Source: Branchiostoma floridae | Lineage: Eukaryota; Chordata; Leptocardii; Amphioxiformes; Branchiostomatidae | Assembly (NCBI RefSeq): GCF_000003815.2 | Contig: NC_049990.1 | Span: 17,822,828-17,886,827 of the forward strand | Reading direction: 5' to 3' | Length of the DNA: 64,000 nucleotides | In this document: positions 1 to 64,000 of the stretch, piece by piece | Layout: the number at the start of each line of letters is the position of its first letter | Numbering within the stretch: position 1 is the first letter of the stretch | Translations under genes and position numbers: made by a program | Notes under the pieces: generated by a model | What the model was told of the DNA's origin: nothing | Databases searched by the model: none | Seen by the model: only the letters and a program-made list of their open reading frames with translations

Positions 1-28
1 GGACTGTTGCTAATCTCCAGCCCAAGAA

Positions 29-163
29 GATCCTACAGTGGCATAAGATAGTATCATGAGCTGGCCAAGGAGTGTAGCCGGTCAGCAAATGGACACTGCA
101 TGACTGGCTACACTCCTTGGCCAGCTTTAGTTTATGATACTATCTTAAGATACCACAGGATCT
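29..163. repeat. Imperfect foldback (hairpin) element
   Basis: Two arms of about 55-60 bases pair almost completely around a short loop near 85-100. Left 49-56 (AGTATCAT) matches the complement near 134-141, and the GGCCAAGGAGTGTAGCC block recurs inverted. The right arm carries a 7-8 base insertion. This is the structure of a small non-autonomous DNA element. No target duplication could be read with confidence. Confidence 0.7.
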
Positions 164-344
164 GTTTGGAGATGGATGCCCACATACATCATGAAGAAGA
201 GTATCCCGAAGGCCAGTAAAATCAGTGCATGCACTACACTAGTAATTACTACCAATCCCATGACTCTCATGTGACCATATGGCAAACCATTATGGTATAC
301 TGGGTGACCATTCAGCCAGAAAAAGCTCATTTGGCCTATGAACA
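154..344 (-). CDS. Possible internal exon of a membrane protein (unrecognised)
   Basis: An open minus-strand stretch of about 63 codons encodes a hydrophobic segment (GLVVITSVVHALILLAFGIL followed by FFMMYVGIHL) after a polar start containing FFWLNGHPVYHNG. It is bounded by an AG at 345-346 and a GT at 152-153 on the minus strand, so it could be an internal exon of a gene continuing left of the window. Against this, its downstream edge overlaps the hairpin element at 29-163, the family is not recognised, and no partner exon is visible. It may simply be a chance open frame. Confidence 0.25.
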
Positions 345-346
345 CT

Positions 347-1950
347 TGTGCTAGATGCTTAGCAGCTAAGAGGCATAGCTCAAAGATTAGAAATCTTTTA
401 AACGTGGCAATATTTCAACACTAGCCAAACTCACTGAACGCACATTTCATGAAAAAATTATAATTTCTGCAGACTTTACTGCAGTGGCCTGTTTCTGCAT
501 TGTCAAAAGAGTAATTTTCTATTGTATTTTGTAATGAGCTTGGCAGAAGTTCTACATTGTAAATCTTCTGCACCAGTACTAGCCATTAGCCAATCATGTG
601 CCAAGAATATTTAGCATTTTTTCTACTCTCACATGTGCAGTGTTATAACTTTATAATGAACAAGATCTATCAGGATATTTTTTTTTATTCAAATCACCCT
701 ACTAAATATGCAATGCATATCAACAATGCACAGTTACCATTTTTGCATGCAGATTACATATCTACCATCTTGTATGATCCTACATTAATTTTATCATAAG
801 GATATCAAATGACATACTACTTGCTAACAGGACCATTCCATTATAGAAGTTAGAAGAGGGAGGCAAGAAGATTTTTGCACCCATGAATTGAATCACAATA
901 GTTTCATACTGAAAACTTGTCCTCCCCTCCAACCATGAACTTTCTACATAGAGGTCCTTTACTCTATGAAAGGTGATAACCAGTACTTCAGTACTAGTAT
1001 TGTATTTCTAATACAGTACATGATAAGACTACAGTACAGTAGTAAATGAGACCTATGTCACAGTATGTGCCTCCCGCCACGTACATGTAGCGGATTGATT
1101 TATCTGGGGACTTTTCTTTCGGAGTTTGGGGACGAGAAATGCTTTATTCAATAAAGACATGACCACACCCCTCTGGAAAAAAGACTGTGAATATTGTAAT
1201 TTCAATAGAATAAACTCTATAGAAGACGAATGCCATTTTTCAATAGAATCCTGTTGCCCACACCTCTCGGATCTTCTGTAAATCACTAAATGATACTAAA
1301 TCTTGATAAATAAAAACCTTTAACCTATTTCATAAACCGTTAAAATAAATGTTAAGTTCTGTAGACAAATTCATATTCCTATAAGCAACTGGCCATGGAC
1401 AAACCATCACTCCTTACAGCAATCTGGAATGCAAAATTTTCTCTCCTTAAATTTGATTGAACACATGACAAAGCAATGTGCAAGCAACATAAACAGATTA
1501 ATCATGTAACAGGACGTTGCCTGAGTGTACAATAAACAAGGCCTGTGTGACAATAAACACTGTAATACTCAGTCAGAACAAAGGATGTTATTTCAAACAA
1601 AGGCCATGTAGACCCAACAAAGGACATGCATTTGTAAAAGGCTAGAACAATGGGGTCCAAACGGCGGTCATGTTATAGAAACTAACAACATGCTAGCCTC
1701 CTTTGATTAGAAGTCATATGGAATGTATCTTGATGTTATTGCTGTTTTCTTCTATCTTGTGTTTGCTACAGTTTTTCTGACAGCCACGTCATAACTGCTG
1801 ACAAGGAAGTAACAAAATATGTTTGGCATCCTTGATTGCTGTTATCAAAAGCAAAAGAAGGTCTGCATGGGGTCCAGACAACAATTTGCGCTGAATTTAG
1901 ATGTTTTTAGTCTGTGACCAGACCCTCTGGTCGACAGACTTTTAGTTTTG
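347..1950. other. Intergenic, nothing recognised
   Basis: AT-rich sequence with no open frame that looks coding and no clear repeat structure. Short runs only. Confidence 0.5.
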
Positions 1951-1954
1951 TCAC

Positions 1955-2410
1955 GTTTACGCGCGTTCGCAGCTGTATCTGTATGTTCCCGTTGTCTGAA
2001 TTCTATGTGGTTTGGCAGGTCATTTGTACTGAGGTTGACGATGATGCACGTGAACTTTTTTTTGCGGCAGGTGGTTTTATTATGGATTTTATAAAAATAA
2101 CACCCCTACAATTTGTTCGTCTTGCGGTGTTTTGGTCCAGATCCTCTGTATGTGGGTCATGGTGTCATTGGAATTTGTCAAGCAGATGCGTGGTGTTACC
2201 TGATCGTCAAAGTTATTCGCGTTCGCATCTGTATCTGCATGTTCCCGTTGTCGCATACGCACGTTGTTTGGCAGGTCATCTGCACTGAGGTTGACGATGA
2301 TGCACGTTGTTTTTTTTCGCGGCATCTGGTTTTATTATGGATGTATAAAAATATCTCCCCTACAATTTGTTCGTCTTACGGTGTTTTGGTCCAGGGCCGC
2401 TTTGACAGTT
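1955..2410. repeat. Tandem duplication, unit about 255 bp
   Basis: Two adjacent copies share GCGTTCGCA (1961 and 2219), CATGTTCCCGTTGTC or a close form, GAGGTTGACGATGATGCACGT (2031 and 2289, mostly identical), ATTTGTTCGTCTT and GGTGTTTTGGTCCAG. Open frames through here exist only because both copies lack stops in one frame; no known protein is implied. Confidence 0.75.
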
Positions 2411-2666
2411 TTTCATCCCTCTCGAAATATGTTGGATTATGATTTTACCATACACACAAGTTGACAGTTGTTCAGATTGCCTTTTTGACAGGAGTAGAGT
2501 GGTCCTAGTTTATCTGGTAATTCTAGAGCAAGCCAGCTGGGCAATTAATTACCCCTGTCACCACTGTGAGCCGGGGTGAATCACTATATACACTTTAGGG
2601 ATATGAAGCCAGTGGCTGCACAGATCCACAATAGTAACTGTGACCATCCCTGTCACCTCTATATGG

Positions 2667-2766
2667 NNNNNNNNNNNNNNNNNNNNNNNNNNNNNNNNNN
2701 NNNNNNNNNNNNNNNNNNNNNNNNNNNNNNNNNNNNNNNNNNNNNNNNNNNNNNNNNNNNNNNNNN
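2667..2766. other. Assembly gap (100 N)
   Basis: Exactly 100 undetermined bases, the usual filler for a gap of unknown size. Reading frames that cross it are meaningless. Confidence 0.99.
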
Positions 2767-4167
2767 CATAATCACTCAGTGGAGGGCGCACTGCAGCAAG
2801 AAATTATCGAAGCACTCTCACCCAGAAAATGAAGTTAAAAATCATCAGGATGGTCTTCAGACATGCCACCATGGGCTTGGTCTGCATCCGCTTCGACATC
2901 TTGCCCTCGTCTCCTTGTTCAGGCATCAGAAATTCTCCAGAGAAGCGCAGAAAGCGACAAAATCTACTCAACACACGTCAGACTCGATATCTTCTTAGGC
3001 TGAAAGTGGGGACAAACCAATATGCCAAAGGGGTAGTGTGAAAAATAGTAGGGAAATGTGTTTTGAGAATGTTGTGATGAAAGGCGGCATAACATTGCAG
3101 ACTTAAAAAATCATCTCAAAAAAAAATTCATATCGCAAATAAAACTGTCCTGAAAGAAATAATTGTCAACATAAAGATGTTACTAGAAATGTGACAGACC
3201 TCATCATGATGCTTATTGGTTTGACCCTAATTAGCCTCACATGACTGTATTACGTCATATTTCCTGAAGTGGAATCGTCCAATACTATCATATCGAGCTA
3301 TTGAATATTTTATTTTGACAACACAAAGACATAATATCTTGTTTATATACATTCACTACACTGTAATAATAGTAAATAATATAAAAGTGAATCATTTGCA
3401 AATAATTCAGCAGGTTTTGTATCTCTATGAAAAAGGAAAAGGTGAAATCACCCCTTAATACAATATGGACTAGCTCTCTGCACTTTGACTTTTGACACGT
3501 GTGGGACTGTTACAAACATGGTAAAATATATATTCATGTCTCAGAGTATCAGTTTCAAGGGTGTAGCCGTGGGAGTGACACAGTTTTCCTGATCTAGTTC
3601 CAGCAAACTGACGAAAAATCCAAAACTCCTCGGTTCCAGCAAGGGTAAGATGCTCTCTATCAAAATAACGGTACCGTTATGCAACTGCCTGCACATGCAT
3701 GGAGCTCTCTTGATATGTTACATGTAGCATTGAAATTTCAAATGTGCAAAATAATAAGATCTTTATAATCATTTTGTAGGCCATCTACTCTTCTTCGTGA
3801 GGTAGCGAAGTACTAGGGCATGTCAGGGGATTCAAACAAAGGACTTCTGGATTCTGGGCCAAAAATAAATACGCAAACACGATGCCACATACATGTACCA
3901 CATTCATAGATCTACAGTGGGGTGTAAATATTCTCCAAGCAGAGGTTGGTTTGCCGGGATTTTTATTGAGGGGAGCTTGCCGGTAAAAATCCTGACCAAG
4001 TTTCTAATCCCCGTGCCCCGACTTCTGCTTGGAGCAATAGGATTTAAGTGCCACCAACTGACCAGTCCATTTTGAACTTTGTCCAGACCTTTTCAGGCTT
4101 TTGGCTTAGTGGCTATTGTATGGTGCTGGGTTTGTTTGGCTGGCCCAGCTTCGATAATATCGGGAGC
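2767..4167. other. Intergenic, nothing recognised
   Basis: AT-rich sequence without a convincing exon or repeat. It ends just before an inverted repeat that precedes the TMLHE start. Confidence 0.45.
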
Positions 4168-4361
4168 CGGATGGGTTTACAGAAAAGGCTGGACTGGCTA
4201 CCTGGGCTGTCTAGCAGGGCTGGCTATCACGTCAGGCTACTTGGACCTACGAAAGCCCATTGGGACAAAAGCTGTTTTAGCAGTAGGGGTTCTTTGTGCT
4301 AAATGAAGAAGCTGTGTTTGAAGATAGCCCAGGTAGGCAGCCCAGCCTTTTCCGTAAACCT
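4168..4361. repeat. Inverted repeat about 180 bp upstream of TMLHE
   Basis: Arms of about 42 bases (4168-4211 and 4321-4361) are inverted copies; AGGCTGGACTGGCTACCTGG on the left pairs with a near match on the right. The spacer is about 110 bases. This is probably a foldback element sitting in the promoter or 5' UTR region of the TMLHE gene. Confidence 0.65.
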
Positions 4362-4540
4362 GGAGCCGGATAGCTCTATGTTCAGTGCTTCTCACGACAG
4401 CCTGTGAGTAATGGCAAAAGTACAAATCTAAAAATGAAGTCAACCTTTCACATTTTGCTTTTAACCTCTCTATAGGAAGACTGCAAGCTGAAAATTTTCT
4501 GAGCAGAATCATAAAGAATCAGAAGTGATTTCTTCTCATC

Positions 4541-7500
4541 ATGCATCTCAGAAGTCTGGCAAGTTTCCCTGGAAGGATTTCCCAGACATTATCCAGAAGT
4601 AATTCTGCAGGCCTTCTTACTGCACAAAGCACACATGCACAAAATATACAAACTTTCACAAAGAAGGTGAAACATGCACAGTTACTGACTCCATCTCGAA
4701 GCGTAAACTTTCGCAGTACCAGTTTGTTGAGCACGTCTTCTCACGTGAAGTCCCGCTCTCAGACAGAGAAGAAGACGACGGGAGTTCCTGCTTCTGTGAC
4801 CAAGTTTCTTGAGTGTGAGGACCATCTACAGCTGGAATATAAAGGGGCCAAGCTTAAGCTGAACTATGTCTGGCTTAGGGACCACTGCAGGTAAGAATAT
4901 CTTATATTTTAGATAATAGGGAAGCTGCTATGGGACTTGATTGTCAACTTTAGCATTATGTTAGCATGCTCAGTTCCATTGTTTATGTACAGACACTTTT
5001 CTTTTCCATGTATGATTTCATTACTAGTAGGTTGGTCAGTCACTGGATAACAATATTCTTTATTATACGCAACAATGTATTCTTATCTAAGCCAATACTT
5101 TGGAACGAAACGTTTGGGATCACACTCACTGCAGCAGCAACACCTTGTTATGATCTAGCCTGGTATCCAGCTGCATTATAGCTCTCGAGTCTAGATTTCT
5201 TCTATCCTCTCTGCAGAGGACAGAAGAGACTCGAGAGCTATAATACGGCTGGACCAGGCTAGTTTTGATCAGGAAGGTGACAAACAGCAGCAACATCGGC
5301 TTAGGTATATAAACTTTGTTGTGTATAAAGCTATCCTCTTTACCTTCATGATACACCGTGAGCTGTTCCTAGATCATTTCATCTACATATGATTTAGATA
5401 CAATGTATAACCGTTACACACATCTGTGCATTGTTGCTTACTGCTAGTTACCACCTTCCACAAACAACAGTATATGGGAATGTCACCTATACATGTCCTC
5501 TGTATTATTAGAATTGCTTTTCAATGCAAATCATAAATGGTGTCTTTATTTCCAGGACAGGAGACAGTATTAACCACCTAACCCAGCAGCGCATGGTGGA
5601 CTCTGCTCTGATCGACCCCAACATTCAGCCTGTTAATGTAGCCATTGACGAGGGGACACTCAGTATTACATGTAAGTATGACAATACATGTATCGCTATT
5701 TATCCTTTATTCCATTGTATCCGTTGTTTTATAAAACGGTATTTTTTTAAATGAAAGGTAAACCAAGTCAATTATTTTTAAATTATTGCAGTTTGAAACC
5801 ACCATCCATTGATTTGCTATCCCTATGTACTTGATAGGTATACCCTGTTTGTAAAAACAACAGATCATATAGGTTACCATGTGGATACTAGTAAAGGAAA
5901 ACAAGCGTTTGATGTCCCTGTAGCTCAATCGGTAGCAGTCTCACAGTTGAGCTCCTGGTTCCAATTACAAATGTAGTTGGTAACTTGGAGTTACCGGTTC
6001 AATCCTGGGAAGGCATCCTGGTTAGGGCTGCAGTCTTGTCTTTTAAAAGGCGCACAAAATTGGGGTCCTGTATTTGAGGAGGTGCCTCAAGCACGTAAAA
6101 TGAGAAAGGCAAGTAACCTCTCCGTGTGAAAATATACATTGCTACTAACACATACATTGCTATAAACAGCAAGGGAACTATGGTCCACTATGCACTATAA
6201 GTGTACAAAGAAACAATGACAATACAATCATTATGATATACATGAAAGCAACAAAAAGTTTCTCATTGTTTTACAGAAACTGATGTCTAAATGTTTAGTT
6301 CTTGTTGCTTGTATCTATAGGGCCAGACGGCCACCAATCAGAGTATGACCTGGAATGGTTGCTTAGCAACACCTATGAAGGCAAGCAGCACCTCCAGGGC
6401 ACCTTGGAGCCCCTGCTGTGGAACTTGGAAACCCTGTCAGCTTCCCCCTCACCCAGCGTCTCGTACCAGGACTACCTGACGGATGATGGACAGCTGTCAA
6501 AGTTGCTGCACAACCTGTTGAAGTACGGATTTGCGTTTGTGGAAGAAGCCCCAGTAACCGTGGAAGCAACACTGGTTTGTAGAGTTTGTTTTTTATACAT
6601 GAGCTGTTATGTTTTCATGCAAATTTTTAACAGGAGTAGTCCTAATGCACAATATAACTGGATTCTGCTCATACAGGTAACATCAACTCTCATAATTCCA
6701 CTGGGTGCCATAGTACTGCCACATCAAAAATTATGGTTATTTTTGAGAAAGAAATTGCTGACCAAACAGTTTCTGTTGTACTCAGTCAGTCTTGTTATAA
6801 GTTATAAAAATTTTGTTTGTAAACCAGTGTAATACTACCTTAAAAAAACAGATTGCAGCATTTAAGTGCACCTTCCCCCTAAAAACGATTTTTGGACACC
6901 CTCTCTACGTAAATCCTAGCTAAAAGCCTGAACTGGAATATGCATTTGATAAATGTACTTGATGCATTCTTCCTACACCTTTATTTCTTATTGACAAATC
7001 TAAAAGGAAAGTCTTAAAATATGAGTCAGGTCTTCTCCGTCACTTAAGGCTGTAGCGGAGAGGATCAGTCAGATCCGGGAGACGTTCTTCGGACGGTTCT
7101 GGTGTTTCACCTCTGACCTGGAGCGACACGACACGGCGTACACGGCCGAGGCCCTGGGAGCGCACACAGACACCACGTACCTGAATGAACCTGCAGGGTA
7201 AGGGGGATATCAGCTTGAGCTACTGTACTTGTTTTGAAGATAGGTAGCTACATGTATAATGTATTTGGAAGCAGTGTCCACTGAAGGTATGACATTATTT
7301 TTAAGAATACATGTACCAATGTTATGTTAATGTTGTGTAAAACAACTGTTAGTTTACACTATTGTAACTAGATTATAACCATCGTTTTCTGTAGTATATA
7401 TAGATATACTCCAGTGTTTTCCTTGATATCTGTCAATTTTAAATGAAGGAAGTGCTACACAGAACAGACTTTTAATGAAGTGATTGGTCATCAGTATTAA

Positions 7501-9973
7501 TTCTAAAGAAGGCGACAGTGGTCGTCATAAATTTTATCCGTGAGTACTTTTGTGTAGGATGAAAGTTTAGATTTGTACTATACTTATTTCAACAATGACA
7601 ACAACTAACATTAGTGCCTTATTAGTGTGCAGGTCTTCCATAAGATGGAACATGTAGGTGAGGGAGGGGACACGCTGCTTGTTGACGGTTTCCACGCTGC
7701 CGAGAGGCTTCGTCAGGAGGATCCGGAAGGTTTCGCCATCCTCTCGTCCGTGTCAGTCCCACATCACTACCTGGAGCCTACCATTCACACCACGGGGGTG
7801 GGGCCTGTACTGGAACTGGAACCTGGACCCTGCAAGGAACTCAAGCTCATCAGGTTTGTGGCTAACTTGAAACTTCATCTGTGTTAATTGGAAGTCATTC
7901 TGGAAAATTTGAACTTTAATTTGCAACAATTTGGGGTATGGTATTTTGTAAACATTCTGGAAAAGTTTGACTGTAATTTACAACTCAAAAATTTGGGGTA
8001 TGGTATTTTCTAAACATTCTGGAAAAGTTGAATTGTAATTTGCAAGACAAAAACTGGACTCACCCAAATTTTGACTGATCAGCTCCAGTCTTTTTCAAGG
8101 AATGAACAATCCACTGCTTCTGTGATGTCAGGTTATGTAGATAGCACACGATATCCACTGCTCATCGAGCCACGTGTGCTCTCTACTTAACGTGATGTCA
8201 CAGCAGCAGTGGATCGTTCATTCCTTCACAAAGACTGGAGCTGATCGGTCAAAAAGTTGGCTAAGTCCAATTTTTGTGTCGAAAGTTACAGTTCAACTTT
8301 TCCAGAAGGTTTGAGGATAATTTACTGCTAGACTGATTCTTGAACCGTTTCATCATGCCATTAAGTCACCGGATAACATCCATGAATAGTTTCATCAGGC
8401 TGGTACATCACTTAATAAAGAGACACAAAATTTCTTCACAAACCTTCCATCACGTCTTGGTGACCATCTGTCATCTTCCTCACGGCAATTATAACTGGCT
8501 CTGTTACCAAATGCTTCTGAGATGTCGCCACTTGTTTGAATGCGCGAATAAGATTACTGCATTAGAAAATCACCGAAAATCACAGGTGGGAAACCGTTAG
8601 TGGCTTGATCCTGTGCTGATTTGTTGTGGGGCACAATAAATTAAGGGGTCCATTTGCAGCATGTTTGTGCGTTCTTTTTTAACGCTCCAACTACGAGGTA
8701 ATGATACAAATGTGCTAGTATGGTGAAGTAAGTGTCAATATCGTACCAATTGTCTTATCCAGAATATTTCCAATTTTGATGCTCTAAAATTACATTGGGT
8801 GCCTTTAACGTGCTTTCCTATGGATATATCTAACTGTGGTGTCTGCCCTATAAGGTACAACATGCATGACCGAGCCTGTCTGGACACAGTACCGATGGAG
8901 GATGTGAGTCGCTGGTACTCTGCGCTCAGGAACCTCACCAGGTACATCCGGGACCCAGCTTCCGAGTACTGGGTTACACTCCAACCAGGTAAGCTCAGAT
9001 TTAGTACCTTTCCAATATTACGTGAAATGATAATTTTAGTATGTGTTCAATTACAGTCCATTCCAAGACACCACTTGGGTGTTTGTTCCTTGGTTGACAC
9101 GTTTAGGGTTCATTTTAAATCTTTGTAATCATTCATTAAGGAGCATTCAAAAGCTTCTTGCATTTGTATAGAATAGAAAATTTTGATTGTTTTCTATATT
9201 ATTATTAGTGGCCAGTAGTTTTCCCCATGAAGTCCCCAGATATAGTAAGTGAGTGAGTGAGGAATGTAGAATTGGTCGGGATTATTTCTAACTCAAGCAG
9301 CAAATTCACATCTAATACGTCTTTTATTCATAATGATAAAAGAAAAATATGAACAAGTTCAAAAAAAAAAACTGGAAAGATATCCTGCATAAAACTTTAA
9401 AAGTCATATTGTGTATAATTTCTCTCTCAACTTGAATTGTCCTTGGTACAATGCTAAACTTTCTTCCAACACAAAAGTACACACGGATCAAATTTTCAAT
9501 GACCACTGTTGCCTTCTTCAGGATCAATACTGATGACCAAACACTTCAGAGCGTAAACTTGCAAGAGAGTTACGAACACTTGATCTTATTAGAGACGGTG
9601 GGCGTTATAAACTTCCTGGCACGTTTGACCAATTGCTGACAACATGTATCCGCAAGATCACATGTTAAAAAGATCATGTGTCCGTAACTGTTGCGAATTT
9701 ACCTTGAAAGTAGTGGTAGTTGAAAATTTGATCCATGTGTACTTCTGTGTTTGATTTAAGTTTGAAGAAAGTTAAGCATTATACTATGATTACTACCAAC
9801 ACAGATGAGCTTCCATGATCATTTGAATATTTTTTTCAGGTCGAATCTTGCTGACCTATAACTGGCGGGTCCTACACGGGCGGTCAGCCTTCACTGGACG
9901 GCGGAGGGTAGCAGGCTGCTACCTACCCAGGGATGATGTCATCAGCAGGGCGAGGGTACTCAAGGTCATATAA
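4541..9973 (+). CDS. TMLHE: Trimethyllysine dioxygenase, seven exons, complete
   Basis: Fe(II)/2-oxoglutarate dioxygenase that hydroxylates N6-trimethyllysine, the first step of carnitine biosynthesis, normally mitochondrial. Exons: 4541-4890, 5556-5671, 6321-6574, 7049-7197, 7626-7853, 8855-8988, 9840-9973. All introns are GT-AG and the phases agree, giving 1365 nt or 454 residues, slightly longer than vertebrate enzymes (about 420) because of a Ser/Arg-rich leader of roughly 90 residues that could be a mitochondrial targeting sequence. The N-terminal GBBH-like domain shows LRDHCR at the exon 1/2 junction and WPDGH across exons 2/3. The catalytic core has the metal-binding HTDTTY (His279, Asp281), LLVDGF, RYN, and NWRVLHGR with the distal His423, then an Arg cluster at 431-433 for 2-oxoglutarate. 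The C-terminal CYLPRDDV is typical of TMLHE rather than the paralogue BBOX1. The start is the first ATG of the frame. Introns hold a SINE and several foldback elements. Confidence 0.95.
5155..5262. repeat. Small TIR hairpin element (TAGCCTGG family)
   Basis: Near-perfect inverted arms 5155-5192 and 5227-5262, starting CTAGCCTGG and ending CCAGGCTAG. They lie in TMLHE intron 1. The same termini occur at 10251-10374 and 62356-62420, so this is a dispersed family. Confidence 0.75.
5911..6200 (+). mobile_element. tRNA-derived SINE, copy 1
   Basis: The head contains a pol III A-box-like TAGCTCAATCGG (5921-5932) and a B-box-like GGTTCAATCC (5996-6005), followed by a body with AAAATTGGGGTCC and GTGCCTCAAGCACGT. 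A second copy at 52035-52260 shares both the tRNA-like head and the body, so this is a SINE and not a functional tRNA gene. The A-to-B spacing (about 75) is larger than in copy 2 (about 63). It lies in TMLHE intron 2, in sense. Confidence 0.7.
7897..8016. repeat. Two tandem units, 57 and 62 bp
   Basis: Units start with ATTCTGGAAAA at 7897 and 7954, and a third start at 8016 merges into the foldback element that follows. Each unit contains TTTGGGGTATGGTATTTT. In TMLHE intron 5. Confidence 0.75.
8017..8307. repeat. Long foldback element in TMLHE intron 5
   Basis: An inverted repeat of almost 290 bases. TTCTGGAAAAGTTGAA at the left end matches the complement of TTCAACTTTTCCAGAA at 8292-8307. 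Inner arms include GATCAGCTCCAGTCTTT against its complement near 8232-8250, and AATCCACTGCT against AGCAGTGGAT. The loop is near 8135-8190. Confidence 0.8.
9450..9781. repeat. Foldback element in TMLHE intron 6
   Basis: Outer arms of about 60 bases: AATGCTAAACTTTCTTC at 9450 pairs with GAAGAAAGTTAAGCATT at 9764-9780, and the arms also share the GTACACACGGATCAAATTTTC block in inverted form. A shared CCTTCTTCAGG core links it loosely to the foldback at 50395-50530. Confidence 0.75.
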
Positions 9974-10148
9974 CAGAATCTCAAGGTCATACAAAAGAGA
10001 ATCATTTGGCTGCTTGTTTATTTGTTTTGTTTGAACCTTTATTTATTAATGAGATGCACAAATCGTCCTGCAAGCCGCTTTTCATTGAGGTCATGAGGGA
10101 GGTAAGGGTCAGATAAGACATAACAGAGATACAGCTTATATCGAGTCC

Positions 10149-10154
10149 AATAAA
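10149..10154 (+). promoter_or_regulatory. Possible polyadenylation signal of TMLHE
   Basis: First AATAAA downstream of the TMLHE stop codon (9971-9973), about 175 bases into the presumed 3' UTR. Position and motif only. Confidence 0.4.
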
Positions 10155-10250
10155 TCTATCATGTAGTATGAACATCACAGTGAAATTGTGGAGATTGTAA
10201 GGGAATATTCAGATTCTTTAAAGGTTGATAGGCTTCAATTTAGTACACTT

Positions 10251-10374
10251 CTAGCCTGGATACCAGACTGTTCAAGGACCTACACAGGCAAACTCCTCGG
10301 CTCCAGGGACAAAATACCCCAAGGAAATTCTACAACAGGCCCCCTTGAAATTGGGTGTCTGGCATCCAGGCTAG
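10251..10374. repeat. Small TIR element (TAGCCTGG family), second copy
   Basis: Starts CTAGCCTGGATACCAGAC and ends GTCTGGCATCCAGGCTAG, with a non-palindromic centre. Same termini as at 5155-5262. Confidence 0.75.
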
Positions 10375-11567
10375 TTACAGCACACACCCATACCATACAT
10401 GCATGTTGTATTGTTAAAACAACAAAACTGCTATTATCAGTATGATGTGAAATGTGGTACAAGATAAATTATCAAATTATTTTTTGCATATGTTTTAATA
10501 TGTATGTGTTGTTATTGTTGCGCATCCTTTGTAGAGATTGACTTTTTCATAGCCATGTGCCAAGTAGTTTTCATTTTAATTTTTTATGAGAGATAAATAA
10601 GACAATGTCTGTCTTTGCGTCTCTAGACCTAATATGAGAGAGATACATGTACATGTGTACAAAATTATTTATTACAGGTTTTTATTATAGGTTTGCTTTA
10701 ATTTGTGAGTGATGATACAGCTGTGGTGATAGTGCCACATCAAAAAGTCATATCATAGTGATTCCAACTGAAATAACTGCCTTTGTACCAATTCCACACC
10801 AATTCAATTTGTTGCTTCTCGTATTGTTAAAGTGTGGTTAAGGCCATGTTAATTTGATAATATGGATGACATCCTCTATGAACCCCAAAACTGATGCATG
10901 TGAATGAAAAAGAAATTATCAAAAAAGAAATTTGAATGTCTTCATTTTGAAGTCAAAGTCGTCAGGAAGGTTGAACAAATGACTTAAGCACGCAGAGTAC
11001 ATATACAGAACAATTGACTCTTTGTCCTTAAGTTTCATCTGATCTTCTTGGACTTTAAAATTGACTTTCATTTCTACAAGATTTGTATCTGTTTGTCGAT
11101 ATATTTTTTTTCAACTTACAACATTTTTTTAGTAATACCCGTTTTGCAGCAGCTTTGTACAATTTACAGTATGGTTGAAACTTTTTTAACGTATGAAAAT
11201 TGATGCATGTGCAAATGTCATTCAAATAGTCAAATCTACTTGACCTAACAGGAAAAAAATATAAATTGAATGAAAACAAAGCCAGAGACTTTATGACCTC
11301 AACTTGCTTTATTTTCACCATAAAATGTCCGAGAAAATAATTTGTGGAGCCTAATATAGGAGTAACATGCTACTGGACTACACAAGTACAATAAACCTTC
11401 AAGATGCAGAACCATTGCATTTTATTATTTTATTGTTTTATTACTTCATTATACCCTTAGTTCCAAATAGAATAGGCTTTAACTTCATAGCATACATCCA
11501 TAAAGGAAGATCAACTGTACCTAAGAAATACATTTTTGTGCCTTTTGGTAAGACTGTATCTGCAAAC
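10375..11567. other. Intergenic, nothing recognised
   Basis: AT-rich sequence between the TMLHE 3' end and a long block of arrays. No exon or clear repeat seen. Confidence 0.5.
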
Positions 11568-11639
11568 TAGAAAGGCAGACATTTGCTTGAGAGCAAATAC
11601 AGCATATTTCAGCCATCTCCCTCCCCATGCAACAATAGA

Positions 11640-12360
11640 CTATTTCAAAATCACCCATTTGAAAAATCACTTTTACTAATGACGGTTTAACCCAAAAATG
11701 AATCTTACAAAATTCCCCCGTTCAAGAATGGACTCCAGTGCACCCTATATGAATTTGCACAATAGACCAGTCCAGAAATACTCCCACTGAAACCTTGGCT
11801 TTTTGAATAAGAAACCAAATCCAAAATTGAATTTAGCAAAAAAAGGTCCCAGTGCATGAAAAGGTATAATAGACCAGTCTAAAAACACTTCCACTAAAAA
11901 TTGAATTTTGAATCATCACCCGTACAAAACTGAATTTGAAAAATCCCCTTCCGTGTGCAAACCCAGTTCCGGACCCTTCCATGTAAAGTAGAGCAGTCCA
12001 AAAATACATCTGCTAAAATAGGACTTTAACATAATCACTAAAGTCCAAAAAATGGATTTTTAAAAAAGCCTCCCTCCATGCAAGAATGGACTCTTCCAGC
12101 ACACCCATGTAAAATTGCAAATTAGACCAGTCCAAAAATAACCCTACTGAAAGACTTTGACAAACTTGTAGTCACCAAAGTCCAAAAATGAATTTTTAAA
12201 AATCCCCCCTCTGTGCGAGAATAGACTCTTCCAGCACAACTTCTGTAAAATTGCAAAATAGACCTGTCTAAAAATACACCCACTGAAAGACTTCACCAGT
12301 CCAATGATGAATTTTAAAAAAATCAACCCCTCCGTGTAAGAATGGACTCTTCCAGATAAC
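11640..12360. repeat. Diverged minisatellite, unit about 110-135 bp
   Basis: About five to six units share AATAGACCAGTCCA or close forms (11761, 11870, 11990, 12122, 12257), TCTTCCAGCAC, and TTTTTAAAAA before a C-rich tract. Spacing varies from 110 to 135. Confidence 0.75.
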
Positions 12361-12529
12361 ACCGGGCTCGCTGATTGGCTGCCACCCCCACCCCCCCCCC
12401 CCTCTTTAGGATATAGATTCAGGCTAAGTGATTGGTTACCTATCTAATTAGATTGAATAGACCTACTTGCCAGTAGGTGCAATCTGCAGCTGGGGGTCAA
12501 CGACCTTAAGGTCATTGACCCCTCTTGCT

Positions 12530-13170
12530 ATTGGAAAATGACCAAAAAATCCCCAAATATATCATTTTGAAGTAGTTTATGCAAACAATTATACATGTGT
12601 CATTTGAATAAATATCTAGTGCACCCTTTTACCAAAATTTAGGTCATTTGCTTTTAAAACCAGAGCACAAGAGCCATAAGTGTACGTTTTTGGTCATAAA
12701 ATGGCCAAATAATCGCAAAATTAAGCACTTTGTTGTACTGTATGACTCAAGTGTTAATGAATCCATGTGCGCATATGTCTAGGGCACTCCTATATTAAAT
12801 TTCAGGTCATCCGGTTCTAAAACCAGGGTACAGGAGCCAAAAGTGTCCTTTTTTGGTCAAAAAATGACCTAAAAATCACAAAAATAAGCATTTTGTTATA
12901 CTGTACACCAAAAGTGATATTGATATGGGGGAATTATGAAGGCACATCTGTGCCAAATTTCAGCTCATTCGGTTATAATACCAGGGTACAGGGGGCCAGA
13001 ATATACAGTTTTGGTCTTAAGATGACAAAAAAACCTTAATAAAATCATGTTAAAGGCAGACATGAAAAAAAATGTCTGGGGGTATTGGCCCACTCTACCC
13101 TTGTGCCAAATTTCAAGTCATTCGGTTCAGGAACAACGGAGATACCGTGCTCTGAAGATTTGACAGGAGA
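12530..13170. repeat. Tandem array A, unit about 160 bp
   Basis: About four units, each with a CAAATTTCAGGTCATTCGGTT-like block near 12638, 12801, 12957 and 13112, followed by CCAGGGTACAGGAGCC and a TTTTGGTCAAAAAATGACC block. The array ends with GAAGATTTGACAGGAGAA and a short GAAA run (about 13170-13196). Confidence 0.8.
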
Positions 13171-13208
13171 AAGAAAGAAAGAAAGAAAGAAAGAAGAAAC
13201 ATTACGAA

Positions 13209-14242
13209 TACTAGAAAGGCCGACATTTGCTTAGAAGCAAATACAGCATATTGCAATCCATCTTCATCCTTGAAAAAATCCCCAAATTCAACAATTTGAA
13301 GTAATGTTTGCTCCAAGGGAAAATGAAGTACCGTGGGCACTTGTCCTACACACCTTCATGCCGAATTTTAGGTCATTTGGTTTCAATATAAGGGCATAGT
13401 AGCCAAAAATATACATTTTTAGTTAAAAGTGGCTAAAAATCCCAAAATAACTCATTTTATAAGTGCTCTATGAAGAAAGTGTTGATGGGGTCCTGTTGTC
13501 ATATGTCCAATTTACCTTTGTACCAAATTTCAGGTTATTTGGTTTACATACAAGGGCATAGAAGCCAAAAATATACATTTTTAGTCAAAAATGACTGAAA
13601 ACCCCAAAATAACTCATTTTTGAAGTGATCTATGAAGAAAGTGTCAATGGGGTCCTGTGAGCATATGTTCAATGCACCTCTGTACCAACTTTCAGGTCAT
13701 TTGGTTTCTATACAAGGGCATAGGAGCAACAAATATACATTTTTAGTCAAAAATGGCCAAAACCCCTAAAATAACTTATTTTATAAGTGCTCTATGAATA
13801 AAGCGTTGATGGGGTTCTGTGGTCATATGTCAAACGCACCTATGTACCAAATTTCAGGTCATTTGGTTTTAATACAAGGGCATAGGAGCCAAAAATATAC
13901 ATTTTTAGTCAAAAATGGACAAAACCCCTAAAATAACTCATTTTTGAAGTGATCTATGAACAAAGTGTTGATGATTTCCTGTGCTCATATGTCCAATGCA
14001 CCTCTGTACCAAATTTCGGGTCATTAGCTTGTAATACCAGGGCACAGGGACCCAAAATATACATATTTTGTCTAAAAATGACCAAAAACCCTAAATATCA
14101 TAATTTCTAAGGCCTCTATCGAAAAAGTGAAAAAAATGTCTGGGGGTATTTGCTATCCCTACCTCCATGCCAAATTTCAGCTCATTTGGCCCCAAAATGA
14201 AAAAGTAGAATCCATTTGAAGATTTGACAGGAGAAGAAACAA
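13209..14242. repeat. Tandem array B, unit about 160-175 bp
   Basis: A second array of the same repeat family, more homogeneous than array A. About six units share CAAATTTCAGGTCATTTGG, ACAAGGGCATAGGAGCC, AAATATACATTTTTAGTC and GAAGTGATCTATGAA. It opens with ACTAGAAAGGCCGACATTTG, a sequence also found at 11568, and closes with the same GAAGATTTGACAGGAGAA as array A. Two related elements in a row are therefore likely. Confidence 0.8.
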
Positions 14243-14251
14243 AGGAAAAGC

Positions 14252-14372
14252 AATATATTGCAATCCCATACTATGTATGGATTGCAATATAACAATATAT
14301 TGCATCCCATACTATGTATGGGGATTGCAATATAACAATATATTTCACCATACCTATGGTATGGCTGAAATA
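14252..14372. repeat. Short tandem palindromic AT-rich repeats
   Basis: Repeated self-complementary motif: ATATTGCAATCCCATAC with CATACTATGTATG at its centre, twice, then a related CCATACCTATGGTATGG. The final GGCTGAAATAT is the inverse of ATATTTCAGCC at 11605, so this may be the end of a composite element spanning 11568-14372. Confidence 0.6.
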
Positions 14373-15002
14373 TAAATAGCATGGATAGTCTTGTGAATAT
14401 GCATATATACTAGATTGGCAATGAATAATGTAACACTAACATTCACAATTTTACATCATCTCAGGAAACCAGTGAAAATACCAAAATATACTACAGACAA
14501 GACTTTACAAATTAAAAACCATAGCAAAGAAAAGCTTTAAAAAATTACATTCAACATGCATACCTTTTTAATCTATTTGTAAGGACAATGTCATGAAAAT
14601 CCACCTATTACTGCTCATTGCCTTCTTTAGTTACATGCTAACTATTAGTAACTAACCACCAAAAAGCGGCATTTGAAAAGGAATATGCTGAAGACCCGAT
14701 AATGAATCACTTCTTTCTTAAAAACATCATGACAGAATCAAGCCCATAAAGAAAAATGAAAACAAAGGAACCTGCTAATGGGATGACAGTCTTAAGATCA
14801 GTTAAGACTTATCAAAAACTAAAGAAATAAATGTATTGCTTCTTGCATCACAATTGTTTACAAACAGTACAAAAGGTAATCTCTTTGTCAGAGGCATGTA
14901 TTTCCTGTTTGATGTTTCAACTTCAGACAAATCCTGTAGTAATCGCACAGAATGTAAAAGTGATCGGTTGACATGGCCAGTTTTAGAATATTTAATCTTC
15001 AT
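14373..15002. other. Downstream region of the lectin gene, nothing else seen
   Basis: This is the 3' side of the minus-strand lectin gene. An ATTAAA on the minus strand at 14991-14996 is very close to the stop codon and is a weak candidate for polyadenylation. Confidence 0.4.
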
Positions 15003-18000
15003 TCAGGCACAAGCTAAGATAGACACAATTACCTGATGCCATCGGGAATCCCACCAAGTTGCCATGCAAACTTCCACATAGCGTTCTGTACGTCGTTTGA
15101 CAGTTAGTTCTATCCTATGCCCTCCAGCAAAGCTGTCCTCGAGGATAGAGCTGAGATGAACGATTGGTGCGACATGAAAGGGACTTCTGAAGTGGTAGTG
15201 TTTGCACACTTGTCGCCAGGCTCTGGCAGTGCTGTGGAGAATATGCTCACCTCCAGATCCACTATCCACCTTTCCAACTTCACCTGAAATGGTATTTTCC
15301 AACCCAATTAGGTCTTCTTAATTCAATGACCCCTAGTGGGTTTTTTTGGAACTACAATGGCTGATATCGTTTCAAAGTTTTACAGAGAATAACTCAAGAA
15401 CATGTTGACAAATTGTGAAGATTTTTTGTATGTAGATAGCCTAAGTGATGACACATATAAAATGCTAATTATGTAAATCAAAGGAAAGTTCATAAATCTG
15501 CTGCATTCCGTGATAGGAGTCTCAGACTTGTCACATGTAATGTGGGAAATGGGAGTAATGTTGATAGATGTCAACTATGCAAATACAGTAGCTATATTTC
15601 CACAGTGGTAAATGATGGAAATTTCACACTAGCAGCATTTTGAAGCTAAGTAAAAGTGATTAAAAAGGAACATAAGATATGATTATTCATGCATGTCAGG
15701 GTCACACCTACAGGTACATACTTTTTGAGGAAATGCAACAATGTCCTTCTTTACTTAGATACAACTTTCAGACTTGGAACGATGCTATTTGGGTAGAGAA
15801 GATGATCAACTGAGACAATTTATACAAATGCAAACTTATTTGCATAGTCTGGTAAATACAATACTTAACTCAATAAGGTTCACATCATTTGGAGAAGGTA
15901 TGAGGTCATGGAACTTTATTTTTGGTTCTAGACAGTATTAAAGATCAAGGAAATCATTATAAGTTTCAATGTACTCACATCGCCGGATGTATGTCTGTGG
16001 AGCAGGACCAGTGAGACCTATGGCACCCTTCTGTCCCTTGGAGCCTGCAGAGCCATGGTCACCTTTAGGACCGACTGGGCCACGGTCACCCTTCGGTCCC
16101 TGGATAGATGTACCGGTCAGGCCGCGGTCACCTTTCTGTCCCTTTGAGCCGGAGTAACCACGATCACCCTTGGGTCCCTGGATAGATGTACCGGTCAAAC
16201 CACGGTCACCTTTCTGACCCTTGGATCCAGGGTAGCCACGGTAACCTGTCAGGCCACGGTCACCCTTCTGACCTTGAATAGAAGGACCGGTCAGTCCGCG
16301 ATCACCCTTCTGTCCCTTAGAGCCTGAGTAGCCACGGTAACCCCTAGGGCCGGCTGGACTGCCCTTTGCTCCCTGTCAGTGTGAAAAGTACATTTTTATT
16401 ACCTTTGCCAGAATGGCTAAGGTTATGTTTTAGGATTGTGAGTCTGTGTGTCTGTCTGTCTGTCTGTGTGTTAACAGTATAACTCAAGAAGCCTTTGATG
16501 GATCCCAATAATATTTGGTAGGTGGGTAGGGGTCGGGAAAACGAAGGTCAAGTTCGATAATGGGCCCCCTAGCGGCTTGCTAAGGTACTGCAGCAAAACC
16601 TCAATTTTTTTTATCTCGTGTTCTGGACCTGCTGTGGTTATGATTTTTGAGTGGTAGATAGCCCTTGGGGCAGAGAGTAAGTGCTTTTAGTTTGGACCCC
16701 CTAGCGGCTTGTTTGGAACTGCAGTCGCCGATTTCCTTTCAAACTTTGGACGAGAATAACTCGAGAACGTGTTGATGGATCGTCATGGTTTTTGGTATGT
16801 AGATAGCCCAAGTAACAATGTACACAATGGAATACCAATTATGCAAATCAGCAACTAATTTGCATAATTAATGAGGAAAGTTTATAAATCCACTGCATTT
16901 CATGATAGGACTTTCAAACTTGTCACATATATAGATGAGGAAGAGAGAAATATCAATGCTTATTTATTATGGAAATGACGGTCTCATTTGCATAATTAAT
17001 GAGAAAATATAAACGTGTTGACGGATCGTCATGGTTTTTGGTATGTAGATAGCCAAAGGGAAGACTTACATGATGGAATTATAATTATGCAAATCGACTG
17101 CTAATTTGCATAATTAATGAGAAAAGTTTGTAAATCCACTGCATTCCTTACAGGACTTTCAAACTTGTCACATTTTTAGCTAAGAAAGAAGGAAATATCA
17201 ATACACATTTATTATGCAAATGATGATCTCAATTGCATGATTGATAGCAAAACATGAACGTGTTGACGGATCGTCATGATTTTTGGTATGTAGATAGCCG
17301 AAGTAAAAACTTACATAATGAGATACTAGTTATGCAAATTAACAGCTAATCTGCATGATTAATGAGGAAAGATAAATCCACTGCATTCCGTGATAGGACT
17401 TTCAAACTTGTCACATATGTAACTGAAAAAGATGGCAGAGAATAAGAGGTGAATGTTTGGGTCCGCTTAACGTCTTTTCTTGAACTGCAGGAGCCGGTTT
17501 AGTTTCCTACTTTGAAAGAGAATAAGGGATGAAAGGATGATCATGATTTTTGGTATGCTGATAGCTTAAATGATGCTTGATACAATTTAATATTATTATG
17601 TAAATCTAATCTGCATAGGGATCTAATTTGCATAAGCAATGGCGAAATGTTATGAACCAACTCCAGGCATATAAAATAAAATGTAATGAGTAACACATCT
17701 ATGTCTACAGACATCATTCTACATAACAAACCTGGTTTATTTGGCAAAGGTATGTGTTCGTTGAACTCTAGTTTTTGATTAAACTGATTTCCATGATTTA
17801 TGGCTAATAATGTTCACCTTCAATAAGCTTCATAATTGTGTAAGTGTGAAATTCCCGTCATTTACCAACTATGGAATTATGATATTTTCTCATCAATTAT
17901 GCAAATGAGGCCATCATTTGCATAATTTATATCTATTGACATTTCTCTCTCAGTTACATATGTGACAAACTTACATAAGTTTGAAAGTCCTATCATGGAA

Positions 18001-21000
18001 TGCAGTGGACTTATAAACTTTCCTCATTACTTATGCAAGTTAGCTGTTGATTTGCATTATTAGTATCTCATTATGTCAGTCATCTCTTAGGCTGACTACA
18101 TACCAAAAATCATGATGATCCATCAACACATTGTCAAGTTATTCTCGCCCAAAGTTTGACAGGAAATCGACTCCTGCAGTTCCAAAAAGTCGATAGGGGG
18201 CCCAAAATCACAGCACTTACTCTCTGCCCAAAGGGGAATCTACCACTCAAAAATCACGACCACAGCATATCCAGAAACGAGATATATCAAACTTGGAAGT
18301 TCTGCTGCAGTGCTTTAGCAAGCCGCTAGGGGGCCCATCATCGAACTTGACCTCTGTTTTTCTCACCCCTACCCACCTACATCACCCACTCATCATGATC
18401 CATCCAAGGCTTCTCTAGCTATGTAGTAGTAGTAGACTGGTTTATTCGTTTCACAGAAATACAAATGACACGAACTAAAAGCAACCTTGCAGCCGCCAGA
18501 GGAGGCTGAATTGTGCAGCTTTTCAATCACAATAGTGGCTTAGATGCAAACACAATTTAAAATTTAAATTACGAGTGCGAATTTCGACAAGTACATGTAC
18601 ACGATTTACTGCTATATACATATTTATCATATAAAAACTATGTCATTTATAAAAATCGTTTAAACTATTTACATCGGAATATAATGTACAAACACAGTCA
18701 GTTATTCACTGTTGACAATCGACAAGGGTACAGAGAGAATCTGAAGCACATTTCAACTTCAGTGTTACAGTGCGTTCAGAATGTTCAAAATTGAAGGGAC
18801 TGGGCTAGTGAGGTACCGCTTGGTACCAGTTGGCAGTTTGTAGGGCCGGGTGCGCCTGAGCTGCATGCTGTGTGGCTGGTTGCGGGCTGGGGGCACCCAG
18901 GGGGCATACCTTGCAGATTTGGATACTGCAAGGGCAAAGTCCTGGCACAGAGACAGTCTGCGTTCTGACAGGCGTTGGAGGCCAAGTGTGATAAGGGCTT
19001 CAGAGTACGACAAGTACTGACTCCCCAACATGATTCTGCAAGCCCGTTTCTGGATTCTTTCTAGACTGTTAGATTGACTTTTTGTGAGCCCTGCGTTCCA
19101 GCACGGAGCAGCATATTCCAATGTAGGTCTTATGTATCCACAATACACGGTGATGAGGTCAGCGCAAGTGAGACCCGCTCGACGAAGCCTACTGAGGAGA
19201 TACAGCCGTCTGCTGCCCTTTGACACCATGACATCAACTTGATCGGACCACCGTAAGTCTGACCGGATGTGCAAACCGAGTAGTTTGGCTTGTGTGACGA
19301 TGCCAAGTGTCTGTCCACCGAGGGTTAGAGGAGGCATCGCCGGGGGAATACGCATAAAACAAAAGTGCATTGCTTTACATTTTTTGGGGTTAAGCAACAT
19401 AGAGTTCTGTTCAGACCAAGTGTCAAGAGAGTCAAGGTCGGTCTGAAGATTAGATGGATTTGTCCCTATCCTAACTTCTCCAAGGTTTAAATCATCCACG
19501 TACTTCCAGTGAGGGTTATTGGTAGTGGGCGTGGCGTCGTTGATCATGGCTAGGAACACCAGTGGGCCAAGTAAGGTCCCCTGGGCCACTCCGGACGTTA
19601 GGGTTTCCCAGTCGGACATGGAATTCTGATACCGGACACGCTGTCTGCGGTTAGACATAAAGCTGCATAGCCATGGAATCAGTGATGCTCGTGTACCCAT
19701 GGATAAAAGTTTGTTGATGGCAGTGGTATGACACACACGGTCGAACGCCTTCGAAAAGTCTGTCAAGATTAATGTGCCAACGGTGCCAGCTATGCTGTTC
19801 ACACAGAGAGACAAAGGCTCAAAACATAGCCTTCTGGTGAAGGTAAGAAACAATTAATGTAATGTCTGTTTCTTATGAATTAAACCACTCAGCTAAAGTG
19901 GCATAGCGATTAGTCTTTTGATACATACAACTTTTAATCATTGTAATGGGCAACTGTGTAGATGTTCTGTACATGTATTACTCTCAAACTTTCTAGCCTT
20001 AATAAACATTACAGAATCAAACTCTAATGAGCATCAGGCATAGTATCTACTTCATTCATTTGGTATGTAAATCATTAACATGGAAACAAGTGGAATCCAA
20101 TGTATACCTTCACTCCCCACGGCCCTCTCAGGCCTCTCCATCCCCTTGGTCCTCTCAATCCCCTTACTCCTCTCAATCCCTGATCCCCCTTCTGTCCTTT
20201 GCACCCTACAGTGCACCCTGGAACATTAAAAGAATGGAAGATTTGGATGACGACTGCAAATAAACAATCCAAAATTTTTAGATTGTAAAACAAAAGTGCA
20301 CACATGTCTCTAGATCCGTTCTAATGGCCTGGTATGAAATCTAGTATGAACTTTTTCCTATATTGTAAATATAACAGTAACACAGGGTCCAACACCTGAT
20401 GGTAGATACTGACCACTTGATCTCTTTGTTCTGTCGTGCAGTTCATCCTCAAGTTGCCAGGGGGTGTCAGAATATGATGTATTATGATCTTGATCAACTT
20501 CATCAACAACACTGTCCGAAAACTCCGACTATAATTAAAGCAAAAGGAGCAAGGAAAAGAAGAAACGGTCAATACAATATATTACAGTATCTGATTGAAG
20601 TGATTCTATAACTGACTGTTAGATGAGGGTCTGCATGGGGGGGGGGGGGGGGGGGGGTCTTGGTAACGCTTAACGGTGAATTCAGGAGGCCCGGTAACGG
20701 TTAACGGTAAATTCAGGATGCCCGGTAACGCTTAACGGTAAATTCAGAAGGAGTTACAAAACATAACACCGTTGAAAGTAACATTGACGTGCATTTCTAT
20801 TTATACAACGCTAGAGTAGCTATATCAATGGGGGAAAATATCCGACTAATGACAAAGCAAAAGGTGCCCAGAACCCGGAGGAATGACAGGGACAATGTCC
20901 ATGACATCTGTAAATTGACGGAGGCAGAGTTCCCGGGCCTTCACAGAGACGGCGGCAGCAAATTTCTTATGGGGGGATTGAACTATTGTTTCAGCACATG

Positions 21001-22982
21001 GAGCGACGAAGGCACGACGCATCCCAGGGGGGTCCGGGGGTATGCTCCCCCGGGAAAATTTTAGAATCAAGACCCTCTTAAATGCTGTTTCCTGTATTTT
21101 CGGCAAATTTTGCCGACTGACTAAGCTAGGTTGATTTTGACATTTTCATCAAATTACACAATGATTATAGCTTTGGCCTCCACCCCCAGAGCCCCCGACA
21201 TATTTTACCATTTCGAGCTCAGAAGGCACGAGACGTTGCAATATAAGTCCGGGAAAATTAAAATATGGACCGTCTGAAACGCCATTTACTGCATTTTGAA
21301 GGACACATTTTGCTGTAAGACGAAGCTAAATTAAATGACATTTTATTAGAGAGAAAAGGTTTCTGTGCCTACCCACGCCCCTAACATATTTTCACCATGA
21401 CATCGTGAACGCCAAAGGCGCCATCCGTCGCAAGGAAGGTCCGAAGAAACCTCATTTTCTGCATTTTAGGAGTACTTTTTGCCCGAAACTAAGCTAAGTT
21501 TACACTGAAATCTGTATGAGTGATAAAGTTTCTGAGGGCGACGCTTCCGCAACATATTTTACCCTGTCCAGAGCCGAAGGCCGGGAGGCTCGGAGAAAAT
21601 TTTGAAATCTGGACCCTTTGAAACGCCATTTCCTGCATTTCCCGGGGTTCTATCTGGCATTTGACTTCGTGTGTATAACGGGTTACGAAGAATTTCTTGG
21701 TAACGCTTAACGGTGAATTCGGGATAACAAATAACGGTTAACGTTGAATTAAAACGACCAATAACGCTTCACGAAGAATATACCGATAACGATTAACGTT
21801 AAATTAGAGAGGGTCGGTAACGATTAACGGTGAATTAAAATGGCTCGTAACGCTTAACGGAAAAAGGCATGCAGACCCTCTTAGATAAGTTAAGATTAGG
21901 CTCCATACTGATTTGTGGTCGGTGGTTTTCAAAGTTACGACAAGAGTCAAGATTGCAAATTCTTCCTTTTTGTTATTTTATGTCGCGTTGAAAGACGAAT
22001 ATACGTGCGCTAGCTGTTGAGTCTGTTCCATGACATGATTGAGTTAATCGTTACATGTAACGTTACATGTAGATAAGACAAACTACGTCATGTGTCAATT
22101 ATCCATTTTCGCCCTCTGGCGCACCATTGTTTCATCTAGCTGTCGGACAAGTCGGACCAAGGACACCCTTGTTCGGACAGTACGGTTTTCCACCCTGTAT
22201 CTGCTCGGAGACTAACCTTTACCCTGTGACGCACGGCAGCGATGGAAACTTGACGAACAGGAAACAAATATTTGCAAAAATCCTGCTGATGTTATCAGTT
22301 CATGTCTAACCGTCAAGAAATGTTCTATATCGTTCTAGCTATAGACTAGGACCTCGCTAAGACTAGTAATCAAAGATCAAAACCACACTACTATATATGA
22401 TAGAGACACTATAGATCTATAAAAGTTGTAGATCTCCGACATTTCAATAGAGATAATTCAACTTGTTACCCTGTGCAATTTCTCAGCTAAAATAACTCGA
22501 CCTGAACCATTGATTTACGGCGGCAAAATAAAGCTGCCTACCTCTTCATTTGTGCTGAAGTTTTGCTCAAGATCGCCCCCGTCTTGGACCTGGGTCTCGA
22601 ACCTTTGTAGATGTTCCTGTAAGGAACCAGAGTCCATTTTCTCCTCCTCTAAGATTAGAAGTCGTTCTTTAAGGTCCAGAACCTCACTTTTCTCTTGGTC
22701 GAGCTGGGACTGGAGAGACGTTACCACAATTTCAGTGCGGCTCTTTTGTTCCTGTTCGACTTCCACCTGGATTTGAAGCGAAGATACCTGGATCTTGAGG
22801 GAAGATACCTCGATCTGAAGACTTGTGACGAGCGACCTGTCCTGCACGACGGCGACCAGCGACACGACCGACACGAGAGCCGCCGCCACCGAGAACACCG
22901 TCCCCAGCGAGCCGGACGTATCCGGGACACGCTCACGGTGCGGGCCGTCGCAGTCGCCACGTAGCAGCTTTTCTGCCCTCAT
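15003..22982 (-). CDS. Type II membrane collagen with C-terminal H-type lectin domain, five exons
   Basis: Exons in transcript order: 22982-22542, 20528-20414, 20205-20108, 16372-15979, 15283-15003. All junctions are GT-AG and in phase; 1329 nt, 442 residues. Start: ATG at 22982 with A at -3. Domains: short cytoplasmic tail (1-24), one membrane anchor (about 25-46, FSVAAALVSVVSLVAVV) and no signal peptide, so type II topology; coiled coil of repeated SLQIxVSSL-type heptads (47-137); acidic linker with a furin-type site RTKR|SS (180-183); Cys187 and a Gly-X-Y collagen stretch (about 186-343) rich in KGQKGDRG; H-type lectin domain (350-442) with GKVDSG, FRSPF, APIVHL and ATWWDS, close to the Helix agglutinin fold. 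Likely a trimeric cell-surface or shed glycan-binding protein. Domain names are from recognition; function is inference. Intron 3 holds a retrotransposon and intron 1 a 1.26-kb element. Confidence 0.8.
15330..15650. repeat. Dispersed repeat in lectin intron 4 (copy of the 16.4-kb family)
   Basis: Contains TTTTTGGAACTACAATGG, GAGAATAACTCAAGAACATG, TTTTTTGTATGTAGATAGCC and TCTGCTGCATTCCGTGATAGG, all shared with 16440-17450. It is the same orientation as that copy and shorter. Confidence 0.7.
16398..17750. repeat. Long dispersed repeat with internal tandem units
   Basis: Starts TACCTTTGCC and ends GGCAAAGGTA, matching 10-base inverted termini. It has a TCTG microsatellite at about 16446-16472, a CCCCTAGCGGCTTG motif (16566 and 16698), then three to four units of about 250 bases sharing GGATCGTCATGGTTTTTGG, TATGTAGATAGCC, TAATTTGCATAATTAATGAG and TAAATCCACTGCATT. 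No protein frame. Located in lectin intron 3. Confidence 0.7.
17760..18424. repeat. Inverted copy of the 16.4-kb repeat, interrupted by a LINE
   Basis: Read on the minus strand it follows the order of 16480-17450: CCAAGGCTTCTC-side motif, GGTGGGTAGGGG, GGGCCCCCTAGCGGCTTGC, ATTTTTGAGTGGTAGATA, GGAACTGCAGGAG, then TTTTTGGTATGTAG. Together the two copies form a large inverted repeat. The retrotransposon tail abuts it at 18425. Confidence 0.7.
18425..19853 (-). mobile_element. 5'-truncated non-LTR retrotransposon (reverse transcriptase and 3' tail)
   Basis: The minus-strand open frame 19853-18765 (about 362 codons, no true ATG at its beginning) encodes a reverse transcriptase: DFSKAFDRV (first catalytic Asp), GVAQGTLLGPLVF, the catalytic box KYVDDLN, and the later LLGLHI and TLEYAAPCWN thumb-side motifs. 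The endonuclease and the RT start are missing, so the copy is dead by 5' truncation although the remaining frame is intact, which suggests a recent insertion. The 3' UTR ends at 18425 in a CTA triplet tail, as in several LINE clades. The clade (CR1-like or other) was not assigned. It is inserted in sense inside lectin intron 3. Confidence 0.85.
20625..21880. mobile_element. TIR element, 1256 bp, with TAACGCTTAACGG subterminal repeats
   Basis: Ends GAGGGTCTGCATG and CATGCAGACCCTC are perfect 13-base inverted repeats, flanked on both sides by the direct repeat TTAGAT (20619-20624 and 21881-21886). Both subterminal regions carry several TAACG(C/G)TTAACGG(T) motifs. The centre holds about four degenerate units of 180-200 bp with CCATTTCCTGCATTTT-like blocks. 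A run of G (about 20637-20657) sits near the left end. No transposase frame is present. In lectin intron 1. Confidence 0.8.
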
Positions 22983-23335
22983 TTTTAGCAAATATTACTT
23001 GAGAAAACGCAGAATTTTTTTTTCAAATACTCCGTGACACTTTCAGACCTAGTCCGCTCTGCTGTGTTGCCTCCCCGCTACTGGGGTTTGCGAAGAACAC
23101 CTCAGGTATAAATTAATGGGGCGGGGATAGCGTACCAGCTCCTTTGTTTATTATCCATAACTGACAGTGTGACAGGCGTCATCAATAAAGGGGCAAAATG
23201 CGAGACTTCAAAATCTAAGAAAAGTTAGTTCAAGTCACTGGTTTTGTTAAAAACAAATTATCTCTGCCAACCAAGGACGCCCTGATGTTTCAACAATGTT
23301 TTCTTCGGCTGTACATTAAGGGAATATTTGTATAG

Positions 23336-23498
23336 AAGATTTGTGACGAGAGACATGCCCTATATGATGGTGACAAGCGACACGACGGAGACCAGAGCCG
23401 CCGCCACCGAGAACACCGTCCCCGGCGAGCCGGGCGTACCCGGAGCACGCTCACGGTGCGGGCCGTCGTGGTCGACACATAGCAGTTTCTCTGCTCAT
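23336..23498 (-). pseudogene. Decayed duplicate of lectin exon 1
   Basis: Read on the minus strand, from an ATG at 23498, this matches exon 1 of the lectin gene through the anchor segment (shared ACGGTGTTCTCGGTGGCGGC) and up to CTCGTCACAA. It has a 2-base deletion near the start, so its own ATG frame hits a stop after 15 codons, and the anchor frame ends at a TAG just after the membrane segment. The coiled coil is absent. Similarity continues upstream (about 23505-23680 against 22990-23170), so the 5' flank was duplicated too. No downstream exons are seen nearby; probably non-functional. Confidence 0.75.
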
Positions 23499-23699
23499 CT
23501 TCAGCAAATAAGTTAAGAAAACACGATTTGTTTTCAAACGCTCCGTGGCATAGACCACGCGATTTGCTGTGTCGCCTACCCGCAACTGTGGTCTGCACAG
23601 AACACTGGACAGTTATAATTATAATTCACACTGCTTGTAAGGGGCGTGGTTAAGGCATCGACTCGATCCTTTGTTCTTCTATCTAAGTTCACGATCTCG

Positions 23700-24769
23700 T
23701 GAACATCCTCATCCAATACAGGCATCTAAAGCCTAATTTTCTGCTGAACATTGTGTAGTTCATGGAATGTACATGCATGCGCATGGTGTCATATTGGAGC
23801 GTCGCTATTGGTCGAGACAGGTGTCAATCTTCAAAGGTCCACAGAGATTTTTCATTGCAGTTCATGTTGTATATAACTGAATGTGAGATGTGAAATATTT
23901 CTGTTTTTCTGTGTGTAGGTAGCTTAGACAAAGATGTACAATACGAAGAACAGACTATGAAAAATAGGGATTCATTTGCATAATTAGACTATAAGACTAT
24001 ATCATAGATGTGTGGGGTTTTTTTTTCGTTGTATCTCTTGTCCCGGACATAATATGGTCTTGTTGCCCTCTATGACCTTGGGCCCTTCCCATTTTGTTAG
24101 GCTATGTTTAACGATTTCTTGCAATGTGGTCTGTCACCGCTGACTTGTGTATGTCTTGTTTCAACATTTGTACCCTCGTTTCTCTGTTTCTCTTCGTTCC
24201 AACGAGGTCATAAAAGTAATACAACAGATATACACGCTCGGCATCATGAAAGCAGAAAGTCTATACCAATGAATACAGACGATGGGAGTATGGTAAAACC
24301 TGTTTACTGGGCCCATCTCAAAATTACATTCTTGGTACTAAAGGAAGTACGTAAGTGATACTTGTTTTTTTTACTTCGCGACATGACTATTCCACTGTTA
24401 GAATTTACAAATGAACTTTAACAACACCGACAGGATATCTTAGTTCAATCCCAGGTAGAGCGAAAGCAAATATAAAATTTGCTGAGTACATATCTTAAGT
24501 GCATCATGGTTAGTGGTAATGATATAAAGGAAAGTGTATTTGATTATTTCCTACATTTTTTACAAACAGTTCAAACCACTTGAAACCGCTCTACGTAGTC
24601 TTCTCCGCTCTACATTATCCAACTAGAGTTCCACCGCCGCGTTCCTTCGCCAAGTGATTTTGTCTCATTACAAAACAAATGATATGCAAAGAAATTTCTT
24701 ATTAGCACAATTAATATACATTCACCGTCTGTTCTTTCAAATATAACCTCATTGGCTAAAGTTTGCTTC
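23700..24769. other. Intergenic, nothing recognised
   Basis: Sequence between the duplicated lectin start and the NHL gene. An 84-codon plus-strand frame at 24104-24358 has no recognisable features and is not called. Confidence 0.45.
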
Positions 24770-24986
24770 ACACGTGCATATTAATTCCGTATGAGGTCCG
24801 TATGGAAGTCTTATCCTCTACCAGGCTCCACAGGTCGCTGGAAAAAAAATTGATAACAAAAATAGCCAGATAACATACCAGAGGAGTTAGCTGGTCGCAA
24901 AAAAAAAAAACTCCGCTTCCAGCTATCTTCTCTGAACTCCGTACTCCATACGGACCTCATGCGGACTTCAATACGTACGCACGTGA
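24770..24986. repeat. TIR element touching the NHL gene stop codon
   Basis: Left CACGTGCATATTAATTCCGTATGAGGTCCGT region pairs with the inverted right end ACGGACCTCATGCGGACTT through GTACGCACGTG. The arms are about 35-40 bases and the centre has A-rich tracts. The right end lies one or two bases from the stop codon of the minus-strand NHL gene, so it must form the start of its 3' UTR. Confidence 0.65.
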
Positions 24987-24987
24987 A

Positions 24988-27900
24988 CTAGTAACTCGGT
25001 ATGATAGACGCTGTATGGTTCCATTCAGTCACCACTAACTGTCCGTCTGGCCCCACTGCGATGCCGTCAGGCCGTCCCGTACTGTCGGTGACGTGTCGGA
25101 GGAACTTCCCGCGGTTGGTGAACATCTCTAGCCGCTTGTTCCCGAAGTCAGCCACGATGATGTTTCCCGAACTGTCCACGCAGATACCACGAGGGTCCTT
25201 CAGCTGACCAACGCCACTGCCGTACCCTCCAAACTTGAACAAGAACGTCCCTTCTTGGTCGTATGCGTATACAGAGTGCGTGCCGTAGTCTGATACTAGG
25301 ATGTTGTCTTCCTTGTCCAAAGTGACGAACATTGGAGCGACCATGCCTTGGTTGATGCCAACCCTCCGTAGTTGGTAGCCGTCCGGTCGGAAAATCCTCA
25401 CTTCACCGCGCGTTCCAAACGTTTTGTCCGTCAAAGACACGATGACGTGGTCGTTGCGTGGGTTAACGGTGATCCCGCGGAATCTCACGGTATCCGGCAG
25501 GTGAAACTTCCCCAGCGGCTCGCCCTCCATGGTGTACGGGATCACAAACTCCGTCGACCAGTCGCTCCCCACTATCCACAGCAGGTCGTTGCCGTCTATG
25601 GCAATGTCGTCCGGCCGCATGGTCAGGTTTTCTTGTCCAGGCACAGTGGTCGGGATTTGTCGGATGGTCTCCCCCTTCATGTTGTGGACTTGGATTCGTC
25701 TGTTGTCTCGATCGGCCACGAAGATTTCGCTCTTCGGTGACACGGCGACTCCTCGAGGCCGGTTGAACTTTCCCGGGTCCGAACCTTTCCCGCCAAATAT
25801 GATCCTGTCAAGATGACGTATCTCCTCCACCTTGACTTCTTCAGGGGGAGGAGGAGCTTCTGCCTTTCCTTGTTGTTCGCTCTTAGACTTCGCGGCCAGC
25901 GCCCTCTTAAGATTTTCTGCGATGTTAGACGTGGCTCTCAACTCTTCGTCTTCATTCAGCATCTCGACCATTGCGCTCTTCTTCTTGCTTTTAGTGTCTG
26001 TCTTTCCTGTTGGCTTTTTCCCTTTGACGTTTTCCACATCTTCGCTCTTAGCTTGTACAGAATCTGTGCTGTCTGTGAAGTCTGTCTGAATCCCACGACT
26101 GACCGTCTTGAGTGGTTTCTTAGATTTGTTGTCGCCCATCGCTGTGTTTGAGTCTGCTTTTGTCTCAAGCGTTTGGCTAAAACTGTCTCCTTCTGTGTTG
26201 ACTCCTATTTCTACAGCTGAACTTACAGGTGTTTGAGTGTCTGACTCGTGTCGATACTCTGACTCTTTTTGTTGCTCTCTTTTACTCTCTGTTTCTTGGT
26301 CTGTTGTTATATTCGCCCTTTCTTTGATCTCACCGCGTACCTGGTCTAATTCTTCCAACAGGGTCGCAATAGTCGCGTTAGCTTCGAGAAGCCTGTTTTC
26401 TAAGGCATGTGGTTTCGGCGAAATTGCTCTTCCTTGTTTTCGCTTTACATCTTCTGAGCTTTCTAGAGCTAGGTTGTGCTTGTCCGGCTGTGGAGTTAGC
26501 GGACTTAACATGACACCCTCGTCTTCAAGAATGTCCGACTCCACAGATGTGCGACTCTTGTCGACTCCCTTCTCCTCAAACCTCTGCTTGGGGAAACGTT
26601 CCACGGGAGACGGCACGTCATCACTGTCCGACTCCGATGCCATCTTGGTTCTGTCGCGCTCTTCAGTCTTGTGTTTCTGTACCGTGGACTGCTTTGCGTG
26701 TGATGAGGTATCTTGACCCTTTAGACCCTCTGGCAACTGGCTTTTCTGTTCTTCGGCTTGGTGCTGTCGTACCTGGGCCAACTCTGGTGGAACGGTCGAG
26801 ACGTCTTCGTCGTCGGAAGATACGTCTTGGAACTCCGAACTGTCCGACTCCGATGAAGTGTTGAAGTACTGAAGAGGCTTGTCGTCTTGGTCTGTCGAAC
26901 CCTCGGACAATGGTGGACCCTGGTCCTCTGGATCAAACAACAGCACCTTGTTCAGGTCGTCATCTTTAGCTTTATCCTGCTGTGGTTTTGAACCTTCAGA
27001 CAATGTTGGTATCTTCCTTTCCTCGTGTTGTTCTGGGTTTGGCGACACACCTAGGATTTCTTTTCCTTCCGACAACTGTATCCCCTGGTTGTTCTTCTCT
27101 TTCTCAGCTTCGTACACCTGAACAGTGGGCTGTTCTGGAAGGGATTTGTCCTTCTGGTCCTTCTGACTTTCAGGCAATGGTATCGTCTTGCTTGTGGCAT
27201 GTTCTTTACCTTTGCGTTGATGTGTTGTAGACTGTATGTGGACAGGTGGGGCTTCCTGGTCCGTTGAACTACTGGACTCGCTCGCTTCATCATCTACATC
27301 CTCTAACGGCACATCATCGAACTCTGAACTACCCGACTCAGAGGAAACATCTCTCTCCTTCTCTATGGTCTTGTGGGGTAGAGCATTCTTGTCTTTTGGA
27401 TCTTCGGACAACGGTAGTACCTCGCTTGTTTCCTGTTCTTGACGTTGGCGCTGCTGTGTTATAGACTGTTTGTAGAGAGTTGAGCTCTCCTTGTCTTTCG
27501 AACTATCGGACTGGCTAGCTTCATCCTCGTCATCGTGTAACGGCACATCCTGGAATTCTGAACTGTCGGAATCAGATGAAACATCGCCTGTCTCCTTCTC
27601 TTTGATCTTCTCCTGTTGTCCCACAGGCTGCTTCGAGTGTGGTAAAACATCATTGTCTTCTGTGCTTTCTGACAGAGGCGGTGCCTGGGCTGTGTCTGGT
27701 TCTTTACCTTTGTGTTCCTTTGTGGGGACAGTTGGTGAGACTTTTTGGTCGGTAGTACTAACAGTATGGCTTGCTTTGTCGTCTTCATCCTGTTTTGGTT
27801 CGTCATAGAACTCTGATCCATCCGACTCTGGAGCTGGAACATTGCCTGTCTCCTGCTGGTCTTCCTGAACCACGGGCTTCTTTGTGTGGGGTAAGTCTTC

Positions 27901-30672
27901 CAGGCTTTCGGATGGTACAATTACCTGGCCCGGTTCGCTTTCTTCAGCCGGGTACTGCTCAACAGCAGACTGTTCTGCGATCGTGGAGACGTCCCTTTCT
28001 TCCGGACCTTCTGTCAAAAGTAGATCCTGGCTGGTATCGTTTTTGTCGGCCTGGTGCTGCTGGACAACGGACAGGTCTTGGAGGGTTGGAGCATCAAAGT
28101 GGTCTGCATCTTCAAAGAATGGTAGACCTTGCTGCAAGTCGCTAGCATGTTCTTGGGACTCTTTCTTATGGTGTGCGGTATCCTTATTAGACAGCTCTCT
28201 ATTGTTACGCATTCTGTGCTCTTCTTTGTCATCGTAAAACTCCAAGATATCTGACGACTGTAGAGCACGGCTGTTGTCTGGCTCTTCAAGCTGTTTCTGG
28301 ACTGGTGGAGGAAACTGTTGTGGTTGTAATAAGGAGTCTTGAGACACTTCTTTGACCTGACTCTTGCCTTGTTCTCCAAACTGCTCCTGTGGCCGTTCCA
28401 AGTCTTGTGGAACCTTCACAATGTCGGACGACTGCACCAGATTGACTCCATCGTTCTCCTCATCCTGTTTTTGCCCTGATGTTGGCTGTTCGGGCTGTGG
28501 TTCGTCAAAGTACTCCGGGGTGTCAAACCACAGCAGACTATCATCGTCGTCATTGTCTTCGTCCTGGCTGTCTTCCAATAATGACTGATCCTTGTGTGCT
28601 GAGATATCTTGATACTCCAAACCTTCAAACTTTGTCTGGTCTGGAACCTTGTCTTCTTGTCCCTGGGAGGGCTGCTTTAGAGGCTCTTCTGTGTCAGGTA
28701 AAGCGTCTTGATCATCTGGACTCGCTGTGCTTTGTGTTTGGTCTTCTTTCTTGTGTTTATCCTTGTCTTTCTGCTCTACTTTGACATGGAAGGCTTTGCT
28801 TGATGAAAAAGTATCCGAATGGTCAATCTTCAAGGATGATTCTTCTGGGTCGAGTGGAGCATCTTGGTAACCGGGAGTCACTTGCCTTTGCGTTTGCTCT
28901 TCCTTCTTTTTGTCATCCTGAAGTTGTACTGTAGAATGTTCTATGTTAGCGAAGCCGAAGGGATCGAAAGACTCAAGGATGGTCGACGATTCTAGGACCT
29001 TGTCTGCGCTCTGCTCTTTAGTTTCTTGTACTGAAGGCTCGTCTAGGTTTTGAGGAAGATCTTCGTGGTCTGGAGTCACTCTCATTTGTGGCTGATCGCC
29101 CTTCTTGTGCTTACCCTCATTCTCATGTTGTACAATTGGATCGAAAGAATCCAGAATGTCAGACGATGGTAGCACCCGGTCTTCTTCGTGTTTGTTCTCC
29201 CCTGGAAATTCTTCTGTGTCGAATAGAGCGTCATAGAAATCTGAACTTGCCGAAGGAATTCTTTGCGGCTGTTCGTTGTCTTTGTCCTCATCCTCGAATC
29301 CCGGCTGTCCTGTATACTGCTTTGTGTTATCCAAGGGGTCGAAAGACTCTAGAATGTCGGACGACTGTACGAGCTGGTCTTCGCTGTGCTCCTTTTGCTC
29401 TGAAGATTCTTCTTTGTCTGTGGGAGCGTCTTGGTAGTCTGGACTCACCTGTGCTTCGTCCTTCTTCTTGTAATCATCTTGTACTATGGGGTCGAAAGAC
29501 TCCAGAATGTCTGAGTCCGATGAATATAGGACCCGGCCTTCGCTGTGCTCTTCATACTGTGTATTCTCCACTAGAGATTCTTCTGGATCGGGTGGAAAGT
29601 CTTCATAACCGGGACTCACTTGCCTTTGCAGTTGGTTGTCATTCTTGTAACCAGCTTCATCCTCCTGTTGTACTGTAGAATGTCCTGTGTTCTCTTTGGG
29701 GTCGGAATACTCAAGGATGTCTGCCGATTGTAGGACCTGGTCTTCTGTCTCTTTGTTCTCCATTGTAGATTGTTCTGAGTCAAGTATGGGTACGTTCTCC
29801 TGCTGCACAAAGTCGTCTTGTTTGTCCGGAGTTGCTGCTTGTTGTAATTGATCTTTGTTTTCGCATTCATCACCCTCTTTCTGTTGTACTGTAGACTGTC
29901 CCATATTAACAATGGGGTCGAACGACTCCAGAATGTCGGCCGGCTGTAGGACCTGGTCTTCGCTGTGCTCTTCGGTTTCTGAAGATTTTTCTGACTCAGG
30001 CAGAGCCTCTTGGTTGTCTGAGGTCGCTGCCTGTTGTAATTGATCTTTGTTTTCGCAGTCATCATGCTCTTCTTTCTGTTGTACTGTAGACTGTCCCGTG
30101 TTAACAATGGGGTCGAAAGACTCAAGAATGTCGGTCGACTGTAGGACCTGGTCTTCCCTGTGCTCTTCGGTATCTGAAGATTTTTCTGCGTCAGGCGGAG
30201 ACTCTTGGTTTTCCGCAGTCGATGCCTGTTGTAATTGATCTATGTTCTTCTGTCTGTCTTCTTGTCCCTGTTGTTCTGTAGACTGTCCTGTGTTTTCTAT
30301 GGTGTCGTCAGACTGGGGAGGACCAGAAGGTTGTATAACCTTTCCATCGCTCTGTTTGTTCTCGACTGAAGAGTCTCCTGCTTTGGGTAGGGTGTCTTCC
30401 CGTCCCCGATCTTCGGACACCGGTGGTACCTCGCCGGCCTGTCCAGACTTGGTCTTCGTTTCCGCAGACTGTCCTTCTTGGTGGTCAGATGTTTCCTGGG
30501 TTTTCGAACTCTCGGTTGAACGTTTACGTCCAAAGGAGAACGTGAAAGTAGATCGGAATCTACCGCCGCTCTTCTTTGGACTCTTGTCCGGCACCTCGTC
30601 GCTTCTGTTGCCGCCCTCTGTCGTCTGCTGACCCGCTGAATCTGACATCCTTGAACGGCAAATGTCACTCAT
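24988..30672 (-). CDS. Giant intronless NHL-repeat protein with acidic repeat-rich N-terminus
   Basis: One open frame of 1894 codons with no intron. Residues 1-1415 are Asp/Glu/Ser/Gln-rich and probably disordered. They hold about eight DILESFDP-type motifs (about 180, 247, 318, 388, 438, 506, 564, degenerate at 809) in units of 50-71 residues with VQQ and QLQQ blocks, then four to five SSEFQDVP-type acidic units (about 957, 1044, 1121, 1281, 1352). A short coiled coil follows (about 1423-1450, NRLLEANATIATLLEELDQ). Residues about 1620-1894 form an NHL propeller of about six blades (FNRPRGVAVSP, IFVADRDNRRIQVH, KDPRGICVDSSGNIIVADFG, RPDGIAVGPDG), as in TRIM2/3/71-class proteins, but no RING, B-box or filamin domain is present. 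The second ATG (residue 9) has the better context (A at -3) and may be the true start; an upstream 5' UTR exon is possible. Molecular role unknown; NHL domains usually bind protein or RNA. Confidence 0.85.
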   Translation of the reverse strand: MSDICRSRMSDSAGQQTTEGGNRSDEVPDKSPKKSGGRFRSTFTFSFGRKRSTESSKTQETSDHQEGQSAETKTKSGQAGEVPPVSEDRGREDTLPKAGDSSVENKQSDGKVIQPSGPPQSDDTIENTGQSTEQQGQEDRQKNIDQLQQASTAENQESPPDAEKSSDTEEHREDQVLQSTDILESFDPIVNTGQSTVQQKEEHDDCENKDQLQQAATSDNQEALPESEKSSETEEHSEDQVLQPADILESFDPIVNMGQSTVQQKEGDECENKDQLQQAATPDKQDDFVQQENVPILDSEQSTMENKETEDQVLQSADILEYSDPKENTGHSTVQQEDEAGYKNDNQLQRQVSPGYEDFPPDPEESLVENTQYEEHSEGRVLYSSDSDILESFDPIVQDDYKKKDEAQVSPDYQDAPTDKEESSEQKEHSEDQLVQSSDILESFDPLDNTKQYTGQPGFEDEDKDNEQPQRIPSASSDFYDALFDTEEFPGENKHEEDRVLPSSDILDSFDPIVQHENEGKHKKGDQPQMRVTPDHEDLPQNLDEPSVQETKEQSADKVLESSTILESFDPFGFANIEHSTVQLQDDKKKEEQTQRQVTPGYQDAPLDPEESSLKIDHSDTFSSSKAFHVKVEQKDKDKHKKEDQTQSTASPDDQDALPDTEEPLKQPSQGQEDKVPDQTKFEGLEYQDISAHKDQSLLEDSQDEDNDDDDSLLWFDTPEYFDEPQPEQPTSGQKQDEENDGVNLVQSSDIVKVPQDLERPQEQFGEQGKSQVKEVSQDSLLQPQQFPPPVQKQLEEPDNSRALQSSDILEFYDDKEEHRMRNNRELSNKDTAHHKKESQEHASDLQQGLPFFEDADHFDAPTLQDLSVVQQHQADKNDTSQDLLLTEGPEERDVSTIAEQSAVEQYPAEESEPGQVIVPSESLEDLPHTKKPVVQEDQQETGNVPAPESDGSEFYDEPKQDEDDKASHTVSTTDQKVSPTVPTKEHKGKEPDTAQAPPLSESTEDNDVLPHSKQPVGQQEKIKEKETGDVSSDSDSSEFQDVPLHDDEDEASQSDSSKDKESSTLYKQSITQQRQRQEQETSEVLPLSEDPKDKNALPHKTIEKERDVSSESGSSEFDDVPLEDVDDEASESSSSTDQEAPPVHIQSTTHQRKGKEHATSKTIPLPESQKDQKDKSLPEQPTVQVYEAEKEKNNQGIQLSEGKEILGVSPNPEQHEERKIPTLSEGSKPQQDKAKDDDLNKVLLFDPEDQGPPLSEGSTDQDDKPLQYFNTSSESDSSEFQDVSSDDEDVSTVPPELAQVRQHQAEEQKSQLPEGLKGQDTSSHAKQSTVQKHKTEERDRTKMASESDSDDVPSPVERFPKQRFEEKGVDKSRTSVESDILEDEGVMLSPLTPQPDKHNLALESSEDVKRKQGRAISPKPHALENRLLEANATIATLLEELDQVRGEIKERANITTDQETESKREQQKESEYRHESDTQTPVSSAVEIGVNTEGDSFSQTLETKADSNTAMGDNKSKKPLKTVSRGIQTDFTDSTDSVQAKSEDVENVKGKKPTGKTDTKSKKKSAMVEMLNEDEELRATSNIAENLKRALAAKSKSEQQGKAEAPPPPEEVKVEEIRHLDRIIFGGKGSDPGKFNRPRGVAVSPKSEIFVADRDNRRIQVHNMKGETIRQIPTTVPGQENLTMRPDDIAIDGNDLLWIVGSDWSTEFVIPYTMEGEPLGKFHLPDTVRFRGITVNPRNDHVIVSLTDKTFGTRGEVRIFRPDGYQLRRVGINQGMVAPMFVTLDKEDNILVSDYGTHSVYAYDQEGTFLFKFGGYGSGVGQLKDPRGICVDSSGNIIVADFGNKRLEMFTNRGKFLRHVTDSTGRPDGIAVGPDGQLVVTEWNHTASIIPSY

Positions 30673-30728
30673 TTAGAACAAATGTCAGATCTCCAAAATG
30701 CAACGTGGAATTTATCACTATCTAAATA

Positions 30729-30899
30729 CTAGAAGCTAGCTATTGCATAACGGATAGTTGCAAACTTCTGTTAATTGCAGGAAATCCAAAAATCCTGTGG
30801 TGGTGCGGTTCAGCTTAATAACGTCGCTTTGTTGCACCATTCGGATAATTGCACGAAAGGCACTGGTCAATGTGGTGTGCAATTATGCGACTTCTATTG
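30729..30899. repeat. TA-flanked MITE near the NHL gene start, pogo-like ends
   Basis: Flanked by TA on each side and ending in TTCTATTG. Its interior (GTTGCACCATTCGGATAATTGCAC) is the inverse of the element at 52931-53093. It lies just upstream of the NHL gene. Confidence 0.65.
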
Positions 30900-30901
30900 T
30901 A

Positions 30902-32515
30902 TCTGTTGACCAGAAATTACATCTCAGTTCAAATTCATTCTCATCAGCTGTATGCTAGGTTATCTTCATTGTTAACAGCAGTTCAAAGAAATACAGGGAT
31001 TGTACCGCAAAATTTGACTCATTAACACAAATGTCACATCAGATCTTGGTCTGAAGAATGTGCCCTTATGGAAATCTATTACTATTAAAAGGCAATTGAC
31101 CCGGAATTACAGAGCCAAAGACAGTAACCAATGTTTATCCAAGTTCTCATCCATTCCCAAGTTACCAATTACTGTATATACATTCACATCTTTATCATTT
31201 TAGGCACTTGAAAGTTAAGGTATATACAAATTGGTGTACATACCTATTATTGAACAGTAAATACCAAGTAATTAATGTGAGCGGGTGCGTTGATCCCGAA
31301 TGAGATTTTAGATTGGTTACACGGCAAAGAAAAGCAAACAGACAGTGCTATACAATAGGTCTAGTTCACTTACTTGGTGTACCCACCTGAAAAGTGCGTC
31401 GAAATTATACAGGAATCATAGAACAGCTCTTGTTGTTGCAGTTCTTCGGTGATCTTAGCACATAGATATCAGGTCAGTTGGAAAATTCAGCTCCACCGAT
31501 CTACAATGCTGTCACCATGTTGACCTAAAGTTAGGGACTCCTTCGAGCAATCATAATGTCGTCTTGGACGTATAGTCTATCCGTATAGTCTATCTTGAGG
31601 AAAAGACACTGCAATAGTCTTAACTCCTTGGCTGCTTGATCTGATCCGTCAAAAGATAAGACACGAACATTGAACCCGAGGCTGTCTAAAGATAGGGACG
31701 GACATACGACACGTCAACATGGTGAGGGTAGGGCGAACCCGTTCAACAACTACGCCCCCTGTGACGTAGAATGCACTGTTATTATCTCATTGAACCATGT
31801 GTTATGGACCTATCTCTGACACGAATGGCGGCAAACTGCTGTCGACGATAGCCCGGTTAAATCATTCCAGACAATCATTTACTGCATTGTGTAATTATAA
31901 TTACGTGTATAGTGCACGTGAATAAGCGTTACATTTCTAAAGCTCACGTTTTGTGTAATGCATTTGTAGTACTTTTCTAAAGCATTACCACTGATAGTGT
32001 TCTGTCCGTCCATTCCTATGATATCAAATTGATTGACCTGGATAAGTCAATATCCTCAAACTGCAATATGTTCAATATTCGTAATTTGAAACTTCAGCCC
32101 GTCGACTTGATATCCCTAAATACCATGTCTTTCAGACCAACGGATATAGGTTACCCCGCGAATAAAGGTGAACTAGCGTTGCATCTGCTTGGGAACGTTT
32201 TCATGACCCTTTCTTTAATGACACAGGAAAAGGATTGCGACATACATAGGTCTTCAACATATATGGCGAACTTACACACGACCAAGAGTAGACATAAATG
32301 CAGGAACAAACAGGTACATGTGTATGAACATATTAGACCCTCCAATAACATCCTGGCCAACAGTAGGTCCTCCAGGGTGCCGGGGGTAATTAGTTAATTA
32401 CACTCAAGGCTGGCTAGAGAGAACAATCAAGGTCGTCTTTTGTGGAAATACCTAATATCTTATCACATCAGACAGGTATATGATCATAAACTTAGTCTAT
32501 TTTGTGATCATGACA
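30902..32515. other. Intergenic; one degraded TIR-family copy
   Basis: No exon seen. Around 32020-32175 there is a partial copy of the element at 59088-59294 (shared GTCGACTTGATATCCC-like block and ATAGGTTACCCCGCG... AAAGGTGAAC). Confidence 0.5.
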
Positions 32516-32519
32516 GGTC

Positions 32520-33545
32520 CCCTGCAGCGGAATACTACTCAGCCGAGAGGAACTCCACGGCTTGGCCTGGTATGGCGCGTCCACAGGCATGAAGTCCGCG
32601 GTCGCTTGGAGTTTACCAATGAAAAGTCCACGGCAGCAGAATACAACTAAGCCGAGAGGACCTCCATGAAAAGGACTGGTATTAGCGTATCCACAGGCTA
32701 GGCATGAATTCGAAGTCCGCGGTCTTGGAGTTTAACCAAGAAAAGTCTCCGGTCGTGAGGAAAATACAACGAAAGCCCCCGTGTGTGCAATGGAACCAAG
32801 TAGAGACGGACTGCAGGGCTTTTTAAAATTTGCTGGTATTGGCGCGTCTACAGACATGAAATCCCCGGCCTTGGAGTTTAGTCCTGCAAAGTCCCCGTTG
32901 TACAATGGAACCAAGTCAAGACGCACTCTGCCACTCATAGGCTCAGGCAGGTACAGGTTTGGTGAGTGTACAGGCCTTAACGGTTTATACCTGCAAAGTC
33001 CCGACCTCGGCTATGCAATGGAACCAAATCAAGACGAACTCATCGGCCCCTGTTGGTCAGTTCCCCGCGTCTACAAGCATGAAATCCAAGAGTTCACTCG
33101 AAAACGTCCCTGGACTTTGTGCGATGGAAACAGACGAGACGGACTCCACGGCTTTTGCTGGTATTCGTCCATCCGGCCGACATAAAATCCCCGGCCTTGG
33201 AGTTCATCCATGCAAAGTCCCCGGCTGTTTGAATTCCATGGCAAGTCAGGACGGACTCCACGGCCCAGGCGGATCTCTATGCCTGGGCTGGCATTGGCGC
33301 GTCCACAGGCATGAAATCCGTGAAATTCGCGACTTCACCCATGAAATCCACGGCAGCGGAATACAACGAAACCGATATGACCTCCATGACTGGGCCTGGT
33401 ATTGGCGTGTCCACAGGCATGGAGTCTTCGGTCTTGGACCCATGCCTTTGAAATCCACGGCATACAACTATAAAGCCGATAGGACCTGTCTTCCTGACTG
33501 GGGCTGGTATTGGCGTCATTTGAATAGAGAGGAGGGACATGGATT
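32520..33545. repeat. Degenerate minisatellite, unit about 110-130 bp
   Basis: Around eight or nine units share TATTGGCGCGTCCACAGGCATGAAATCC in variant forms (near 32573, 32682, 32834, 33066, 33158, 33290, 33400, 33507), CCACGGCAGCGGAATACAAC, and GGTCTTGGAGTTTA. Open frames of 197 and 134 codons cross the array without features of a real protein. Confidence 0.75.
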
Positions 33546-34061
33546 TACCTGACCCTCTTTGCACCAGCCCTCAGCCGCTGTTTCTACGGTAGAAACATCG
33601 TACAGTACCTTCTGCCATGTCGATTTGATTATATGGAGGACATCCGCGGACGCAACAATTTTCGTCCGTTATCTAAAAAGCAATCGACCGTACCTATCAG
33701 TTGCATTTGCATACTCATTTTTATTACAATTTGTTCAATCTACGTACATACCAAAAATCGCGAACATCCATTCCGTTCTTGAGCTAATGCTCCTGCAATC
33801 ATAATCCTACGCACTAGAGGGCCAAAACTTACGTCACTTCTCTCTGAGCTCAAGAGCTACTAGTATCTAACGCTTAGATATCGCTACCATAGCAGAACAC
33901 CGTCATGAGAATCAAAACATGAAGGGCCTTGAAGTTCCACTGCAGTACCAACGGGAAGCCGCTAGAGGGCCCAAACTCAAAGTCTAATCATTTCCAGTGT
34001 TCGTCACACCACAACAACACACCAAGTATGAAACCAATCCATCTAGTCGTTATCATGTAAA

Positions 34062-34135
34062 CGGACACACACACACACACGCACGCACACACACGCACGC
34101 ACAAACGCACGCACACACACACACAAACGCACAAA
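34062..34135. repeat. CA-type microsatellite
   Basis: Alternating (AC) and (GCAC) runs, with interspersed AAACGC. Confidence 0.95.
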
Positions 34136-34371
34136 CGCTAGTGAAAATCTAATCATAATTTTATATACTTTTATAACTATCATTGTCAACTTGGTAAGTG
34201 GTACCAGTCCACAAGTCCGCCAGACGTCGCTTTCAGTGGAATGAGAGATTGACGCAGAAAAACTATTCAACACCCCTGCAATAGAAGATGGTATCATCCA
34301 CAGCACTACCGAGTGACGTCATCAACGTCAGAGGGCGGAGGAGTCAATCCCAGCATCCTCTCCCCACCAAA

Positions 34372-37300
34372 ATGGCGTCCAAAGCAGGAGAAGGCGACAA
34401 GGAATCTCAGGGATTTGTGGCAAATTTGCGACAACAGCTTGCAGATTTGAAGGTCTTTCTTTGGGATCCGACTAGGAGAACTGTCTTGGGAAGAAATGCG
34501 AAGAGTTGGGGTGAGTAGTTTGGTTAGATTATGCCGAAAAATGGTGTCGAAACGCACACATGTTCGGTGGGTTCGAATCGTCTTTGGGCACGCCATGCTA
34601 GCGACCGTCCGATCTAGCCGGTATTTTTCCACGCGATAGTTTCCGATTCTCCAGACTGTGCGGCCCATATGGAGATATGAGTGTATATGGGGAAGGTTCT
34701 ATTATTCATATAAGGAACACTACAGGGTGCACTGGCCCACTTTTGGCCCGAAAATTGACGCTAAACATAGTGATGCTCAAGGTCATTTTTGCCGGGTCAC
34801 GTGTTAGCATGTTCGAGCGGTGCAAAACGCTAAAAAAACCTCAAGGTTTTTCAAAACCAACAAATTGTGATTCCTTTTTACAATAGTGAATTAGTTTTAT
34901 GAAAAGATGGAAGGAAATTCTTCTGGCTTGTTTTTTTAGCCCTTCTTTTTACTGAGCCACCGCTGGGGCGCGTTAGTATCGGCCAAGCGTATCAAATGGG
35001 CTGGGCTTGTTTCCTCACCAATCGCATGACCTTCCCGTCATGGAGCGTTTTTCCGCGCTACAGGCAGCTGGGATGATCGGAACACGTCCCCTGAGAATTA
35101 TTTCCTGTAATGACAAGCGTGTATGACTTTCACAGTACAAAATAGAAAACTGGAGAGAGAAAAAGGGAGAACTGTTTGAATGTTGGGTGCAGTTCCGCAA
35201 CGTTTAGCACAAGAGGAGAAGCGGGTTGGACAAAGGGGGAGTGGCCAACGCATCTGTCCACATAGTAGTGATAAGAATGTTTTCTTGCTATCACTGACCA
35301 CTATATAGCTATTGTCTGACCAAAATGATAAGTTGTCTTGAAGTTGAAGCGGGCTTGAAAGATTTTCAGCCAAATTCTACTGAGCAGCTAGTCGTGTTAA
35401 CTTACAAATATTTCTATTGTACTGGTTTGAGTTTCAACAAATAATTTTTTCATACAAATTATCTATAAATTTTGAGAAAATAATGAAAATGAAATTGTAA
35501 ATATAATGATTATCTGATAGGGTAAAGGAATGGAAAAATAATAAAGATGCTAAGTCTAAGTTATTTGGTTCGAAAACAGGAATATGAATCTCATTCTGTT
35601 AACAAAGATATGTGCTTCAAGGATGTCATTAAACATATCTTTTTACACTATTACAGTTTTATGGAACCAGAGTACTTGTTGGAAATTTTTATTCTAATAC
35701 GGCTAGATGGAAAGTAGTAATTCAGGTTATGGTAGTTTTCTTTGAATACAAATCCATTCAAAATTCTCCTTGTGTTTGCAGACAACTAAATTCCTGCATT
35801 AATTACTGGCATATACTTACCACAGACAGTCTGTTACTCTTCTGGCTTCGTTCCATTATATGACAAATACCAACCCATTTGTGGCTTGTTAACCAAATAG
35901 TAACAAAGGGCACAATGTGTTAATTGGCAATACATACATATACAGTATATAGATAGTCACGCTGTCTAGAATACTAGTAGATGAGGCAGTGTCTATAAAT
36001 TGTATGCAAATGATTTTGTGTGGATGATTGTACATTATATATTTATGGATACCAGTCTGTATAATTATCAATAGGGTAACATTTGTTGTACAGTAGAAGA
36101 ATACAGGTTTAAGTTATACAATATAAGATACCTTTGTTTGTGACTTTTCTGAAATTGCAGACTACCATCATTACCTGACCCTAGTGCCGCCAGCACGTTC
36201 CATCTTGGTACTGATAAATGGGGCAATTAGCCGCAGTGTGTCCGACCCTTTCAGTCATTGGCTCTCTGTGGGCTAAAACACAAATTCCTTTTCCATTTTG
36301 AACCTGGCAACTAGAACACAGGACAAGGTAATTTGTCTGTGACATACATCGTGTACTGATCTCCACTCCAGTGTTGGTTAGAAACCACCGGTCGCTTTTG
36401 CAAATATCATATTTTCTCGATTGAAGTATGCACCCCATCTAGAATACATAACCCCTATTTGGGGGAGGTGTCAGATAAATCTGTAGAGCTGAAACATAAA
36501 TTGGAAAAACTGAAATTAAGTACACACCCCCTTCTTCACCAATCTTGAACGCATCTGGAACCAGATACTGTAAATGTGGTACACGAAAACAATATGTATA
36601 GTTTTACGCTATGGCACACTATTTAGTGTAGTAAAAAGTTAATTTCTATTCTAAGGGCGACTCCATAGCTTAGCCTACGTTCTGGCCTTGCAGTTTACCG
36701 GGATACACTATAGCTTTGGAATACCCAAAAGCAATCTCAACATGAGATATCTAAGCTTATAGGTAGGAAATTGAAAAACTTTGAACAGTTTCTTGACATG
36801 CCCTTGAAGGGTATCAGATCTGCACTCAAGTGATAGCCCATCCTTCAACATGGCCCGGATCTGTTGAGCAGGAAGCTATGATGGATGCTTGACATTTCCT
36901 GATAGTCCTTTTAGGTGCTGGAGTACATGTGTGCCTGTGGTCCCTACTAATGCCCTGATGGATAGCACAGCCCTAATGCAGGGCTAATAAAGGGTTAGTT
37001 CATTTTGATGAGTTGGTTAGAAGTGTGGTGGCCAGCGCCTCTATGTTGTAGTAGTTGAGCTTTACAAATGATGCGATGCTCTAGAATCTGTCTGCCCTTG
37101 AAAATCTGAAACCACAAGTGGCACTTGGACTTGCTGTAATCCCAAAATCTGTTTGCTGTTTCTATTTAGAAAAAAAAGTACTTTATTTCTGTAAATGCAT
37201 TTAAGTTCATGGTGATTTAATTTCGTGGTAGCGGGAATATGAAGTGTTCGCATTGTTTGTCGAGTTTGCAGAAGCGCCATATACTGTAGTCACAACACAC

Positions 37301-40300
37301 TGCGAAAACCGTGAACATAAAAAACACCGCAAACACTTCCACATTTACAGTATATAGTCTGGCTGCCAGAAAGATAGTCTTGTGCACTTAGACGGTATTA
37401 GTGATTACTTGTACCAAAACTTAAGTGTAGCAATTGTGATCAAAGACAAAATGGCTATATTATTATGCATATACAAGTGTAATATATTATTACACACAGG
37501 CAGTCCAGTTTTTCATGCTTCCCAGATATTGAATTTCTAAATGCGTGCAACTTTTTTGTGTACTGGTGAGAAATACCAAAGCAGCGTCATAGATGATGTT
37601 GTGATCACCTTAATATGATGTGAAGTAACTGAATGGTTTGTTGCCATTTTGGTACATGTATCAGTCTTGCCTTAGAGTTTATTCAGTTAGGCCAGCCTTG
37701 TCAAAACTAGGCGGCAGGCGGCGATTTTAGCCGCCTACTTACATTTTTCCAGCCGGCTACTTTGGGGTAGAATTTCAAAAAATAAAAGTTTAAGTCCAGT
37801 GCTCCCCGTTACAAAATCCCCCAGTAATTTGTTTTGATAAACCTCTGGCAGTTTTCTGATAGTTGGCCCCCCGGTTAGGGGTCATAGCGGGGAACCTATG
37901 CTGAATTTTTTTGAAATTCAGGATTTTTTTGTCAATTCAAAGTTTAAAGATAACAATAAAAGTTACCCAAAATACACCCCCAAACCATATTTAGGGGTCT
38001 AAATTTAAAAACTTTCCCAGGGGGAGGCCCCCCAGACCCCCCCTACGGGACGGGGGGACACCCCCCATCCCGTACCTACCCCCCGCTCGCCACTCCGTGG
38101 CTCGCCGCAAGCCGCTATGTGCCTTGCCTGCTACTTTCATATATTAGCCCCCTACTCTAAAAGTTTGTGACAAGGCTGGTTAGGGTGGCCCCAATGTGTA
38201 CCATTGCACAAGGGAAGAACCCGTGTAATAACCATGGTGTAATAACCACGTTACCACAGACGTTATGTTATTGAGGGGTGACCTTGTTGGAGTACTGCTT
38301 TGAACCCTATCCTATGGGAAATTGGGGCCACAGCATGTCTCAAGGACAGGTATTTTCATCAGGAGGTCATCAACATGTCTCCTAGAATGACCTGCAATAA
38401 AGCAACAAAGAAATCGGATTTTCCACACTGTCGAGAAAGGTACAGAAATGTAACATTGACTGTTGGGTTCTGGACAGTGCATTTTGTGGTATATGCCATC
38501 ACAAATAATGTCATTTCACACGGAGTCACACGTTTCAGCTAGAGTGAGCTATATAACGTGATGTTTTATTCCTATATCATGACGTGATTGCTTGTGCCTT
38601 GACAAAGACTTGATTTGATCAGTGAAGAGTCCAATTTTTGTGTGCTGGCAATTATAGTTTAGTTTTGATCCAAAATAGTAAAGCAGTACGTTGCCAGTAT
38701 TTACATGTGTTGTATTGAAGTTGTAACGTCAGATGTGAAGAATGTTGGACTGGTATGGCCCTTCAAAACTGACAAAAAGAATCCTTCGAATTACATGTGG
38801 TCTAAAACTTAGTAAAAGGAATTAAGACCCCCCATGGGCACCCTTAGAAAAAATTACATTTTCATTTTCCAAAACTACCTTACACGCCCCCAACGTGGAC
38901 ATTAGTAGGCATTACCATTACGCTAAAACAAAATCCTGGCTGCTATGTTAAACCTGATCATACATCAACACAAGACGGTGTACAGCTGTAGTCTATAGAT
39001 GTTGTACTCACCTATGCACTATACCTGATTAATCCCCAAATTTGCAATGAATATTAATGAGCTGCATTCTTTGTCACACTTTGCTGCTTCGGGTAATTTG
39101 TTTTCGTCAACCTTCTTTTTTTATACACAGGAAAATTATTTATGGCAAAGATAGTAAATTGTTGGTTATAATATAGATTCCATTGCACATGCTTGAGCAC
39201 ACATATATTCGGTTGCCGGTGAGCAGCTGGCATACTTAGTGGTTACTTGGCTACCTCAAGCCTTATAAAATGCCTACCCAGCTTTGTCCATTCCCTTGCT
39301 GTATTAGACTGTTCACTAGGCTTCTATAGGGCTTATGATAGGCGGTATATAGAGTATGATATGGCTGCTTCAAATGTACTGTCATCTGACTCATCTCGTA
39401 ACCATTTAGCATTCACTTTTTTAAAATGATAACTGAAAATATTGCTTCTACACTACAGTTTAGATCTTTTTGTGAGGTGGTAAAACTAAAAATTACAACA
39501 TGCATCAAAATGCTATAGACAAGTAGTTTTCAAGAATATCAAATGAAAATTTACAGAAAAATGTGATCACGGGGAAAATGTTATTGCTAATTCAACTGGT
39601 AGTACAGCCAGGAGGTACTGAAAATGCAGAAATCTTTGCGTTGGTTTTATATTCGCGATTTTCGCGGTGGCCACTTCACTGCGAACTTAAAACCACTGAA
39701 CATTTATCCATTCTAGTTTTCTGACTATAGTCTATGGCGCTACCACAAACGTAAAACCACCGTGAAAACTCCATTTTCCTGCTAGCGCGAACTGATATCC
39801 CCGCAAACATTCTCTGCATTTACAATACCCGTCTGAGTAATGAGACTGTTGTATCATGCTCGAGGCACCTCCTCGAACGCAGGACTTACATTTTTCAACC
39901 TTCGGAAAGAATCTTTTCCGTTACCGGCTTATCGATACAGGCTAGCAGATGGAAAATATATCTGTATTTTTAGCTCTTTCATTCGTCCGCACTTATATAA
40001 CTACTTAACTGAATTTTTCAGCTCAGCTCAGGTGAGGTATGTGTTACGTAATGTATCCTGGCCTGTACGTGTAACTTAACTCTACCCAGGGTTCTCCCCA
40101 GAGAGTGGAATAAGGGAGGCCCTCCACTATACTCTCAGCCAGCTCCACTATACTATTTTTCAAATTTAGTGTGTTTCTTCCCTATTTTCTTTGTTAGTTT
40201 TGCTACAATTAATGACAATTCACAGATTTTTGTGCCAAGTGGCATCACTTTTCCAGTCAGCATTGTCTGCAAAAACTTGTGAATGAGCAATGATCAAAAC

Positions 40301-43300
40301 AATAGTCGTTTTGCCACTTCACAACAAAGGAATCACAACAGTATATTATACTTGTAGTATTTGACACCCTCTGTCATTGCAAAATTAACCCATTTTCATG
40401 AAAGCGCAGCGCGTAGGTGCGGGTTATTTTTGCCAGCCCCTCCACTATACTAAAAAATTCTGGGGAGAACCCTGCTACCCTTATTCAGGTACTGTTTGTA
40501 AAAAGGGGTGTGGCATGTGCAAACAAGAGTGGGAAAAGTCTACTTGACTTGTCCTGGCTGAAAAGACATTTGTCGCATGTATTGCCTTAGACCAAATAGA
40601 AGAGTTACATGTGTTACATTATACGTACAGAGAAAGACATTTGTGCAGTTCAATATTACATTGTTACAGATAGCTTACATGTATGTATAGAATAACATAC
40701 ACAAGTACTATTAGATATTGATCCATGGGACAGTCAGAGTTGAATTTTGTGAATTTCTTAGAAAAAGCCATCTACACGGATTACTATATAGATATGAAAA
40801 ATTACTTCTCTATGGATTTTGACACCTTTAATTTGAAGGTAACCTTCCATTTGGGAGCTGGCTGACATTGGTTAATACAATTTGGCTAGGTGCCACATCT
40901 TAGTATAATAGGGAGGCTACGAATGATATATGGTACCAAACCCTTCAATGTTTCCATTGTCCTTTAGTTGTTAAAGTTTAACCAGGGTTTTCCTTGACAT
41001 TTTGTAGCTGGTCATGTATTAAAACTGCAGTTTGTTAATAGTTCTTTTTTAGATGGTCTGCAAAATTGTCCCACATACCAAAAGTGTTCGTTTGCATGAA
41101 GTGGAAAGTGTTGTCTATATTCGACCCTCCACACCTTAAAAGCTTAACTGTTCCATGTCACTTTCCTTTAGCTGTGCCTCAGCTATATTTAGCACCAGTG
41201 TTCAGCTCTGGAACAGTTCTTCCTGTCAGCTCAGTTGTGCATAGGTTGTAAGGGGCCCCCCCATTCTATGACTTTGATCCTATAAGTTGTGCTTCAAGAA
41301 GCGTAGGGGGCATTTCTGTTTTTCTTAGATTTTTTAGGCTCTATTTCATAAAATTTCACCTTCAAAATTTAGGGAAAATCATTTCTGATTGTTATAGACT
41401 GCAAGATTTTCTGCCCCAAGACCCCCTAGAAATTACATAACAATGACGTATGCACTGCTTGCCACATGGCTTCCGAGGGCTATAATTCCCTCTAAGCTGT
41501 AATAAAATCCTGGTGAGAACACTAATTGGGTGTTTGTACATTTACTTGTGAAATATTGAGGTCTATTCCTGCATTTTTAAGACACGTAGTAGAGAAGAAA
41601 GTATTCCAAGATGTAGAAAGAAGAAACAGAAGCCTAGGTGTAAAATTTACACACCTCAACAAACTGTCGTTCCATCACTTGCTAGTAAGTAATTCTAGTG
41701 ACTCTAGTAATCATTTGTCTATATCATTTGTTCAGTAATGAATGAAGATGGAATATGATAATGTACATGTACACGCAATTTGTCAAACAATTTGAGATTT
41801 ATTGAATATATCAAAGTCTAGTATCAGTTTGTTCATGTTTAGAAATGGAAACATTTTCCCCCTCAGCCTCACACTTTATGGCCGTAGTCGTGATAGTTCT
41901 AATGACGTGCACAGGAAGGTCACCCCTTCGTCACATTTATGATAGAATTAACCTTGAGTCGGGTAAGCCCGGGGATGCATTATCATCTTACCATGCAGGC
42001 AATGGAGGGGAGCAAAATGCCAAAGTGCCATAGGGGAGCGTACGTCTATTCCAGTTATTCTGTGGGTTGTCTGAAAAATTAACCATGCTAGAATCTACGA
42101 AAAGGAAGACGTAACGTGAAAAGGAGATTTTTGAAAAGGAAAGAAGTTTTAGTTATTCTGTGGGTTGTCTGAAAAATTTAACCGTGCTAGAATCTACTAA
42201 AAGGAAGACGGAAAGTGAAAAGGAGATTTTTGAAAAGGAAAGCAGTTCTGGTCACCTACGGTTATATTTTGTATCAGAGACAGAATGGTATATATTTATA
42301 TTTTGCAGGAGGAGAAAGGAATATAAATGATGTCTTTTATAAAACGGTATTTCAAGCTTTCGATTTTAGCGTACGCTACATCTATTCACCAGGAAAGACG
42401 TACCATACATCACTACGAGCACATGTCTTAGTGATATATGAGTGCACGTCAACTTGGCTTAGTCCAGGCTTCAACACAAGACTTTGAAGAGATTTTGTTT
42501 GGCATTTGAAATACTTTGACTGAGTATAGAGTACTTCAAGTAGTGATGCTGGCTTATCATTAAAACAAGTTATAACCACCTCTACTTGTCCACAAAGAAT
42601 ATGCATAACTGAAAGATTTATTTTGCTTCTTTTCGGTTGTCATTCCCATTTTTACAGTACATTCCTTACTGCTTATTTATGTTTCGACGACATTTGTTCT
42701 TAAGAGAGAAGACTGTTATTAGCAAGTTATCAGACAACAACACATTGAAACTCTACAAGTTGCTTACTTCTACAACCGAAGATAATTATAGGAAAAACAT
42801 ATCCCATGAGAAGAGTATAGACATTAGTGCAACAGATTCAGGAATCGTACCATTAGTCAAAAGGTGAATGCTTTGCCACAAAGTACTAGCACCCTCCAAG
42901 GAGGTTACGCTTTCTAGGCATCAGCTCACACCACTGGATCCGAATTCCTTTGGGAGAAATTTACATGTGCCCCGCCCCTTTCTGTAGGTCACCTTGAGGT
43001 CAGCTGGTATGCTTCAATGAAGAAAGGTGTGTGTGTGTGTGGGGGGGGGGGGGTGCATGCAATGCCTTGTTTCAGTGTAGAATAAGAACAATTTTTTAGT
43101 CTTTTTGCACAAAAGATTTTTTAATAGAAACTATAACTTTGTATAGGTCATAATGTAGAAAAAACATGATAACGTCAGGTGGGCCTAGAAAAAATGTAAC
43201 AGTTGTGTGTCCTGTTTCCCAACCTGTCCTAGAAAAACCTGATGACCCTACACTTTTTCTGGGTGGTGGAGTCACATACTGCTTGTTATATCTGATGAAG

Positions 43301-46300
43301 GATATCTTTATCCACAGATTTGTAACAACAAAAATGCACAAAATTAAAGTTTTATATTGAAAATATAAGTGTCTTCATGCATTTCAGTTAAGAGTTTTGG
43401 CCAACGTCTAAGCCAAAAATAAAAAAAAATAAGAAACATAATCCTCACTTACAGACCCAGGAACAGGGAAAAACAACTTTTTTTTCCTAGACCCTACCAT
43501 TATTTGAAAGAAAGAAGACCTTGTTCCAATAACAACCAGGGAGATTGGAAGATAGATTACTCTGTTATCTGCCCTGAAGTCCACATTGGAATAAAGGCTG
43601 TTGTATCAATACATCATGCCTAATTTTCCACCTAACTCGCTGGTGCATATAATTGTGGTCCACTGTGACTCCGTTTTCATTTCCAGTTCAGTACGACTTG
43701 GCTATCAGTCATACGCACGTTAAGCATATCATTGGAGTTGGCTTTCGCAGATCTTTGAGATAGACAACTTTGATAATTGAAACTAAGTAATACGTATACG
43801 AATGAGGTCATATTATAGGTTTGAATATGTTAAACATGTCCTTTGATACTGTAAATGCATTTACTTTAAGTTTGTGGGGATTTAATGTCGCATTAGCGGA
43901 AAAAAGGACTGTTTGCGGTGGTTTCAAGTTCGCGGTAGCACTATGCGCTGTCTGTAGTCTCTTACTGCTATGGAAAAAATATTCGCGTTGGTTTTTAGTT
44001 GGCGGCAAATTTGCAACATGAAAACATAAAACCACTTAAATTTCTGCATTTACAGTAAATCTTGTGACGCTAGATTTCTAGACAAATTAGTAGGTATATA
44101 CTGTAATGTAGGAAGTCTAGAAACTGCTTGTAAATATAGCATACTACTGATTGTCCAGGATTTTCTTTGTCATTTGTAAAAAGGTAGTATTATTTTTGCA
44201 AGAAAATACCCAGATATCGGTCCCCATTTTATTGATTATTCATACGTACATATAGATAAAATTTGTCCATTAGGTGTTCTGCTATCCAGAGCTCGGAATA
44301 CATATCATAATTCATATGTGTGCCCAAATTGGAACTGTGCACTTAGTTCTTGATTGTGACTAGTGTGAGTGCACTTAGATATTTATGAAGGGTCATGTAT
44401 GTAGATACAATGGCAAAGGTTCTATTGTACACTTGTAAAATTTTATTTCAGACATTTTAGTGTCAGAAAAGATTTTGACACATTTGGCTTTATTCCTTCT
44501 TCAAAATTTCAGCAACAGAATTTCATAACTGAATTGTAAAGAGGCAATAGGGTTTGAACGTAGGCATTGCTCAGTGCTTTACTATATTACCCCAAACTTG
44601 TATCCCCAAAAAATGAATTTTGAGCCCTGAATGGTGCAAGTCTGAATAAACACGAGTGGATTTGTTACTGCTAATTATAGATGAGAACTTGAGAAGGTTA
44701 GGTGGAGACAGAGAGACCAAGGGTAGGATAGGGGAGCAACTGGGTCAACAAAGTAGAAATAAATCTCAAGGTTAGATAACATGATATGTGTGTGTCATGT
44801 CCTTGTTCTGAACAATCTCATTAAAAAGATGTGCGTCCAGAGACCATAAAGTATTCATAATTCTAAGCCCATATTTCAAAATCCCATTTTCTTTTACAAA
44901 GAAAATTATGTTTTTGAGAGTATTTGTGTGTGTCCGTGTTCACACTATAACTAGAGAATGCCATCATTAATTGTTGATACTTGGTATGTTGGTAGGGCAT
45001 GATTAGATTTTGAATTGATAAAATTTTGGGTCTCCTGGTGAATTGTTAAGGTACTGCAGACGATCTCTGATGTTCTGGGCAAGCTATGGTCACGATTTTT
45101 GTTTTGGAAGAAGTGACGTATAAGATATGGGCCCTCAAGTTTAATTTTTGATTTGTTAAGTTTAACTTGATTCTCTTAGTCTTAGTCATACAGACTAAAC
45201 ATATGGTATTTTATGCCCTTCTAAGAAGTGTGGTATACTGGACAAAATTTCAGCTGCTTCCTATGAGCAATTGGGGTATTAAAACAACATCTAGTTCGCT
45301 TGTGAATAATTTAGTGCAATAATCTCACCCCCGAGAGGCGTATATGGCACAAATGTACGTCACATACCTTGTGGTAGTAATCTGTGACATGCCAGCCATT
45401 AGGAAAGAACATGGCAATAATGGAAGGTGAATTATAGGCTGACCTGAAATAAAAGGACCTATCTGTAGAAGAATAAAAGAATGTTCATGCATTAAACGTA
45501 TACTTTGGACTTCCAGCTATCATTTTGAGTTACATGTATGAAATAGCCAAAATATTAATAATTCTTCTAAAGACCTATATAAAGATCTGCCTTAATATGC
45601 TTTCATTTTGTATGATATAATGACAGTAACAATTATCTTGATTACCTATCCATACCTAGCATGGGCTAAATGTATTGAGTTTGATAGATAAAGTATAAGT
45701 GTAGAGAGGTTATGCCATATTCCATCTATAAATCTACGAAGTCTCTTCTCTCTTCTTTAAACATATGGAAGCAAATTAACAGTTTTTTTCATCACTTCAT
45801 AGTTTTAACATAAAATAATTCTTCTTCATGACCATAAGAGGCATCTAACAAACAAAAATCTTGACCATATCTTGTTCAGAACATGAAACGTCAAAACCCT
45901 GAAAGCCATGCTGTAGCACCATAAAAAATCTAATCATTTTGAGGTATATCGTCACGATCACCCATAGACCAAATAATCAAGGCAGTCCATCCAGGAGTTG
46001 TACTATTCATACTAGCCTTGTTACCAAACCCCAGCCCGACATCAAAGTATCTATCGTACACACGAAAGATATTTCTGAGGTTTGGGTATGGTATTCAGGC
46101 TAATACAAACATTCATACTTACAAATGCTACCAAAAACATAACCTTCTTGGCAAAGATACACCATTAGTATTACCAGTACATGTGTGACTGTGTAGTAGT
46201 GATTGACAGACTTCAGTCTTTAGTTTAGGCATCCAATCATGATGAGACATTATCAAGTTAAACTGTTCATACACAATCAAAAATTCGCACATACAAACAC

Positions 46301-49300
46301 TACCAAAAACATAACCTTGGCAAAGGTACACCATTAGTATTACAGTGTACAAAATACTTTTCTGAGCCAGGTTGCACACTGTGCAACGTGGGGCAAAAAC
46401 TAGGTTGCACAACTGAATTTCAAGTTGCACTACCTACAATTCACTAATTTCTAAAAAAATACATAAACTTTTACTATCATTTACTTATAAGCTTGTTTGT
46501 TTCAAACTAAAAATCAAGTAAATTGACAACAAAATAGAGTTCTGAGGCTCGAAATCTAAGTTGCACCCTGTGCAACCTGAGCTTAGAAGTAAGTTGCACC
46601 AAGCAAAAAGTGGTTGCAATGTGCAAGTGTGCAAGTGGGTATTTTGCACGCTGTATTACCAGTACATGTACACGAATGACTGTGTCTGTAGTGATTGATT
46701 GACAGACTGCAGTCTTAAGGCATCCGATCATAATGACGAGTTGTCCAATTATGTCCCATCTCATGTCTGTGATGAGATCTCATAATCATGTCTCTCAATT
46801 CTGTTCCCGGATTAATCATCAATTACTGTATTCCATAATAACTGCATGATATGATCATGCGGAATCCACCCAGAGTAATTTCATATCTTCCACGTTCCTT
46901 TCTGGCTTAGCACAATAGGATTATGATTGATAAGAAGATGAAAATTTGATGTATATCATTTTGTATTCCCCAAGTCAGTACTTGATTGCTTAGCTGCTTA
47001 TTATGTGTTAAAGTAACTGTGTACTAAAAGAAGAAATAAAAGTGTTATTATATCAGAATTGAATATCAAAATTTGTACCTTTAGATCTGGTTATTCTTTT
47101 GATATAATGTTACAGAGTTTTGTACCTGAATACTGGAAAATAGGATTTATGTGCAAGAATAATTTGCATGTGAAACATAATATGCAAATAAGCTTTTTGT
47201 AGTTTTAAAGATCACACAAAATGGCACTAAATATCAAATTTTTCACACACAGTAAGCCCATTCCCAATTCTGGAATCACTGCTATAGAGAGAAACTGGGT
47301 TAAAACCGTGTAGGGAATATACTGCCAGGGATGTGTGCACATTTAGTTTCCCTCCTAATCGCGCTCACAAATCTTAATTTCTCCCCCGAGCATCATGTAA
47401 CAAATGCATTGTCATACTTAGCACTACAACCTTGTGTAGTGTACATCGCCATCAACATACATATACACGTTTAATTAAAGCTCCCTATTCTATGTTTCGT
47501 CAATGTATTTACATTGGGCCATCGAAAACGTGACGGTACTACACTAGGCCTCCTTAATCCTTGTAAATCACCCACAGAGTATGGAGCTAGCCTAGCTGGC
47601 AGGTTGGTTAAGCCAGCAGCTTTACGGTACTTGAAGTAGCCTTTTGTGTAAGCCTGCTATAGCCTAGTAGCCAGGCAACAGAAAGGTTGCTGATGTCATA
47701 TCTATCAAAGTCTGGAGTAGCAGCCCTGTATGTTCATCCATGTTGTTGGCTGAATGCCACGGAAGCCAAGCCGCCAGAGAATGCACGGGCTATGTTGTTT
47801 CTCTTGTTTGTACTTATGTGCACTTGAACTGACTACGAGAGCACAGAAGTCAATGACTTCAAATGCACAGAAGTCCAAACACCAAAAACAACATGGCGCC
47901 TACATACCGTTAATACTTTGGGTCACCCTGAAGTTTACGCAAGGTCGGGGGAGTGTGTTTCGGCCGTGTATGGCATACTGTGCAACAAAATACACGTATA
48001 GCAAGGACGGTGTGGCATTTCATACTGTGCAACAAATATCCAACACATTTATCATTATTATCATATGCAGATGGGATACAGTGGTATTCTAAAACTACCT
48101 TTCAATGCAAATAAATACTTGTCTAAGAAATACCTTTAAGTTCGGGAGGCTTTCAGTTTGCAGTATGGAGAAAAACGAGTGTTGCCTTTACAGACATCTA
48201 TCTTGTCGGAAACCACTTGGGTAGGGGTCCTACAGATGGACAGGACAGTTGCTTTCTGTAGTGCTAGCATGATTTACTATCACTGATCTAACTGTGTCTA
48301 CCCTCTGGATACATTGCACTTCTTGATGTTTATAGATATGTATAGTACGTAGATGTAATGCCTAGGCAAGAGGGTAAGAAGGGAAAAAGAAAGTTGGCAA
48401 TGGTTTAGAGTTTACGTTGAAGCGGTCACCGTGAAAACCCCACACTTGAAACCAACATTTCTACATTACAGTATTCTCTACTGTACTCTGTGGTCTCCTG
48501 ACAGGTTCTACACATGTACTGTGTATTTATACACAGGGCAAAATCAATCCTAACATTTGTTAATGGGGTTAGTGTGCTCGGACAGTGCAAGCTGAAAGAG
48601 AAAAGTGCCCTTCCTATGAATTATGCATGACCAGATATGTTGTTAATGGGGGTTAGCTGTTTCTCTGTAATCTACATCTGAAAAGCCTGGCAGCGTATAT
48701 CATGGGCATGGTTGTGTTACATAAAGATGTGGGTGATTAAAACGGACAGGCTTGGATATGGATAGGATTTGAAGTACGTTCTATATCTTGTGATGCATTC
48801 CAGTGACGTCTGGCTGGAAAACCCTACGTGAACGTGCATATGTCATTCCTAATACATGTATCGTGGTACCTTTAGAATCAATTCACTTTGGAATAAACTT
48901 TCTAGAATTTGTGTAATGTCAATATTCCATTTGAAATAGCACTTTTCCATAATAACATGTAATGTTGATATGACCTTGTTCCAGACCAGGTGATATTTTG
49001 GGTTATCACATGGGCTTCTACTTGTATCTTGTGGCCTTCCGGGGAATCCTTCAAACTAGCTTTGCATGGCCAAGTGCGCCATTGTTGAAAATTTGCATAC
49101 TGGAATTGGATGTTAGAATTGCTGTTGTTAAAACTTAAAACTCTTGTTTCAGGACACTTGCATTCCGTATCGCAATGTGTGTATTCTAGGGTGGGTATGA
49201 CATAAAGAATATTACACAGTGTATTACGCATCGTCCTTGGTCCCTGAGCCCTCTAGCGGTTTGGATTGTAGTGCGGTCTTCGGCCATCAGGCAATCCTAC

Positions 49301-52300
49301 TCGTGGTCTGGCATGTACCTGTACCTTGGGTGATACAGACTATACCGTATTGTATTCTACATTGTATATGTACTAATGGATAACCAAAAGACATTGTAGA
49401 CAAGGTGTGACTTGACTTATTGAGTGTTGTTTTTTTCCCTACAGGTGAGGTTGGCCTGTTCTACCTGATCTTCTACTCCTGCCTGGCATGTTTCTTCGCC
49501 ATCACCCTGATTGTCTTCTACCAGACTCTGAGCTGGGAACAACCAACCTACTGGGCCGGCAAAAACTACATGAACATCCCTAGTAAGTACCAGCCTGGGT
49601 ACCATCAGGGTAGTAGTTCGCTTCTGCTAGCCGTCTAGAGACCTGCACATTCAAACCTTTTGGTGGTGATGTCAGTTAATGAGAGAATTAAGGAATGGGT
49701 TCCAGAGCACTCGTTCAATGACAACAGGCCCTCCCACAAGCGGACGAAGGGATTCCTTAATTCGCTCATGTGTAGGGACCAATCAGCGTCCTTGTTCAAA
49801 ATTTGGATGATTTGGATGAGATGTCAGGGTTCCCAGACAGAATAGCAGATAAGCGACTGCAGGGATAAACAAGTCCACTAGCCCTATTGTCCAGGGCAAG
49901 TGAAAGTGCTGTTAGGGCAAGTGCATGTCCTACCCCACTTGTCCGATCGGGCAAGTAAGATTTTTCCATTGATTTTAGTGCAATTTTGATATACTTGTTA
50001 CCTTTTACAGTCATGACATCAAGCAATTGTCTACAGAGAATTCCATTGCTGGAAGTGAAAATGCATATACTAGTAACAGTGACATTTGAATTTTGGGCAA
50101 GTGAAGAATTGGTCCGGGCAAGTACATTTTTTATGTGCTTGCCCGATAGGACAAGTGGATTTTAGAAAACTTGTTCAACCCTGGACTGTGTATTCTACTG
50201 GAAAGGGTGTCAGTCCTTAGGACGGGACGTTAAGCCTTTGTCCACTGATCATTGTACTTGAGTTGAATTGTACAAAATGAGTTGAATTTCCCCGAAACAA
50301 TGAACCTATAAATACTGTACATAGCGTCTGTCTTCTCAGTCATGACCAGTGGAAAAGTAACTCTTCAGTGAGCTACACAAGATTACTCTTTCTTGAATAA
50401 AGACTCTTTTTACACAACCATTGCTTTATTCTCACCAACATTTCGGTGACCGTCTGTCACCTTCTTCAGGGCAATTCTGACTGGCTCACAGAATAAAGCA
50501 TTGGTTGTGTAAAAAGAGTCTCTTTATTCAGTGACGTACCAACCTGATGAATCTATTCACGCACTCTTTGTTTCTTTCATGACAGTATGTTGTTTGTTTG
50601 TTTGTTCCTCAGGTGTGGGGTTCCGCCCTAACATCAGAACCGAGGGTAACATCGCCTTCAACCCCACCCAAGCCAAGTCCTACGACAAGTACATTAAGAT
50701 GCTGGACAGCTACCTGGCACCGTACAAGTGAGTCAGAAACTCTAAATGGTCATGAGCATACAGAACTATCCATTCTGTTTTAATAGAGCCCATGTGTTAA
50801 AGTAAAGCTTAAGTTAGAATTGAAAAACCTATGGTACTATGCTAAATATATTACAACGTAAAGTTTTCTCTAGTTTTACATAACTTAGAATTCAGTGCGC
50901 TCTCACTGTTTGAAACTATTTTAAAGGAAAGCTTAACTTACCTGAAAAACCTACAATACACTGCTAAATGTACCACAAAATTTTACATAAGTCTGTCAGA
51001 ACTCAGTTTGCCCCTACTGTTTGAAACGGACTGGTTGCATTTGTTGACTTCTGATATATATTAATGGAGCTTTTTGAGCTGGCATTCTTTGTAGACCCTC
51101 CCAGCATTGCCCGCAACATTGGAACACTGGCTAACTTGTTGATGCCCTCTAATTCATCTGAAAATTCCTCAAAGTTAATCCTTTGGAAAGCCAGCTCAAA
51201 AACCCCATTCATACAAATCAGACCTTATTTAGACATACCACCACGTGACATCATCAAACTTGATCTGTCAATCAAGTTGCTGTCAGGACGGTGGGAATTT
51301 CAAATGGTAGAGCACTAAGTTTTGACGGACTTCGGTGAAACAAGTGAACTTGACTTTGGGGTATATTATCATGTTACAGTAGGCATTTCAGTTTTAAGCT
51401 AAACTTTCCCTTAAATCTTGCATGAAAAAGATTTGGTTTTGAATATTCTGGTACATTTCGTTAGACTAGAGTTGCTCTGACGCTATAGTTTGGATGTCTT
51501 TCAGTAACGCGACCGCGGACCCCTACGTAGACTGCACCTCAGGCAAAGCCCCCAAGGGGAAGCTGTGCCAGTTCGACATCTCTCAGCTCGGCCCCTGCGC
51601 CACATCTCCGTATGGATACGACCAGGGCAAGCCTTGCATCCTGCTCAAGTTCAACAGGGTAGGTTTCTACTGTAGTGGTAACGTAACTGTGAGTCCAATA
51701 GTCCAATTGTCCCGGGCAAGTAAAAATACTGATCGGGCAAGTGCATGTCATATATACTTGTTACTTTTCACAGTCATGACATCAAGTAGTGGTCAACACA
51801 GAAAAATAGAGCTGATGATAAAAGAATTATATTGTTGAAAGTGAAAAAAAAACATAATGTAAATGTTTGTTTTTTGGGCAAGTGAAAACTTGGTTCGAGT
51901 AAGTATTTTTTACTGTACTTGCTCAATAGCACAAGTGAATTTTAGAAAACATTATACCCTGGACAGAGAAGGTCAGTAAAAGATATTGATAAAAACTTGT
52001 CACAAGATTGTAATAAAGTGTACACTAGGTTTGAGATGTCCCTGTAGCTCAAGTGGTAGCAGCATCACAGTTAAACTGCTGGGTCCAAATAGGTCCTGGG
52101 AAAACACGATTCAATCCTCAGGGCTACACCCGTCTTTCGAAAGGACTACAAAATTGGAATCCAGTGTTAAATGAAATGCCTTAAGCATGTTTAGGAGCTA
52201 GCAGTCCCTCCCTACATACATGTAAATATACCCTGCAGCTGAAACAGTAAGGAAACTTGCTGACCTAATTGCCGAAAGGAACTACAAGGGTCTGAAGAAA

Positions 52301-53460
52301 CAAAAAAAGAATATACTGGGTACAAGGACAAAACATTATTGTCTGCTCAATATGAAAGAGATGTCTTCCCATATAGCTATCATGTTATCAAGTTTAGCCC
52401 TACCATACATAAGATGTCAGTTGTTCAGTGTGTGAACAGTGATGTTGTACGTTTGTGTAGGCCTTTGGTTGGGAGCCTGTTGCCTACAACACCGTCCCTG
52501 ACAGACTGGCCGCCATGAACTTCACCAACGGTGCTGGTACCGTCCTGTGCAAAGGCAAGGTAAGGAAAAACGGGTCAATGTTCGCTATCTATTGTTCCAT
52601 GTGGGATCTAATGGTGTTTGATTCTTGACGTGTAGCAAACATTGCTGTTTTTTCTGTAGATGATTTCATACTAAGTAACTTTTGTAAGTGTATGCGAGAA
52701 TTCCTCTATATCGTGCACCTGTGTTTGATCTGTTCTAAGGTGCTATACAATGCACACATTTCCATCTGTTTTAACCTGGAGTCAAAATGGAGGTATAGTT
52801 TTTGGGTCGTTTGTGTGCGTGTGTATTCGGCCCCATATATTATGAACCTCTGGATGGATTTCCTTGATCTTCAGGTCCATGCCCTCTATTGACTAACCTT
52901 GGTACTGCAGCAGGACTTTTTTTGTTGATACAGTAGAAGCCGTTTAATTGCCATGCATATTTTGTGCAATTATCCGGGTGGTGCAACAAAGCGAAGTTAT
53001 TCAGCTGCACCACACTACCTCGGGATTTTGTGATTCTGTGCAATTTAACAGAAGTGTGTGGTAATCCGTTGTGCAACTAACTGGCTTCTACTCTATTTGG
53101 TCATGGACGTGATATGGTCATTGTTTTTTGTGGCAGGTAGCTTTTGATGTTTTGCTAAATGACTGTTGCTTATTTTCTCAGTACGCACCTGACAGGAACG
53201 CCCTGAACGGGGATGACATCAGCTACTACCCCCGCGAGTTCAGCCCCAACTACTTCCCCTTCGTGGGTCACATCGGCGGGATCGACGCCACCTCCAAGTA
53301 CCTGAGTCCGCTCATCGCCGCGCAGTTCAACAACGTCACCACCAACCGTAACATCCGCGTGCTGTGCGAGGCCTTCTCCGGGAACATCCAGGCCAGCGAC
53401 CGGACAGAAGACATCGGGCGCTTGCAGATCGACCTCCGCGTGTCCGCCGGAGCCAACTAA
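34372..53460 (+). CDS. ATP1B: Na+/K+-ATPase beta subunit, six exons, complete
   Basis: Non-catalytic glycoprotein subunit that folds, delivers and modulates the sodium pump at the plasma membrane. Exons: 34372-34510, 49445-49582, 50613-50727, 51505-51658, 52461-52559, 53182-53460; 924 nt, 307 residues, the usual length. All junctions are GT-AG and in phase. Exon 1 gives the cytoplasmic tail with FLWDPTRRTVLGRNAKSW, the family's N-terminal signature. Exon 2 begins the single membrane helix (GLFYLIFYSCLACFFAITLI) and runs to YWAGKNYMNIP. The ectodomain has six Cys (VDC, KLC, GPC, KPC, VLC, VLC) for the three conserved disulfides, the YYPREFSPNYFPFVG signature in exon 6, and N-glycosylation sites NAT, NFT and NVT. 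Which paralogue (beta-1 to beta-4 type) cannot be told. The start has an excellent context (CCAAAATGG). Intron 1 is 14.9 kb and full of mobile DNA. Confidence 0.95.
34511..37188. other. ATP1B intron 1, first part, nothing firm
   Basis: AT-rich intron. An 85-codon minus-strand frame at 36181-36438 with several Cys was considered and not called. Confidence 0.45.
37189..37352. repeat. MITE, TGTAAATGCATTTA family, copy 1
   Basis: Starts CTGTAAATGCATTTAAG and ends CATTTACAGTA. Interior motifs of the type GTGGTTTTAATTTCGCGGTAGCG are shared with 39622-39834 and 43847-44057. Confidence 0.7.
37692..38179. mobile_element. TIR element with 5-bp duplication TTAGG
   Basis: Perfect 12-base ends CCAGCCTTGTCA / TGACAAGGCTGG, flanked by TTAGG on both sides (37687-37691 and 38180-38184). 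Inside are GGCGGCAGGCGGCG-like and CCCCCCAGACCCCCC tracts. No coding frame. Confidence 0.75.
39622..39834. repeat. MITE, TGTAAATGCATTTA family, copy 2
   Basis: Same family as 43847-44057: GCAGAAATCTTTGCGTTGGTTTT at the left, CTCTGCATTTACAATAC at the right, CGCGGTGG and AAACCACCG in between. The ends are diverged. Confidence 0.65.
40087..40474. mobile_element. TIR element with 16-base ends
   Basis: Starts CAGGGTTCTCCCCAGA and ends TCTGGGGAGAACCCTG. Flanked by CTACC on each side (40082-40086 and 40475-40479). A CCTCCACTATACT motif recurs near both ends. No coding frame. Confidence 0.8.
40480..42052. other. ATP1B intron 1, middle part, nothing recognised
   Basis: AT-rich intronic sequence without convincing exon or repeat. 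Confidence 0.4.
42053..42248. repeat. Tandem duplication, unit 98 bp
   Basis: Two copies (from 42053 and 42151) about 93 percent identical by eye, starting AGTTATTCTGTGGGTTGTCT and including GAAAAGGAGATTTTTGAAAAGG. Confidence 0.9.
43026..43053. repeat. GT run followed by poly-G
   Basis: A simple-sequence tract of alternating GT then about 13 G in a row. Confidence 0.95.
43847..44057. repeat. MITE, TGTAAATGCATTTA family, best copy
   Basis: Inverted ends TACTGTAAATGCA (43847-43859) and TGCATTTACAGTA (44045-44057). The outermost TA on each side suits the TA target preference of Tc1/mariner-type elements. A partial end also occurs near 48415-48476. Confidence 0.8.
44880..45150. repeat. Diverged copy of the 16.4-kb repeat family
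   Basis: Shares GTCCGTGTTCACACTATAAC, TTGGTATGTTGGTAGGG, GTACTGCAGACGATC and GCTATGGTCACGATTTTTG in the same order as 16430-16660. Confidence 0.55.
45151..46127. other. ATP1B intron 1, nothing firm
   Basis: AT-rich. A weak inverted pair (TAGCCTTGTTACCAAACCCC near 46014 and GTTTGGGTATGGTATTCAGGCT near 46081) may be a diverged member of the TAGCCTGG family. Confidence 0.4.
46128..46760. repeat. Tandem duplication, second copy split by an insertion
   Basis: Copy 1 (46128-46243) contains CAAAAACATAACCTTCTTGG, GTATTACCAGTACATGTG and GACAGACTTCAGTCTT. Copy 2 repeats this from 46301 but is broken at 46343 and resumes at 46653. Confidence 0.75.
46344..46652. mobile_element. TIR element with 7-bp duplication GTATTAC
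   Basis: Ends AGTGTACAAAATAC and GTATTTTGCACGCT are inverted repeats with two mismatches, flanked by GTATTAC at 46337-46343 and 46653-46659. The interior repeats the word GTTGCAC with CTGTGCAAC. The uninterrupted first copy of the duplication shows the empty site. Confidence 0.8.
46761..49444. other. ATP1B intron 1, last part, nothing firm
   Basis: AT-rich intron. A CCCTCTAGCGGTTTGG word near 49249 is the core of the 16.4-kb repeat family. A 109-codon minus frame at 48902-49231 has no recognisable feature. Confidence 0.4.
49885..50183. repeat. GGGCAAGTG repeat in ATP1B intron 2
   Basis: Contains several GGGCAAGT words, CAGTCATGACATCAAG and TTTTAGAAAAC near its end. A second copy, same orientation, lies at 51696-51962 in intron 4. 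Confidence 0.75.
50395..50530. repeat. Foldback element in ATP1B intron 2
   Basis: Arms 50395-50432 and 50490-50530 match as inverted copies (AGACTCTTTTTACACAACCA against TGGTTGTGTAAAAAGAGTCT). The loop carries TTTCGGTGACCGTCTGTCACC. Fragments of the same family are at 8370-8500 and 58550-58640. Confidence 0.85.
51696..51962. repeat. GGGCAAGTG repeat in ATP1B intron 4
   Basis: Diverged copy of 49885-50183 in the same order: CGGGCAAGTAAAAAT, CGGGCAAGTGCATGTC, CAGTCATGACATCAAG, TTTTTGGGCAAGTGAA, GTGAATTTTAGAAAAC. Confidence 0.75.
52035..52260 (+). mobile_element. tRNA-derived SINE, copy 2
   Basis: GATGTCCCTGTAGCTCAAGT with the A-box-like TAGCTCAAGTGG (52045-52056) and a B-box-like GATTCAATCC (52108-52117), then the same body as copy 1 (ACAAAATTGGAATCCAGTG, TGCCTTAAGCATGT). 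In sense in ATP1B intron 4. Confidence 0.7.
52931..53093. repeat. TA-flanked MITE with CAGTAGAAGCC ends, pogo/Tc1-like
   Basis: Starts CAGTAGAAGCC and ends GGCTTCTACTC (one mismatch), flanked by TA on both sides. An inverted relative lies at 30729-30899. In ATP1B intron 5, 90 bases before exon 6. Confidence 0.75.
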
Positions 53461-55563
53461 CGATTGCTTTCCCCTAGAAGGTTGATGAATAACTAGGGTT
53501 TTAGCGTAAAGGGGGGAGGAGTGGACTAAGGATGTATTTATTCCTGTTCTAGGCCACTGATTGTGTTCCACAGTGCATGTTTGCAGGATTTCACAAGCTA
53601 CTGTAGATAACAGCATCATACATAAAGGTCCAGACATTATGGACAAACACCAAAAAAGTATATAGAGAAGAGTTAACCACTGTTGAACCCAAAGTTACTG
53701 ATATCCTTGTTAGCATGAGAAACCTCTATAGTAGACCAAGCAAGCAAACAGTTCCTATCCAACATTGTGTGGTGTAAGCTGCACTAAAGAGTTAAGGGGA
53801 ACCGAAATGCAATTCCCAAGCATTGTATACACTTGTAGAATTATAGAACTTACCTGTTTTCCATTCATATCCACATGTAAATAGAAAATTCAGGGCCCTT
53901 TTTTTTTCTTTTTTTTAATTTTTCCTCTCCCATGGAGAATGAATCGCTGCTCCCCCTAGAGATTCCATCGTGTAGTGCACCTTCGTATGTACATTATATA
54001 ACCCTCCTCCTCTCGTAGGCAGTACACACACTTCAAACACTTATCAATGAATTGTCTAAGATGTAAAATTCACTGTTGTGACTAGGCTGATTCTTCTGTC
54101 AGTCTACAGAGTACAGCTAAATACAGAAATGAATAACAGTTCTTGGTTTATGGATGGAAATGTTTTATTTCCCTGTAATTTTGAGTACTTGTATGAACTG
54201 TGATGCTTGTGTAATCTATGTACGTGTACCCCAGAAACAAACTTAGGTGGCCGCTGGCCATTTAAAGGTAATGCGGCCGTTGAATTTTGCTCTTACGTAG
54301 GGGGCGTTTTTTAAACATAGTGTTTACCGTGTGTAACAGAATGTAACTAGTCAAAACAGCTCCTAACAACCAGCTATGTCAAATTGCAAACCTCTGAAAG
54401 AAAAAGAAAACACAACCGCTCTAATGATATTACTAGGTTGAGGCTTTGTCACGTAGATAAATATGTAGATATATTATATATACGTGTCTGTATACCACCC
54501 GGACCTGACCGTAGCTCCTGCAAGAGTTTGCGTTCCTTTCCCTGTAGTGTGTAGATGGTGTTAGTAGCCTCCCTCTCTACAGAGTTTGATGGGATTTTAG
54601 ACAATTTAGATTGACTGTGTCTTCCCTGTAGGGAGGGAGACGTTGGTGTATGTAGACAAGTCTTATATGCAATCTACCACTCGCTTCTCTTGGGTTTGTT
54701 AGCACACGTAGTCGGTGGGTCGGTTGATTTCTCATGTTATTAAAGTAGCGAGGGAAGTAGTCAAGTAAAAGGTTAATTGATAAAAAAAAATGTGGATCTT
54801 TTCGGATTCTTCTAAGATGCAATGATTTTTATGTGGAGGGACGCAGCGTATGGCGGCATGGTTGGCACCTGACAAACAGTTTGTGGTTCTCACTTTTTGT
54901 ATTACCGGAAATGCATCTCGAACAAACGTAGATGTTGCGAGCATAATGTCTGTATGGATGTACCAAGTCTGTGAAAAAGACAAGAATCTTCTTATTGTTG
55001 TATTCCAGTGTATCCAAGTTTTTCGTAGCAAACGGTATCTTGGACATGTTGTTTTACATTTGCTCTGTACTGTACTGTACTTTTGGATAGGAGAATTTTT
55101 TTTCACAACTTGCTTTCTACCTCTGTTGTCAGGGTGGATGTTCCGTTTGGAACATACCAACCAAAATTCCTGTGGGAACAAAGATTTGGAAAAAGATTGT
55201 CGCAGACGCTGTCTGTAGCATCGCAGTAGGCATATTTTGGTCTGTATAGTATGGAGTGATGTTCTAGCGAAGTTTTTCCGCAATTTTAACCATACAGGTG
55301 TCCCAGTCATGCCATTGTCGGCTCTCTCCACTTTAAATACTCCCCTTGTTTTCCCCAGCATGTTAATGTGTTTGAATTGAGATTATAACTTTTTTTTCCT
55401 AGTTGAAGATTTGTATTTTGCACCAGGAGACATTTCTAATCGGACACTCCTTTTGCCTGTATCAATTTTCTTTCATTTTTGTACCGGCACTTTTAATTTT
55501 GTGGCTGTTGATTACTTTAAGCAAGTGTTTGATGAATTTTAATTGAATAAAGTTCCCAATAAA
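53461..55563 (+). other. ATP1B 3' UTR, about 2.1 kb
   Basis: From the stop codon to the first strong polyadenylation signals. No conserved coding. A 209-codon antisense frame (55361-54732) was rejected as chance. Confidence 0.6.
55546..55563 (+). promoter_or_regulatory. Paired polyadenylation signals of ATP1B
   Basis: AATAAA at 55546-55551 and again at 55558-55563, the second running into an A tract. GT-rich sequence follows (about 55585-55670). Confidence 0.6.
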
Positions 55564-55708
55564 AAAATCCACGAGTTGTTTTTTGTCTTTTACTGTGTGA
55601 AAGTTACTTTAGAGAAGACGTGTAGGAACCAGAAAACATATTTGAGTGTGTGTACGAGCGTGTGTGTGTGCATCTGACATCTTAGTAATAAAATTCAGCG
55701 GTACTGAG

Positions 55709-56124
55709 TAGGGCTGGGTACCGGTACAGAAAATTCAGGTCCAGGTCCAGAGGATCAGGTCCGGACCTGAACCTGGACCTGATGCAGTATGACTCATACC
55801 AATGGTCCATTTCACTACAAAGAAATCTGTTTGGTGGAGTATTAGACTTACACTGGCGTTTTAAAATCCTACAACGCTATTTGCACCTGTGCGATTGGCT
55901 GTAAAACTTAGTAGAAATTACTATAAACTCTACTCTACTTCACTCTTGTTATTTTCTTCCACCTGCAAGCGGCAAAACGTGTGAATGCCTGATAAAATAA
56001 TCTGTTAATTTTCTAATCGGTCCAACATCCGGTCCACCTAATTTTTTCAGGTCCGGTTTTTCTGGACCGGTCCAATAAGAAAAACCGGTTTTGTACCGGT
56101 ACGCTGTACCGATACCCAGCCCTA
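55709..56124. mobile_element. hAT-type MITE copy 1, 8-bp duplication GTACTGAG
   Basis: Starts TAGGGCTGGGTACCGGTACA and ends CTGTACCGATACCCAGCCCT plus A. Flanked by the 8-bp direct repeat GTACTGAG (55701-55708 and 56125-56132). The interior contains repeated AGGTCC/GGACCT words. The 8-bp duplication is the hallmark of hAT transposons. No coding frame. Confidence 0.9.
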
Positions 56125-56458
56125 GTACTGAGTATTTAGTTGGTAGCTGTACAGGGTACATTTTTTAAAACTCTGACCGGGAGAAGTGTATTATATGTCA
56201 CTATGTACAGTTCAGACTATGACAGATAAAAATGTGATGAGGGATACTTCAGACATCGATATGACAAAAACTGGCCAAATGAAACCAGTCAGTTATAAGA
56301 TGTTGCCGATAATCCGGAAGCAACACGGAGGGCTGTACCTATGCTTCCAGTTTTAATCAACCACACTTTTCCCTCTCAACCAATGAGGAGCGTCTGTATT
56401 AATAATCTCACCCCCAGTTTAACAGATGTCCTAATCCAATATTTCACTCTATTCACAT

Positions 56459-56812
56459 CAGGCTTTTAGCTAGGAATTAATTTTAGGGCGTCCAAAGTAA
56501 TCGGAGTGATCTGCGGCGCTCGCCCTCGCGCCTGCAGGCGCGAGCATTGTGGGGGGGTCCATTGTAGGGGGGTCCCATTTTTAAATCATAACCCTCTGAA
56601 ATGCTATTTCCTGCATTTTGAGGTGCATATTTTGTAGAATTCAGCCAAGATTTTTTTGTGTCTGTTACAATATGTTTGCCCTGACTGAGGCTGGGAGGAA
56701 AAATTTGGGCGTCCGTAGTGCGTCTTGCTTAAAAGTATTGCGTCCGATTTCTTATGTTTGTTAGGACAGTGCGTCTAAATGACGCGTTGACGCATGCCTA
56801 GCTAAAAGCCTG
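56459..56812. mobile_element. hAT-type MITE with 8-bp duplication ATTCACAT
   Basis: Starts CAGGCTTTTAGCTAGG and ends CCTAGCTAAAAGCCTG, flanked by ATTCACAT (56451-56458 and 56813-56820). The interior has TTCCTGCATTTTGAGG, like the units inside the 20625-21880 element, and GCGTC words near the right end. A lone end with the same TCCTAGCTAAAAGCCTG is at about 6906-6922 in TMLHE intron 3. Confidence 0.9.
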
Positions 56813-57922
56813 ATTCACATATAATTTATTTCAGTGCTGTGTTGTAACAGAAAATGACATTTTTTCTAGGCCTAACATTAACATAACCATTTGGTAATCT
56901 TGTAATGCATGGAAGGGTACAGTAAGAGAACAGATGCAATGAGTATATTGCACAACAAATTTGAGTGTACGCACTTAATAGAATACAATATAAACTTTAG
57001 AGCCAACAAACACATCTGATGTAATACATCTACTGTATTAAATTTGTTGTACAAAAATGTCTAGCCTTTAGTCCTTGACCAGTGTTTTGGTAAGGTTTGT
57101 ATACTTATTCGAAGATACTTAGGAAAGAAGATTTGTGTGTTTTAGTATTGCACTAGTTATGTTTTCCATAAAATTTGTAAGATGTTGGTGTTTTTTCTAG
57201 CATAAGTTGGAAGGAATTCCATAGAAATTGATTAAATTCCATGAGTTTTGTAAGAATTTTTCAATGCTCATGATATAAATGAAAACTTGATTCACAGCAA
57301 GTTTTAAGGTTAACCTGGTACCAAAACTAGAGGTGTTCTGAACAGATTGTCCCTGACATTTTACACAGCTGCAGCTTCATCCATAAAAACATGCATGATT
57401 CTGATTGGTAGTATTTTTTGCTATCAATCGCCTTCTCATGTTGGAAAATAACAAGATTACATCATAATGTTGCAATTGAAGTAAATTAATGCGCTTACTC
57501 AAATGTTAAGTGCCTGTTTATGGTTACAGATGATGGGCATTTGGATATATATAGAGATAGATATCTTGTTATGGGAAATAGGCCAACACCGTTAAAAGCC
57601 ATGTGTTTTCTGTCAGTACAAAAACATGGACAGTTTCAGTCACCACCTGACTTTAACTAACTGCTGTCATCACATTGTTAAGTGCCATCTAGCAGGAGTG
57701 ATTGGAAGTGCAGGAAAGAAATTTTGTGGCAATAGAATCTCAAAAACCTGCAAAATGTTGGTGGGTTTGGAAGAGATTGCACAAAATATTCCATAGAGAA
57801 TACATTGGATAATGTTGATTTTTCATACAGATTTATGCAAGCAAAACTGGTATTTTTCTTTATGGCATGACTTTGCTTTTGTAACTTCCGACACACACAA
57901 CATAGTGTTCGACAACAAGTAA
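56813..57922. other. Intergenic, nothing recognised
   Basis: AT-rich sequence without convincing exon or repeat. Confidence 0.45.
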
Positions 57923-58036
57923 ATATTTCCAAGGGTCCCACTATATAGATTTCTAATTTGATATTTCCAAGGGTCCCACTATATAGATTTCTAATATGAT
58001 ACTTCCAAGGGTCCCACTATATAGATTTCTAATATG
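57923..58036. repeat. Three tandem units of 38 bp
   Basis: Units from 57923, 57961 and 57999 begin ATATTTCCAAGGGTCCCAC and end TTTCTAAT(A/T)TG, nearly identical. Confidence 0.95.
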
Positions 58037-58227
58037 ATATTGTGACAAAAATCAAAACATTTTACATGCTTGCATTACTTTATATATCTGCCATAGCTAA
58101 AACTATTCAAATCGTCATTCAATTAACAACAGCTATATACTACTTACTACATACTAATATGTAAATATTACACTCCTTTACATTTGGGACTAAATTGTAA
58201 ACATCGTAAACAATCAATGTAACGTTA

Positions 58228-58440
58228 CTTCGCCTTTATTTGTAGGGTAACCTATATCTAAAATATGTATCTAAAATAGGGTATTTGGGGATCATTATGT
58301 TGATGGAAGGTAGTTTCACATCGCAATATTATTAAAATGTTGACATTTGAATTTCACGTTGTTGACCTGAAATCTCTAAATACTCAATTTTTTTACAACA
58401 ACGAATCTAGGTTGCTCCACGGATTAAGGTGAACTAGTGT
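58228..58440. repeat. Diverged TIR element, GGTGAACC family
   Basis: Order of motifs as in 59088-59294: CTTTATTTGTAGGGTAACCTA at the left and AGGTTGCTCCACGGATTAAGG at the right, with AATATTATTAAAATGTTGAC inside. Confidence 0.6.
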
Positions 58441-59087
58441 TATATATGTAAATATTTGCATTTGTGACTGCATCTGTAAGTAGTGACACATATTTCTGTG
58501 GTACAGCGAACTGTGAACCTAGTTAGAACTGCCCTGAGGCTGAGGAAGCTGACAAGTGGTCACTGAAATGTTGGTGGAAAAAAAGCAGTGGTTGTGTAAA
58601 AAGAGACTTCATTCATCGACGTACCAACCTGATGAAAATATTTATCCGTGGCAAAAACGAGTTTGTGCGAATAGTTACAAAAGTAGCACAAGAGATAGAA
58701 AAAGACCTGGACAAAGAAGGCAATTTGCAGGAAAACATCAAGGGAAACAGATATCCTTTTAAGTTTTATCTCTCCTCTTTCAAACATACCAACACGATTC
58801 ATCCCGTTCAGCACAACCACTAAATTGATTGGCAACCGTCCTTTCATCGCTACACGTGGAACACATGATGCCCCGTCGTGATAGATATCATCAAAAAGCG
58901 ATAATTAGAGCATCCCTGCCGCTTTTGTCATCACAAAGGTTATTAACCCAGCCTAGAGCTTTGCTGCCTGGTCTAACTCTGTCAGGGGATGAGTGACACA
59001 CGTGTACACACGTGTACACACGTGAAAGGCCTAGGGGAAAAAATGTTGTGTTTCTGGTTTACTGACCGACCGTAGGATGTAACCCTG

Positions 59088-59294
59088 GTTCACCTTTATC
59101 CGTAGGGTAACCTAAATGGCTTCTTTTTAAAAACTAGGTATTTTTGGAATACATGTACAAGACGACGGACGGTGGTTTCAAATTTCAATATCAAATGTTT
59201 TTAAAATGTTTGTTTGAAACCACCGTTGATCGACTTGATATCCCTTGTTTTAAAGACCAACGGTTATAGGTTACCCCAGCGGATAAAGGTGAAC
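59088..59294. repeat. TIR element, GGTGAACC family, best copy
   Basis: Left GGTTCACCTTTATCCGTAGG pairs with right CAGCGGATAAAGGTGAACC; next to them GGTAACCTA pairs with TAGGTTACC, and GGTGGTTTCAAA with TTTGAAACCACC. Related fragments at 5758-5885, 32020-32175 and 58228-58440. Confidence 0.8.
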
Positions 59295-59621
59295 CAGTGT
59301 GTACCTGTTGACCCTTGGTAGCCTGTTTGGGTCTACTGCTGGTTACAAATGGTCATAAAATTTCCGATCTGATACCTGAGTGATAAATTGGAATAAAGAC
59401 TTTCTGTATAGCTGTTTTAAGAGTAGTAATTTGCTTCTTTGTTCAGTTTGTTAAATATACTTGTGCTTGTACATTGTACAACATATCTCTGTATAATTAC
59501 AATATGAATTGTTGAAAATACCAGTGCCTGACATATTTCAGTTTTACATTGCTAAAATGTACATTTCTATTTGTTGGAGCAACCAGGTCGAAATCTTCAA
59601 ATAGATAGAATCACTACCGAC

Positions 59622-60064
59622 TAGGGCTGGGTACCGGTACAGAAAATTCAGGTCCAGGTCCGGTTCAGGTCCAAAGGATCAGGTCCAGGTCCGGACCTGA
59701 ACCTGGACCTGATGCAGTATGACTCATACCATTGGTCCATTTCACTACAAAGAGATCTATTTCAATGGTGGAGTAGATCTATTAGACTTACACTGGCATC
59801 TTAAAATCCTTCAACGCTAAATGCACCTGTACGATTGGCTGCAAAACGTGGTAGAAATTACTATAAACTCTATTCTACTTCACTCTTGTTATTTTCTTCC
59901 ACCTGCAAGCGCCAAAACGTGTGAATGCCTGATAAATTAAATTGTTAATTTTCTTATCGGTCCAACATCCGGTCTACCTAATTTTTTCAGGTCCGGTTTT
60001 TCTGGACCGGTCCAATAAGAAAAAACGGTTTTGTACCGGTACACTGTACCGATACCCAGCCCTA
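59622..60064. mobile_element. hAT-type MITE copy 2, 8-bp duplication CTACCGAC
   Basis: Same element as 55709-56124 but about 27 bp longer because one AGGTCCAGGTCC-type stretch is repeated. Same TAGGGCTGGGTACCGG / CCCAGCCCTA ends. Flanked by CTACCGAC (59614-59621 and 60065-60072). Confidence 0.9.
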
Positions 60065-60579
60065 CTACCGACCATATTTTTTACAGGACTGTAACCGGAA
60101 CACAAAACATTTTTTCTTGGGCCTGAGCTGTATGATCCTGTATTTCTTTGGTAATCCACTGTCCACGTTGCCAGTCTGCAATACCAGCCCTATACAGCCT
60201 TCACGCTCTGTCACTAGACACAGGAACAAAACCCTGTCTGAACCTTAATTATACCCCATTAGTGCTGTGTGCCTGTGAATCCTTTACACTGCATTACAAG
60301 TGTGAACACAGTGGTCTGTCTAATGCATAAAACATCATTTCTAGGAAGTACTTTGTTTCTCGTGAGTTCATTTTTGGTCTGTTTTCTTGCCAGATGTCGT
60401 TCTATTGGACCTTGTAGTACACCCACGTTGTTAGAAGAAGGCTAATTTTGCCTCATGTGCAAATATAGATTTAGAGTTGATGACGCAACGCAAACAGGTG
60501 GCGACCACGCCCCCCTGGGCTAACACATAAACAGGAAACCCCCCTCTGGAGAAAGTGGTACGGTCTCATTTTTCAGCCA

Positions 60580-60593
60580 TCCAAAATGGCGGA
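60580..60593 (+). promoter_or_regulatory. YY1-like motif over the start codon
   Basis: CCAAAATGGCGG fits the AANATGGCGG consensus. A close form (CAAAATGGCG) covers the ATP1B start at 34368-34377. Reading is by motif only. Confidence 0.35.
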
Positions 60594-60753
60594 GGCAGGA
60601 GAAACGGGGTGTGCGGAGGCCGCGGTGTCGCCCCGTTCTGGCCGGGCACAGGAGTCCCAGGCCACCGAGGACTCTTCCGAGAGCGACGGAGAGTGCGAGG
60701 AGCGTGGTCCCTTCAGGAGAAAAGTGTCCACCCAGGGGCAGCTGAAGAATAAG
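60586..60753 (+). CDS. First coding exon of an unrecognised gene running right
   Basis: 56 codons from an ATG in an excellent context (CCAAAATGGCGG) to a GT donor (AATAAG|GTCAGT), phase 0. The peptide is hydrophilic and acidic in the middle (TEDSSESDGECEE) and ends with a basic FRRKVSTQGQLKNK. The surrounding 200 bases are CpG-rich, unlike the AT-rich flanks, which fits a promoter and first exon. The family was not recognised. No following exon could be identified in the remaining 3.2 kb, so intron 1 probably extends past the window edge. Confidence 0.6.
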
Positions 60754-62355
60754 GTCAGTACCGCTCAACTTCCCAACCCGCGGACGCTGTCCCCGGTGGT
60801 ACCTCTCAAATTATCACGCCAAAATTTGTTATTATAACCACCCCTTTCTCTCCGTTCCCATTCCAATCTACCTAACAAAAATCAGCGACTGAATAGAACC
60901 CTCTCTCGTCCATATAGACAGCAAGGAATTTAACGCCTACCTATCCCTATAGTTGAATAAAATTAGGAAGAAAGGTACCGTTATATGTAACGGGAGGGGT
61001 CCAAAGTCCGGTAGGGGTCCAAAGTCCGGTAGGATTTTAAAATCATTTTTGCGGAGATATGCATAAGTGTCTGCACATAATAAGTGCAACTTGTTATGGA
61101 CTAAACCTTGTTGTAAATAACTGAAAAGTCAGAGTATGTGTCCAAGTTGGTAAGCCCCAACAGATAACGATTGAAAAAAGTACACAAGTTTGACGCCTTC
61201 CGTGCATGCTGACGAGCGAACATATCGAGAACATGGCCCGGGAAACTATTAAATAATTCATCGTCAAATACGAAATGTGAAAATATACCACCACAGATGA
61301 GAAGGCTATCTATAAAACTTCCTAAATAAGCACAGCTATGCCGTGTCTTTCCTTTTATAGTTGGATAATCGGAGCTGAATTATGCCGCATGTTCACGGCC
61401 CTGTCAACCCCGCCATCTTTGCCAATCACCTATGAAGGAAGCCGAGCGATGCTCAACACGATGGAGTTAGTCAACCCGTCAGTAGAGTACCAATCATTCA
61501 AGAAAATCGATCCCTACCGACTAAAGAAATCCTGTAGTCATTTCTGCTGTTAAAAACGAGGTTGAAGCAGGAAATACAGAAGCCGAAAGTGAAAAAGTGT
61601 AATCGCAGGCAGACGTAAACAAAGTGCCGCCATTTTTCTTTTTGGCGACAGGTTGGTTTCACCGTGAGAGGTAATCCTTGTAAGTAAACGTATTTAAATA
61701 TACATCGTAATTCAAAATATTGCATATATTTGTGACAAAAAATAGTAGTGCAGAAGCTTAGTGTTATTTTGCATGCATAGGATGCTTAAAGATATGCAGA
61801 GATGGATTGGTTGTTAACTTATCGGAGTTTGGACCCCCTTTTTTGTGTTAGAACGTTCCACTGAAACGCAAGTTCAAACCTGCCAAAACTTTCGCGCGCT
61901 GTCAAAGTAAAGTTCGGAATGCTGCCGTTAAAGGAAACATATGTCTGCACAGCTTAAATCACAGTTATATGGTTGTTAACAAGATCTTAAATTGTTTTTG
62001 ATGGGTTCTCAGTAAAACGTACGATGACAAAAGCCATGCGCATTCACTTAGAACAGTTACCGGACATTGGATCCCCCCCGTTACCGACTGGGACCCCTCA
62101 CTAGGATTGACTTGTCCAGCCTATGTTTACATATATGTCCCGTGGGTTGGTCTCCTGTGTGACCACCTTTACCAGTACAGCTCGTTGCTATCATCAGGGG
62201 AAAGAAGTCGGTTGTTGCCCAAAAACGGATCCACCAAGCTACCATGTCATCGGAAGGGGCCCGCCGTCTTTTTCCTGTGTGATTGCGTATTAGGATGTTA
62301 CGGTTTATTAAACTCAGAAGTTGTACCAGGAACTGACTAGCCCATGATGATATAT
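60754..62355. other. Probable intron of the 60586 gene, nothing firm
   Basis: A direct repeat GGGTCCAAAGTCCGGTAG lies near 61005-61030. A second ATGGCGGCAC word on the minus strand near 61627 opens only 27 codons and has no donor site. Confidence 0.4.
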
Positions 62356-62420
62356 TAGCCTGGATTCCACACCCCAGTCCAGTCTGTGTAGGCCCTGGAA
62401 AAAGTCTTGCATCCAGGCTA
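62356..62420. repeat. Small TIR element (TAGCCTGG family), shortest copy
   Basis: Starts TAGCCTGGATTCCA and ends GCATCCAGGCTA, 65 bases in all. Confidence 0.65.
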
Positions 62421-64000
62421 GACTACCGTGAGTTGTGACAGCATACCAAAATTATATACTGGAATATTACATTAATTTTACCCATATTACTTTAGATATG
62501 TCTGTTAACTGGAAAGGTGTCACAAGCCATTAATATCAATCTCAGTCAATCGACGTATCAATACACATTTTGTAGTCTGTCATTTTTGACTGTTCCTATT
62601 TTATCTTCTTAGTGCCTTCATTAGAAGGTAATGTTCTTGCCCGTTTTGTTGTGTGATTTGCCGTCATGCAAATTATTTTGATATTTGGCATGTGGTTAGT
62701 TGTTAATGAGAGCTTGAATGGGTTTGAATTTGGACTCTCAGGTGGCTTGTTATTGTACGGTAGCGGCACCTGAGTGAACTTCAAGGTTTTTCAGTTTTTA
62801 TGTTAATTTCTTCTGCCCACTGTGTATCAAACAAAACTCAGGGGAATTCTGGATAAATTTGGAAAGATACTTAGCAATATCCGATAGGTAATTGACTGCT
62901 TAAAAAATGTTCAGAAGTCATCAAAGAAAGCGGAGAAAGTTCATTCAAATCGTCATGCCCATTTCTTGTGGAATTGAGAAAAACTGCCTTTAAGTTCCGG
63001 CATTCGGCATATTTTTCCTACATTTATTTAATTTCAAACTTTTAGAACTTCTTCCTCTTGTATGCTAGGATATGCTAGCTGGTGTGTTATGCCGAACGGT
63101 GGTTATACCGGTTATATAGATACAGGTACAAATACAGATAGGATAAATCAAGGTTATACCTGTGAAATTATGATATTTTCTGCAATCTTGAAATTGAAAA
63201 AAATTAGTTGATACCCCTCAATTTCTAAGTAAGACCATATTCAGACTGAGACAGGTTAATGAAATTTCCCATCTTTTAGAGAAAATAAACAACTTCATAT
63301 AATAATCTTTCATGAATAAGAGATTTGGAATCATTTCACAGCACAGCTTTCCTTGTCAGAGTCTGACATTGATCATTTTTACAAAAAGGAGAAAAACAAG
63401 ATTTTTTTATGTGCATGCAAAAATAGAATCTCATCAGTGACATCTTGTGATCGGTGCGGGCGGTGTTCCTTCTCAAGACCAGTTCACAAGAATCAGGATC
63501 AGTCAAGCTTGGCTTGTTTCATCCTCAACACCCTCTAAATAGGTCTTCTAGAATTAACTGGAAAGCCAGCTAAGTCTCCTTTTATGGTGTTTCTTTCCTC
63601 GGCAGATCACAGGCTTGACATCCATCACATTGTATTGATGTATATTGGAGCTGAAAGTGTCTGGAAAGGTGAACTGAAAGTTACACCGATACATTTTCGA
63701 AATGTCCTTTTTCTGGATCTTTTTCAGACACTCATGATCAAGGAATTTCCTTTTTAGATTGTATACTGTCTTTATCGACTTTGTACAGATTTCTCGGCAA
63801 AATGTGGGTCGCAATTTTTTTATGTGGACGGCCTCTGGTTGCGTTCAAGCCGTCCAAAACGAAATGAGACCGTCATTGGACGGGTGGACGCCCCTCTGGC
63901 GGAAACACTGCTGTCTTTACAATACAAGGTCTTTTTTTGCTAAGGACTTTTGAGTTGTCATAAATTGTCTTCTTAATTGCTCTACAACTGTCTGATGTCT
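62421..64000. other. Right edge, nothing recognised
   Basis: AT-rich sequence, probably intronic. Short frames near 63353-63538 and 63554-63814 show no family features. Confidence 0.4.

Follow-up and report, generated by a model that had tools for sequence, protein, structure and literature searches.

H-type lectins are trimeric proteins with a beta-sandwich fold, and the Helix pomatia agglutinin and discoidin I/II are soluble, without a membrane anchor or a collagen region. The collectin CL-P1 (COLEC12) has a stalk. It is a transmembrane protein that also serves as a scavenger receptor, and it occurs in a shed form, the mechanism of which is called unknown in the accessible part of the source (PMC6131309). 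For the MACIT collagens, cleavage by a furin-like convertase directly ahead of the first collagen domain, with shedding of the ectodomain, is described in the accessible text of two papers (PMC4678570, PMC7848082), the former of which reports MACITs as not identified in Branchiostoma floridae and B. belcheri. Ectodysplasin and the colmedins are type II proteins with collagen and a secreted ectodomain (PMC7848082, accessible part), and gastropod HREPs are described in the accessible text as combining immunoglobulin-like and H-type lectin domains (PMC8878817). The available portions of PMC9846536 and PMC5549309 name H-type lectin and collagen domains in separate proteins or lists. No description of a type II anchor, furin site, collagen and H-type lectin in one protein was found in the accessible portions of the open-access literature covered, PMC8878817, PMC9334734, PMC9846536 and PMC5549309 included, and an unremarked entry for this combination may well exist in public protein databases.

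This combination is predicted for a gene of the cephalochordate B. floridae, here called W, and for two sister genes, A and B, on the same contig. Judged from the encoded proteins, W is probably a sheddable type II collagenous lectin, similar to CL-P1 but with another head, and released by furin in the manner of the MACITs.

Layout of the window gene

W occupies C12:17837830-17845809, within the 64-kb stretch of DNA that was analysed (the window, C12:17822828-17886827; exon positions are counted from its first base). It comprises five minus-strand exons, all open, with GT-AG at each junction and phases 0/1/0/1. The original prediction had these five exons joining in phase, which is borne out by the open frames, the splice ends and the compatible phases, and we hold the five-exon model to be correct with high confidence. 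Exon 1 (22542..22982) supplies the start codon, 27 residues ahead of a hydrophobic 19-mer that represents the anchor, followed by a polar stalk, and closes with the donor GAG/gtaggc. Exon 2 (20414..20528) encodes an acidic stalk that ends in WQLEDELHDRTKR/SS, with the codons of the RTKR furin-type site at 20421..20432 on the minus strand. Exon 3 (20108..20217) starts with CTV, followed by 11 Gly-X-Y triplets from GCK and with likeness to GCTGCKGDKG of sister A. Exon 4 (15979..16372) continues the Gly-X-Y pattern with interruptions, contains internal repeats of 42/78/96 bases and ends in ..IRRC, and exon 5 (15003..15283) carries the H-type lectin domain and the stop codon, at 15003.

The length of 442 residues given originally is correct for the exons as then written, with an exon 3 acceptor at 20205. 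This acceptor was replaced by one 12 bases away at 20217 (ttccag/GGTGCACTGTAGGGTGC), because GCTVGCKG of W then matches GCTGCKG of sister A. Position 20217 is the most likely start of exon 3; it adds CTVG and brings the total to 446 aa. Splice matrices place the acceptor at 20205 in the 79th and that at 15283 in the 70th percentile of AGs, which makes both of them weak, and a strong alternative donor (98.6th percentile) lies inside exon 5 at 15033. Use of this donor with a further downstream exon was rejected; the site is probably unused because the last exons of A and B continue to the same, homologous ending (..AC[AL]-stop). AATAAA is absent within 1.5 kb of the W stop codon, and ATTAAA is present 6 bases past it.

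The hydrophobic 19-mer of W begins at residue 28 (Kyte-Doolittle 2.53). Over the same length, A reaches 2.63 from residue 22 and B 2.77 from residue 18, each of the three proteins having a hydrophobic anchor near the N-terminus, as in type II collagen-like membrane proteins. The type II anchor proposed at the outset is backed by this segment and by the two sister genes, and it is very probable that W is anchored in this way, with the orientation predicted from the protein sequence. RTKR occupies residues 180-183 of W, and the motif-bearing sequences are WQLEDELHDRTKR, WRLEDELHDRSKR and WRLEDVLHGRSKR across the three genes. The furin-type site that had been predicted as RTKR/SS is retained as RSKR in both sisters, and R[ST]KR is thus kept in all three genes at the same place, just ahead of the first Gly-X-Y triplet. 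The motif makes furin-type release likely.

The Pfam Collagen family matched the W protein with an E-value of 3.6e-22, in agreement with the Gly-X-Y collagen read earlier from exons 3 and 4. The number of triplets differs considerably between the genes, with 182 unbroken in A, 21 in B and 50 in W, where they are divided over five blocks. The predicted coiled coil gained no support: the heptad score, a crude one, was matched or beaten by 85, 945 and 52 of 1000 shuffles for W, A and B, respectively, and is without significance. The remainder of the predicted layout, from anchor through furin motif and collagen to H-type lectin, gains strength from the two sisters.

The lectin head and its proposed use

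A profile search of the last exon against Pfam H_lectin (PF09458; cut-off 24 bits) had been put forward as a check on the original prediction. Exon 5 of W alone fell short of the cut-off at 18.6 bits (E 0.0021, profile positions 3-66 of 67), and the whole protein scored 16.0 bits; the homologous exons of A and B exceeded it, at 35.0 and 30.4 bits. A profile built from the three lectin exons reached discoidin-2 with an E-value of 1.8e-6, discoidin-1 with 0.0089 and the snail agglutinins with 0.06-0.12. In direct comparison with the Helix pomatia agglutinin, exon 5 of W beat 4993 of 5000 shuffles in global alignment (4990 in a repeat) and 4987 in local alignment (4991 in a repeat), and BLASTP aligned only 22 residues with the snail agglutinin, at an E-value of 2e-4 for this single comparison. 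A search of exon 5 alone against the PDB found no H-type lectin; its sole match, polyhedrin (E 1.5), was taken as chance. The three lectin exons had no match in PHROGs, and the C-type lectin domain (Lectin_C) had no match in the W protein at E-values up to 1. Because the sisters pass the cut-off and the trio profile reaches discoidin-2, we read the head of W with high confidence as an H-type lectin domain by homology, even though the W copy falls short of the Pfam threshold on its own.

The sugar contacts of the snail agglutinin (G24, D26, R63, W83, H84 and Y89) are kept in part. The equivalents of R63 and W83 are invariant in W, A and B, while that of H84 is W, H and A and that of Y89 is H, V and V, in the same order. 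The G24/D26 loop of the snail agglutinin is hard to align with the trio, and the contacts other than R63 and W83 (D26, H84 and Y89) are mostly changed. Since two contacts are invariant and the others vary, sugar binding is plausible, and we rate it as somewhat more likely than not.

Taken together, these features suggest a mode of action. Collagen chains and H-type lectins are both trimeric, and for that reason the type II membrane protein would be expected to assemble as a collagen trimer whose stalk carries, on the side away from the membrane, one H-type lectin head per chain. A furin-type convertase would sever the collagen from the membrane-proximal stalk and so release the ectodomain. The tethered form may then act as a glycan-binding surface receptor and the shed form as a soluble multivalent lectin. 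Together they would most likely serve to recognise glycans, whether microbial or self, on the cell surface and in the body fluid. An immune role is put forward tentatively.

Alternatively, W might be a ligand that is shed for a matrix or signalling role, in the way of the MACIT collagens, the colmedins and ectodysplasin, and its H-type domain could provide protein-protein contact or trimer formation with no reading of glycans. The poor conservation of the sugar-contact positions beyond R63 and W83 is compatible with such a ligand, and where type II collagens bear other heads, their ectodomains are secreted and act in the matrix or in signalling (PMC7848082, accessible part). Moreover, the role could be vacant, given that the accessible text of PMC4678570 reports MACITs as not identified in two Branchiostoma species. 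We regard this explanation as possible but doubtful; the head comes from a lectin family, and beyond A and B no fewer than 32 H_lectin matches are present in the genome, with 21 in a cluster on contig C3, as would be expected of recognition genes.

These matches come from an H_lectin search of the whole genome (513,431,437 bases in 431 contigs), which returned 34 in total, A and B included and W's own exon missing among them. The 21 on C3 lie at 4.43-4.78 Mb, a region with at least 21 H_lectin exons, mostly of the GESG..WMACA type. Set against Mollusca and Brachiopoda, where the family is not expanded according to the accessible part of PMC8878817, the cluster amounts to a large expansion. No run of at least five Gly-X-Y triplets was found near 26 of the 32 other H_lectin matches, in a scan of 21 stretches (20 of 10 kb and one of 3.2 kb) of which some contain runs of N and the flanks are uneven.

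A speculative link to complement also deserves mention. The hexapeptide PGKNGA, which resembles the motif by which collectins and ficolins bind MASPs, occurs once in A and is absent from W and B. Given this motif and the 182 unbroken triplets of A, even coupling to the lectin complement pathway is conceivable.

Sister genes and the integrity of W

A genome search with exon 5 of W recovered, besides itself, sister A (C12:17998684-18002697, plus strand, 804 aa) and sister B (C12:18073055-18075772, minus strand, 308 aa), at 46 and 44% identity and E-values of 1.9e-15 and 1.8e-13, along with one further, doubtful match (E 0.34). Exon 2 of A, which encodes the furin motif, gave three matches, one per gene; the three loose candidates of that search were all scored. 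The exon ends of A and B are all GT-AG, and their introns are all shorter than 0.7 kb. Exon order and phases are common to the three genes: an anchor and stalk exon (phase 0), a stalk exon with the furin motif (phase 1), a short Gly-X-Y exon (phase 0), a Gly-X-Y exon ending R[QR]C (phase 1) and a lectin exon that runs to the stop codon. Sister A has one additional phase-0 exon of 1413 bases, Gly-X-Y throughout. The 471 residues of this unbroken exon (C12:18000168-18001580) consist of near-identical GPKGDTGEP-type units, and we infer that it has apparently expanded recently. In sister B, the acceptor of the short third exon adds the non-collagen stretch KLSIVCNTPGLPSRC, and the B model is the least sure of the three.

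Exon 2 and the lectin exon of W outscored 2000 of 2000 shuffles when aligned with either sister. For exon 1, shuffles scored as high in 352 (A) and 278 (B) of 2000 cases in local alignment and in 46 and 924 in global alignment, and its resemblance to the first exons of the sisters is one of place, phase and topology, likeness in sequence not being supported. Between A and B, dN/dS was 0.37 for exons 1 and 2 combined and 0.48 for the lectin exon. The lectin exon of W gave 0.51 and 0.49 against A and B, with pS near 0.6, which speaks for mild constraint at best. The corresponding values for exons 1 and 2 of W, 0.48 and 0.37, are not to be trusted, because exon 1 is alike only in place, phase and topology.

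These comparisons bear on the state of W itself, which might be a decaying family member beside two working genes. Its H_lectin score is the lowest of the three, its Gly-X-Y region is interrupted and a decayed copy of exon 1 adjoins it; on the other hand, its five exons are open with intact splice ends, and exon 2 and the lectin exon are strongly alike to those of the sisters, which makes decay improbable. It is very improbable that the joined model is wrong and that the anchor-collagen exons form one gene or isoform and the lectin exon another: intron 3 is 3.7 kb long and harbours a reverse-transcriptase remnant, but A and B repeat the exon order, strand and phases with introns that all stay below 0.7 kb, and R[QR]C closes the Gly-X-Y exon adjoining the lectin exon in each gene of the trio.

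The surroundings of the W exons contain several other features. The decayed copy, a partial tandem duplicate of exon 1 that includes its 5' flank, is situated at 23309..23494 on the minus strand and has an in-frame TAG and a 2-base deletion directly past the ATG. The reverse-transcriptase remnant (RVT_1, E 2e-14; 18766..19853, minus strand) is outside the protein, and intron 3 also contains a 245-base tandem repeat in 2.7 copies at 16765-17418. Further along the window, a single open frame of 1894 residues on the minus strand (24988-30672) encodes NHL repeats preceded by a long region that is acidic and repetitive, and an exon of a Na/K-ATPase beta subunit is found on the plus strand at 51470-51838 (E 1.3e-10). 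An Rfam search of the 64-kb window gave no match.

Exon 1 of W also had 14 weak matches clustered on contig C4 at 7.83-8.10 Mb, all on the minus strand, and one more on C19 (E 8e-5 to 0.007). The C4 cluster may represent a separate family whose anchor and stalk are similar. An anchor exon common to other heads was considered, but shared coil-like composition is the likelier cause because exon 1 of sister A, searched at E-values up to 0.1, finds neither these matches nor exon 1 of W. Among the 150 scored of 1565 Lectin_C candidates, none was located at C4:7.83-8.10 Mb.

Comparison with known systems

Should glycans be bound, a third head, unrelated to the others, would have been combined with collagen in recognition molecules, and the type II collagen layout with furin shedding would serve to present a lectin in a lineage that is reported to be without MACIT collagens. 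It is conceivable, at a speculative level, that collagenous lectins were assembled independently a third time and that W, A and B form a class beside the collectins with their C-type head and the ficolins with their fibrinogen head: membrane-tethered, furin-releasable and H-type, built in the cephalochordate line and acting in innate recognition. As amphioxus is a tractable basal chordate, the three genes make the use of one lectin as receptor versus soluble protein addressable.

W was originally likened to collectins and ficolins. It shares with collectins a collagen region that leads into a C-terminal lectin head, and it differs from them in having no Lectin_C match. CL-P1, a transmembrane collectin and in function the closest analogue, did not figure in the original list. 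CL-P1 and W both have a cytosolic N-terminus (predicted in W), a collagen region and a C-terminal lectin head (PMC6131309, accessible part); CL-P1 differs in its C-type head, as opposed to the H-type head of W, and W has a plain furin motif. With the MACIT collagens XIII, XXIII, XXV and COL-99, as far as their accessible descriptions go, W has in common the type II anchor and the furin motif ahead of the first collagen domain, and its interrupted collagen is a further likeness. The MACITs end in a conserved 34-residue C-terminus, with no lectin mentioned in the accessible text, whereas the C-terminal part of W is a lectin domain. Ectodysplasin and the colmedins bear a TNF-like or olfactomedin head in place of an H-type lectin. 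Gastropod HREPs resemble W in joining the H-type domain to a new partner and differ in that the partner is immunoglobulin-like domains instead of collagen, with no anchor mentioned in the accessible part of the source (PMC8878817). With the Helix pomatia agglutinin and discoidin I/II, finally, W shares homology of the domain itself, and the equivalents of R63 and W83 are invariant throughout the amphioxus trio.
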